A DNA stretch of 64,000 nt, taken from positions 9,801,001 through 9,865,000 of the forward strand of contig OX387204.1 in the NCBI GenBank assembly GCA_947561715.1, given 5' to 3'. This DNA is from Ascidia mentula (Eukaryota > Chordata > Ascidiacea > Phlebobranchia > Ascidiidae). The first letter of the stretch is position 1. Every line of letters starts with the position of its first letter. Positions 1-64,000 of this stretch are shown in pieces. Made by a program: the position numbers and the translations under genes. The notes under the pieces are model-generated. The model did not search any database. It was given only the letters and a program-made list of their open reading frames with translations, and was not told the DNA's origin.

Positions 1-105
1 AATGAGCAAAGCTTTATTGCAAAAAAATAAAAGTAATGGTCAGAACATGTTGCCACAGTCCTTGCTTGTCAGGCCACAACTTCTAATCCTGGTGCTTTTG
101 TAAAG
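1..105 (+). CDS. Possible internal exon of a gene entering from the left
   Basis: An open frame from about base 43 reads EHVATVLACQATTSNPG and reaches a possible donor after base 105 (AAG then GTGTTTG). Without that donor the frame stays open to a TAA at 175-177. The composition looks coding, but the frame is short and the acceptor (a CAG at 41-43) is weak. It may be an upstream exon of the gene described at 881-9502. The phases do not join directly, so another exon would be needed between them. No family is recognised. Confidence 0.25.
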
Positions 106-177
106 GTGTTTGTGCATCTTCACAAGGGTAATGTAAAATGCAGCATGTTTACCAACTTTATATACTTTGACTTCTAA

Positions 178-880
178 AATTCATTTTCTGTTCCCGATCT
201 TGCATCAACTAATTAAATACATTTCCACAATAGTTGGTCATTGTGCTTGCTGTGGATCTGGGAAAGTGCCACAAAAAAATCATTGGATGTGTTTCATCTT
301 CAAATCTATTAGTTATCTACAGCTGATATATAACATGATACAGAGATACAGTTATCTAGACTGTGAAAAAAGTTATTGTGTCCACCAATTTGAACTAGCT
401 TATAATACATGAACATGCAGAAAATGATATTATTTGGTTTATCAATGCATCCACAGCTCTTGTCTACTTTCTAAGCTTAATTTGTGTACAAAACTTACCA
501 TTGAAAGGCAAACTGCAGTTCAACATAGCATTCATGCATAAAAGGATGCATATATAATCCACTTGCACAATAATAAAATGTTCCTTGCTCCTAAATATAC
601 TTGCAACAAAAGCGATTTACGTCTGTGAGTAATTGAGGACATCCATTTAAACGTGCGCTCTAAATTAATTAAACAAAACCCCTTTCAAAAGTCCTGGATA
701 CATCTATGTGGTACATATGTATACATGAGACTCCATTGATAAAAAAATCAAATAGGTTTTTCTGAAATATAGTTTTTTGTAGCAGGTGTGCAAAAGTAAA
801 CATAGTAAAGAAAATACAAAAAAAATTATATGGTGTTTCCAAAATCTCTTTCCTCCGAACAAAATTCTTCATTATTATAG
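178..880. other. AT-rich stretch without a clear gene
   Basis: Nothing firm is seen here. On the minus strand, 496-594 could be an exon: the acceptor is TATATTTAG, the donor is GTAAGT, and an open frame contains FYYCASGLYMHP. No partner exons were found. It may be intron of the plus-strand gene. Confidence 0.2.
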
Positions 881-3800
881 TTGTCGCAGTGTATGTAGTT
901 GATTACCTTCGCATTGTACCAAGCCATATTTGCAAGTAGTGATGGGCAATTCAGAATAGCGAATCCGGAGGATTCGGATCTTAAACTATCTGAATCCAAA
1001 TGGTCTTTAAACCGAATGATAGGTTTCGTTATTTATATTCTATGTACTGAACTTTCCGTATTTACTCGATTGTAAGTCGCATGCGACGGTGTTAAAAAAA
1101 TGATATAAGCCACCCACGAATGTAAGCCTCACGTAAATGTTAAAGGCAAAGTTTGGTGCCCTGCAATAATTGTCAACAAATCTGTCGTTTAAAATACGCT
1201 GAGTGAAAAAACATATTGGTATGGCAGAGCAAGTTAAAGGTGAATTTCATTGAAACTCAGAGCCGCAGACTTGACATTATCGGCTTGACATCAAACAATA
1301 TAAGTCGCCCTTGATTGTAAGCATCACAAATGGTCGGTTAAACAGCTTTATTATCCGCGGTTTACAATCAAGTAAATACAGTGCATATCTTTGTTCATCA
1401 TTCTTCTGCTACGGTTGTGTCATGCAGGTTTGACAGCCACAAAATTTTGTTGTCGCTTGGCAGGGGAGCACGTAGCCTAAATATATTACAGTGCAGTAAA
1501 TTTATTCTTTGATTGTGCTTTGCTATTGGAGTCATGTAAAAAAATCTTTTACGTTTATTGTGTTCGGTGCACAAGATGAAACAAAAACATAATAGGATTC
1601 GGTATTCTGGATTCGATTTAACTATTCTAGAATGTTCTAGAACAGTGTATTATTCTATATTGCCCATCCCTATTTGCAAGGCATTATTGGAGGTGCCATG
1701 TAATGAAAATCCATGACATCTCACAAAATTATGATGGGACAATTGTTTTCATGTTTTTCTGGCAACAAAATTGTTTAAATACCAAAACTTGTATGAAATT
1801 TCTTATTGATACATTGCAAGCTTATTAAGGTAAAAAGTTTCACCCAAGTAACATTTAATGCTGTTACTTGCTCCTCCAAATTTCAAAAGATAATGAATTG
1901 CTAGATTCTTACCAAAGAGGAGTGTGAGCTGCTGGTACAATTTTATGAAACTTGTGTAATTCAACAAACCCCAAGCAAAGGGTAAGAATAAGAACCTTTC
2001 ATTGTGTATTCCATGTTTCAGACTAGTGGTCAATAATTTTGCATTACTATTGGTGTAAAATTTCCAATAACAAGTAATTTTCATGCGATGAATGTAAACA
2101 CTTTTTCCCAGAAAAAATCCATTTGAAGTGAAAACAATATATGTTAGAGGTCTGTTAAAAAACTTAATGTGGACTGTTTAGAAACACTTCTTTAGAAGTT
2201 AATTAAAATATATTATGTGATGTTTCCTGTCCAGAACATGTTTTATTGTCAAGACTTTCTTGTGCGTTATTGTCCAAGGTACAAGTTGGTAATTAACATT
2301 CCAGGTTTTTGGAAAGTCTTGGTAACACAGGAAATCATTTATATCTGACGTTTGATGCAAGCAATTCATATGTGTGTGGGACGACATGTAAGTGAACCAG
2401 TGAAAGTTTGTTTTTTGTATTTCCTTTTATCATAATAGGCCATATTAATGATGTGCTCCACAACTGGTGTGCCGTTCAGACAATGTGCTACAGTGTAACT
2501 ACAACCTAATCAATATTAATATGGGAGGACATTTTTTTTAACGTTACAACAGTGAAACAATTGGACTTCATATTACATGTTTTGTGTAAAAATATAAAAA
2601 AAGTAGTTTTATCCTTGAAAGGCTGCCAAGTTTTTAGAATCACTAGCGGGGGTGCAAATGGACACATACATAAATAAATGGTGGCTTGGGCAATTGCATT
2701 ACATTATGGAAAACTCAAATGCGAGTTTTTGTTGTGATCCATGAGCCATATGTTTATTTTACTTTGGAATAAAGGTCTTGAATAAATTTGGTGCCTTTAT
2801 GTAGTCAAGCCTCTGCAAAAGAATTAAGTGTGCGTTTAGGAAGTTAATAAAACACACCAAACACAAATATGCCCGGTAAGCTTCTGCACATTTGCGCCAT
2901 GTGTTTCAAAACGGACGTAATCTCAGTTTTGTTCTGCAGCGCAAAAATTGGTTTACACGGAGAAAATCGCATGCTATTGCAACAACAACCCTTTTTTATG
3001 TGTTTCTGGGAAAAGTCTAAACACGATATCAATAGCTTCATGATAAACTGGTGTGTATTATAAAAAATTGGTGATTTTGGGCATGTTGTCTTTGCAGAAT
3101 CTGGCAGCCTGTTTAGGGATGTCGGAAAATCCGATAATATTTGATTGGAAGTGATACCAAATATCTTGAGGTAGTCATTTTTTACAGCTGCCAAAAAAAT
3201 TATGCTTGCAGATAATGTAAGGAAGCTAAGAAGATTACTGTCACAAAAAAACGATATAAAAAGCTAGTAAAAAACTTGAAACTTAGATAACTTACCTGTC
3301 ATCTGCGATTAATTGCTGGTATATTTTGTTCTTTCCAATGCTTACAACTTTAATGACTTCTTTATTCATTGTTGTTCATGACCCAATTAATGACAACACT
3401 AAAGCAGACTTACCTGCAATCACATGTCAGTATCAACAAAAAAGCAATGTTTTTCTGGATGACAAATGCTAGTGTTTTCAACACTAAGCAAACTGTCCCC
3501 TTTTTGAACTATAAACAGTATTAGAAGGTATTAAGCACCAAAAAAAATATTATGAAACATAAATTTTGTTAATATACAGCAGGATTGCCAGATTGGCCCT
3601 TTTACAACCAACATGGTTTTGGATCAGTATCACATTCTTTGATGGCTAGTCACGACCACCCCCAGGTTTTTCCAAAAAAATTAAGTAGGCTAATACTTGT
3701 CTGACAGAAACCACAACACAAAAAAGCGTTAGACATTGGCAGAAACTGTACAGCTTAAAGGCATTTCTGTATTTCTCTGAATTTGGATTCTGTTAATTAT

Positions 3801-6800
3801 GTTTGATTGCAAAATTCTCATGTTGACCTAATTTCAGACAATTTTGCTTAGGCAGTTGAATTATTTTTGTTGTAAGGCCAGATTTGCAGTATGTTTCGCC
3901 AACTGGCCCACTATTTGTCTGTTTCGTCATACACCTATCTTGTGTATTGTGTAAGCTGCAGACAGATGACCACTGTTTCGACCTAAAAGGTCTCATCAGT
4001 GCAGCTATCTTGTGTGTTTATTGTTAATGCTGCCGTTTTGGCAAATATGCCTCGTGCATTGGAATTCAGAGACAGTATTGCTGGTGATGTCTTAATAACA
4101 AATTAACACGTCATAATGCAATTGATGCCTATGATCGCATTATGCATCTTTTGAAAAAAATTATCAGTATCGGACAACCCCAGACCTTAAAAAGGTGCTT
4201 TTCCGAAAAGTGTCTCGCAACAAATTCCCTGTTTAAATAGTGAACCATACTGTGATTGTGCTCATTTAAACAATCTCAGATTTTTCTTAGAATAAAGGGT
4301 TTTAATGCCATACTTACCTGAGGCCTGCAAAGCACATCAGAATATTTCTGATTTATCATCTTCTCAAATAATTATTTTTTTGTAGCCTTGCAGTTATCGC
4401 ACCTTCTGCTGTTAATTCAACAAACTTACTTATTATGCTTGCAGTCCGCCTTTCATTGTTCTGAAATAGTATTGTGCCCCCACAGTCTCACAAACTTGGA
4501 CCATGATCACAGTGTTCTGTGTGGGCCCTACAGTTTTCTTAAATTTTGGGTTTAGGTGTAAGTATAAGGTGTCTAAGGCATTTCAATAATTTGTTATCAC
4601 CAGAAAGTTAAAACACTCTTTGTACTTTCTTGGATTGGCTAATCTATTTACAAGTTTAATAGTATTTGCACCTATGGTTGTTACACAACATTAAATTTTT
4701 TAGATCGTTGTATTCGCCAGTATGTAGATTGCCTGATGAACTCCGAATACTTCAAAAACCTGTCTTTGTCCATTGAAACAAGTAGGTGGTATTAGTATTT
4801 TTTTAAAAAAAAAACAGAGATGGTCAATATTTTTGTTAGGTGAATGCATTCATGAATCACCTGACAAAATGTCAGTTAATACAGTTTCTGTTGAAAACTG
4901 CTGTGATGCAGTTGAAAAAAATGGTACCTCCCTAAAAGGTGAGTGATTTTTTCTCTCAGGCCACATTGGAGATGTTTTGTTTTTTCGCAAATATTGATTG
5001 CATATTTGTAGGTGAAACGAAAAAAATGACATAAGAAAGCAAAAAGAAAACAACATCAAAATTTCTTTATATTATTTTATACATTGAAGATTTTTTGCCT
5101 AGCTTGCATGATATTTTTTTGAGAAAAATAAAATAGACTTAAAATTTTATATTGCTTTGGAAGTGCAATATGTTATTGTGCATTGGGAAAAAGTGGGGCA
5201 CAATTATGGATTTTAAAAGTTGTTGTAATCTTGAGCATATAACAACCCTTATGCAGTGCCTATAAATTTGGAAGAATAGTGTGTTACCATTTATTTTGTA
5301 AACAAAAATTGTTTGTTGTTATCCAGGTAAAAAAAATACCATTGTAAATGCATCATGATCAGCTTGGACTTGCCTTAGATATACATCAGCCTATTCATTC
5401 TTCTTGTCTTGTACTAATGTGGCTGATGATCACCATCAGTATGATCTTTTGCTTTCAACAACAAAAATATTAACTTTGTGTTTTGCCTGATATAAATGTC
5501 ATTGGCAGTTTCTTCTCAAATTCTATTTCCTAGCCACTAGGCAGAATCAATATTTTTGTTTTCCAAAATAAAAGATCATACTGGCACTGTTTCCGTATAA
5601 ATTTGTTGGTAATTTGCTAATCTTCTAATGGGTTTCTTTCAGAGGCATTTTGCGATCCATTACAGAGTGTTAGTTGTGAAAGTTCATCAAGGGCTGATGT
5701 AAGTTATGCAATTGTTTTCACAGTTCAATTTCATACGCAGTCGCAGCTTGTCAATCCAAACTCAGAACATCTAAAAACTCCAGTAACCCATTAAAACTTT
5801 TAGAACAGAGTTTTTTCCTTGCATTTCACCCATTTGGTAAACCTACAATTTTTTAAACACAATTATTTACCCACACAGAATATAGTGGTAGCAATTGTTA
5901 CACGTCATTGTGTAATTAACACTTTTTTAAGCAATCAACTGGGGTAAAGTGCTGGTTTTGTTTTTGCGCTGGATAAATTTGTTTCCAATTACATTGTTGT
6001 TTTTTTTATGCTAAATGGCTTTCTTTTGTTCTTTCAAATTTTCTGTTTAGTTGTGTTGTCCTAGTAGTGTCCATAACTTTATAGTTCTTTCTTGGTTATA
6101 TCATTCCCTTCAGGGAGTAAATCAGGCAATTTCTGCTGAAAGCACAAAAAGCATTGGCCCAAACTATTATTTTTTCATTTTTCTACCAAGATACCTAATT
6201 AAACCAACTTTGTGTAATGAAACCTATCAGTTGGAAAAAATGAGAAACATTTGGACATAACTAAATAAATGATGTTTGAAATAGTGGGTCCCAGGAAAAT
6301 AGGCAACAATGTGAATTTCTAAATGCATAAATACCTATGGAAAAAGATTTGTAGTGCACTAGGGCATCAATGGGGGTAAAGTTGACAGGTCGTAGGACTG
6401 CAGGTCCTCCCAACTCTAGCATCAGGACAAGTTGGCAAGCTGTCTTTGAAACCATAATAAAGCTCCCTGTATAGGTTTGTTAGTCTGGTGAGACTAGCTT
6501 ATATAGTCTGGTGAAACCAGAGACCTTGAAATGCTTTACATTGAAAGACAGAATGCACACAAGATAAATAGTAAAGTGATAGAAGGTCCAGGTATAATTT
6601 TAAAATTTGATTTTAAGCACATGTACTAGAACAATTACCAAATAACAAGCCACACTGCCCTTTATACAGTTTTTATTGTTTGTTGGATTACAAGCTTATT
6701 TTTTGTTTCAGCTGCATGCAGATGTAATTTTTAACAAACAGAATCCACTTTCTGTAGAGGACTTGTTGGCAGAAGTAACTGGACAATATGACTTTTTTCA

Positions 6801-9502
6801 AGAATCTTTAATTGTGAATAGAGGTACTTGCATAGTGGCAATACCTAGCATGGTACAACAAATACATTTTTTTCGCAACTTATTCTGTCACTGATTTCTT
6901 TTTTAATAAGATACATGCTTTTATAATATATATAAAAATACACCCAGAAATGGATAAGCCAGCCACTGTTTGTGCAGCAATATATGACAATTGTGAAGTC
7001 ACGATGCTGTGAGCAGATGATAGGCACTGAAACATTTTCAGTTTTATACCAACCAAGATGCTGCAGTAACAAATGACTGGATGCTTATCTGTTTTTGTGT
7101 GCGTTTTCCTTGCAGAATTACATGTTTGTGTGTGTTGTATTATTTACACCTAAAGAATGAAGTTGAACCTGAAAAAATGTGTTGTTAAAACAAATTGAAC
7201 CAATCTTTAGTAAAGCGTGCCAAGAATATTTTGTAGATAGTAAAACCTGGCAAGTACCTACTGGAATAAAACCACTTCATGAAAACACCATTTACGAATC
7301 TTCACTTGCAGTAATGAAAACAACTATTCCTAATGGCTTAGAGGTAGCACAATATTTTGGCTTGCTTGTTGCATAATTTTGAGCTGTAAAGTGTTTAACC
7401 AGTTGAAATTCTTATGTTCATAAACCTCTTCCATACAGCAACAAAGTGAGCAGGACAGTGACCAGCGATCCCAAATTCTGACTGAAACACACATCCCACT
7501 ACCACATGAAAAGTTATCTGGTTATGAAGGCTTCAAATCCAAATTTTGTACAGATGGCATGGCATGTCCAGCACCAAAGGTATTATCATAATTTTCGCAA
7601 TGTTGGTAAAAATGTCATAATTTATTTTATTTCAGCTGTTAGCATATTACTTTTATGTCTTTCATCTCTTTAACAGGGTGCTGATGTGGGAAATGCAGGC
7701 CATCCATCTACTGGTAAGTTTTCTTTATTAAAACAGGAAACTTGGTCTTAATTTGTTATGTTCAATTGGTAAATATAAAAAGATTAAATAGGAAATGGTT
7801 TTGCACTTCCATTGCAAAAAGTATGAAATTTTCATTGTTAATCCAATGCATTAATATGTCGCGAACCACAATTTTTATTTTAGTATAAATTCCTTGTTAT
7901 GCCACACTTTCGAACTTAGTTATGAACTAAGTTGTAGGGTATGAAAATGTTTCAAGATGGACTAGTTTGAAACCTTGATAACTGAAAAAATGTTTTCGCT
8001 CTGTGTTGTAGCAGTAGCCTTCATATTCAAAGTTTTAAAATACCATTGTAAAGGAAATACAAAACCAAATCACTTGCCTAATGTTTGATTTGTTTGCATG
8101 AAACCTCACAGTTTCAGGGAGTTACAGTCATGATTTTTAAAAACTTTTTTTTTGAAAAACTCTATAGTTTAGCATAAACTTTTTTAATATAAGCTTCTCA
8201 AACCTTTGTGGTTTTCAATGTGACCTTGAAATGGATAAATACTCTGTTGCAATTCACCACCATTTTATGTAAAGTGCTATTTCGTAAAACTATTTATTAT
8301 GCAAAAATATAGTTTCCCTGGAAAAAGTAGCAATAATGTAATACATATAAAGTACAGCATGATGTATTGATTCATAAAACTAAAAAATGCAGTGTTTAAA
8401 TAATGTGAAGCTCAAGTGAAACTGTCTGAATTATCTTGTAGATGGCCTAATAGAAACTGTGAGACAGCTTTAAATAGTTCAAATATATAACTTTGCTTTC
8501 CCCAAAATATCATAAATTCATATTGGTGCAAAATATTATTTACATAACTTTAACTCTGAGCGAAACCTGTCCATAATGGCAAGACTTAAAAGTTTTCAGG
8601 TTACAGTGTAACCTTTACATTTAGTACATGCTCTTTGCTTACTTGATTGTCAGTAGTATCATTACAAAACTCTGTTACTTTTTAGATACTGCCAAAGAAA
8701 AGCAGAGTGATGAGAGTGATTTTTTGAGTCGAAGTGATATTGCCCCTGCAGTTTCCAATCAGGTTAGATGTTTAAAAGGATTGAAAATAAAAATTCATGA
8801 AAAGTTGTGTAATAGGTTTCTGGAAATTCTAGTTCTCAATCATTTCATACCAAAAACTGTCATCCTCCGAATAGTACCACAAATAGACAGTATGGAAAAT
8901 TTGAAAAGAATTTTTATTTGAAAGACACCTACCAAAACCTTGATCAGTTTTCATCTGCATATCCAGTGAGAAACATTTTTTTTTTGGCTTTTAAATTAAA
9001 ACTTAAAAGTATTGCTTTAATTTAGATATACTTTAGGATAGCAAACATATTTATTTAGGTTTATGTCTACAGTGGCTCTGTGGGGATTTTCACTGTTACA
9101 GACTATAAATATTTTCACACACTTCCTTTACATACGAAACTAGTCTATGGTACTATATCTATAAAGCAAACTTTTTCATTGATGTAGCAATTAAATCAGC
9201 TAAAGAAAAGTATAAACATTTTTTTACATAGAGTGGTCCAGTTTTTAAAGCTGCAGGAGGAGTGGGTATTAGTGAAGCTCAAGGTATATTTTAAGTTTTG
9301 TTCTCAACAATGCTTAAGGTACAATTACTTGGACACTATCCTATAGCAAGGTGTAACTTGAAGTAAAACGTTGTCGCCAATTTGAACTATGCAAACAACA
9401 GCCTTCAATTTTGTTTTTGTAGGGCATCACCCAGTGCCATCATCTATAAAGGAGGATTTATCTTACAACTGCCTTGCATATGGAACACATAGCTCAACAT
9501 AA
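881..9502 (+). CDS. Unrecognised multi-exon gene (helical N part, Ser-rich C part), possibly damaged
   Basis: Exons read by splice sites and phase: 881-1692 (holding a MITE at 937-1672), 1905-1981, 2022-2052, 2235-2278, 2305-2387, 3580-3665, about 4005-4153, 4704-4781, 4840-4938, 5643-5698, 6712-6823, 7211-7343, 7439-7579, 7677-7713, 8686-8762, 9232-9283, 9423-9502 (TAA at 9500). Phases agree through 1905-3665 and from 4704 on, except between 6823 and 7211, where an exon is missing or a lesion lies. The 4005 exon needs a one-base shift near 4095 to stay open. The early part (KALLEILTKEECELLVQFYE, YDRIMHLLKK) looks alpha-helical, perhaps ARM/HEAT-like. The later exons are rich in Ser, Glu and Asp and look disordered. 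I know no family for it. The 5' end lies left of 881, perhaps outside the window. The split exon and the shift allow it to be a recent pseudogene or a null allele. The 3' exons (4704-9502) are the best supported. Confidence 0.55.
937..1672. mobile_element. hAT-type non-autonomous element (MITE), 8-bp TSD
   Basis: The ends are inverted: TAGTGATGGGCAAT on the left and TAGGGATGGGCAAT read inward from the right. An exact 8-bp duplication TTTGCAAG flanks them (929-936 and 1673-1680), as hAT elements make. No transposase is present. It sits in an open frame that joins cleanly when the element and one TSD copy are removed, so it appears to split an exon. Confidence 0.85.
1049..1379. mobile_element. 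Foldback element nested in the MITE
   Basis: CGTATTTACTCGATTGTAA at the left is matched by an inverted TTACAATCAAGTAAATAC at the right. The interior repeats variants of 'GATTGTAAGTCGC' and 'GATTGTAAGCATC'. A second small element inserted into the first, or an internal sub-terminal repeat, would explain this. I found no clear target duplication. Confidence 0.5.
2844..3369 (-). CDS. Small two-exon protein, weak CENP-M resemblance
   Basis: On the minus strand an ATG at 3369-3367 opens MNKEVIKVVSIGKNKIYQQL. The exon ends at 3296 with a perfect CAG/GTAAGT donor. It joins in phase (2+1) to 3204-2844 and ends in TAA, giving 144 residues. A likely untranslated first exon ends at the CAG/GTAAGT near 4318, and the second exon probably starts near 3412. 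The N-terminus (an IGKNK-type loop, then QQL), a central LLISCLDFSQKH and a C-terminal HMAQMCRSLPG recall CENP-M, a GTPase-like kinetochore subunit of about 180 residues. The middle is shorter and the match is from memory, so this is only a suggestion. It lies antisense within an intron of the plus-strand gene. The plus strand of 2950-3060 is also open, so strand choice rests on the donors. Confidence 0.4.
3955..4005 (-). ncRNA. Hammerhead ribozyme motif, type I, full core
   Basis: Read on the minus strand: stem I GCTGCA, core CTGATGA, stem II GACCT-TTT-AGGTC, core GAAA, a short stem III (ACAG/CTGT around TGGTCAT), the cleavage-site C, then TGCAGC closing stem I. All conserved core bases are present (CUGANGA, GAAA, and UH before the cut). 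Self-cleavage would fall after the C that pairs with base 3961. Minimal type I hammerheads with short stem III are known from Penelope-like and small retro-elements of animals. The flanks share 'TATCTTGTGT', suggesting it arrived by insertion. Confidence 0.75.
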
Positions 9503-11449
9503 AATGTGCTATCAGTGTGTGCTTTTTTACAAAAAGTTGACCAATGTCTGTGTCCTTATTCTCAAATTCTGTATTACAGATGGTGCAAGAAAAACTTACC
9601 GACCTGCATATTCTTAATTTAGGGCAGAAATTTAAGGCATTATCATTTGCCCTTAAAACATGCGAGCTTGTGTAAAACATAGTTAGCAAAGTGACCTGGT
9701 GTGTTTTGGGCAGAGGTCGTTAGGGTTAAGTAATCACTAAAGTAAGCACGCATGCATGGGTATGATAGAAGTAGTGGATCGCGAATTTCAGTCTTTTGGG
9801 GGGCAGTTTTAGTGCATCTTTGGTCGGTTGGTGGTAGGTGTTGTCCAAAATTTAGTTGAAAAAGATGTAAAATGTTCAGACCGTATTTTTAAATTCTTTT
9901 CTGCGTTGAATCGCAGGTGTTATAGATAAGAGTATATTAACTGGTTTAGTAATCGTAGGTCGTTTGCGAGTGGTGATGCCCTGGTTCGGAGATGGCATCT
10001 CCAAAGCTCTTGTGGTGCCGTCTGCTGGCGTTGCGTTGTTGCCTGGGACAAGAGACGTCATGCTTCGTTCTCACGCTGAATTGCGGTGTAAATTGTCGGT
10101 CGTGGAGTTATGACTTCATGTAGTGACGTCATCACTCGATCGAGCATAGCTGCTGACGTTCTTGTTTTGTGCGCGTTTGATGAAAAACTTTACTCTGCAT
10201 CGAACAAGGAACATCTTCTGCTCTGCTCCTTATCAGGCGTGCGTGTACAAATCGCATTCCTTTACGGTTAATTTCTACAAACAAAAGACAATTGCATGCT
10301 ATGCGACACGGCAACAGAAGTTTATTACGCCAAATTTAATCACAAATTTTTTCCCATAGGGCTATGCGCAAGAAATGTTGATATTTTCTCTTGGGTTGAT
10401 AAAATAATAGGAGCTTCGTGCGTGAATGTATCTTCAGGCAAAACGACCTGGATGCGTTTGTAACGGCGCAAATAAAGTAAAGGATGGCTATAAGTTTTGG
10501 CGTACTTCACAAGACGTCAATTACGCCGATCAAAAAAGTCAAGTTAAGTTTCGGTGACAATGAAGACTCAACAAAGTCTAAACAACCTTTTGTAAGTCAG
10601 TGAACACAACGGATTAGAATAACCACCACGGGATACGCATTTGCTTAAAAGAGCAGAAACATAAAAAAAACATGTAGCCTACAATATCGGGTTATTTTGA
10701 CAATTAAAATTTTCCAGAATTCCGTGCAATGCTTGGTCGTGATGTTAAACAGTTATACCATTTGCATCAATCAAGGGCGAGCAAATAAGAATTTCGTAAT
10801 TGTGGAATGTTCATTTCTCTGGTGCATTTGGGGCTCTTAGCGGTGACGGGCATCCTATGGGTGTTTTTGTGCTGCCACATGTTACAGCAAACTTTTACTT
10901 GGTTTATGCCAGATCACGTTTCACTTCAAGTAATGTTTTTAAACAAATAAAAGTCATTTATATTTCTTCCGCTGTTTATAAACGGATAGCAATAATTGAC
11001 ATTGGAATGCCTAAATCTCAAAAATGGCCACGCGTATCTTGTGACGTCCAAAACAGACATCATAGAGATAAATTTGACAACTGATAAGAAATGACAACTT
11101 CCAGAGATTGAAATAAAAAACTGCTTCATTACCATCATTCACAAATATGTTCACAAAACATTGATGCATATTGTAAGTTTAATTGTAGTCGGTGCAAGAG
11201 GAACATGAACATGACAGATTGCGTTTACATGTATAAGATGTAAAAGATTTTGATTATGAAATCAAGTTTTCTTGAGATTTACACATTATAATAGACTGAT
11301 TTTACAACAAACATAAAATGCGTGAATCGTTGCTATGTTTTGTTTCAGTTTACAGCTCTAATCCTGACAATGGAATTGTAAGAGTGAAAGAAGATATGAC
11401 AAAGAGAGTGGAAAATACTTTATGAGCGGAACTCAACTTAAGCAGACTA
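9503..11449. other. Intergenic region before the TGF-beta gene
   Basis: No firm gene. It presumably holds the 3' UTR of the upstream gene and the promoter of the ligand gene. Several TGACGTCA-like sites occur (for example near 10053 and 10121-10130). A minus-strand open frame at 9876-10061 is described separately. Near 9593 a CTTACC on the plus strand could be a minus-strand donor. Confidence 0.4.
9876..10061 (-). CDS. Hypothetical open frame, 61 residues
   Basis: Starts at an ATG at 10061 and reads MTSLVPGNNATPADGTTRAL, followed by a basic, Pro/Thr-rich stretch, up to a stop. Composition is coding-like (TTRKRPTITKPVN, QRRKEFKN) and could be the first exon of a minus-strand gene. No clear donor, partner exon or family was found. 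Confidence 0.25.
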   Translation of the reverse strand: MTSLVPGNNATPADGTTRALEMPSPNQGITTRKRPTITKPVNILLSITPAIQRRKEFKNTV

Positions 11450-14418
11450 ATGTCGACATTTTGTGCTGTGTTTGTGGTTTCTGTTACGAGAATAGTGCTA
11501 TCAGGTGCCATTCCTGTTTTTGCAGGAGACAAATATGAACTACAAACTATTACAACAGTCGCAGATAATATTCATTTGGAAAAAAATTTGGATGTAATCA
11601 CGTATTTTTCGTCGGGAATGACCAAGCAAGGAAGCAGTGAAAGTCAACTAAATCAAGAGAGAAGTACAGGGGCGACAAGCAACGTTTCGAATATAAATGC
11701 CTTTATTCATTCAAACAGTTCTAAGCAATCAATAAGAGTTGCCCCCAAGTACATGTTAGATATATTCAGACAGTTTACCAACAACCCTTACACGAAACCA
11801 GCTTCTGATATTATACGCAGCTTTTTTAATGAAGGTTTGTATGATTTTGTTATATCAAAAGAAAGTCTGTCAACAATATAGCAATCACTTTTATAATACT
11901 TGACAGCAAATGAGCAGATTCAAACCGAATTTCGAAGAATTAACGCATGTCCGTTGCACGTATTGACTGCTGGTTGCACAAGAAGACACTTACTCTCCTT
12001 TGATGTCTCTTCTATTTCATCACACGAGAAAATACTGATGGCGGAATTGCGACTGTACAAAATTGTGGAAATGGACAGGTAGTTTTTCTTGCATCTTTGT
12101 ACTTTTCTTGTGGTTTAATGTCGGCCCACAGAAAAACATAAAAAACCTGTAATGTGTTAGTTTTTCTCTAATACGTTTCTCAAAATTAAAAACTAATAGC
12201 AATTTGCATGTAGTGTTTGTAAGAATATCGCCAAAAACGTCATACATCAGTTACATCATCTTATTTTATTATCATAGTGGTTTCCAACTTTTAAAAACCG
12301 GTGACGCCCACGTCCCTTGCAAAATTTTATGACAACGCTCAGAAAAAAAAGAAGGCGTCTATTTGTTAATAATTGAATAAATTCCAAAAATATCAGCACA
12401 ATCATTCGTTTTTGTCAACCCAACACCTGAAAGGCTAACAAAAATAAAATTCGTAAAGCTTCTTGCTCTACGAGTGCTAGGAAAGTGAGGTTTCCACACC
12501 CCAACAATGTTAAAACGACACAGCGGTGCGTGATTGGGACGCTCCGTTAAGGAACCTTTGACGTAAGCTGTATACGAGGCATTTAAAGATTAAAGACATT
12601 TAAAAAACCTTGTCGATAGCTTAAGATAGGGGTTCCCAACCAGGGGCGCTCGCAGATCTATTCCCGGTACAAAAGTTGTTTTGTCATAATGTTTGTAATA
12701 GTAAACCTCGGTCAATCCCGTACGTGATTTTTCCGATGGGGGCGTTCTTCGCATTACGAGATATATAAAAATAAGCAACTTTTTTCCGGAAATGGCGAAG
12801 TACCGGATTAGATAATCGAAATTATCCAAAGTTGGGTTAGTAAAAACCCGTACTTCAACTTTATGCCAACTAGGCGAAGATCTGGTTAACCGAGGTTTGC
12901 CGCATGACGTTCGTTAAAGGGTGCGAGAACCGATTTCTGACTTCAAAAGGGTGCCAACAAGTAAAAAGGTTAGGAACCACTGATCTAGGCCTACATCAGA
13001 TGAGATATTTCTATATGGCGTAACCTATAAGTAATGACGTTTTTATAAGTTACCTATACTGTGCAGAATAAAGCATGGAAATTTGTATTTGGGGCGTACC
13101 ATTGTGAAATACCCAATGTAGTATTGACGAAATTAGACCAGATATTAATTTCAGAAAAACCTTTACCGGAAACGACAGAAAGGTGGATGTGTTTGAACTA
13201 TCATCACAAACGGACACAATTCTTTCAGAAAACGCAGAGCAGAAAAAACTGTAAGTAAGAAACATGCTAATGTTTAAATATTTCGCAAGCAATCAAACAA
13301 TTTGCCACAATGTTTGCCCCTTTCGGTGTTAAAACTCAAAAAAATCATTCCGCAACAATTACAATTTTAGGGTATCAAAGAAAAGTGTTCCTAAACCAAT
13401 AACAACCAACCAAACCCTGTTGCAGTGCTAATAATTATATCATGAACTAGATATGACAGTATTTTTCTTTTATCTATACTTTAAAAAGCATATGTTACGA
13501 CGTGTATTTGGGAACCTCAGAATTACGTGTCATTAGCAACTACAGGATTGAGGGTAGAACATATCTTATATTTTGTGTAGCCTACTAGATTCAAAACGAA
13601 TTATTGGACGAGCTAGCGGATGGGAAACCTTCTATATAACCAAGGCTCTTCGACGTTGGGTCAACAATGCAAATAAAACACATCACCTCGAGGTGCTAAT
13701 AGACAACATTTCCGAAGAAGGATTCAATGAAACTGTAATTTATCATTATTTTTGACTGCGCATACACCCATGATGCCAATTTTGTCCAAATAATTTAGAG
13801 TTGAAATAATTTAGCAAATTGTGCTTTGTTTTGATGTTGAGATGTTATCACTCATGTATAGGCTATCCCATAACTCCCATTTTTTAGGTAGAATTTGAGG
13901 AACATTCGAAAACAACCAACGAACCATTGTTGATTGTATTTTCCAGCGAAAAGAGAAATTACCTTAATACAATATTTAAGGAAAGAGACCCTGTTAGATT
14001 TGCAATCAATTCAACGGACACAACGCAAAGCAGAATAAAGCGGAGTTTGCAGTGGCGAGATGATGTTATACACAATAGGTTTCAATCAGATAGAAGACAC
14101 AATCAAAGGAAAGATTGCCACTTCGAAGAAATGGAAGTGATTTTTAAAAACATTGGCTATTCGTGGGTTCTTAATCCCGTGCGTTACCCAGCTGGTAAAT
14201 GTGTGGGGGAATGCAACATACCACTACAAGGCCAAAACTACACTCGACACGCCATTGTCCAAACGATGATGAACAGAATTTTTCCTCAAAATCATCGAAA
14301 ACCTTGTTGTGTTCCCATTAAACTCGGACCAATATCAATTCTCTATTTGGAAAATAACACAATAACATTTAACTACAAGTACGAGGGAATGAAAGTTTTG
14401 GAGTGCGGATGCAGATAA
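11450..14418 (+). CDS. TGF-beta family ligand precursor, Nodal/GDF1-3-like
   Basis: A secreted signalling precursor of 456 residues in five exons: 11450-11834, 11907-12078, 13122-13250, 13581-13734, 13888-14418, with all phases agreeing. The first ATG opens a hydrophobic signal peptide (FCAVFVVSVTRIVLSGAIPV). Propeptide marks are APKYMLDIFRQF, LLSFDVSSISSHEKILMAEL and GWETFYITKALRRWV. A furin-type site RIKR ends at 14043, leaving a 124-residue mature part on the last exon. The cystine-knot domain has all seven cysteines (CHFEE, CVGEC, CC, CGC) and ends in ECGCR. The CCVP..LGPISILYLENN stretch and final ECGCR fit Nodal or Vg1/GDF1-3 better than BMP5-8, but it is divergent and lacks a residue near IGYSWVLNP, so the exact orthology is open. 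An in-frame stop upstream (11423) supports the start. Confidence 0.9.
12275..12982. mobile_element. hAT-like MITE in intron 2 of the ligand gene
   Basis: TAGTGGTTTCCAACTTTT at the left is matched by an inverted CAGTGGTTCCTAACC at the right. A further hAT-like end, GGGGTTCCCAACCAGGGGC near 12628, lies inside, so this is probably a composite of two related elements. No transposase was seen and the 8-bp target duplication is not clear. Confidence 0.6.
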
Positions 14419-15848
14419 AAAAATATTTACAAACCAACATAAACAACGATTTTTTTTATTCCTAAACCGTTTTGCATTGTCCAATTCTCTGTCTTGTTTT
14501 ATTGAAAGATCATTATTTGTGCATACTTGTTTACATGCATTCCATCATTTACCGCTTTAACAAATAAGCGTTTTAAATCCAAAAGTTTGTTAGTATACCA
14601 ATTAAAAAAACTTTTGATAGGGAAACAAAAAAAGTTCTCTGTTGTAAGTAGCCTACTGAACATTTGTATAAGTAAAGCGTTGTGTTTCACGAGGCATGTT
14701 GAAGAAAACATAAATAACCTGTAGTTGAAATTGTTTGATGGGTTAAACAGAAATAACTTGCAAATTTTCTGGATTCTTTAGGTTGTCTCAATCAACGTAC
14801 TATTTACTCATGTAAATATTATTACTGTACTTTATTTTTATACTATTGCGATATTGTGCGTTTGCTGCAACTGTTTAACTTTATGTTATCTCAACTTTCA
14901 GTCATCCAACAACAAAAAATAAAACAAATCTTTTTCCAATCTTCTGAATATACTATATATACATGAAGGTATTAAGGTCCGGGTGGTAAAATAAGGCCCA
15001 CTGCTTATATTTCTATGTACAGTATAAATCTTCTCATCTCATTTCAAAATTTATTCTCACGACGATTTACAAGGTTTGGACATGTTTGCTAGGTAATAAA
15101 AACGCTGCGGCCAATTTCAGGACATTTTGATAACAAAATTGGACAGGTTTATTTGAATATATGGCATTTTTTTAAAAAAATTGCAGACTATGAAGCAGAT
15201 TTTGTTCGGTATTTAGGTATCAGTCCACGATGGCAATAATATATAGGGCTCCGTTTGTACAAAAAAACTCCCAGCATTTAGGGCCAGGAAAGCCTAAATC
15301 GGAATGCGTTTCAGTCCGATTTATCAAATAGGAAAGTGTTCCTGTCGGACGAGCACATTTAGCGTTGAAGCGTAACACCTTACTTCAAATTATACAATAC
15401 AGTCAGCCATATGATGATGGTATTAGCAACCGCTAGTTGGCGATAAATTGGTAACATGGTGACAATACAAAAATTAGTTTGTGCTGTTTGTTTACAAAAA
15501 GTAATTTGATTTTCTATCAATGCAATTCACATCAAAAAAAATTTTTTTGCAATATTTGATCGGTAGGGAGAAGCAATTGGTTTGTAATTTGACTGAGGAA
15601 ATTCTTAAGAGCGTGGGAGATTGTATTTTGGCTGCAACTAACTCAACAAACTTCGGCCTTGAGTCAATCGTAGGAGGCTTCTTCGATCCGTCAAACAGAA
15701 TAGTGTCCGCAAGATGCATTTCGAAAAAGTTTATCTAAGGATAGTCATAGCAGAAATTAGTCACTTGTGATTTTCTAATTTATAGTCGTGTTTCTTTATT
15801 CTTTCTTAACTATATACTGTATATAAAAAATATATATTTTGGAAAGTT
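14419..15848. other. 3' flank of the ligand gene, no other gene seen
   Basis: AT-rich. A possible poly(A) signal AATAAA lies near 14918. I see no conserved protein or structured RNA. Open frames here read like low-complexity translation. Confidence 0.4.
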
Positions 15849-16265
15849 TTAGGGAGTCAGAACGGAGTGTTTTTTAAATTCAGTACTGATCGCAAACTTA
15901 TATTCATCACATGATTGCTCAACCAAAAAGTTCTTACTCCTACTTCGTCGTCTTCAAGTCTTTCTTACGGCTGCAAAAAATTTGCATTGTTTCTGTAGAC
16001 AGGTTTGCCGGATACGACCTGTCGAACTATTTCATTAGACCCGCGACTATATCTTCCCCTCTCTTGGTTGACTTGTAGCCGCGTCACGTAATTTTCAAAT
16101 TCGACTCGAAAAGACGACGAATTTACATGGGTTTTTGAGTGGACTTAAGTTAAAGTGCATGTGACAAGGAAAAATAAAACATGTTAATAATTAAACTAAG
16201 AGATGTTCATAACTTTAAAACATTTTTGGCGAAAAAAGTAGCTGGATACGGCGACTGGTTTCTAA
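15849..16265 (+). repeat. Dispersed repeat, inverted copy at 24130-25285
   Basis: The block starting GTCAGAACGGAGTG, through GACCTGTCGAACTATTTC, to TTGGCGAAAAAAGTAGCTGG recurs in reverse complement at 25285 down to 24130. That copy has an extra ~730 bases holding a LINE-like C-terminal frame. The present copy therefore looks like an internally deleted relative of the same element. Confidence 0.75.
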
Positions 16266-16455
16266 GATACAGCTGATTAGTCGCATTTTTACCGCTGCGA
16301 ACGAAATCGTGCGAAAGCGAGATTATTGTTGCGTGACGTCATAGAAGGCGCTTTGGTCGTGCGAGTGCAGGCAGCAAGCCTTATGCGTAGGAATGGAAAA
16401 CATTGTAAAACTGGTTTAGTATAGTATTGCATTAAACGGATTTTGATGTCAATTT

Positions 16456-16492
16456 GAGCTGAAGACAGATGACCGCTGTTTCGACCTATTAT
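16456..16492 (-). ncRNA. Half hammerhead motif (3' half)
   Basis: On the minus strand, AGGTCGAAACAGCGGTCATC and TGTCTTCAGC match the second half of the complete motif at 3955-4005. The CTGATGAG half is missing. Another half copy, in opposite orientation, sits in the partner arm at 18151-18183, with GAAC instead of GAAAC. These are not expected to cleave. Confidence 0.55.
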
Positions 16493-17726
16493 ATCTTATT
16501 TAGTTGTGTAATAATAAAACAGTTACTGCAACAGGGTGTTCTTGTTGTTACAGCATTTATGATCGCTAACGTTATACATGAACGTTTGAAAACACGACAG
16601 AGACAAATCGTCAATTTAGCATTGTCGTTTTGTCCACTCACAGCAAAAGGTAGAAGTAGGTTAAATTAATTTTGAGGCTGGCAAAGACCGCCGAGAAAAA
16701 CCAACCAAACTAGCTGATTATACAACACAACATTGTTATTCTGTCATAGTACCACTTTTTATCCGACAGTGGCGTTGCCTACGAGTTCGCGTCATAAACG
16801 ATTTATTTAATTCGCCACAATCAACCACTAATGTATTTTTCGCAATATAGTTGTAACTAGATATGTTGGAATCATCAAATTAAAGTCAACACAAAGGTGA
16901 GGTTAAAGTTATGACATCACACTCAATATGACGTCATATAATGTCACTGAGCAAAGAAACGCACCATCCCCGTCCTATCGAAGTACAAAGTAATGAATTA
17001 TAATTCTGACGTTCTTCTGGTGAAAAACAACAAATATACACCTTTTTTTAAAAAAGATTGTATTTTCTGACGTTTCGCCTGTACGTATACGACTAGGCTT
17101 CTTCAGAGAATAAAACAAACACTGTAGCGAATCCACGAGCAAAGAAATTAATTAGCTATAGGCTACCTAATGTGTTAAATCGTAATGATGCAAATGTACT
17201 TTCGCCCGTGTTCCGCAATTTCGCCCGTAACCATTCTTGACTTTCGTTTCCATGTTTGGCCGTTTGACCCGTGATTGATGTTGTCCATTGATTTATGTCC
17301 CGCTGTGTTTTAGCTGTTGCGCCCTTTTGTACTTTTTCGTCGCTTAAAGTGCATATGACACGGCCATGACAACTTTGCGTAAAACTAAAGGTACATCTAC
17401 AAAAAACATATATTCAAAGTTTTACGGTTGTACGTCAACTAAAAAATGTAGAAAACTGCACGAAAAGTAACGGCGACCAAAAGTCGTAAACCTTTTGCGC
17501 TGAGGAGAAAAGGACATCACACAAGGCGCGTGCTTCGAAAAAATGCATTGTTTAGATAGGAGAAGGCGCCTTTTTTTGCAGATATCGAATAGTTTCAAAC
17601 ATAGGAGAATCCACAGATTACGTTACCTTGAAGGTCAGGACAGGGTTTTGCATTACACAAAAATTTGTCATTGTGACGTCACGAATCAAAGGCTTATTTG
17701 TCCCTAATTAACGAAAGACCATAGGG

Positions 17727-17964
17727 CAGTGTTTCTTAAACTTTTTTGGATCGCGAACCCCTAAAACATTCTTTGAAAAGCTATGAACCCCTCCGCAAGA
17801 AACACATTGCAAATGTCGAAAAATTAAAATTCGTGGACAGCGAAACCTTATGGACAAAGGAAAATGCGTGGATTTTCGGAATAATTTTATTTCGCTTCAT
17901 GGACCCCTTAATGTATCTTCTCGGACCCCTTGGGGGTTCATGGACCCCAGGTTAAGAACCCCTG
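17727..17964. mobile_element. hAT-type MITE, 238 bp, 8-bp TSD
   Basis: Ends CAGTGTTTCTTAAAC and CAGGGGTTCTTAACC (read inward) are flanked by an exact CCATAGGG duplication at 17719-17726 and 17965-17972. GACCCC/GAACCCC-rich ends are typical of hAT MITEs. It is inserted in the spacer of the large inverted repeat, so it is younger than that element. Confidence 0.88.
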
Positions 17965-18490
17965 CCATAGGGTATAGCAGAAACGACATAACTGTGAGTG
18001 GACAAAACGGCAATGCTAAACTAACGGTTTGTCTCTGTCGTGTTTTCAAAAGTTCATGTATCACGTTAGCGATCATAAATGCTGTAACAACAAGAACACC
18101 CTGTCCCAGTAACTGTTTTATAATAATAATTACACAACTAAATAATACATAATAGGTCGAACAGCGGCCATCTGTCTTCAGCCTTAATTAACATAAAATT
18201 CGTTTATTGCACTTGTTCACTTTTTGTCCCCTGTTTAATGCAATATTATGCTAAACCAGTTTTACAATGTTTTCCATTCCTACGGATAAGGCTTGCTGCC
18301 AGCACTCGCGCACGACCGAATCGCCTTCTATGACGTCACGCAAAAATATCTCGCTTTCGCACGATTTCGTTCGCAGCGGCAAAAGTGCGACTTTGATCAG
18401 CTGTATCTCAGAAACCAGTCGTCGTATCAAGCTACTTTTTTCGCCAAAAATGTTCTAAAGTTATGAACATCTCTTAGTTTGATTATTAAC

Positions 18491-19482
18491 ATGTTTTATA
18501 AGTTCTTTGCCCGTGGGTTCGCTACTGTGTTTGTTTTATTCTCTGAAGAAGCCTAGTCGAACGCAGGGCGTCGATTTTTTATTGTGTGTCGAACATCTTG
18601 AGAAAAATTGTCTCGCAGGTCAAATAGCAAAAATGTCGTATTTGGCAACTACTAACTAGCGCATGAGAATGGCCAGGCCTTTTTCGATTACAGGATTCTT
18701 GTACTTACATAAGTTTAGAAAACACGTTGAAACAACAACAAAACAATTAAGAACCTTGCATGTTGTAGGCCAGTGCTCTTAACGGGGGGCACATTTTATG
18801 ATCCTAATCCTGGCTAGGCCGGTAAAGATGTGACATGCCATTTTCTTCCATGCAGTTTTATTCTCGAGAATTGAGCAGCATCCAACAGCATGAACTGAGT
18901 GAGTTGGTAAACAAATGAGAACGAAACGGTTCAAAACTTAATTTCCTTCATAGTTCCACCTTATTCAAAACTTATTCAAGAACATAATATTCGAGTTAGT
19001 CGTAACCAACAAATCGGATCAAAAATGATACACCTACTTACGTTTCACAAGATGACACAATTGACAAAACATGAGAGAAGTTTGACACACATGAATGCGC
19101 GAAACAAATGTACATAAATTGTGCTGTGTTCTGTCTGTTGCATTGCGACCACTCGTCACAATGATGACCACGTAATTATTGACAATGAAGCAGACGAGCA
19201 GAACCAATACAATTCACAGGTCAGGCTGTCTCCAAGAGACAAATCTTACGTACATCGTGTTTGAACATATACAGCGCACACAGTACAAACACATACTCTA
19301 CTAGCTGAACCTTCCTTGTCGGGGATTACCTTTTTAATTATTCTTTTTTTGGCCAATCACCGCGTGATGTTCGGTTGTACGCAATTAAAACCAAATCTCC
19401 CACAGCAAGGTTCCGCAAAGATCGTATCCAGGTCTGAGCACCTGAAGTAAAGTATTCGCCCATCCAAGGATCCCAAAATCGA
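18491..19482. repeat. Repeat-rich stretch; block shared with 23065-23185
   Basis: At 18925-19035 the sequence with CAAAACTTAATTTCCTTC and ATTCGAGTTAGTCGT recurs in reverse complement at 23065-23185. No gene is seen. Its closeness to the BEL/Pao fragment at 19483 suggests that part of it may be the flank of that fossil. Confidence 0.5.
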
Positions 19483-19700
19483 TCAACTAACATTTGCGCC
19501 ATTCACGAAGAACGACGGTAACACCTTCGGCATCGTAACGCTATTAAGCGGACGATTGTTCAGTATTCGTTCCACGTTACTCAGCAAGATCCCCAATGCA
19601 TCGGTCATCGGTGCCTCCAAGGCAAAGCAGTATCCAGCAAACTGATCGAATGATTCTTTCCCATACTCCTTGATAAAACGCCAATTCATCCCAACTTGAA
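19340..19700 (-). mobile_element. BEL/Pao LTR retrotransposon fossil, short fragment
   Basis: The minus strand encodes the end of the integrase region (ILNNRPLNSVT is the clearest stretch). Only a few hundred bases remain, so it is a fragment of an old copy. No paired LTRs were recognised. Confidence 0.7.
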
Positions 19701-21197
19701 TGAGTATTATGTTGATTGCATTGACTGATTTAATCCCGAAATTCCCGCACAGCGCCGACGAAATTCGTTCCTATATCGTTGAACACACAAAAAAACGAAG
19801 GTGTTTGGTAAGTTTTAGCGCCTTTCAATTTGCACAACATGCATTGCCCCAAAACACCTCTCACCGCGAATGTCCTTTCATTGAAATACTTGAGTCGCAA
19901 AGAAGCTAAGAACATGTAGCACCCCACTACGTTTTTCTCAAATGCATTGATATTGATTCTGCACAGGCCAAAAGCATGGATTTATTTTGAGTGCAATCAC
20001 CGCTTACAGCACTTTTCACACCCTTTCAATCGGTGTCTCTTGTGGTCATTGCAAAAAATCATATTACCTACACTGGAAAGGGATTTTATCCGGGAGAGAT
20101 TTTCAGGATTAATGTTCTTTTTTGGGGGCGCAATATTCACAATGGGTGTCAAACACGCAACAGTACTTCAGAGTAGAGTTCCGCAAAGGCCTTTTGTCGC
20201 GAACCCCTAAACATTCCAAATGTCTCGCGACCCTAACAGACAGTTGTACTACCAAACATTTCTGCTTTCGGCGAACTCAACACAACATAACTGTGACTTA
20301 ATAATCGAACATTAGTGAAATTAAATGTTAGGTTTGCATGACCACAAAATAACATAATGCAAACAAACATGCATTTTACCGACCATCATTAGCGGATCCC
20401 TGTACAATTCTAATTTTACTTACCCTGATACCCCTGAACCAATGACTTCAGGATAACCTTCCTGTTCTATTCCTTTTTGTCTGTATATTGATGCCATCTG
20501 CTACGTACATATAAGTAGGCAGTTCGACAGTAATTATACTGCCTTTTTAACGGATGAAAACTTCCATCCAAAATTCTGTGTAAATTGTTTATATCAGGAC
20601 TTTTCCTTTAAGTTGTGTAAGTTATTACACACATATCCCCTTTCCAAAAAAATGTGAAAATATTTTTTAAAGCCACTCTACATGGAGTTTTCAGGATCAA
20701 ATTTTATGCATTTACATACGAACAGACCCCAAGTTTACAGTATTTGGTGCCTAAAACATTCTTAGATCTGGTCTAGTACCTGAGCATTTCACTTAGATAG
20801 TAAGTTTCTGTTTGCATTACCATGTAAAAACAGCAATAATTGTGTAACAAGTTTTTTAAATAATAATGGGACCAATAAACCTTAACATTAATGGCCAACA
20901 ACAGCCATTTCTTATTATGCTCTTTGAATGAAATATAAATGTGATTTTTCTTTAGATAGAAAGTATTCCCTCTATTGCAATATGCTAGCAGTGATTAGGT
21001 TTACACCTTAATATGCTATTCATCCCAAACTGTATATTTACAGGTATCATTTCAGAGTTTTGTTGCTAATTATCATGTTCAAGCTAAACACATGTAAAGA
21101 CAGTAATACACGGTAGTCCTTTAATCCATGGTTGTTCTGGGGGAAATTATTACATTGGTCATATTGTTGGTTCTTAAAAAATTAGGCCAACACTTGC
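19700..21197. other. No gene seen; small hAT relic near 20170-20240
   Basis: The stretch GTTCCGCAAAGGCC to TCTCGCGACCCTAACA resembles the 'unjust' ends of hAT elements (TTTGTCGCGAACCCCTAAAC), also seen in the 17727-17964 MITE. The rest, including the 3' flank of the LUC7-like gene, is AT-rich with nothing else recognised. Confidence 0.35.
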
Positions 21198-22136
21198 CTA
21201 ACTGCGTGATCGGAATCGACTGCTGCTGGAAGCCAGTGATCTAGAGCTTTTGTCTCTGGATCGTTGTGTAGGTTTTATCTCATGCATACGGTTGTAGCTT
21301 TTATAACGCTGATTTGACTTCGGAGAAGGGCTTCTATGTCTGTGTGCATGCGTTGAGCGACTTTTCTGCTCTACCCGATTTCGTTGCTCCTTGGGTTTTA
21401 ACTCACTTTTTTTCATCTCGTCGTACAACTTTTTTTTTATGCCAACTTGTGATTTTAGTCTGTCTAGATGTTCTCTTATTTCAATAAACCCAGCATGTAG
21501 TTTTCCTCCAAAATGGTCAGCTAGTCGGCAGTCATTATCATGCAGTCCCAAGTATGCAGAACACACATCACAGACTCGTAGCTTTTGTTGCTGATACGTT
21601 GATGCAGGCATGGAGTTTCTGTAGGCCTCTTCAGCTTCCGTTTTCAGTTTTTTCACTTTTTCTACTTCTTCTAGTACTAACTTAGATTCATCTATTTTTC
21701 CATCCATTCCCAACTCTTCAGCTTTTACCAATAATTTCCCTATTTGTTCATTTAAATCATGTACAGTATTTGCTTTACTTTGCACTTCAGCACTGACTTC
21801 TGCTTGCTGTTCAGCCAGCCTTTTTTTTGAAGCCAAAATCTTTTGATCAGTTTCAGCAATAAAAGCTTGCACATGGTCAAAGGCATCAAAGTCAAAAAAA
21901 TAGTCATGAGATTTAGATGCCATTTCATAATCAGCCTTTAGGGCCAAATCATGAAGTTTTCTGCATTCTCCAATATCAGCTCTTGTTCCTGACAAAATAT
22001 TGTTAGGACAACAACCAAGCAGAAACGATCTACAAACACGTACATCATCAAATTTGACTAATGATGTTGTTCCACCATCTCTTTGAGTTCCCATCAGCTG
22101 ATCAAGCATAGCCCTCATTTGTGATTGGGCTGACAT
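21198..22136 (-). CDS. LUC7L: LUC7-like U1 snRNP-associated splicing factor, intronless
   Basis: A single uninterrupted frame of 312 residues. Members bind U1 snRNP and help choose 5' splice sites in the nucleus. The start MSAQSQMRAMLDQLMGTQRD matches the LUC7L/LUC7L2 type. A first zinc finger (VCRSFLLGCCPN...GECRKLHD, about 31-62), a coiled-coil middle (about 95-175) and a second C2H2-type finger (RVCDVCSAYLG...ADHFGGKLH, about 187-217) follow. The tail is basic and Ser/Arg-rich, ending RSLASSSSRFRSRS, and is shorter than in vertebrates (total about 370-390). All key cysteines and histidines are present. Related genes usually have many introns, so this could be a retrocopy. I see no poly(A) tract close behind the stop. 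The frame is intact, so it is probably functional. Confidence 0.93.
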   Translation of the reverse strand: MSAQSQMRAMLDQLMGTQRDGGTTSLVKFDDVRVCRSFLLGCCPNNILSGTRADIGECRKLHDLALKADYEMASKSHDYFFDFDAFDHVQAFIAETDQKILASKKRLAEQQAEVSAEVQSKANTVHDLNEQIGKLLVKAEELGMDGKIDESKLVLEEVEKVKKLKTEAEEAYRNSMPASTYQQQKLRVCDVCSAYLGLHDNDCRLADHFGGKLHAGFIEIREHLDRLKSQVGIKKKLYDEMKKSELKPKEQRNRVEQKSRSTHAHRHRSPSPKSNQRYKSYNRMHEIKPTQRSRDKSSRSLASSSSRFRSRS

Positions 22137-22139
22137 ATC

Positions 22140-22335
22140 AACAATTTAGTATTCACGGGTCTAGTGTACAATTGTACGTACCTATGTTATAAAAATCGGG
22201 GAAACCCCAAATTACGTCACAATGAATATGGGGTCAAGTTATGACGTCACAAAATTACGTCACTTTAACATCACTAACCGAAGATATGCAACGACGTAAT
22301 TTCTCGCATACACGCACATACGAAGTTCTTCTACT
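22140..22335 (-). promoter_or_regulatory. LUC7-like 5' flank with CRE-like sites, shared with 27005-27115
   Basis: Within about 15 bases of the start codon the minus strand contains ACATAGGTACGTACAATTGT, and farther up GACGTCA and several GTGACGTAA sites. A diverged copy of the flank (CGTATGTGCGTGTA, GTTGCATATCTTCGG, ACATAGGTACGTACAATAGT) lies at 27005-27115 on the plus strand. Whether this is a true promoter or a repeat that carries one is open. Confidence 0.5.
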
Positions 22336-22550
22336 ACTACTACTGTCATTCTAGCACTATTGTCATTCTGGCAGAATCCAAAATATATTTTTGGAAAGAT
22401 GCGTTACGCATCATTGAACATCATTTCACAACGCGGTTTACACAATACAATTGAGTTTCATCTTGGGTTTATATCAAAGTGGATACATTATTTGGCAAAA
22501 TATTTCATTTGAAAACTATTTCGCATTAATACTACCACGGAAGTGCCAAG

Positions 22551-23055
22551 TATTCCATCAGAATGATCTGAAACGCAGGTCTTTTAAGGCTTTTTGCTTT
22601 GCCGGTGATGTCACTTTCAATCAAGTGCCAAAGCACTTTCCGCCACCTAGAATTTTTTTAAATCTCTGTATCTGTCAAGGATTGGCTGCTAAATAGCGTG
22701 AAAGCAATGAAAATCGGTAGAAGTCCCACGTATTCCGTCAGAATGACCTGAAACGCGGGTCTTTTAAGGCTTTCTGTTTTGTCGGTGACGTCAGTTTCAA
22801 TCAAGTGCCAAAGCACTTTCCGCCACCTAGAATTTTATTTAAATCTCTGTATCTGTCAAGAATTGGCTGCTGAATAGCGTGAAAGCAATGAAAATCGGTA
22901 GAAGTCCCACGTATTCTGTCAGAATGACCGCAAACGCGGGTCTTTTAAGGATTTTTGGCTTTTTGCTTTACCGGTGACGTCACTTTCAATCAAGTGCCAA
23001 ACTACTTTCCGCCATCTAGATTTTTTTTTAAATCTCTGTATCTGTCAAGAATTGG
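22551..23055 (+). repeat. Tandem repeat, about 180 bp x 3
   Basis: Units begin at 22551, 22731 and 22912 with TATTCCATCAGAATGA, TATTCCGTCAGAATGA and TATTCTGTCAGAATGA. Each carries GGTGA(C/T)GTCA and TTTCAATCAAGTGCCAAA. The last is slightly shorter. Copies are about 85-95% alike by eye. No coding role seen. Confidence 0.9.
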
Positions 23056-23185
23056 TGTAAGTGCATAATTTTTGATCTGATTTGTTGGTTAACGACTAAC
23101 TCGAATATTATGTTCTTGGTAATGATTGGATAAGTTTTGAATAAGGTGGAGCCACGAAGGAAATTAAGTTTTGAACCGTTTTTAC

Positions 23186-24119
23186 TTTCCGCGTTAGATT
23201 GACATCGTCAGTTCATTTTCTCTTCGTCAAAACAACGGACTTGGTATTAGCTCTTCAGTCTCGAAGCTGTCTTACACCTTAATGTAACGGGGTTACTTGC
23301 GAAGACAGTTTAACAAGCCCACTCAAAAATCCATGTAAAGTTGTCGTTTGACGCGGCTACAACTCAAGTTTACATGTAAACAGACTTGACTGTAGGTTTC
23401 CCATGCGTTCAGTGTAAAATACGTTCAGTGTTATATCTTGCTCATTAACCATTTTTTGGTCCGAGGTCACCACTCGGGTGTCAAGGTCCACAACAAGCCT
23501 TGTCAGTTGTACTTCGAAGAGTTTCGTTTTTGGTACCAAAATCACCCATCGGATGCTTCATTGATCAACGATACGCAAAAAAGGCGAACGGCTGACGTTG
23601 TGTCCGACGGCTGTAGCATAGTAAGCATACAAACTGGGTCCACTTATGGTAGACATAAACGGGGATTTTGGGGTAAAACATGCTTAAACCTTTACATGTG
23701 CCTCAAGGTGTTACAAAATGCTAACTAACTATGTTGATCGTATAGAAAGCAAAAAATGTTAAAAAATTATTTGGTATAAGATTGACCACAGGATCCAAAG
23801 GAATTATAGGCCGGAAAGGTTTATAATAACCTTAAGAGAATTTGGCCTTAGGTTAGGCATTGTCTTTTTATCTGAGATAGCCAGTTACTGCAATTGGTAT
23901 GTCTTTTAAAGCATCCAATATATGTTAGCGGATTTATTTAGAAAAGTCGATTTCCTTTATAATAAGCGTCATGAGTTTCTGCGATTACAAATAATAAAAG
24001 CAACAATACAGACACAAAAAAGGCTACAATTAAGTTAATAAAATTGAATTAAAAACTGAAAGCATCGTTCCCTGTTGCTATCCCCTAGAACGTTAAACTG
24101 CAGCGTGGTAATAGTAGTG
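23186..24119. other. No gene seen
   Basis: Several shared repeat words occur (CCATGTAAAGTTGTCG, CAGTGTTATATCTTGCTC, the latter again near 24860). Open frames are short and not protein-like. Confidence 0.3.
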
Positions 24120-25290
24120 GAGATAAAATCCGTATCCAGCTACTTTTTTCGCCAAAAATGTTTTAAAGTTATGAACATCGCTTAGTTTAATTATTGACAT
24201 GTTTTATTTTTCCGTGTCACATGCACTTTAACTTAAGTCCACTCAAAAACCCATGTAAATTCGTCGTCTTTTCGAGCCGAATTTGAAAATTACGTGACGC
24301 GGCTACAAGTCAACTTTACCATGGAAACAGGCTTGTAAGTTTCCCGTTCATTCAGTTCAAAAGTTTTTTTTATATTTCACGACAATCAGGCGACAGTCCG
24401 AAAACTGAAAAGTGCCCTTTGTCGTGTCACCATGCAAGGAGAGTAAACGTATTTTCAGAAAAAGGATAAGCGATATTCATATTCACGAAGGATAAAAAGC
24501 AAACAAACTAGATACCAAACTATCTGCGGTTGATATCAAAATCTTTTGCAAACACGCAGATACTCGCGAACTGCACCGAACAGAGACAAGGTATTTGTAT
24601 CAGTTAAATCAGGATGACTAAAAAGCATGAAACGAACAATGGCATGGGGAGAGATTGCGAAGAAATGAGGCATTGAACTTAGCGTTTTCAGAGAAAATAT
24701 TTGGAGCCGCGGATAACATTGATTGCAAGGACAATTAAGAAACAAGTGTTCCGTAGTTTTGACAGCATGACCGGTGCAGTGGCGAAAATGCTTGGGATTG
24801 ATGTTTAATGGACTGTGGCCAAGGCGAAGCATGCAATGAGTGGCAATTGTCTTGGGGCACGTTCAGTGTTATATCTTGCTCATTACAGACACAAAAAAGG
24901 CTACACTTATGTTAATAAAATTGAATTAAAAACTTTGTTCCCTGTTGCCATCCCCTAGAACTTTAAACTGCAACGTGGTAAGTAGTAAATAAGAAAGAAA
25001 CATTATATCCGCAGGAATATGAAATAAACTGTTTTTGGTACTAACAAGCCAGGGGCAAAACCAAGAGAGGGGAAGATATAGTCGCGGGCCTAATAAAATA
25101 GTTCGACAGGTCGTATCCGGCAAACCTGTCTACAGAAACAATGCAAATTTTTGCAGTCGTGAGAGAGACCTTAAAATATTGAAGACGACGAAGTAGGAGT
25201 AAGAATTTTTGTTGGGAAATCATGTGATGAATATAAGTTTGCGATCAGTACTGAATTTAAAAAACACTCCGTTCTGACTCCTTAAACAAT
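24120..25290 (-). mobile_element. LINE remnant with C-terminal zinc-knuckle part
   Basis: The minus-strand frame 24832-24536 reads LRLGHSPLN, then HCTGHAVKTTEHLFLNCP. This matches the C-terminal RNase H / Cys-His region that follows reverse transcriptase in many LINEs (a GH..L start and a His-x-Leu-Cys close). Flanking blocks match the inverted copy at 15849-16265. Only the last part of the ORF remains. Confidence 0.6.
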
Positions 25291-25317
25291 TTCCAAAATA
25301 GATATTTTTTTTGTATG

Positions 25318-25700
25318 TAGGGGAGACCGGGGATACCTCGGACACGGGGATACTTCGGACCAGGTATTTTACGTTACAATTAGGTATTGTTAAGACTCTG
25401 ATACAAAAGCTTTATGTCTCCATCAAACGTTAACAGGAACTTTGGAATTAAATCATGTCTGCTTAAAAAATTATAATCGAAAAAGTCAATTTATCAGTGA
25501 AACCAAGTTTTTCAATTTGTATGTGTAAGGCTATATATCAGTCACAGTTAATCAAAATGCAGTAATTTTTGGTTGATTGCATATTCATATATGTATTCTT
25601 GGATAGGCCAATGGTGATTTTGTGTAACCTTTAAAAAAACGGCCATATTTTAATAATTTCTATGTCGTCACGTGGTCGGGGATACTTCGGACATCATGGC
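25318..25700 (+). repeat. Repeat with GGGGATACTTCGGAC motif
   Basis: GGGGATACCTCGGACACG, GGGGATACTTCGGACCAG and GGGGATACTTCGGACATC lie within 380 bases. The first pair looks like one end of a dispersed element and the last like an internal copy. Family unknown. Confidence 0.45.
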
Positions 25701-26449
25701 AAGAAATCGCCAGAAGACCACACTTTTTGAGTTTTATGAAAAATTATCAGGTCATAGAAGAGAATATACAGAGGCTGGATGAAATGATCGAATTTTGGCA
25801 GTAAAAAAAGCCCCAAAGATAAAACATCGTTTGTTGACCCGAAAATCTATGATATCCGTGCTGTCGTAAAAGTACACGAGTTACCCAAAGCATGAACGTG
25901 TGAAAGGTTCGAAACGATAAGTGGCCACGCCCCGATTCCTGAAAGCTTGAATGATATTATATACGCTAATGCCCCAATGGTGATATTGCGCCAAGTTTGA
26001 TTTTAGATATTTGTTAAATAAACAAAAAAACGTCTGTTTAAAACTTGCTGTCCGATGTTACCCCGGTACCGGGTGAATTCGACAAACGTCGATGTGATTA
26101 TAAAAACCAAAACCGATTTGCACATATGTTCGAGATTAACCCATCTGTCGAAGAGAGCGAAGTGATTAACCCACAATACCAGATGCGCATGTACAGAATT
26201 TAAATACACAAAATAAACATAAAGAATAATATAAAGTTTTGCTGCAACTGCAACGAAGAAATACGTTTTTACGCTTTATTGATTACATAATAAAATAAAC
26301 CTCTGAGAAACTTGAAATCGGGTACGATCAACCACTAGGGTGTGTAAATCAATATATGAAAAAATGTAAGCTCAGTTTAACGCGCTTTAGCGCCGTTGGC
26401 GGCAAACAAGTCCCAAAGTATACATCCATACGTATCATCAATTGGTCGT

Positions 26450-26990
26450 CTGTACCAAATTTCAAGTCCCTGCGATGATTCCTTCATGGTTACGTACAAT
26501 TGTACACTATGGACCCTTTTTACCGCCAACGGCGCCGAAGCCCGTCGACTTCGTTTAACGGTTTGATGATTTCTGAAAGAAATACATGTTGGATTCCGTT
26601 GAGAATGAGCTCGATTGTCAAGGAGTGGCTCTTCTTTAAAATATTTGACAACTGAATAAAATAGACTTAAAATGTAATTGTTACGTTATAAACAAAAGTT
26701 TGTCGTCGATTAAGAGAAGGTTAATAAAGTAGTATCGGGTTAACATTATAGTATGTTGATGTAGACACCCTTGTGGTTGCTTGTACCGGATTTTAAGTCC
26801 CTGCGATGTTTCCTTCATGGTTACGTACAATTGTACATTATGGACCCTTTCTACCGCCAACGGCGCCAAGGCGCGTCGACTTCGGTTGACGTTTTGATGA
26901 TTTCTGAAAGAAATACATGTTGGATTCCGTTGAGAATGGGCTCGATTGTCAAGGAGGGGCTCTTCTTTAAAACTGATTAAAATAGACTTC
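26450..26990 (+). repeat. Two direct copies of a ~210-bp repeat
   Basis: Copies at about 26458-26670 and 26784-26995 share TTCAAGTCCCTGCGATG-type starts, TTACGTACAATTGTACA, ACCGCCAACGGCGCC and GAAATACATGTTGGATTCCG. A more diverged third copy lies at about 31960-32110. The palindrome TACGTACAATTGTACA links this family to the LUC7-like 5' flank. Confidence 0.75.
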
Positions 26991-27115
26991 CGATGCCTGC
27001 AGGAGAACCGCGTATGTGCGTGTAGGCGAGAAACTTCGTCGTTGCATATCTTCGGTAATTTGGGTTTTCCTCAATTTCCAGAACATAGGTACGTACAATA
27101 GTACACTAGACCTAA

Positions 27116-29399
27116 TTGAGCCGTTAGTATTTCATTTGCAACCATACTCCAAAACAAGCAATTTTCAATAGTTTGGAAAAAGTTGAAAAAGGTACTGTAG
27201 GTGAAAGGCAAAAAAGTATCGCACTACTGCTCACAGCAAGCTGAAACTTGCCTAGATACAGCACGGGGGGATTACTCTTTCTTTTGCGACGCTGGTAACC
27301 GCTATATTCACGAAATGGAAACTGTTTGAAAATTGTGATTTTTGCTAAAAAATCCCGGATTCTAGAGCTAGTTCATCGAGAATGGTCCGGGGTGAAAAGA
27401 GTTAAAAACGTTTTTAAACTTTATATTGATTAATACATGTCTCCGAATCGTCAGTTGAATCGTAGTATGCAGGACTAACGGTTTCTTTATACCCGAAATC
27501 GAATTAACATCGGACGTGGATAACCCTATTTGTTGTCTGTGATATAGGTATAACAGTATAACAATGATTTTCGATTTGTTATTGTCATGGTTATTCCAAA
27601 ATGTTACAATTTAATATTAATTGATCAACTTGTCAATAGATAACGGAAGGTGAAATGCATGAATTACAGTGTGATGTTTTCAGTGAGCAATCACAGGGCC
27701 ATTAAAAATCCACTTAGTGATTTACTTATTAGCTCATATTGCACTGGTAAGTTTTTACAAGCGACTATTTTTTTATTTTCTCAGACCGCAGTTTGATGCA
27801 TCACTATGTTTTTCACTGCGCGTCAACAAATTGCCTTGTGGAAGATACGTGATACGGCCAAAACACGAATTACATTTCACAATGCAACACCTTTCTCATA
27901 AAGCCGCCACCTAGTGGACTGTATAAACTGCCAATTCTGTCTAGTACTAAAGACATGTTTGATTTATTTCTCTTTTAATTCGAACTTTTGACACATGACA
28001 ATACTCAAGCTATTATTATTTGTATATTATCTTTAGGTTTTCCGTCCTTGTTGTTATCGCAGCGCTTGAATTAAATGTCAGTTGCTTTGTTGCAAAAAAA
28101 AAACAGTTTGTCACGCTAAAAGCTACGTGACAAGCTATATTATAACGCGCAAAAAGTATGTGATAACTTAGGCCTAGGAAATTTAACCATTGTTTGTTCG
28201 AGTATGTCTAAAGATTACGAGTTCTACGATCTCCATCAAACTTTAGTGTACGCTAGAATGCAACAATGACGACGGTCGCAACGATTTAACCTCAGCGTGT
28301 TAACCCATGACGCACGTATACAACAGCTGACAACTATCCAGAAAATATTTTCGGACCTGGGGGCTGCTGCATCAAAGTTTATTATTCATTGGTATTCCTT
28401 GTGATATTTTGTACCTAATTGTAATTACGTCGCGTACATGCGCATATGGTATTCGGGGTTAATCACTTCGCTTCTCCCTGACATATTGCAAAATCGGCGT
28501 TGGGTTTAATAATTAAATCGACGTTTCAATAATCCTGTCTATACAACACTGAAACCCCTGACATTGTAGTGTAAATACTGGAAAACCAAAAAAAGATGCT
28601 AAATAACAGCTTATCCGCACACAGCAAAAAGGAGCCTAGTTTTATTCATCTTATATACATGGTCTTGGAGAAATTGAATACATTTCCACAGAATTACATA
28701 CTTTATTTAATGAGAAATATTTGTATAAAGCATAGATCTCTCACTGACAACTTTGATTGGTCTTGGGATCGTGGCACTAAATTTCTTGCAAAAAGTGATT
28801 GCTAGGATTTACCTAGATTATCACATAATTGTTTAATATACTCAAAAAAATGAAAGGTAATCAACCATGAAGTTGTCATATGCTTGCTGTGTCAAATGGT
28901 CGAACTGCAATATTGATGGACAGCGTTTCCGGTTAAATTTTGAATTTTGCTTGTAAAATCCAAACTCATAGATATGCCCAAACTGGCAGCTAAAAAAACA
29001 CAGACTTTTACTACTTTGTGAAATCGAGACACCATACACAATCTTTTAGGTTTGGTTGCAAACAAAGTTCTGTTTTTATTGTTTAATTTTCCAGAATCTT
29101 ACCTGGAAATTGGAATGACAGTCTCAATGCGCTCTTCAGGGTCGGCCATTAGATTTATTTGTGATAGTTTTTCATTTCGGTCTTCTGATGTTTTCTTTAA
29201 AAAAAATTGGTTTCTTATCCTAGCACAATTCTCCCTAACCTTGGTTCTATTAAACTTAGGACATGCTTATTTCTTAATCATAGGTTATGTAAAATGTAAT
29301 GTTTGTTTGCAAACTTTATATCAGTGTGATGGAATGAAAACCACATTACAGCCCAAACAAATAATATTTGGACATCATAGCATCATGGATCGATGTAAT
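27116..29399. other. No gene seen; 3' flank of the CARD-death gene at the right edge
   Basis: AT-rich. On the minus strand AATAAA signals near 29070 and 29150 could end the CARD-death transcript. Nothing else is recognised. Confidence 0.35.
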
Positions 29400-32300
29400 T
29401 CAGTTTAGTTTACAACTATTTACTTTTCCCTCAACATGTGGGTAAATGTTGATTTCTGGTAAATTTTTACTCCTGGTCTGTTTCTGCATCTTGTTTCCTT
29501 CCCGTCCTGTAAACTTTTTGGCAAAGGTTGGATGAGCAGTCAGCAGAAGCATGGAAAGGCCACCTACAAATCCAATCAATATTTCCGTACTTGGTGAATA
29601 TACACATCAATAAATCTCATATTCTCTCCGTTCACCCAAAAACTTTTGGTGATAATTAATAGGGCGATTATTTTTTGACTTGTCAAAAAAAGTCAAAAAT
29701 TTATGGCCTTAGGTCAAAAATTGTCAAAATTGTTTACGAACTGCATTGTCGTGGTGTCGTAAAGGTTGCACTGTCAGCGAACTTTTTATTGTACATTTTA
29801 CACCTTGTAGCCTACTTTATACTGTTGTAAATGGCCCATTGTCTACTTGTTGTGAATCATATACCATTAAGTGAAATAATTAGATCGATATGGTGTGACA
29901 CACCTCAAAACGTGTAAAATTTTTGGTAGATCCTAAGTCATTTTGCGGCAGCTGTAGTTTAGGTGCAGCTGTTGCTTCGGTTTTGCTTTAGATACTTCAT
30001 TTCTCTTTAGTTTAGGTTAGGCAAATGTATTAAACAGTTTTTGCTGTGTCTTAGCAGCATTTTTTGGCAGTGATTTGTAATTAGCTCATTTCCCTTTTCA
30101 GAATAGGCTAGGTATGTGTTCAGATTTTTGCCCTTTTGTTAGACATTTGCACATTCTTTCGTTTTAGTTAGATGAGCCTACAGCCACATTTGGCTTCAAC
30201 GTTGCCACTTATTTTGTATTCTGTCCTATTTCTATGTTCCTTACCCTGTTTTTCAACTCAACTGTTCACTCAGCAATTTTATTCGAGAATAACTAGGGTC
30301 TTGTTTTTTCGTAGTATCTCTCGTTTTACTACAATAAATTTTAACTTTTTGCACAATAATGCGTAATTTAACTATTTGAGTTCTTCATACGTCAAAATTT
30401 GTCAATTTTTAAGTTAAAAATTTTCGTTTTTTAGTTCAAAAAATAATCGCCCTAGTGATACTCAATACATTAAAAAAATCACTATTATCGGAAGTATACA
30501 AATATAATCAGTGTAATTGTGATATCAATGTATTAGCGCCACTCGATAAAATCTACCATTTTGTCGGTGCCAATGACATTTTCCCTTTCTGAGATAGCTT
30601 CGGCACTTTACTCTTTGTACCACAATGTCAATACACACTGTTGCGGTCACGCCTCATTACGCACGCGCGGCAACAGTGCGGTTGCATGCCACAGCCGCGT
30701 GATTCGTGGCACGAAGTTGGTGGTAACCGTTACCATCAACGGTAAAGTATGTAGACTGGAGATGGACACCGCAACAAACGGAAACTTCATTTCTGACGAG
30801 ACATGAAGAAAAGTTGGCAAACCGTTTTTGCAAAAGTCAAATCGGCGTTTCAACTCAGCGACAGAACATGTTGTTCCGATTGTAGGGGCGTTTAAGGCAA
30901 AAGTTTAACCATGGACCAAACATGAGAAAGTTTGGATTTTTTGTCTCCGAAATGCCGCATCTAAATCTGCTTGGACGATGCGCCATCAAATCCTTGCACA
31001 TTTCGTTGGACAAGCTACATCACAGTCCCGACGAGCAGTTGCACGCATCATATGACGGTAACTGTCCGGAAACGAATTTTTAAGTCCGAATTGTTGTTTA
31101 AAGGATTTTGAACTAGAGGCAAAGTTTATAAGCGACGTGAAGCCTATATTCTGCAAGCCGAGAGCTGTTCGATTCGCGTTACAAGACGATGGCAACCAAG
31201 CATATGACGCTGGCATCGCGAGAGGTATTTGGACTCCTTTGAAATTTAACAGGGTGGGAACGCCAGTGGTTCCAATACGACAGTAGATTATGTATGACGT
31301 CACAATGCTACGAAAATTGCCATTGTATTTAACGCAAGGTTAGTTTAGGCCTTTTCGCGTTTGATCGAGAAGAAACCTGTATGTAATGTGGCCCCAGCAA
31401 AATATTAAAGGTCACCTTGCGCTGAAATTTTAATCGTTTTCTTACAACAAGGACATGTCTTTCGAGTGATTTAAATTTTAAATCGATTTCGAATTTGTTT
31501 GTTAGGTCAGAATGTTGTTTAAAAGAGAGTTAAAAAAGAGGTATAGACTTAAGTTTGTTATATGTTTGTTATAAGGCCCTCTCTTTTGCGAATACCAATT
31601 TTCAAGATTTTGCGAAATCTCCTTTACGACTATACGCACAATTGTGCACTTTGTGAGTGGAGCAGTTTACCGCGCTGCAGTGCAAAGACGTGTGTGTGCG
31701 GTTTGAAGTATGCAGCCTAAAGTACAAGACCAATTCATCTAAAAACAAAGAACATAGTGCAGAAGGGGCGGTACTACAAGTTGGTCACAAGATATCATAA
31801 ATTCACCATTCATGAACTGTATTACGTCACAAGGAATTGTCTGTCATTGTTTAAAAGAGGGTTAATAAAAAGTACCGAGTTAATTGTTTTGTGAGTTTGT
31901 TAGAAGGCCATCCTTGTTGTACCAATTTTTCAAGTTTATTCGACATCTCCTTTATTGTTACGGTTGAAGTTTTGATGATTTTGGGGAGAAATACTTGTTT
32001 GATTCACTTGAGAATGGGCTGGATTGGGCTCTTCTTTAAAATACTTGAGAAAAACTGACGTAAAATGTAATTGTAACGTCACAAACACAAGTTTGTCGTC
32101 GATTAAAATAACTGTTATATCTTATTGCCAGTAATTTCCGATTTCTATTTGATAACTTTTTCTTTCCCACAAAATTATTGCTGCATTTGTCGTAACAATT
32201 AACGGTTAGTTTGTCTGAAAGGACAAGTTCTGGAAGACCTGATTTAGTCTCTCGTCACTGACTTCCCTGGAGCGCGGTGCTCTCAGTCGTGTTGCGAAGA

Positions 32301-34480
32301 ACATTATTATCGGTGAGTCACTTTGCTTTGTAAATATGTGTGACTCTTGGACTGCATTACCAACCCAAGTAAAATGTAACTGCTATGAATTTAAACGTTA
32401 TAATTACCCGGTCTGAGTGAATCAGTGCAGACAAGGTGGTTACACAGCCCTGCTTTATTCTCACAAATTCTTGTGCATTTATACTCACGTCAAGCGTGGC
32501 CTAATATAGAAGTCTGCTGTCGCCCAACATACAAATGGTGAGCATTGTCATACTGGCGCTTTGTGGTCTCATATTGCTTGCGAAAACGACGAATTTACGT
32601 GGGGTGTCAAGTCACCTTAAGTTATAGGCTGTTATAAAGATCTTACATCCCTTCCTATCTGCAGTCCCATTTGCTGGAAGTCCCGATCATGCATACAGGC
32701 GTGCTATCGAATGACCACCCCACTATGTAATGAAATCAAACTTTAACCCATTCAGCCTGAGTTGCTATGGTAAATTGATCGATAACTAACTTCACGTCGC
32801 CCGCCGCTCCTATAAGCCCTCGAGCCATATGCATACGGGCCATATACTTTGATAACAGAATGGTAGAAGATTGTTTTTTTCCAAAAAACAGCTTGCAAAC
32901 AAGTTTGTGCCATGTTATATCAGCGAAGTATATGGCGCGTATGCATATGACTTGAGCGCTTATGCGGGTGACGGTAACGGGCGGTAAGGTTAGTTGGGCA
33001 ATGTATTTTTTGACAAATTTAATATTTTTGAAAGCTTGATTTACGTGCTTTCGTTTGGTTGTAAATGTTTATGGGTGATAAAAAAGTTATAAAACAAAAA
33101 TCGATATTTTTTTTATGATTAATGAATAGTAATTCATATATCTACACGTTCCATCGAATTTTAAAATTTGCAGCATCACTCCACGATTGCAACGCATCGA
33201 CGCTGGCACAATTGTACATAAATATGGTATATGCATCAAAGTTATATGTGTAATTTTTTAATGAAAATGTCAAATTGTGAAAGTTCTTGTCGTGGCCTAC
33301 CTGATATATCTAATCTTCCTATCTTCGTTAGTGCTTCAATCAGCTCAGAAATTATAACCTGATCGTCTTCACGAGGACCAATCCACTTTAGCAAGGCATG
33401 GAGCAATTGATTGCATGGCAACTTGTTTTGTCTGCGCGACTGTTATGGATCAAAACAAAAGAACACAGTTTTAGTCATTTAGTCGGAAAACCTTTTTAAT
33501 AATTGAGGCTCATCACCTGACACAATCTTTGCAAGAAGTATTATTTTCTGCAATATATTCAATTCATACAAAGCCAAAAGGATACGATTACACAAAAAAA
33601 CATTCGAGGTTTTAAGCAGGAGCAAACAACCGTTTATCATGATATGCGTGTAAAGAAAATTCCATGTTTTTACCACCCATCATATTGCCATACATTGCAT
33701 TTTTGGTTGTCTACCATCAATTATTTAACATCTATGACCGGAACAAAAAACACTTCGGGTTGACATGAACATAAATTTACTTACCATCTCAATATTTTGT
33801 AAGCTTACGCCAAGTTGCCGTGGCAAGGCAGACCAACCAACGGGATTACTTTTGGTAACATCGTGACAAGTGATTTTTAGAACATCAAACAATCCTGAAA
33901 AGGTTTATAAAATTATACTTGAAGTGATGGTCGATTTAGTAACCTACTAAAATTATCACCTCTTTTCAAAGATTTCCTCCGAGGAAATTTTGTTCCGAAT
34001 TGTTATGTTATCTACGAATTAAATACATGCATGCGCACAGCCCAACACACATGTCAAAACTTTGAAAATGGCCCGGGGTTTAAATAACTGACTGATGTAA
34101 AAGCATGACTAAATCAGAGAGATGTCTGGAACAAATTTGATTATACCTGAGTCGGTAAAACTTGATGGCACAATTAAAACGCCATTTCTTGTAGTCCACG
34201 TTACTATACCAACTCTGCACAGTTTACGTTGGCTTTATAGAAAAAAAAATTGCGAGATTCGGTATATCGCACGTGCTAGCACTAAAAATTTGCTGGCACA
34301 GATTATATTGCTGGCATTATGATTGTTTGAACTTCCATACCTCTGACCGTTGCAATAGGGCATTTCATTTCCAGTATATCAGCCAAATAACCTTGCCAAG
34401 CTCCGTAGCGAGACCTAAGTCCATCTGCCAGTGCTCTGATACCCTCTCTCCCCCTTGTTAGCAAAATTTGCAGCAACGGG
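29400..34480 (-). CDS. CARD plus death-domain adaptor (CRADD/RAIDD-like), 5' incomplete
   Basis: Four minus-strand exons join in phase: 34480-34341, 33894-33785, 33439-33301 and 29563-29400 (TGA at 29402-29400). The first encodes the C-terminal helices of a CARD (LLQILLTRGREGIRALADGL, then SRYGAWQGYLADILE), similar to LLDILPSRGPKAF of CRADD. Exons two to four form a death domain: GWSALPRQLGVSLQNIE, NQLLHALLKW, then ELIEALTKIGRLDISG, followed by a basic tail ending in a stop. About 185 residues are seen; CRADD has 199, so roughly 45 N-terminal residues are missing. Their exon was not found between 34480 and 35600 or beyond the BEL fossil. CARD-death adaptors link death-domain receptors or PIDD-like proteins to caspases in the cytoplasm; this role is inferred from layout. 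The last intron (3.7 kb) holds a Gypsy fossil. Confidence 0.75.
30690..31290 (+). mobile_element. Ty3/Gypsy retrotransposon fossil, pol fragment
   Basis: A protease-like part (VTINGKVCRLEMDTA) is followed by the start of the reverse transcriptase region (FCKPRAVRFAL, then TPLKFNRVGTPVVPI). The copy is broken in several places and lacks most of pol. It sits in the last intron of the CARD-death gene. No LTRs were identified. Confidence 0.75.
31291..33300. repeat. Intron with dispersed repeats
   Basis: A diverged copy of the 26450-26990 repeat lies at about 31960-32110 (GTTTGATTCACTTGAGAATG, AAGTTTGTCGTCGATTAAA). Near 32810-32960 an imperfect inverted pair (GAGCCATATGCATACGGG and GCGTATGCATATGACTTGAG) suggests a foldback. 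Nothing coding is seen. Confidence 0.4.
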
Positions 34481-35680
34481 CTAAACACAAAAGAAGTCTA
34501 TTTGCCTCTTATTCCAGTCCGTTTATTTAATCTCGTACCACTACATTACCACGTAACGTTAAAAAATAACTCATTGGACAGATTTCGGAAAAACTACTGT
34601 TTTTCTCAAAAATTAAAATGTAGGATAGGACCTTGAATGAATACAAATTTTGCAGAAGCGAAGAGGCAGAGTGAATGAAAAACTTCACTTGTTTGTGCAG
34701 CACATCTATTATTTGCTTATAGTTTTGGCTACCACGCGCATATTTAATAATAGTTGACTTTCTAAAAATAATAAAACTAAATAAAATAAATTAGAAAACT
34801 ATCCCTAAGTTTTGTTGATTAAAAATAGTGTTTCTTAAGTGACTTTGATTAGTTATCATAAACATGTTGCTTTCTTGGATTTGGCTGCGAAATCATTTAT
34901 CAAATGTTTGTTGTCTTGAAGTGCGATTCGATATCTAATGCAGGACATCGCAATGCTTTGCTGCAAATAACGTTTGGGATTTGGGGACAAAAAAGACAAC
35001 TCGCCACATGCAAATGAACAACCATTCGACCAAAATGGTCACATACGAGTACACATAGTTAAACAAAAACGACAGATGAACGTACAGATGCATTGGGTCA
35101 CATTCAATTAAATAGAACAGTTAATGCATGTTTTCTGACATTGATTTCTGGTGACATTGGCGGCTCTGTGACCGGAGGCTATGATGTACTGCGGTACTTA
35201 GAGACCCGGGCCCAGTTAAAAGAAGAAGCGAGATAAAGTGTTGCATTGTCGTAGCCAGCCTGAAATTATGCTAAGCCTGCTCAACGGGCATTATTTTAAC
35301 AAAAAGAAACAACAAAGACATTTTCGAAATAGGGAAACTAAAGTTTTTTACCAACTTGGGATGCCAATGGCGCAGCGTGCATAAAAATTGCACATTTTTT
35401 ATACAGACTCCTTTATCGACGCTTTTCAAAGTTTATTGGTTGAAGAAAGCCCAAACACGTTGCGGGTGTTAATGACCTCAACTTAAATGGGCCTGAACTT
35501 GTGAGCATGCGCTCAAAGAAAGATACATGAGAGGCCGTAAGACGAGGCACTGACGTTCGAGCAATCTCGATAGAGGACCCGAAAGTGCTGGTAGAACAAA
35601 ATTAAGTTTTTTTTTCCAGGTTATTATCCTGTTTTCAGTTTTCTATTTTATTTCTTTTTATGTGCATAATGTAGATTGTA
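34481..35680. other. No firm gene; may hold the missing 5' exon of the CARD-death gene
   Basis: On the minus strand, 34763-34696 is open with possible acceptor and donor (IIKYARGSQNYKQIIDVL), but its phase does not fit the CARD exon. Another short frame near 34950-34870 (MSCIRYRIALQDN) is equally uncertain. Confidence 0.2.
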
Positions 35681-35689
35681 GTTTCCCGT

Positions 35690-37360
35690 TATTTCAAGTT
35701 GCCTACATACGATATAGAAAGTTTTCAATTGCATATGTTTGCAGATGCTTCGCAGAAGGCCTACGGCACCGTTTGCTATTTGCTGTCCATGGGCATAGGC
35801 AGCAAGGTCACATGCACTATGGTAATGGCCAAGTCCCATTTGGCGCCGCAACACGAAACCTTTATTCCACAAAAGAAGCTCGGTTTGGATTGACGCCCGT
35901 CGATCTTTTACATCGATTCTTCTGTAGTTCTGCAAAGTATTCGCAATGACCGTCGTCGCTGTTTGTTTCCCGTCATCTCGACCCAATACAACCAAACACT
36001 TGCGTCCATGATTGGAAACATGTTCCAATGAAGCAAAATCCCGCAGACTTGCCTGGATACTTCGTTATAAGTCGTTTTTATCAAAACGGACAAATGGCCA
36101 TGCAAGGGCATCGTCCTCGTCCGTCACAGTTAAGGAGATAAAGGCTACCAAAGGTGAACTCGTCAAATTTGTTCAACGAGACCACATGGTAAACTGAATG
36201 AGATGAAACGACGATCTCTTGTGTCAAGATGGATCCCATTGTGGTCAAAGGCGTTTTCCGCGTCGATAGAGGCCTACATGAAGCGTCAATTGCTAATGAA
36301 GCGCGCTACCCAGTGATTTTGCCGCACAATTCGTACCTTAAGGATGTGATTGTTGCTCACTTCCACGAGCATGCAGGTCATTGTGACGTAAATCACACGC
36401 TGACGCTGTTAACCAGCGTTATTGGATAATTTTCCGTGGTCGTTAAACGTATCCTCGTCCAATGCTGCGTTTGTCACGGAAGAGACGCCCGACCGGAAAC
36501 GCAAGTGATGTCCGAGCTTCCTGCAGTCCGACTGTAAATGGATATGAATCTCTTTGCATACACTGGGGTGGTCTATTTTGGCCCGCTAATGGTGCGACGA
36601 AGTGAGGTGAAAGGATATGACTGCTGGTTTACTTGCTTGGCCATTCGGGCGATTCACTTGGAAGTTACTGTTTACCTGAGTACGGACGCCTTTATAAATG
36701 CGTTCCGTCATTTTGTATCGCGCCGGGGTCCTGTGTTAAACATGTACTTAGACAACGGAACAAACCTGGTATGTGTAGAGCGTTCTTCGCGAGGAGATTC
36801 GTGCATGGAATCAGCATCAAATTGAAGATTACCTCAAGCAAAAGGAGATACAACGGAGTTTAGAGAGTCCTCAATGATAAATCCTAGTGGAAGTTGAGTA
36901 TTTCTTAACTCTCGTCTACTGAAGTCAATCACGCTGGATGGCGATAGTGAGGCACCTCTGACCCCTAATCACTTGCTGCGAGTGAATTCAGCTGCACACC
37001 TGCTCTCGACTATGACGAACAGTCACGATTGATTCGCACGCCGGGGATTGCATCACGTTCAGAAGAGAAACGTACGGATAAATGATATCGTCCTTTTGGT
37101 GGACAATCAATCCTCGAGACTATGTGGTCGATCGGGAGAGGGGCCACCGTCTACCCGGACGAGTACGGTTTTGTTTTAAGTGTTATCTTCAGATCGAGGG
37201 GAAATGCCTTGCGCAGGCCAATACACAAATTGCGCATCGTAGTGCCTGTCGATGAAGACTGCGAGGATCTTGTGCATGCACACGATGACCCAGCTGTGGT
37301 GGGCATTTCCGATGAATTTTTACGGACTGTGGTGCGAGAAGCGGAATTATAAGTAGTTGT
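35690..37360 (+). mobile_element. BEL/Pao LTR retrotransposon fossil
   Basis: Plus-strand fragments in order: RNase H-like (FADASQKAYGTV), integrase zinc region (HFHEHAGHCDVN), integrase core (VYFGPLMVRRSEV, LDNGTNLV) and the C-terminal domain. It is clearly broken, with perhaps half a dozen or more breaks, and lacks the front of the element. An old copy; no LTR pair was recognised. Confidence 0.85.
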
Positions 37361-37510
37361 ATAGTGTCGCATTATTGACGCTTCTTAAAAAAGTGCTGTG
37401 AAATTGAAAGTAAAATATTTGTCAAATTCAATTCAATTTAATATAGGCTGTAAGAACGTTTAAGCCGTTTTTCAACACGAATGCTTCATGAATAAATGCT
37501 TTCATTTCAG

Positions 37511-37609
37511 GAAGGTTTCTTTGAAGAAACGAGCAAAGACTGCAATAAATAGTTACAGCCTGGTGGCGTGGCCAACAGGTTTGGCCAGTCCTGATTGGTT
37601 TCCGCTACA
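37511..37609 (+). CDS. Possible single exon of an unknown gene
   Basis: A strong acceptor (TTTCATTTCAG) is followed by an open frame KVSLKKRAKTAINSYSLVAW, then PTGLASPDWFPL, to a GTAAGT donor. The frame enters and leaves in phase 2. No partner exon was found. Confidence 0.35.
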
Positions 37610-38399
37610 GTAAGTCTTTATTAACCGGAATAGAGTGTCAGCTTTTGTATCACGTTTTGTGTTTTTGGTACAGTGTTATCATAGTATACCTACACAATAA
37701 ATAAATATTATGCATAAATACAAGCGATATTTAGTTACTAAAACAGAGTTCCGAGATTAAAACATCAACCATATGACTGAAGGTCAACGCATTGGTCCAT
37801 TGGTTACAAATAGTTTCGGTAGTATTCATATCACCCACAATAAACTATGGACAAAAAGGTTTCTGGCATCCCTAAAATAATAGTAGTAAGACATAATTTC
37901 AGGTAGCTATACATGCCTGCACATATCTTTGCGTATTACTCGCAGCCACCTTTCAGTGGTCGTATCGCAACTTAAAAAAAGACATTTATTAACTATATTA
38001 ATCAGCAAACGACGAACAGGGCGACGTTATAAAATGTCCCGTTCGTGTAAACAGAGACTCAATCCAGCACTAAATAGTGTACACGTCTGATGATAAAAAG
38101 ATTTTACAATACCCTGCACACACCAGTTTCTTTCCAAATCTGTTTGCCTTCTGTGCTGGATTATTACCAAATCCTGCCAAAACAAAACTCCTCTTCCAAT
38201 CAAAAAATGTAACAATTTTGAGGAGTTTTTTGTATGAATTTCTTGTAATAATATTGGATAAACAAGTTGTATTTGCCTTTTTTTGCTTCGGAGTCAACGG
38301 TTCTGAAACAAACATAAGTATAATATGGCACAAGTTTACACCCTCCTTTTGGTTCTGAAACAAACATAACTATATCTTCCTATGTTAGACATAATAAAG

Positions 38400-38436
38400 T
38401 TAGGTCGAAACAGTGGCCATCTGTCTGCAGCTTATA
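38400..38436 (+). ncRNA. Half hammerhead motif (3' half)
   Basis: TTAGGTCGAAACAGTGGCCA then TCTGTCTGCAGCTTATACAC matches the second half, plus downstream flank, of the full motif at 3955-4005 (there GCAGCTTACACAA). The CTGATGAG half is replaced by unrelated sequence, so it should be inactive. Confidence 0.55.
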
Positions 38437-38660
38437 CACAAATTCATATTATTGGCTCCACATTGCTTATAATAAAGTTAGTTTCGAAATTTATTGGCAA
38501 TTGGCCATACTAGACAATAGACTTACCTACATTGAGCCACTGTACCCAGGGAAGCTTTTCAAAGTCTAGGCCTAAAAAATGTTTCGCACTGATCCCGTGT
38601 TTGGTCGTTCCAATTTTCCTTTTTATTTGATACATTTTTTTCAACTAAATCTAACTAAAG

Positions 38661-38759
38661 AACTAATAGAAGAACATGAAGCCCTTCTTGTCAGTTTGTT
38701 CACAAATCGAAATGATTTAGTGCAGAATATTGCTTGTCAGGCTCTCCTTATGTTCACAA
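38661..38759 (+). CDS. Possible exon with an ARM-repeat-like stretch
   Basis: After an acceptor (CTAACTAAAG) the frame reads LIEEHEALLVSLFTNRNDLV, then QNIACQALLMFT, to a GTACAT donor (phase 1 in and out). It looks like an armadillo/HEAT helix pair. The phase does not fit the exon at 37511-37609 directly, and no other exon was found. Confidence 0.35.
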
Positions 38760-40297
38760 GTACATAAAACGCCAATAACACAACGCTTTGGAGAGGAATG
38801 ACTAAATACACAAAGAACAAAACGCGCTTTGTATGGAACGTTTGTTGTCACAACACATCGAAACAAAAACGTATGAAGTTTGACAAAACAGTCAGCACTA
38901 AAATTGCTAGTGACATCCTTCAGAGGAATTGTAATAACAAAATTGTCCACCGGACCGACAATATAAAATGCTGCACCCAGTCTGAAAACTGACTCCACCG
39001 TATTGTAAACTTCGTTTGTTGGTAACACAAGCCATTAAAAACATATATGAAGTAAAACATAAAGGATGGCCGGCTTACTTTAACTCTTGATTCCTTACAA
39101 CTATTTAAATTTTCGATACCCCACATATTTGTAATGAAACAACTAAAAACTCTGTGTAACAAACAACAAAAACGCATTTTGTGGAACGAATACGATCGTT
39201 TTTTTTGCGGTAGATAAAGATAAGTGAGACTGGGAATATATATTTACCGATTTACCATTGAGAACTACCAAAATATGCACCTTTGTTTGTAAGTATGTTT
39301 ACAGTAGCATTGCATCCAGACTTGATCAAAACCTCATTAAGGCTTGCGAAATATTACGCTCCCTGGTAGTTTGAAACCAGTTGTAGCTCTATAGTACCTG
39401 TGATGGTACGGAAGAGCGCCCTTAATCGCACCAATCAAGAAAGTATACAAATACCTTAGGAACATAACTCACGGTTTTGTACATCTTTAATATGAACAAA
39501 ATAGCCCATACAATGCTGGAAAACTTCATGCAGACGTTTCGATTGTGTTCCACAATCATTATCAATGCAAATAAAGGCGAACCGGCAAAATGGTACGGTG
39601 AAGTTGCGAAGTATAGAAAAAGTTATATACAAATACCCATGTGGTCCAGTAGCAATCATTTGAAACACTAAAGGCCCCATCACAATGTTTTTATGGAAGA
39701 AAGTTTCTTGGTTTCTACAAGAAACTACTGCGTACAAACATTGTGCGCAACAAGGAAATTGGTTATGCATGAGTGCCAGTGTTAAGATGCAATCCAGAAG
39801 TCTGCTTTTGAAAGTTTAGCTAAAGAAAGCAGCCAAAAATTAAGGCAAGTTTTGCAGAAATACATCACAGATTTGCCATCACATTTGTGTTTTTGTGTTG
39901 TTTCCGTCTCTTGTCCACGCATTTAGTGGTTTATTTACTTCTCCTAGGGACATTTGAAGTCCCTGTTGATCATTATTTTTTGGTAAAAAAGCAAAAATGC
40001 ATGTTAGTTTTTTTTTATGATGTATGTAACACGGCTAACAAACCCCACGGTCAGGTAACCTCGTCACAGAAGTTTGACTTGTCATATACATCGAAACATT
40101 TTAATCACTCTTACATTCCCCCCCCTGTCTTTCTGACACCTTCGCTAGTATTCTCGCTTACTTTACGTCTTTCAACTTGCGCTACTTCTCCCTATTTTCG
40201 CGTGATTGCAACAATTATCTCTTTGTTTCAGTCTCGTCTTTTGTATCGCCCTATATATTTGCGACTTTTTCCACAAATAAACGTATCATGGTTCTCG
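38760..40297. other. No gene seen
   Basis: AT-rich sequence with short open frames on both strands that do not resemble known families and lack convincing splice sites. Confidence 0.3.
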
Positions 40298-40305
40298 GTC
40301 TAACA

Positions 40306-40532
40306 CAGGGGTTCCCAAAGTGGGCGCCAGCGCCCCCCTAGGGGCGTTTGCAATCCTACTGGGGGCGCTGGAGACTGAATGGGCGATTGGGGGACGCTTG
40401 GTGACATGTCAAATTTTCTCTTATAGCGTAAGTCAATGTTTCCCAACCGGTGGTACGTTTACCACTAGTGGTATGCGACCGCATTCCAGGTGGTACGCGT
40501 GTACCTTTTTTTCAAAAGTTTGAGAAACACTG
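40306..40532. mobile_element. hAT-type MITE, 227 bp, 8-bp TSD
   Basis: The left end CAGGGGTTCCCAAAGTGGGC and the right end CAGTGTTTCTCAAAC (read inward) are bounded by an exact GTCTAACA duplication at 40298-40305 and 40533-40540. An internal GGTGGTACG motif recurs at 61412 and 61440, so a relative lies there. Confidence 0.9.
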
Positions 40533-40824
40533 GTCTAACAGATCGCAATGTGATCTCATAGATCATAACTTATGGTCTCATGGACCTGCACAGATCTCTG
40601 CAGGCAGCATGGTGTCTTACCGGGACTTTCTTGACAGGCTTGATGTCGGGTCTTCGGCAATGTAAGCCTCTCAAAAAACTCCATACCGGTCTCTTCAGCA
40701 CCGATAGTAAAGAACAGTATCCTTTTATTCTGCGTCACAGTTAACGAACTGTGACACGTTCAGTAAACAAAACAAACACATATTAGCCAACAGTCCCACA
40801 TGTAACATGACAGACAGTATTTAA

Positions 40825-40945
40825 CTCACCAATACAAGATGCACAAAAAATATTTACCTCACCAATAAAAGATGCACAAAAAATATTTAACTCACCAATA
40901 CAAGATGCACAAAAAACTATGTAAATCACCATTACAAAATGCACA
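40825..40945 (+). repeat. Tandem repeat, 33-34 bp, four copies
   Basis: CTCACCAATACAAGATGCAC followed by AAAAAATATTTA recurs with starts at 40825, 40858, 40891 and (as ATCACC) 40925. The last copy is most diverged. Confidence 0.9.
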
Positions 40946-41871
40946 ACGACCGACTTCGAATCGCATTCGGTTGCAACAGGTAAATACACATTGTTCAGTC
41001 ACTATTCAAGTTACCAACTTGAGCCAATTTCCTGCAATTCGCAACATATATTTTCATTTAGCTACGAAACAGTTTACTGCACGCGGATAAGATCAACAGG
41101 TGACTGTTGACACTAGCCTTGCATCATACATTCGGTAGGGGCATTATGACGTTTCTATTGTTGTGAAATTAATTCACGTAAAAAATTACGCGCACTGAAA
41201 TCTTACACTCCCCCAAAAAAGTTATGAGTTGCAGCGACGTTCAATTTTCAACACGTGTTTGTATCGATCGTTTATCAGTGTCTCTCAGCGACCATCGTCG
41301 CCGGGTCATCGCGTATAGCATGTGAACATCATCTTTCCTGTCAACTGGTACAACTGTAGCGCGAAAGAACTTGCCCACTTGTTTGCGTTTCATTTTCAAG
41401 TTGCACGCTTTTGTTATATCACGTATTCTTTTACGCCACGTTCTTTTTCACCTTTTGTTATTTCACCTTCCACCTGTTCATTTAAATGTTTTGTGTTGAT
41501 TTATATTTGTATTTACAAAGTGTCTCGAACGCACCAGTCACCGCACGTTGATTTTATACCGCAGCGCTAGCTCCCTTCCTCTCACGTGACACTGTTGGGC
41601 CAATGGCTGGCGAGATAAAAGATAAAACCGGACTAACAAAAGGAAAATCGAGGGCAGACCGTTTTTTTGGCAGATTGTGATTCGTCTGTGCGATTTTTAT
41701 AGTTTTATGAACAAGATTGAATTAAATTGTTTAAACGTTGTGCTGGATCAGGCTTGTGGTTAGCCGTTAATGCAGCGTCCTGAGGGCCTTGGAAAGCGTT
41801 CGTTTAAGAAGCGTAACACAACCACACACAACTTGTGTATTGGTCCTCGCAGAAATGTTCCTCTTGATCAG

Positions 41872-42785
41872 GGTGTCGATTTATGCCTTTTTCGCCATTC
41901 TAAGTGTTCGACACGCGACGCCACTGTTCGACACGGGCGGCGAGAATAAATGTTAAGTTACCGGTAGTGATGTGTTGCGCAGGATCCGGGTGCCCGGACC
42001 CGGCCGGATATTGACCAATTTTCAATACCCGGACCCGGCCGGATAATACACTTAATTTAACCGGATAGTTGGGAAAGCATTTTTGTCCTAAAAGCGGACA
42101 CACATTTCGCAAATTACTCGTTTTTGGGACCCAGTCTGTTATACTCGCCGACGTAAGATTTTTCTGTTATTTGTTATTAAGGTTTTTCGTGACGTGTTAT
42201 ACCATATTAATAAATACCCACGTTTATTTGTTCCACTCATGACAGGCTAACCTTAACGTAGCATTCTGTTTGGAAATCAAACATTTTTGCCGTAATACAC
42301 GAATCGGTGTTAACAAACTGCCGGATCCAAATTATCCGGCCGGATTTGATTAATAACTATCCGGATCCGGCCGGGTCGGATAATTTGGAACTGGGAACAT
42401 CACTAGTTACCGGTATACAGTACCACGAACAGACAAACGCTATTGTTAGCTACAAATGTAATTGAATTACCATGATAACAAAATTGAGCCTAACATGTCG
42501 GCCACGCCAGTCTTTCAACATTCACATCGATCTTTCTAGTTTTCTTTTTTCGGAGATTGGACGTCAACGATTTTCCTATTACCATGTAGTTGTCAATTTT
42601 TTGCCGTAGATGCTGGTGGCAAAAGTGGTTGGAAGACGTTGGTGCCAGTATAAGTCGTTTAATTTCAAACCGCCGAGCAAAGCTCGAAAAGCAAACGACT
42701 GCAGGTCGCAAGGCAAATATCGCCTCAAATCGCCAGTCAACAGATGTCACAAACTTGGTTACTGTGACCATTAAAGCCGTGCTTT
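41872..42785 (+). repeat. Dispersed repeat family 'A', copy 1
   Basis: Begins GTGTCGATTTATGCC and contains CGACACGCGACGCCACTG, then TTGTCAATTTTTTGCCG and GATGCTGGTGGCAAAAGTGG. Two more copies are at 57925-58440 (+) and 53885-54335 (-). In all three, one frame reads (L/F)CRRCWWQKW..D.GAS.SRL, so the family may carry the end of an old ORF. This copy is interrupted by a MITE. Confidence 0.75.
41965..42405. mobile_element. hAT-type MITE rich in CCGGATCCGG, 441 bp, 8-bp TSD
   Basis: Left end TAGTGATGTGTTGCG and right end TAGTGATGTTCCCAG (read inward); GTTACCGG is duplicated at 41957-41964 and 42406-42413. Both subterminal regions are packed with CCGGATCCGGCC-type GC-rich words in an AT-rich setting. 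It is inserted in repeat family 'A', whose other copies lack it. Confidence 0.92.
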
Positions 42786-43544
42786 AGGCTAAGGCCATAG
42801 ATAATAAATAATTGGCTCCACATTGCTTATCATGTAATAAATAATGTCTGTAGTTTTTTCAATATATTTTTCTCTTAATAAATCCATCTAAGCTGTCTAA
42901 AGATCGCTTTGTTGGGATTTTAATATATAATTATTGACACGGTGTGCCATCGACAGCCTGCCAGGGGCCTTTGGTCTTTTGATCCAGTTTCTATTTATTA
43001 ATCACATTAGTTTTTTCACATATTAACTTCCAAATGCACTGGAAAGTTTTTTTGCGTAGTACACAAGCTTTGTTCGTTTAACTTATTGGGATTTTTTGAA
43101 CACAAGCCTTATGTCGAACCTATTTGTATTGGTGTAGCCTACTTGACCTACAGTTACTCACAAGTTACGATAATTGCGTTGATTTTTTTCGCTGTTATGA
43201 TATTACCGCTAAAGTGACTTCATATGGCAGCATTTTATCCCTTGTGCGACTCATATGCACGAGCAATTTAATGTCACTCATTAAGTCTCTTGCGCATCTA
43301 CGAAAGCAGAAGCACATTATTACAATCTTTTATTTCGTTATATTCTTGAATGTGTGTTATACCTTCTATTTTTGTGTATTGTATTAAAATAACATTAGGC
43401 CTAGATGTAACTGCAGGATGTTCGAGTTTTATTTCCCTATAGGGCTGTAACGTTACGGCCAACATACGAAAGCGTCCAAGATCAGTAATCTGGACAAAAT
43501 CGGTTGCCTGAACACGTGACTTCAGCGGCAAACATGGATTGTAC

Positions 43545-43850
43545 ATATTTTCTATATTGTGAAAATACATTAGTGGTTGATTGTGGCGAATTAAATAAAT
43601 CATTATGACGCGAACTCGTAGGCAACTACTGTCGAACAAAAAGTGATACTATGACAGAATAACTGTGTTGCATAATCAGCTAATTTGGTCGGTTTTTCTC
43701 GGCGGCCTCAAAATTCAATTATTTCTATTTTATTGTGAGTGGACAAAACGACAATGCTTAGTTGACAGTTTGTTTCGTCGTGTTTTCAAAAGTTTATGCA
43801 TCACGTTAGCAATCATAAAAAACGGTTTCTATACAAAATGCATCACATCA
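43545..43850 (-). repeat. Copy of part of the 16-18 kb inverted-repeat element
   Basis: In reverse complement this matches about 16560-16850 (GCGAATTAAATAAATC, GAACTCGTAGGCAACTAC, GAGTGGACAAAACGACAATG, TCATGTATCACGTTAGC-like). It is a separate partial copy of that family. Confidence 0.65.
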
Positions 43851-44022
43851 ACAAATGCACTTCAAATGTACAAATACAATATATAGGTTCACCAAATGTT
43901 TTCGGAACCGGCATACAAACGAATTATTTGCTGGTTCAGTGCCACGCCTAAACAAAGAAGCAACGTATAATCACAAATTACGACGTCGCACACAATGCTT
44001 ACCAATTGTTGTGACTACAAAC

Positions 44023-44452
44023 TAGGGATGCACCGAAAGTTCGGTTTGCCGAATTTATTCGGCCGAAACCAAGGTTTTTATAATTATTCGGTTCCGGCCG
44101 AATATTTTTGCAAAATTCGGCCGAAACCGAAACTTTTTTACTGCATGCAACACTGATGCGCATAGTTTAGTATAGTTAAAAATCATTGTTCAAACTGTAC
44201 TAATGTGTTTTATTTGTTAATTGTCATCGAAATCAACTTTAAGAAGTTGGTACAGTATTCTTTAAGTGGCAATAAAAGGCTGTATGATTGGATCAGATCC
44301 ATTCCAGCACATGTTTTGTTGAAATTTATTGCGATTTTAAAGAGATGGACACCAAAATTAGTTTCGGTTTATTCGGCCGAATTTATTCGGCAACTTTTGC
44401 CGAATATTCGGTTTCGGCCGAATAAAAAAATTGCTTTTTCGGTGCATCACTA
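44023..44452. mobile_element. hAT-type MITE (TTCGGCCGAA family), 430 bp, 8-bp TSD
   Basis: Ends TAGGGATGCACCGAAAG and TAGTGATGCACCGAAAAAG; CTACAAAC is duplicated at 44015-44022 and 44453-44460. Many ATTCGGCCGAA palindromes lie near both ends. A sister copy in the other orientation is at 58738-59084. Both share the open frame RSIPAHVLLKFIAILKRWTP, perhaps a transposase scrap. Confidence 0.93.
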
Positions 44453-45494
44453 CTACAAACCACAAACACCACTTGATCAAAAGGCACGATAAGAATAAAA
44501 AAAGCAGTGTAAATAACTTGTCTACACCTATTTACCCAAGGTGCAACGAATGGCATATTAAGCCATTGCGTTCAAGTAGCAATCATGGTTAACGATAATA
44601 CAGTTTATCCCTCATACGCGTAAGCAACTCATCGATCATTAAGCTTTCTGCGATATAGTACAGTGCTCCACGGAAGTCAACTAGAAAATGAGATAACCAC
44701 GTTTTCAGTTCAACAAAACTACTCGTTAACTGTTACGTCACAAACCGCAATAGACTGCAACAATTATAGCAGGGGAAAGAAAAAAGGCACAGAAATGGAA
44801 ATCAGCAATTGCTGACAAATAGGATGTAACATACCCCTCACAATGTACGAATCCAAAAGGAGTACATTCAACACAAAACAAACCGACATCGGCAGCAATT
44901 GCGAAACCGATATATAACGCAACTAATCGCGGCACAAAAAACACAACTTCGCGATTGGGCGTCTTAAGGCACCAGTGTGAGTATTGACGACCACCTGACG
45001 CACCACCCTTCTTATCAGGAAGTACTTCGGTCACACGTCCCAACAGCCATTTGCTTCGTGGCTGGTTGTCATCCGCCACAAGCACAACATCACCGATGGC
45101 GAAATTACCATGTTCATTGGCCCACTTCGTTCTGGGCATTAGCGTAGGCAGGTACTCCCGTGACCATCGCCGCCAAAATTGGTCTGCCAAGTATTGCACC
45201 TGGCGCCAGCGATTGCGATGGTATAGCATCTTTTCCTGCAAATAGTCATATTCGGCGCTGCACGTGACAGCAGTAAATGATTTGGAGTAAGTGGCTCCTC
45301 ATCCTTCGGATCGAACGTTACCGCTATAAAGGGACGGGAGTTCAGGATTGCTTCAACCTCCACCATCAGAGTTCTCAGCTTCTCATCAGATAAAGTCTGC
45401 TCCGCAAGCAGTGCATTGAGAATCTTGCGCACAGAGCGTATCACCCGCTCCCATACCCCGCCCATGTGGCTGGCAGTAGGAGGGTTGAAGCTTC

Positions 45495-46385
45495 ACGCAA
45501 TTTCACGTTGTTGCAGATTGTTGCGACCTATATGCCAAATGTTGTTAACCTGACTTTGGATATTAACAAGATTAATTAACCCTTAATAACGGAATCCTAT
45601 TTGACTATTTCATTTGACATAAGGCCACACGTGAGTTCTAACTTCTGTGTTTTCTGATCTAATTTCAATTACAAACCTGATGCAAAATTACTTTTATTTT
45701 TTAGATACCATTTATTAGATTAAGGATACATGACTATATTGAATATGCCGAATCAAATTACAAGTTACGAGATCACGATATCAACTGATTACAAGCAACG
45801 CATAGCTAAAGTATACAGATGCTGAGAGTAAGGGTGCCCGGGTTAGTCAAGAAAGCATGCACATATATACACAAAAAAGTCAGTTCTAAGTTACGACAAC
45901 GAAAAAAGTCGGTCGAAATTACCATGACAAAAGCTATTCTTATCTTGATGGACAGCAGCCCATTCTCTACACAAAACAATTACTTGAAAACCAAACAAAA
46001 AACGATTGATACATCACAACAATTATTGAGAAACAAACCCTTTGCAAACAATGACCGGACGTTTCGTATTTCAATCTAATGCGAACACAATGCGTGCGAG
46101 CATATGCATGCGAGTACAATGACTATTCAGTAAAGTGACCACACGTCAATCAAACAAAACAAAGAATATCGCGTGAGAATAGCGTGAGATGTTTGCAAAG
46201 GCACAATTCTACCATAAATTAGGATATAAGGTCACCAACGAATGCGCACCCTAATATACCGCCGTACTGTCCGAATTTGAGAGGTCCCGAACTTTAATGA
46301 CGTAATTTGGCTATTTGTGATCAATGTTCATGATATGCGTAAATGTCCGATGTCCATGTTACGTGAACACGTGAACGTAACACAG
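45495..46385. mobile_element. Insertion of unknown type in the BEL/Pao fossil
   Basis: Integrase-coding sequence on both sides is continuous except for this block, which carries no recognisable protein. Its borders are judged from where the BEL reading resumes and are good to a few tens of bases. No terminal repeats were recognised. Confidence 0.5.
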
Positions 46386-48894
46386 ATATTCGTGAATCTG
46401 CCTTTGGTTCCACTTATGCAGTTCTTCACGCAGTATGAGCTGAGCTCCAACAAAGTTCGTACCGTTGTCACTGAAGATCTGGTCTGGTCGTCCACGACGA
46501 CCAATGAAACGTCGTAGAGCTCCGCTGAACGAGTCCGTCGACCATGAGTCAGCTATCTCAATATGTGCGGCCCTGGTGGAAAAACAAGTGCATCCGTACC
46601 TCTTCACCTCACTTCTTCCTGGCTTGAAAAGAAAAGGTCCAAAGTAGTCAACACCGACCACTGAGAAAGGTGGTTTGTTAGCCTGCAGAAACCTATTGGC
46701 TAGCAACATCGACTTGTATCGGAGCATCCATCCGACAACCTTTCTCAGCCGATTCCAGGACGAGTACTTGGCGATAAGTCGATCAGTGGGAGACTCGTTG
46801 GCGACAAGACAAACACTTTGAGCTTCCTTCTTTGCTTGAAGAAACTCGATCGGCACGTTGGACAAGTCGGGGGAAGAGGGCCATGTATCTTCTCTTTCCC
46901 AAAGAAACTGGGGACCACTTAGCCATCGGCAAGATCTAAAAAATTTGTTTACACCAAGTCCACGTGACGCTTCGTCAGCAGGGTTTACCTTTGTGCTTAC
47001 ATGCCTCCACAGTTTTGGATGAGATGCCTCTTCAATTTTGGCTAAGCGGTTAGCTACGAACATCGGAAAGCGCTTGTTGCAATTGCGAATGCTCTGAAGA
47101 GAGGCAGTCGAGTCCGTCCAGAACACAGATTGGCATCCGACCAGACCTAATTCCTTCCTCGCAAGTTGATCCAACTTGACTGAAACAACGGCGGCCGTCA
47201 ACTCCAGGCGTGTAATCGAACACGTTTTCAGTGGGGCAACACGTTCTTTACCCATCAGAAACGAACACTAAATGCGTCCTCGCTCACCTACCAGCCTCAG
47301 GTATGTCACCGCACCATAAGCTGCAGATGACGCATCTGCGAAATGGTGCAATTCCGTTTTTCGCACCTTACCGAAACTGCTTGGCTTCACACATATAGGT
47401 AGAACGACATCTTTTAACCGCGGTAAAGCACGTCGTCCCAACCAAGTTGTTTCCTGCAGAGGTCTCATAGCATCGTCTTGCCACCACGATCACGGGCGCT
47501 GCAAACCCAAGAGGAACATACAACGAACTCACCACTGACAGGATTGCTCTTCTGGTAAAGGACTTCGGCTGCTTTACGTCAACGCAGAACCCGAACTCGT
47601 CTGAACAAATGTTCCATCGAACTCCGCGCACTCTCTTGCACGACGATTTATCCAGATTCAGCTCTTTCACCGATTTTGCTCGTTCCTCTTCATCAATGGA
47701 CGCAAGAACTCGCTCGCTGTTGCTGACCCACTTGGTCAAACGAAATCCCTTCCTATAAAGAAGTGTGCAAATACTCTGGACAAGATTTATAGCGTCTGCT
47801 TCAGTTGATATACAGACTTCACAGTCGTCGACGTAGAAATTCTTCTTTATGGTCTCGACGACCTCACTTGGAAACTCGTTTCGCAAATCGTCAGCAGCCT
47901 GCTTCAGACAAAAGCTCGCACATGAGAGGGAGGAAGCTGCCCCGAACAGGTGAACCAGCATCCGGTTTGCCGCGGGCTTTTTCGACATATCGCCTTCGGG
48001 CCACCACAAGAATCGAATTGCATCGCAATCAGTCGGTTGTACACGTATCTGATGAAACATGGCTTCCACGTCGGCCACGAGAACCACCTCTCCCATCCGG
48101 AATCTTGAAAGGACACCAACCAACGAGTTGGTCTGGTCCGTGCCCTAAAGTAGAGCTTCATTCAGCGACAGCCCGCGATACTTGACGGCGCAATCGAAAA
48201 CCACACGCACCTTTCCTGGCTTGTGCGGATTTGTGACAGGATGATGTGGTAGATACCACACAACGTCTTTGGTCTGTTTCTCGTTAGGAATCTCCTCTGC
48301 ACAGCCTTTAGCTATGTAACCCTGGACCGTCTTGGTGTAAGCGTCCCGCAGAAAGTCATCACGCATCAGGCGGTCTTCTAAAGATCTCAGACGGTTTAGT
48401 GCCTGTTGTTGCACAGCGGCTATTCGAACGCCACGGCAACTCATAATGAATTTCAAACCGTTCTTCATTTTATCTAAAACATACCGATCTTTACGGAACA
48501 TATGCATCTCTGTGCCGTTGGTATCCTGAAAGTCGGTCTTCCACGTTCGCTTCAGCTTGTCCTGAAGGCCGCATCTCTGTATTTCTCTGGAAAAGACTTT
48601 TTTGGTTGAGAAATGCCCTTTCGAACTCCTGCGTAACAGAGCAAAATTATGTGTAACAATGCACTGGGTCATGCATGGTCGCCAGTGTTTTGGTTGAATA
48701 TGCGCAGATGAACAGACTGTTGCCAGGGCGATTTTCAGCGTATCAGTTTTACTATGGTTTCAGGGTTATTAGTCAGACAATAAATTGACACAGGGTGCTG
48801 TTGAACATGTAGCTGAAAAACTACCCAAATATTGAGGTAGATTTTGTGGAAAAATGAATCACAGAAAGTATGGTCAATTTGTGATTTTCTGTTA

Positions 48895-49030
48895 GCCTGG
48901 GTCCACACTCACGCTTTGCGCCGGCAGATTCTTTGTTTGTTTCATTATACGCCGGCGTGCGGGCGTACGCTCGGGACACTGAAACAAACCATGAATCCGC
49001 CGGCGCAAAGCGTGAATGTGGATCCGGCCT
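48895..49030. repeat. Foldback (near-palindromic MITE-like) element
   Basis: GTCCACACTCACGCTTTGCG CCGGCAGATTC at the left pairs with GAATCCGCCGGCGCAAAG CGTGAATGTGGATCC at the right, around a GC-rich centre (CGGCGTGCGGGCGTACG). Target duplication not clear. On both sides GAATCACAGAAAGTA repeats directly (48854 and 49180). Confidence 0.75.
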
Positions 49031-49609
49031 TAGTCCCGACCCTTGTCTAGGAATTCTGGTCAAAAATATATTCGAGATAACTACTTTAACCGCTCCCCCG
49101 GGGGCATTTTGACCCTCTGCTGGCCATTATTTTGGCCAAAAAAGCAGAAAAAAATGTAGGTTTGTTTTGTGAAAAAATGAATCACAGAAAGTACCCTCCA
49201 TTTGCTATTAAGTGAAGCCACCAACCCTCCTCTAAACAATTCATTGAGAATTAGATGTCTTGTAACTGTTTTTGGGGCCCCGCAGGGCAGTCCCCTTTCA
49301 TGAGTCATCAGACCTGGCAATTGTTTTTGGCAAACAAGTGAAACTGTAACCAGGTGCACGATGACAAATGACTTCCAAAAATCCAAGTGGAACCCTTAAT
49401 GCAATAGGCTGCTTCGGTTTTCCCTTCCGTACTTCTTGCACGATAAAGGCTTCTGGCACATCCAAACCAATTAGCAGCAAGGCTTCACTGCAGTCAACAC
49501 GCGGGAATGACAGATCCTTGATATAAGGCAGTCCGTTCAATTCTATCTTTGTCCCTTCCTGTCGGAGGTGTATAACTGGTGTATTCGTAAAGGAGAATAT
49601 ACCGTAGTT

Positions 49610-50850
49610 CATAAGTCGGCAGAAGTAATTCCCATACACAAAAATGGTTCTGTGAGTGAGTGCACTAATTACAGGCCAATATCATTATTGTCCCCTTTGC
49701 AAAAATTTTTGAAAAAATTATTCACACCCGCCTATATAACTACCTTGAAAAAAGTAAGTTAATTTCACAGCTTCAATACGGATTTAGAAGTAAACATTCC
49801 ACGTCACTCGCTATTTACGACATTTACGAGAAGCTGTTAGAATCTTTGGACAATAAACAGTTTACATGCGCCATTTTTCTAGATCTGTCTAAGGCATTCG
49901 ACACCGTAAATCAGGAGAAGTTGTTGGAAAAGTAAGAGCGCCGGTATGGAATTAGGGGGAATGCCCTACAATTAATCCGCAGTTACCTTGTAGCTAGAAG
50001 TTAATGCACTAGAATAGGAAATTCTGTGTCGGATATTAAACCCATAACATACGGTTGTCCACAGAGTTCCTTTACTTTTTTTTATTGTACATTAATGACC
50101 TTCCGCAAGTATCCACTTTCACAACCAAATTGTTTGCTGACGACACGGTTCTTTCCATGACCTCCCCATCACTTATTGACTTACAATCCCGTGTTAACGA
50201 ACAACTCACAAATGTTGACAACTGGTTAAGGCACAATCGACTTTCCCTCAACATTCGGAAAACATAGTCCGTTTATTGCGTTTTTCCTGTCCTTTTTTCT
50301 GGTGTTTTCTTGTGTTTTTATTTATACTCCACTGTACACTCTACGCCTAAATGAACAATTTACTGCCGTAGGATCCGTTGTTGTTTCAGACCTAGGAGCG
50401 CTGCACGCCAACATCACAACGTGCGATCCGCAAGACCTACGATGATTCAACAAGCGCAACTTGAATACGATCCCGACCGTCTCCAACCGAAACCACCACG
50501 TTTGGACTGTCCTCGGGACGTTAAGGTCTGTCGATGTGGATCAAAGGAAACTTTCTCGTTCTGAGAACCGGGTTGGCGTTTGCGTTTCGATGGGCTTTGC
50601 TTTGGCCAGCACGGCCGGGTGGCCACCTTTCGTCACATGCAGCTTGTCGCAACCCATCACCTCCCAGTGCGACTGGCTGCGATCCAACGACAGACGGTGA
50701 TTCTCCGTGAGGAAATCACCTTTACATGGGTGCCTGACTCGATAACCTTTATGGTTTTATCGGTGCTCATGCCATTTCATTTCCTTTTATATTGTTCTTT
50801 GCGTAGTTGCTTTTTTTTCGCAAAATAAACATGATTTGATTTGATTTGGA
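49610..50850 (+). mobile_element. LINE (Jockey/CR1-like), 5'-truncated, broken
   Basis: Reverse transcriptase blocks on the plus strand: VIPIHKNGSVSECTNYRPIS (about 49630), LQYGFRSKHSTSLAIYD and FLDLSKAFDTVN (49770-49910), then INDLPQV and LFADDTVLSMTS with the FADD catalytic motif (50090-50165), and NWLRHNRLSLNIRKT. Stops and a frame change fall between the blocks (for example the TAA of GAAAAGTAAGAG near 49934). The 3' end is AATAAACATG followed by TTTGA repeats (about 50826-50848). It is inserted in the BEL/Pao protease region and is therefore younger than that fossil. Confidence 0.88.
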
Positions 50851-51479
50851 AACTTGTTAGCGGAAATGGGCAAACAATCAACGGCAAACACTTCTGGTTC
50901 TACAGTTGCAGCACCATCAAGCGAAGCAACGGTCAGGCCGACCCTCTTGCCCTCGCGCCTGCAACCGTCTCCGTTGACCGTTTTCAGCGTCACGTTGCTG
51001 GGTTCACCTTACAGCCCTTAACTTCCTGTCACACAAAGTGACACCAGAACCAGTATCCAGAAGAGCGTACGTGTTTACGCACCTTCCGTTGGCACTGATC
51101 TTGACGGCAACCATCATCAGATTGACATTCTGGCGACCAGAAGAAGCATGACAGTCCTGATCACTTGCCGACACAACCCAACAGACAGTCCGTTCCGGTG
51201 CGATTCCTATAACAGGGGAGGATTCGTCTTCTCCGGTGGATGCAACAATGTGTGATAAGCTTCGTTGCAGTCCTTCACTGTGCACGCCCTGGGGCTGTTG
51301 CACTTTGTGGCAAAACGTCCAAATCAAAAACAGTTGTCACATAGTCTGCGGCGTCGAGTAACGCGCAATCGATCACGGTACGACCGGTATTTAAATTCCT
51401 CGCACTTTACAAGGCCGTGCCTCCCCGAAAAGCACGGAGGGACTGCTGGAACTTGGGAAAATAAATCATTGCGGATTTT

Positions 51480-52950
51480 TAGTTACGTTACTCAGTGAGA
51501 CGCTTTGTATGCTGTGAGATAGGTTAGCCGGTAAAAACATTGTCAGGAGATCCACAAATTAAAACTGGTAAGAAACAGAGAATAATTTCGTACGTATTTT
51601 TGTTGCGCCTAATTTGGAGTCGAAGAGTTATTGTATGAAAGTTCGGTTTTTGCCGCTTAGTATTGGAGTTACTCTGAGTAATACAAAATTATATACAATA
51701 TTGAGGCAATAATTCGAACATTTCACGATGAAAAAGTCTGTGGTAGAGTTGGATGCCAGAAGGTTGCGCGAGTTTTGTAGGAAACCGTCAAATCATCAAA
51801 TTTAGCTTCTAAATTTACCGCGGGAAACACTGATTTGTAACACGTGATCGCTTTGTCTGCGAGACGACACGACACGACATCGCCAAGGTACTGTCTGTTG
51901 CAAGGGAATGTGTGTTTTTGGAAACGAAAGCCAATTCGTGGTGTTTAAACAATAAATTGTATAGTTTTAGTTCAGTGGTTTTGTTGGGTTTTCCGTATAT
52001 CTTTTTAAGATTTGTTATCCTGCTTTCCTGTAGTGGGTGTGGCATCTGGCTGTACTATTTTTCTTCCAACAATTGCGCTACCTTCGCTGCCTCATAATGT
52101 TTTGGCAAACCTTGCAAATTTTAGGCATTTTATTCCCCTTATCGTGCAAACATTATCAACATATTTAGCAGTGTAATGTAGAGTTGTACGTCAGAACTCT
52201 GGATATTCCATTGGGCCTATACGTATCTTATGGTATTTTGGTGTTTAAGTCTGCATCAAGGGAAAATGTTAAAAAAGTCTCTGGTTTATCGAACGTTTTG
52301 ATTTTTATGTAATCAGTAATTGATGATGACTCTAACTCACATAATTTCAAGGTTCCAGTATGAGCATGAGGTGCAGCTGTCTGGGGCGAATCCAGAAATT
52401 TGCAGTTGCTATCCAAAACAGCAGCAATTTGCCTGTAATGTACCTGGAATTTATACTATAATAAACATGGTCTGGGTCTTAAAAATTGGTCAACAAGACT
52501 GACTGTAGTCCTGCATGTGGTTTGCTAACACCTGGCCTTTGGCTACCCAAACATTATTCTCAAAGTTTTTATTGTGATGTCCCAATATTTATTTCTAGTT
52601 TGCCATGGATTTATAAGATGTATGTGCAGTATATGGGTTTACATATACTAAAATATGTATAGAGATATTGCTATGGAGTGGTGCTTTTACTTTGTGTGCT
52701 GTGCTGGTATGCTATCTTCATCTTCTAGTTTTTCGTTATTAATCTACAAAATATAGATTTATAAAATAGAATGTGTCTTGTCAATTACATTTTTGTGATT
52801 GGCGGAATTTATAGTGTAGTTGCACGAATGAGTTTAATATAAAAAAGGCTTTTTTGACATCAGCTAAAAAAAATGGTGTCTATAGGTTCCTTAAAGCATT
52901 TTGTTTTCTTTTAGTGTTGTTTTATATGCTGTTTTATATGAGTGATTGAT
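51480..52950. other. 5' flank of SYCP1, no other gene seen
   Basis: AT-rich sequence between the BEL/Pao fossil and the SYCP1 start. It must hold the promoter, but no element is certain. Poly(A)-like AATAAA sites and short frames have no supported meaning. Confidence 0.35.
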
Positions 52951-52956
52951 GTTAAC

Positions 52957-55900
52957 ATGGCAGTCAACTTTGTTAATGAAGATACAACTCAAATTATATC
53001 GCCGATGAAATCATTTAATCAGGTTTGGATTTTGTTAACAGATTTATAATTGGGGGCTTATTGCAATAGGATACATTGCTGTTTCGCTATAGGTAGCTTA
53101 GATGCAATATGTCTTCAGGACCTCTTCCACTTGTTTGTCAATATCAATTACTGGGGCTTGCAACTAAAACAGGGACCTAATATTTTGCATTTTTTGTCTC
53201 TTGTTTTTGGCCCAAAATAATGTCCAACCAGGGGGCAAATTCCTTTTATTAATTATTACTTTTTTGCAGAATGACAGTATAAAATAGCCTTGTGTCAAAC
53301 ATTTATTGTTAAGAATACATGTTTCGCTCAAAATAAGCAAATTCAGTTCTAAAATAAAACAGAAAACAAAAATAATAATAATAAAATGCTGAAAAATAAA
53401 TGCTAAAAACTGGCCGAACAAATGGGCTACTGGTGATAACTTGCGGCTGCGGCGCTACACCACGCAAGTAGGTCACCAGACATTGCTACTCAGAGTGTCT
53501 TTGAGGTTATCACCAGTAGCCCATTTGTTTGGCGATGGCGCCAAGCAAGGACCTGCGCAGTGGGGCGATCCTGCCAATCATGCCATTGCATGAAATATTA
53601 CTGCATTATCTGATACGGTGGTAGAGATCCCCTATGTATATGTGAAGGTTGCCTGGCAAGTTGTGCTTGCAACCAGTGTACCTTTGCCACAATATACCCC
53701 GTGAAACCACTGAGCTCCTGTAGCTCAGTTGGTAGAGCGTTGGGCCTGGTTAGCCCAGGGTCGTGAGTTCAAGCTTCACCGGGAGCTTGATTTTTCAAAT
53801 CTTGCTCCGACTTGTCAGGAAAAAGTGGCTGATCCAGCTAGGCTGCAATGCTTGGGCTGCAAACCTAATGATAGATTTAAACATTTATTCGCTGAACGTT
53901 AGAGCAGGTGCTGGCTGGTTTTTGCATGGATCCTGGCAGAGCAAACGATGGTGACATTAAGGTTTCAACACTACATAACCGTTCAGTTAAATGCTGTTGT
54001 TTAATGGTGACTTGAAATACAAATTTCTTCCCAAATAATTTTTTGTGGTTTGCCATTAAACGACTTTTGCTGGCACCAATGTCTTTGAACCACTTTTGCC
54101 ACCAGCATCTACGGCAAAAAGTTGATAATTTAAATGTCAATAGGAAAATCGTTGGTATCCAATCTTCGAAAAAAGAAAACTAATAAAATCAATGTGAATG
54201 TTGCTTATTGAAGTTATTATAGTAATTCAATTCATGGACTTTTGTAGATAACAATAGCGTTGGTCTGTTCGTAGTACTGTATACCAGTAACTTAATATTT
54301 TTTCACGATACCCTTGTCGAACACTTAGAATGGTGAAAAATCTTAAATGATGGCGGTAGAAAGTTTGTGTACTTTGTTTAAAATTAAATGTCAAAAGTGC
54401 TTGTTTGTAGCACAACTACTCACGACCAGCATACACGCAGGCGTATATATACACTGTTACGCCACAGTTATTAGACGTATCAAGGCAAGTGGCAGGAACG
54501 CACAATTGTATCTTTGTGAGGGCTACAAAATATTTTTCAAAACTTAATGCAATCAATATGTGCATTTTAAAGAAAAATCAACAATTTTAGATAATGGTAA
54601 ATGTCTGAATTTACTTTTAAAAAGGTGAGATCTTCTTAATGTTAATATTGACCTCACACTGACCTCATTCAGCTACCACAAGAGTTATTAACACGGTAGT
54701 CTACTGCAGGGCTTCCCAAACTTTCGCGCTCAACTCCTTTTAATCTCCTAAAATTTTCTGCGACCCTTCAGAGATAGTATGACAAACAGTGCAAAATATA
54801 GATTTGTTATATTTATTGAAGGGATTATTTCGAACGAAAACCAAAAACAAGCTACCGGTACTCGAAGCCTACTACTTGACACATAGGTATCCTTCTGGAA
54901 ACAAAACAAAAAACCAAACACTTATTCAGCGTGATGGGTGCGACTGCTTTCTGCTACAAAGCAAGTCCAGACGTGGCTCTATACTTGTTAATGCTGGTCT
55001 CAAGGCGATTTCAATGTTGCTTAGGCTGGAACGGTATTTTGTTTTGATTGCCGTCAATGTTGAGAACGCAGACTCACAAAAATACGTCGAGACAAACGGC
55101 AGGAGTGCGGTCACTGCTGAGTCAGATAATAATGGATATTCCGCTCTGACGCTTAGCCAAAAAGTGTTAGCTTTTTTCCAGAAAATTCAAGCCGCAACTT
55201 AGAATCAGAAGATAGATCAGCAAGTTCTTCCTGAGATTTGAGAGAGAGATGCTCGGTACTTTGTTTTTGCGTTGCAAATGGGTTTTGGATCCAATCTGAT
55301 TTGCTATTGTCTAATTCTGGAAAAATATACTTCTGAAACTGTTTCAACAGATTTGACAAATGGTCAATTACCAGAGGTTTGATAACGTTTGATTCCACAC
55401 CATTGTTAGCCAAAAACTCTTCTATAAATGAGAACATTTCAAATGAATAATTTTCAACTTTTTGTTTCCAGATGTTTAATTTTTTGATAAAGGCTTCAAT
55501 TTTAGATTTCAATGTAAAAACATTAGTGTTTTCTCCTTGGAGGGACAAATTAAGTTCGTTCAGTTTTTCAAGCAAATCTGACAAATAGCATAATTTCAAC
55601 AGCCAGCTCTCATTGTGAAGATGTTGGACCAAATCTGAATTTTTCTCCGTTAGAAAAATCATGACTTCATTTTTCAACATTAATAGCCTTTTTAAAGCTT
55701 TGGCTTTTGAAAGCCACCTTACTTCACAATGCAGAAAAAGGGTTTTGAACTCTGACTCCATTTCACCACATAAATTTGCAAAAATACGGGTATTGTGTGC
55801 GCGACTCTTAATAAAGTTAATAACTTTCACAGCATCTTGGGTTGGACTGCATAGATTAGGTGTATGTTCCTTTGTATACAAGGAAAGGTTGTGTGGTTGT

Positions 55901-58900
55901 GTGTGTGAGGAGCAGGTTAAATTGTAAAACGCATTGCAATGATGGGGTAGTTGTTGTCTATCCTTAAAAAAATTTTTTCTGCTTGCCTGCTACTATGGGC
56001 AAAGTTTATGAAGCCATTAAGTTAGTTACAGTACTGATGATGAGCAAAGGCATGTTCGAAGTGTCTGCCAGAAAATGTCCTGCACACTAGCTTCATGGCT
56101 TTTCTATTAACTCCAGTCTTTTCGCAACTAATAAAAATTACATTTGCATAAAAACTTTTATTTTAAATTGTGCAAGTGGGTTTTAACCTACTAATGACGC
56201 ACTTATCAATCACAAAACATTGGGAATTCACATGTAAAAAATGTTGACCAAAAAATTTACTGACATTCTGTAGTTTGTTAATTTGTTTTTTTTTTCACTG
56301 CAACAGCTGTAGGGCCATCTCACAATGTGATATACATCGATCTCGTATCATGTGTATATCTTTGCCCATTAGGCTAATATGCATCAAGCACTGATATTAA
56401 AAAACAGTTTTTGCTATACCTGATGATGTTATAATGACAAATTATGGTGGCGCAATATAGCCATCCACCCTCTAAATATAAAAACTATGTGTGACTTGAC
56501 AGATGTTGTTCAGTAAATTTAGTAAAATCTTTCAGTATATGTTATCCTTGTTGGTTTTAAGGACCAGGATATTGTTCAGCTTGAAATGGAAAAACTTAGG
56601 AGATGGAAAGTTCTTGTTGATATGGATTTAAAAAAAAAGGTAAGTGATGTGCTTGACTGCAAGTTTGAGGTAAAAGTTGAACAATTCTGTTCATTGAAGA
56701 GACATGGATTGTTTGAAATCTAATAGCTTTTCACATGTACTTTTTATATTTGGTTTAGCACTTCTATAGCCTTTATGTTAAATGTTGCCTGTAGTGTTTT
56801 ATATTACTATTTTAAATGACATCATTAAATAATTTTTTTATTGAAATTCTATATAATATATTTCATATTATGAAAATATTGGATTGGAGGCAATACTTAA
56901 TACTGTAAGGTGTAGTTCCCTGAATATGCCTTTGTAGAATATTTCTGTGTTTTAACTTTTAGTTTTATTGTGGAAAAGTCTTAACGATATTTCTACTTTT
57001 TAGAGTACTACTATACAGAATCTTTCTTCTATATCCTTTATGTTAAATGTTGCCTGTAGTGTTTTATATTACTATTTTAAATGACATCATTAAATAATTT
57101 TTTTATTGAAATTCTATATAATATATTTCATATTATGAAAATATTGGATTGGAGGCAATACTTAATACTGTAAGGTGTAGTTCCCTGAATATGCCTTTGT
57201 AGAATATTTCTGTGTTTTAACTTTTAGTTTTATTGTGGAAAAGTCTTAACGATATTTCTACTTTTTAGAGTACTACTATACAGAATCTTTCCAAAACTGT
57301 GCATGCACAAAGAAAGTCATTGGTAGATGTACAAATGGACTATGAAACTACAAGTGCACAACTTCAGAGTGAAATTGAAAAAAGAAAAATTTGTTTGGAG
57401 AGGTAACAACAAACTTGTTAATTTATAAAAGGATAGCTGCAAAACTTTAAAAACATATTTGACCTTTGTATATTTTATTTTGTACATTCAAAATAAACAG
57501 TGAAGCTGCTCAGAAGTTCATTTTTCAGATGTTTTGATTGTAACTACAATCATTCCCAATGTGAAATGCAGGCGAGTTGTCAAAATGGTGTGGTGAAGGA
57601 AGGTGGAAAATACACAATAGTTTAGATAAGAGGCAGAACAGAGATTTCCCTGGGGTCATGCGATAAAACCCAAAACTTAGAAGGGGTAAAAACAAATGTA
57701 ACATAATGTGTAAAATGAAGAAACATTAAAAAAGTAAATTGCATGACTACCAAAGGACCTTCTTTGGAGGTTTGCCAACATCTGGTAGAACACCCCAAGC
57801 ACAAGGTGGACTTTCAAAACCCAACAATCCTGGGACAGATTGGAGGAAAGCAGCACTCCTAATGGAAACAATTTATATCCAACAATTCCAGTCACTGTTA
57901 AATGCCATTGGTTTGTTGGGACCACCAGGGTGTCGATTTATGCCCTTTTCACCATTTTAAGTGTATGGCACGCGATGCCACTGTTCGACACGGGCAACGT
58001 GAATAAATGTTGAGTTACCAGTATACAGTACCATGAACAGACCAACTCTATTGTTATCTGCAAAAGTCCACAAATTAAATTACTATAATAACTTAATTAA
58101 GCCTAACATATCGATCACGCCAATATTGCAACATTTACATCGATCTTACTAATTTCTATTTTTAGAAGATTGGATGGCATTTTCCTATTAACATGTAGTT
58201 GTCAATTTTTTGCTGTACATGCTGGTGGCAAAAGTGATTCGAAGACGTTGGTGCCAGTATAAGTCGTTTAATTTCAAACCGCAAAAACAATTATTTGGGG
58301 AGAAATTTGTATTTCGAGTCTCTATGAAACAACAGCATTTAACTGAACGGTTATGTAGTGTTGAAAACTTAATGCCATCATCGTTTGGGATCCCCACCAA
58401 AATAAATTTGTCTGTTTATGTACCTAAATAAACGCAACCGCAATAAATTTTTGGACAAAATCCATGCAATAACCAGCCAGCACTTGCTTTAATGTTCAGC
58501 AAATAAGCGCGTTAGACTAACCATTGTTTCCGAACATAGGGCATTGTTATGATAGAAATACCATTTTTCGTTCAATTGGATCTTAAAAGAGACATAGCAG
58601 CCTACAACATGCAAGGTTGTTTGTCGTTATTTCAACATGTATTCTAAACTTATGTCAGTACAAGAATCCTGTAATTAAAATAAGCCTGGTTGTGCTCATG
58701 CATTAGTTACCAGATACGACATTTTTCTATTCAACACTAGTGATGCACCAAAACAGCAATTTTTTTATTCGTCCGAAACCGAATCGGCAACTTTAGCCGA
58801 ATAAATTCGGCCGAATAAACCGAAACTAATCTTGGTGTCCATCTCTTTAAAATCGCAATAAATTTCAACAAAACATGTGCTGGAATGGATCTGATCGTAT

Positions 58901-61900
58901 CATACAGCCTTTTATTGGCACTTAAAGAATGTTGTACCAACATTTAGATGACAATTAACAAATAAAACACACTAGTACAGTTTGAACAATGATTCTAAAC
59001 TTTGCGTATCAGTGTTGCATGCAGTAAAAAAGTTTTGGTTTCGGCCGAATAAATTCGGCAAATCAAACTTTCGGTGCATCCCTATTCAACACGCCCGACA
59101 ATTTTTCTCAAGATGTTCGACACGCAAAAAAATCAATGCCCTGGGCACCGCTAAGACTTTTCAATATATAACCCTTCTTTCGTCGTCATGCAATTTATTA
59201 TTTTTTTAATGTCTCTTCATTTTACACATTACATTATATTTGTTTTTACCCCTTTTAACCTCTGGTTTTGTTCGCATGACCCCAGGGAACTCTCTGAGCA
59301 GTAGTTTTGTTACTACTACCTGACGTACAGAAAAATCACTTGGCTTTGCAACAACGTGACCTCTGTTTGAAAACAATAGCTAATGCAAGCACAATGTAGC
59401 TAACAAAACAAACAAAACAGTTTTGGCTAACAAAACAGTCAAAAATTGTTTACAGTGGGATGTCTGGACCCCTTATAGTGCGATTGGCAAACACTTTTTG
59501 TGTGCTATTACCAATTGCACTTTCAACAGCCCTATGATAGTTGCACATTATTGACTTACATAACTATTATAGGGTATATGTAAGGACTGTCAGGTAAACA
59601 AAGCTGTTTTGCTCTGCAAATACTTTTGAAAAAATGTTGTTGTGCTTCGCTTTAACAGATAAAATTCCAGTATGTGTTGTGGAACACATTGGTTGCCAAC
59701 TACATTTTGTCAGTCTAGTTTAGTAAATGAACAATAAATAAGTTTCGAAAGGTAGTTTTAAAAATAGCCCATGCCTTTGAGGCAAGTCTTTATCACATCT
59801 AACTGTGGAAAGAAGGGTAGAAGAATTGAATGCACATGTGTTATGACAGATGGTGCAAAGGCAATGACAGTGCAAAAGAGTGCTCTTATTAGCATTCTGA
59901 AAGATCATCAGGTGGACTCCCCAACATTTCAGTGTATCATTCACCAAAGAAGCACAATGTGCCTAAGTGATCAAAAGTTCATCCAGGAATAGAAAGTTCA
60001 TCCAGTTCTTAAGAAGATTTGGATTCAGAGTATAAAGACATGCCACTGTTTTTCAAATTCGATGGTTACATGCAGGCAAAACATTGAAACATTTATTTAC
60101 TTTGTGAAAAGAAAAATTTGATTTTCTCATGGAACGAAGGGACACCTGAAGAATACAAATTCAGTTGATTGATGAATAGATCGTTAGTTCTATTGTGTTT
60201 TTGACATACCATTAGTAATTATTGAATACACCAAACATAAAACTGCAAGGTTGGAAACAAATTATCTCTTAATTGGTTGGGCACATTGAAGGTTTAACCA
60301 GAAACGTGGATGTACTTTGTAAAAGGTGCTGCCCATTTTCCTTCATTTGAAGTGAATTGATTGGTGAGCAGAAAAGCATTGATTTTTTGAGAAAATAAAT
60401 TTGATTGATTAAATATCTGATGAATTTAAAGAAAGATTTGTTGACTTTAAACAGCTAAAATAAAAAATGAAGCTTTTCAACAGTCCAATGTAAGTAGATG
60501 TCTGGACTATTTTATGTCAACACGATATTGTGAATTGGAAGAAAATCAGTTTCTTTTGTCAAAAAAGAATTAGTGTTAACACTGATTTTTGTAAACTTGC
60601 AAGTAACAAGCACTTTTCCCTGTTAACAGATTTCGCATTCTCCATGTTTGGTAGTACATACAGTTGTGAAAGCATTTTCTCAGTGTTAACAATTGAAAAG
60701 CACCACATAAAACAGAACGCTTGACGAAACCCTCGATGCATACTTCTGTCTGTTGACCGCCAAAATTAAAGCAGATATTGACATATTAGTCAAAAGCAAG
60801 TTACAATAAATAGTTGGGGTAATAGTTTGATACTTTGTTGATGTGTTATGTATAGTACCGCAAAAACTTAACATAATTGTGCAATACTTCTTTTATGTGA
60901 TGATTAGCACAGACATTTATATTTTTTTCCACAAGTGTCAGTATTGTAAATGCAAAAAAATAGAGAATTCCCCAAATGTATTTTGACTTTCCCTTTAAAA
61001 TATTCTAGATATTTTTACAGTAAAACCAAAGTGTGTTTTTTACACTTTGTTTTGTTGATATCTCTCAATAGTTTTTTTTTCCTTTCACAAATATTATATG
61101 TTTGCAGTCAAGTGAATTCTCAGCAAGAATTCACTTACAGTAGACTTTGATTAATCATGATTGATTTATTTAAAATGTGCGGTTTGTGTTGTCAAGGACC
61201 TATATGGCAATTACATCAAGGGAATCCTGTTTTCAAGGCCCTCTGCAGGAATGCACCTGCCTACTGTTCCGCTTGTTTACCAATAAGCATTGTTGGGTCT
61301 TGTGACTTATTTTCATTATAAGCGGATATAGTTCGAAATTAAAAAAATGTAAGTGATCTCCAAATGTTTGTTACTTCATCACCTAGGTTACTTTGTAACA
61401 CTCAACCAGGTGGTACGCATCAAATTTTTTTCCTCCCAAGTGGTACGCCACCACAAAAAGGTTGGGGATCACTGCCTTAAATGATTCATTTCTCTGCGAA
61501 TATAGCCTAAAGTTTGAGCTGCATTTTTAGGTTAATTTTCTACAGCACCAAGTAGCTGATTCAAAGCGCCCAAAACCCCACTGAAACAGCCTCAAATTCG
61601 CCCTAGCAATAGCTGTGCGATGCACACTCAACCGTAAAATTAACCCCATATGCATCATTGATTGCTTTGTGACATCCTCCTTCTATTTATTGAGGACTAC
61701 AAGGTGGGCATTTCCCGCCGGCGAAACTTATTTTAATAGAAATACCAATATGCATCCCAAACTAAAGCATAAAATTGTTTGATGCAGAATCAATTACACG
61801 AAGAATATGTGTCGAATGTTGAAACAACAAACTGGTGACATGCAGTCAAGCCTTACTTTTTCCAAAGAATTTAAAATCACAGTAGGAAAAGAACAAACTT

Positions 61901-61920
61901 GTCAACAGCATGTGGCAAAG
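52957..61920 (+). CDS. SYCP1: Synaptonemal complex protein 1, 5' part (continues past window)
   Basis: Four exons in phase: 52957-53022 (start, MAVNFVNEDTTQIISPMKSF), 56562-56639, 57269-57402 and 61788-61920, giving 137 residues before the gene runs on. SYCP1 forms the transverse filaments that zip homologous chromosomes in meiosis. The conserved core entry aligns with human SYCP1 without gaps: EKLRRWKV (human EKIKKWKV), AQRKSL (AQRKAI), INYTKNMCRMLK (NNATRHLCNLLK). The Glu/Lys-rich sequence is a coiled coil, as expected. The ATG has a good context (AACATGG), and the first exon is the least certain link because the 3.5-kb intron could hide another. Exon 3's acceptor lies in a 265-bp duplicated segment. 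The introns carry many transposons, and a hAT element starting at 62347 lies in the next intron. Confidence 0.8.
53421..53527. repeat. Inverted repeat, 21-bp arms
   Basis: AAATGGGCTACTGGTGATAAC at the left is matched in reverse complement by GTTATCACCAGTAGCCCATT at the right, around a GC-rich centre. It stands about 190 bases before the tRNA-like sequence and may belong to the same SINE-like unit. Confidence 0.7.
53714..53786 (+). tRNA. tRNA-like sequence (Thr-GGT type), probably pseudogene or SINE head
   Basis: Acceptor stem GCTCCTG/CGGGAGC, D arm GCTC-AGTTGGTA-GAGC and T arm GTGAG-TTCAAGC-TTCAC all fold; A and B box promoters are intact. The anticodon arm TGGGC-CTGGTTA-GCCCA gives GGT (Thr), but one extra base lies before it and position 37 is T, unusual for a working tRNA. 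A T5 run follows at 53789-53793 (pol III stop). It could head a SINE that runs to about 53880. Confidence 0.6.
53885..54335 (-). repeat. Dispersed repeat family 'A', copy 2
   Basis: Reverse-complement relative of 41872-42785 and 57925-58440. Its frame reads FCRRCWWQKWFKDIGASKSR and on through QQHLTERLCSVE. Confidence 0.75.
54707..55930 (-). mobile_element. hAT transposon relic (ZBED/SCAND3-like transposase), C-terminal half
   Basis: The minus strand carries hAT transposase parts: INFIKSRAHNTRIFANLC, LHCEVRWLSKAKALKRL (55881-55150), then, after a frame change and stops between about 55153 and 55114, FVSTYFCESAFSTLTAIKTK, the dimerisation end. The low-coordinate terminus CAGGGCTTCCCAAAC at 54707 is a hAT inverted end. 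The N-terminal half with the BED finger is missing, and the far end was not found. Lies in SYCP1 intron 1. Confidence 0.8.
56761..57290 (+). repeat. 265-bp tandem duplication copying a splice acceptor
   Basis: 56761-57025 and 57026-57290 are the same 265 bases, with one clear mismatch (G at 56769, T at 57034). Each copy ends in CTACTTTTTAG followed by AGTACTACTATACAGAATCT, i.e. the acceptor and first 22 bases of SYCP1 exon 3. Only the second copy continues into the full exon. Confidence 0.95.
57925..58440 (+). repeat. Dispersed repeat family 'A', copy 3
   Basis: Same order of blocks as 41872-42785 (GTGTCGATTTATGCCC, CGATGCCACTGTTCGACAC, TTGTCAATTTTTTGCTG), but without the MITE of that copy. 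It shows the empty site GAGTTACCAGTATACAG. Confidence 0.8.
58738..59084. mobile_element. hAT-type MITE (TTCGGCCGAA family), 347 bp, 8-bp TSD
   Basis: Ends TAGTGATGCACCAAAAC and TAGGGATGCACCGAAAG; TTCAACAC is duplicated at 58730-58737 and 59085-59092. Sister of 44023-44452, in opposite orientation. Confidence 0.93.
59700..60810 (+). mobile_element. hAT transposon relic (GTF2IRD2/ZBED-like)
   Basis: Remnants in order on the plus strand: CVMTDGAKAMTVQKSALIS and STMCLSDQKF near 59840-59970 (the TDGA...HQ region), then LLTDFAFSMFGSTYSCESIF near 60630-60680 (dimerisation end), followed out of frame by a DIDILVKSK-type close. Many stops and frame changes between the blocks show long decay. Ends not fixed; CAGTGGGATGTCTGGACCCC at 59454 is a candidate left end. 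Confidence 0.7.
61385..61480. mobile_element. Small hAT relic with GGTGGTACG motif
   Basis: CAGGTGGTACGCATC and AAGTGGTACGCCACC, then GGTTGGGGATCACTG, resemble the MITE at 40306-40532 and typical hAT ends. Only one end is clear. Confidence 0.5.
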
Positions 61921-62346
61921 GTATGTTTTTATTACTATGTCTTCATAAACATAATGAAGGCATTGATTTCCAATATTTTGCACATACCATTGAAAGGTTT
62001 TTTGAAGTGTTTGCATATAACCCATATTTCAAAAAAAAAATTACAAAAAGTAAGAACAAGGTTTAATAAAAACTAAATGACTACAAGACAAATGAAGGCT
62101 TCACTACTACTGCTACCATGAGTACATTTTTAGTAGGCAGGTCTGTCATGCTTAATGTTTTTTGTTTGTAAAATGTTAAGAGGTATATGCTTAGTATTTG
62201 CAACATGTTTCACACCGAAACTGTTTTTATTTTTACACACCGGACAACCGCATGTCCAAGACGTAGATTTGTCGAACAGCAAGAGAAGAATTATTGTGTG
62301 GGCCGAATAACAAAAATGACATAAACTGATAACTGACACTTTAAAA

Positions 62347-64000
62347 CAGGGGTTCTTAAACTGGTGGGCGTGAAAGGTTCACAAGGGGGGCGCCAAAATT
62401 TTTAGAACACATTTGAAGCGACCATACAGCGATCTATTTATATTAAGTATTTCTGTGTACAGAAACCTTTAAATTGTAGCAAACATTACGCCGTTTGTCG
62501 ATTTAATGCAATTGCAACAGTTAGACTCTTAATATCAAATTTTCTGTGACGCAATAATGCCGTTACTGTGACGCATAAATGGCCATTATATCGACGACAG
62601 TAGTTTTGGCTTACTGGCTTTTTGCCTAGTTGTTTCTTGTTTATCATCTACGGTCGACGCTGATTATTTAACAGTTAAAAACATAAATGTTAAAAAAAGG
62701 AAGTACAGTGCAGAGTATTTGCAGTTTGGGTTTGCTGATGCTACGTCTAAAGGTCTGGTTGTACCACAATGTGTAATATGCTTCGAAAAACTTAGCAACG
62801 ACGCTTTGAGGCCAAGTCGCTTGCAACGCCATCTTGATACAAAACATCCCAGCTTGAAACAAAAACCGTCGGTATATTTTCAAACCAAAAAAGATTCTTT
62901 TGAGAAAATGAAAATTGTGGGAGAGGAAAGCTTTTGTCAAACGTCATCTGCTGAGGTAGTAGAAGCCTCTTTTGAAATAGCGTACATGATTGCCAAGGCA
63001 AAGAAACCCCACAATATTGGCGAAGCTTTGATCAAACCATGCATGCTAAAAGCAGCCAGTCTTGTTCTGGGAGAGACAAGCAGCAAGAAGCTGGAAAAGA
63101 TTTCACTGTTAGATTCGACTATTAAAACACTCATCGATGATATCGCCAAAGATATCGAATTTCAATTCTTCGCTATCCAATGTGATGAGACCACTGATGT
63201 TGCTCAGTTGTCCCAACTACTGGTGTATGTCCGCTTCATCGGAACCACTTCAATTGAGGAGGAAATGTTGTTTTGCAAACCCCTTGAAACAACTACCGAA
63301 GCAGAAGATGTGTTCGAAGCTGTTGCTTGTTACTTTGACAACAACTCTTTGAGATGGGAAAACCTTGTAGGTGTTTGCACTGATGGTGCCCCTGCAATGC
63401 TTGGTTGTCGAAGTGGATTTATTACAAGGATGAAGGAAAAAAGTCCAAACGCAGTTGACACTCACTGCGTAATCCATCGGGAAGCCCTGGCATCCAAGAC
63501 TTTACCATCTGCATTAAACCATAAGCTGACAATTGTCATAAAAATTGTCAACTACGTCAAGGCAAGTGCTGTCAACACGAGGTTGTTTGCCAAGTTGTGC
63601 AAGGAAATGGATTCGGATCACAAGACTCTGTTGTTTCACACGGCTGTTCGTTGGTTGTCAAAGGGAAATATGTTGGCTCGTGTTTATGAGATGAGAAAAG
63701 AAGTGGAGTTATTTCTCGAAGATCACGGGAAACATGATCTATTGCACTCTTTCACCTCAGACGGCTTTCGTTGACATTTTTGAAGCCCTCAATACACTGA
63801 ATCGTCACTTGCAAGGAAAGAATAGCAACCGCATTAATCACATCAATATCATACGTGGTTTTATAGCGAAACTGGGACTGTGGCTTCGTCGAGTTCAACG
63901 TGGGAACGCGGCTTCATTTACAAACCTAGTTGCAGCCCTCGATAAAAACGATGCTGACCTGAAGGGCGAGCTTAAGAACGAAATGGAAGCGCATCTTCAA
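62347..64000 (+). mobile_element. hAT transposon (ZBED5/SCAND3-like), continues past window
   Basis: The left end CAGGGGTTCTTAAACTGG at 62347 opens a fairly young hAT copy. Its transposase starts near 62680 (KKRKYSAEYLQFGF; no in-frame ATG is left) and is open to a stop at 63772-63774. A BED zinc finger (CVICFEKLSNDALRPSRLQR, then H and H, about 62770-62850) is followed by CDETTDVAQLSQLLVYVRF, GVCTDGAPAMLGCRSGF, THCVIHREALASK and RWLSKGNMLARVYEMRKEVE. At about 63765 a small deletion shifts the frame, and VDIFEALNTLNRHLQGKN continues in the next frame to the window end. The right end is outside. Confidence 0.92.

Follow-up and report, generated by a model that had tools for sequence, protein, structure and literature searches.

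The hammerhead motif on the minus strand of the window, a 64,000-nucleotide stretch of Ascidia mentula chromosome 8 (positions 9,801,001–9,865,000), is, judged by its sequence, the 3′ end of a retrozyme of the metazoan type, a retroelement ~285 nt long that is non-coding and carries its ribozyme at this end. The scars left by retrozyme insertion suggest that the enzyme of a Penelope-like element places these sequences into the genome. Retrozymes themselves are a known kind of element, and the junction evidence for a Penelope-like mobilizer is the new part. Taken as a whole, the explanation that the window holds a truncated retrozyme copy, and that the family moves as RNA circles inserted by a Penelope-like enzyme with priming at two sites, is considered very probable.

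A pattern scan of both strands of the window gave one tight hammerhead match, at 3954–4006 (53 nt), in which all core bases of a type I hammerhead and three stems could be read, with stem I open. Stem I (AGCUGCA/UGCAGCU, 7 bp) pairs 4006–4000 with 3960–3954 and is followed by the core CUGAUGA at 3999–3993; stem II, of 4–5 bp, pairs 3992–3989 with 3983–3980, plus U3988–A3984; GAAA occupies 3979–3976; and stem III (4 bp, 3976–3973 with 3965–3962) carries a loop of 7 nt. The invariants of type I hammerheads (CUGANGA, GAAA, U16.1–H17, and three stems) are thus all present, and C17, the predicted cleavage-site C, lies opposite 3961. An earlier note on this DNA had described a complete minus-strand hammerhead with its cleavage C at this same place, and both readings are borne out; the same pattern scan gave 0 matches in 150 first-order random windows, loose setting included. 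The 51 bases that it assigned to the motif (3955–4005) do hold the hammerhead but stop one stem I base pair short. Elsewhere in the window, a loose, long-looped hammerhead-like pattern near 17.5 kb (~17494–17582, plus strand) is probably due to chance.

Against the Rfam type I model, the window motif scored 16.8 bits, under the gathering cut-off of 34, and a whole-window Rfam scan at the gathering score listed no hammerhead. This covariance check had been proposed in the earlier note, in which a poor score was counted against the motif. Family copies elsewhere also lie under the Rfam cut-off: five retrozyme copies in one array (L027) reached 22.6–24.8 bits, with the type III model only and at about half of its 48.5 cut-off, and none of the copies in a second array (L085) was listed by Rfam at E up to 1. 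The low score is therefore not peculiar to the window copy. Nearest-neighbor energies place the hammerhead fold (−15.1) above the minimum, which is −18.1 for the window sequence and −17.4 for the family version. In the window motif, inspection by eye showed no stem I bulge of the classical kind, as used for the loop I–loop II contact; active mussel ribozymes without most conserved loop-contact nucleotides are described in the available text of PMC7229834.

Table 1. Features placed within the window (positions are counted from its first base)
Feature	Position	Strand	Basis or remark
Left 11-bp target-site duplication CTATCTTGTGT	3935..3945	.	Flank comparison, row L001
5′-truncated retrozyme insert, 59 bp	3946..4004	-	Ends at 3′ site A, +18 on reference unit
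Type I hammerhead ribozyme motif	3954..4006	-	Predicted cleavage between 3961 and 3960; motif scan, stems read directly
Right 11-bp target-site duplication CTATCTTGTGT	4005..4015	.	Flank comparison, row L001
TGF-beta family C-terminal domain exon	13888..14418	+	PF00019, E 7.7e-24
Half-hammerhead match, unit 260–284	16464..16488	-	Comparison with unit
Half-hammerhead match, unit 260–284	18153..18176	+	Comparison with unit
Left 13-bp duplication ATAATAAAGTTAG of second remnant	38391..38403	.	Last 4 bases also match unit
Second retrozyme remnant, part of ribozyme and tail	38404..38468	+	Ends at site B, about +43
Right 13-bp duplication ATAATAAAGTTAG of second remnant	38469..38481	.	Flank comparison
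26-bp match to part of unit tail (23–48)	42808..42833	+	Comparison with unit
tRNA-Thr (GGT)	53713..53788	+	Rfam, 50.3 bits

The features of the window are collected in Table 1. The common flanks that had been remarked on around the motif are real, and represent a target-site duplication on either side of a short insert. The 5′ truncation of this insert falls inside stem I, the last two bases of which (4005–4006) belong to the duplication, giving 2 nt of microhomology at the 5′ junction of the copy. Compared with the reference unit, the copy has one mismatch, in the stem III loop; the copy itself is most likely inert. An idea formed by eye, that tandem decayed hammerheads surround the window copy, was dropped, as the target-site duplications account for the flanks. 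The two half-hammerheads of the window are embedded in a second, longer repeat, the two copies of which have common flanks, and this repeat may be another element with a captured ribozyme half. Two inverted repeats, 5437–5478/5542–5583 (42 nt, 81%) and 930–958/1651–1679 (29 nt, 86%), each look like a small foldback or miniature element. Ten reading frames between 137 and 11881 gave no Pfam family above cut-off.

The genome (195.8 Mb in 79 contigs) was searched for further copies, and an exact 27-base core was found 731 times (373 + 358), compared with 0 control matches. With a 77-base query, at least 44 matches were obtained when the best 40 of 1311 first-look candidates were scored. The proposal in the earlier note that the ribozyme had come in with a small retro-element is supported by these exact cores, by duplications around most sampled copies, and by 5′ truncations. 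The 51-bp unit that the note named for a genome search has a widespread core, but it is not itself the repeat unit: the 51 bp are the 3′ part of a retrozyme of ~285 bp (283–286 bp in the three arrays measured), with the ribozyme near the 3′ end. Units were found alone, in tandem, or as head-to-head (inverted) arrays, and tandem units inside one array differ by 0–3 substitutions and at most one gap (three arrays measured). Metazoan retrozymes are recognized by a type I hammerhead in a tandem unit of 150–450 bp, by the lack of LTRs, by duplications of more than 4 bp, and by many dispersed copies, all of which are seen in the A. mentula family (with the unit length again from three arrays). The GC content of the reference unit, 47.9%, is under the 50% given in the available text of PMC7229834 and above the 45% of its figure legend.

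The ends of the insertions were examined in 60 loci, 40 found by similarity search and 20 being exact core matches on chromosome 1; four overlapping duplicate loci were dropped to leave 56 rows. Among these sampled loci, of which L001–L040 had been picked by similarity to query copies ending at site A, the outer 3′ ends past the cleavage site cluster in two places, A (+8 to +21) and B (+35 to +55). A 3′ end was present on both outer sides in 30 of the 56 rows and on one side in 26. A duplication was called in 25 of the 30 two-sided rows (the exceptions being L033, L071, L079, L080, and L087), corresponding to 23 insertions once the duplicated pairs L004/L005 and L074/L075 were merged. One A end (+10 to +21) was combined with one B end (+41 to +55) in 21 of these 23 head-to-head insertions, although for 4 of the 21 (L010, L013, L014, and L082) B was assigned from a short piece of tail that aligned with a low score (16–44). 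L036, which is A/B by eye and lacks a clean duplication (the automated call is a chance 8-mer), stands outside the 21. L038 is an exception, with outer ends at 266 and 43; in this locus and in L033, the latter without a duplication, one arm starts near unit position 266–268, inside the ribozyme, and the other at B, and the former start could be a third priming site. The 26 one-sided rows comprised 14 A ends (8–19), 4 B ends (35–44), 1 end at 25 that was left unassigned, and 7 rows without a call.

Duplications of at least 9 bp were found in 35 of the 56 rows, and of at least 11 bp in 29, whereas mismatched flank pairs used as a control (3000 draws) gave at least 8 bp in 6.5%, at least 9 bp in 2.4%, and at least 11 bp in 0.3%. 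The lengths among the 35 rows were 12 bp (10 rows), 13 bp (10), 11 bp (5), 9 bp (5), 14 bp (3), 10 bp (1), and 16 bp (1); a further 9 rows had 8 bp only, and 12 had no call. The duplications are 81% AT. With each locus turned so that A lies on the right, the left flank ended in AAC or AAA in 15 of 33 loci (background 7.4%) and the right flank began with GTT or TTT in 9 of 33 (background 6.6%), which suggests a near-symmetric target preference. Folding of a hairpin between A and B was barely better than that of shuffled sequences (z = −1.3 and −1.7), and no weight was given to it.

The two arms of one insertion were then compared wherever at least 40 positions were comparable, which was the case for 18 of 21 arrays (a list that took in L036 and left out L014). 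With a position scored as equal whenever some unit in one arm agreed there with some unit in the other, the arms differed at 61 of 2416 positions (2.5%), compared with 2493 of 52888 (4.7%) between insertions, and 0 of 2000 permutations gave a value as low as that within insertions. This fits copying of both arms from one RNA, which would most simply be a circle; a linear multimer RNA as template would also be compatible with the arm sequences. The inverted arrays might instead come about when a single cDNA or antisense template primes itself, as opposed to priming from both target strands. The 21-bp overlap at the head-to-head junction of L031 speaks for this, as do the palindromes at rotifer inverted junctions, from which self-priming was favored by the authors in the accessible part of PMC3846280. 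Self-priming alone, however, would not account for the A/B pairing of outer ends seen in 21 of 23 insertions, and the arms in L027, L026, L034, and L085 begin at different unit positions with 0–3 bp in common, so that we regard this route as unlikely, if the least unlikely of the alternatives.

Penelope-like elements are represented in the same genome by at least 121 GIY-YIG matches, obtained when 150 of 382 candidates were scored; several of these lie in open frames of ~800–890 amino acids that form tandem or inverted arrays. Minimal hammerhead patterns were picked up by a relaxed scan in 20 of 30 GIY-YIG loci, compared with 0.2 matches in random sequence, though many of these 20 loci are copies of the same families and not independent; the position of the pattern is fixed within each family, and several of the 20 have U or A, not C, at the cleavage position. 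With a stricter scan, in which a bulge at the stem II base was disallowed, none of the 30 loci gave a pattern, whereas a still looser scan (4-bp stem I, run without a random control) gave patterns in 9 of 10 Penelope-like downstream regions. Rfam listed none of the hammerheads of four Penelope-like loci at E up to 1. Three Penelope-like inverted arrays were compared, and all three have a short end, another end that is 38–44 nt longer, and a 12-bp duplication; in the one array checked, the extra stretch of the longer end runs on as in the internal unit. Some findings speak against a Penelope-like mobilizer. Site A lies +10 to +21 past the cleavage site in retrozyme arrays, compared with about +61 in one Penelope-like family and about +75 in another; among 10 downstream regions of Penelope-like elements, none resembled the priming region of the retrozyme better than shuffles did; and the arms of L038 and L033 that start near unit position 266–268 do not follow the A/B rule. 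An origin of the ribozyme on board a Penelope-like element was considered and rejected: the matches in L042, L049, and L070 are, by eye, retrozymes that inserted long ago into or beside Penelope-like copies, and that in L060 is a diverged copy.

Mobilization by a LINE, through ordinary target-primed reverse transcription with occasional twin priming, would also be compatible with duplications of 11–14 bp, 5′ truncation, and preferred 3′ ends. Twin priming yields a scattered second end. In the retrozymes, by contrast, two internal sites are preferred and hold the outer ends of 21 of the 23 inverted insertions, and inspection of copy ends by eye revealed neither a poly-A tail nor a simple-repeat one. 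The two-end pattern is moreover carried by three Penelope-like arrays of the same genome, in a junction comparison that covered retrozyme and Penelope-like ends. A LINE as the mobilizer thus appears improbable, slightly more so than self-priming. A palindromic or foldback DNA transposon with an incidental hammerhead, suggested by the many head-to-head copies, can practically be dismissed given the non-equivalent outer ends (A versus B), the variable duplication length, and the existence of solo 5′-truncated copies and tandem units. Equally implausible is the idea that the motif was domesticated by the adjacent TGF-beta gene as a ribozyme or splice element, to which the intact core and the position upstream of the exon would lend themselves: the motif is antisense, is separated from the identified exon downstream by ~9.9 kb, and has one of 731 identical cores, the sole base at which it departs from the reference unit being in the loop of stem III. 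A splice acceptor previously proposed to overlap the motif at 4004/4005 likewise found no support, since the CAG belongs to stem I and the sole domain-supported exon nearby is that of the TGF-beta gene.

Insertion by Penelope-like machinery is instead indicated by the two-site ends, the A/B pairing in 21 of 23 insertions, the similar duplication length, the head-to-head tandem architecture, and the common order from hammerhead to B. In the available text of PMC11167929, a lizard Penelope-like protein, in purified form, initiates reverse transcription inside its RNA, at two neighboring sites, and cleaves and extends both strands; the two start sites explain a genomic tail of 30–40 nt, called unique to Penelope-like elements by the authors. 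In rotifer Penelope elements, as described in the accessible part of PMC3846280, the tail is optional and found at one of two inverted terminal repeats, and duplications are of 8–10 bp.

Under the Penelope-like reading, the retrozyme repeats would be transcribed, and the hammerhead would cut the transcript into units that then circularize. A Penelope-like reverse transcriptase/GIY-YIG endonuclease would nick an AT-rich target on both strands, ~12 bp apart, and the RNA circle would be primed at internal site A from one strand and at site B from the other. Repeated rounds of the circle would give tandem units, and the two cDNAs would meet head to head and be joined there, in many cases across an overlap of a few bases. 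Where a single arm was made, or synthesis stopped early, a solo truncated copy such as the 59-bp window insert would result. The broader claim, that retrozymes are parasites mobilized in trans, with a Penelope-like reverse transcriptase copying circles from both nicked strands and an A/B rule general to both kinds of element, is held with less assurance, although we consider it rather probable.

Penelope-like elements, Terminons, or LINEs have been put forward as retrozyme mobilizers (PMC7229834 and PMC7761336, in their available text), Cervera and de la Peña basing their proposal on common hammerheads, tandem copies, and co-occurrence (PMC7229834). As far as the available text of these two articles goes, the mobilizer of animal retrozymes has so far only been proposed; the junctions, as read from the genome sequence, point to Penelope-like machinery and are more direct evidence for it than that behind the earlier proposals. 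The A/B pattern can be checked in any retrozyme-bearing genome. The model of Penelope-like insertion by two-site priming from both strands also gains support, and a natural template of <300 nt could ease in vitro work. Among the papers brought up by literature searches, titles and abstract openings mentioned neither a tail signature in retrozymes nor a tunicate retrozyme, and earlier reports may be contained in subscription papers.

Among known systems, the plant LTR retrozymes resemble the A. mentula family in being non-autonomous and hammerhead-bearing with a circular RNA stage (available text of PMC4918200), a stage that is here predicted only, and differ in that their hammerheads are of type III and sit in LTRs, and that their duplications are 4 bp long (as given in the accessible part of PMC7229834). 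The metazoan non-LTR retrozymes of Cervera and de la Peña (2020) have the same anatomy as the family described here. Head-to-head arrays and two preferred 3′ ends, both seen in A. mentula, are not described in the available text of that article (PMC7229834), in which mobilizers were proposed without the junction evidence that is read here; expression and RNA circles were demonstrated there, whereas the A. mentula family is known here from the genome alone. Compared with Penelope-like elements, the retrozyme lacks the length needed to encode an enzyme of their kind, its stem III is longer, and its distance from cleavage site to A is much shorter; rotifer Penelope duplications are, in turn, shorter than those of the retrozyme. 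Going by the accessible parts of PMC11167929 and PMC3846280, the two kinds of element are nevertheless alike in having two internal start sites with an optional tail of 30–40 nt, in their tandem and inverted copies and AT-rich targets, and in the order of hammerhead, cleavage site, A, tail, and B.
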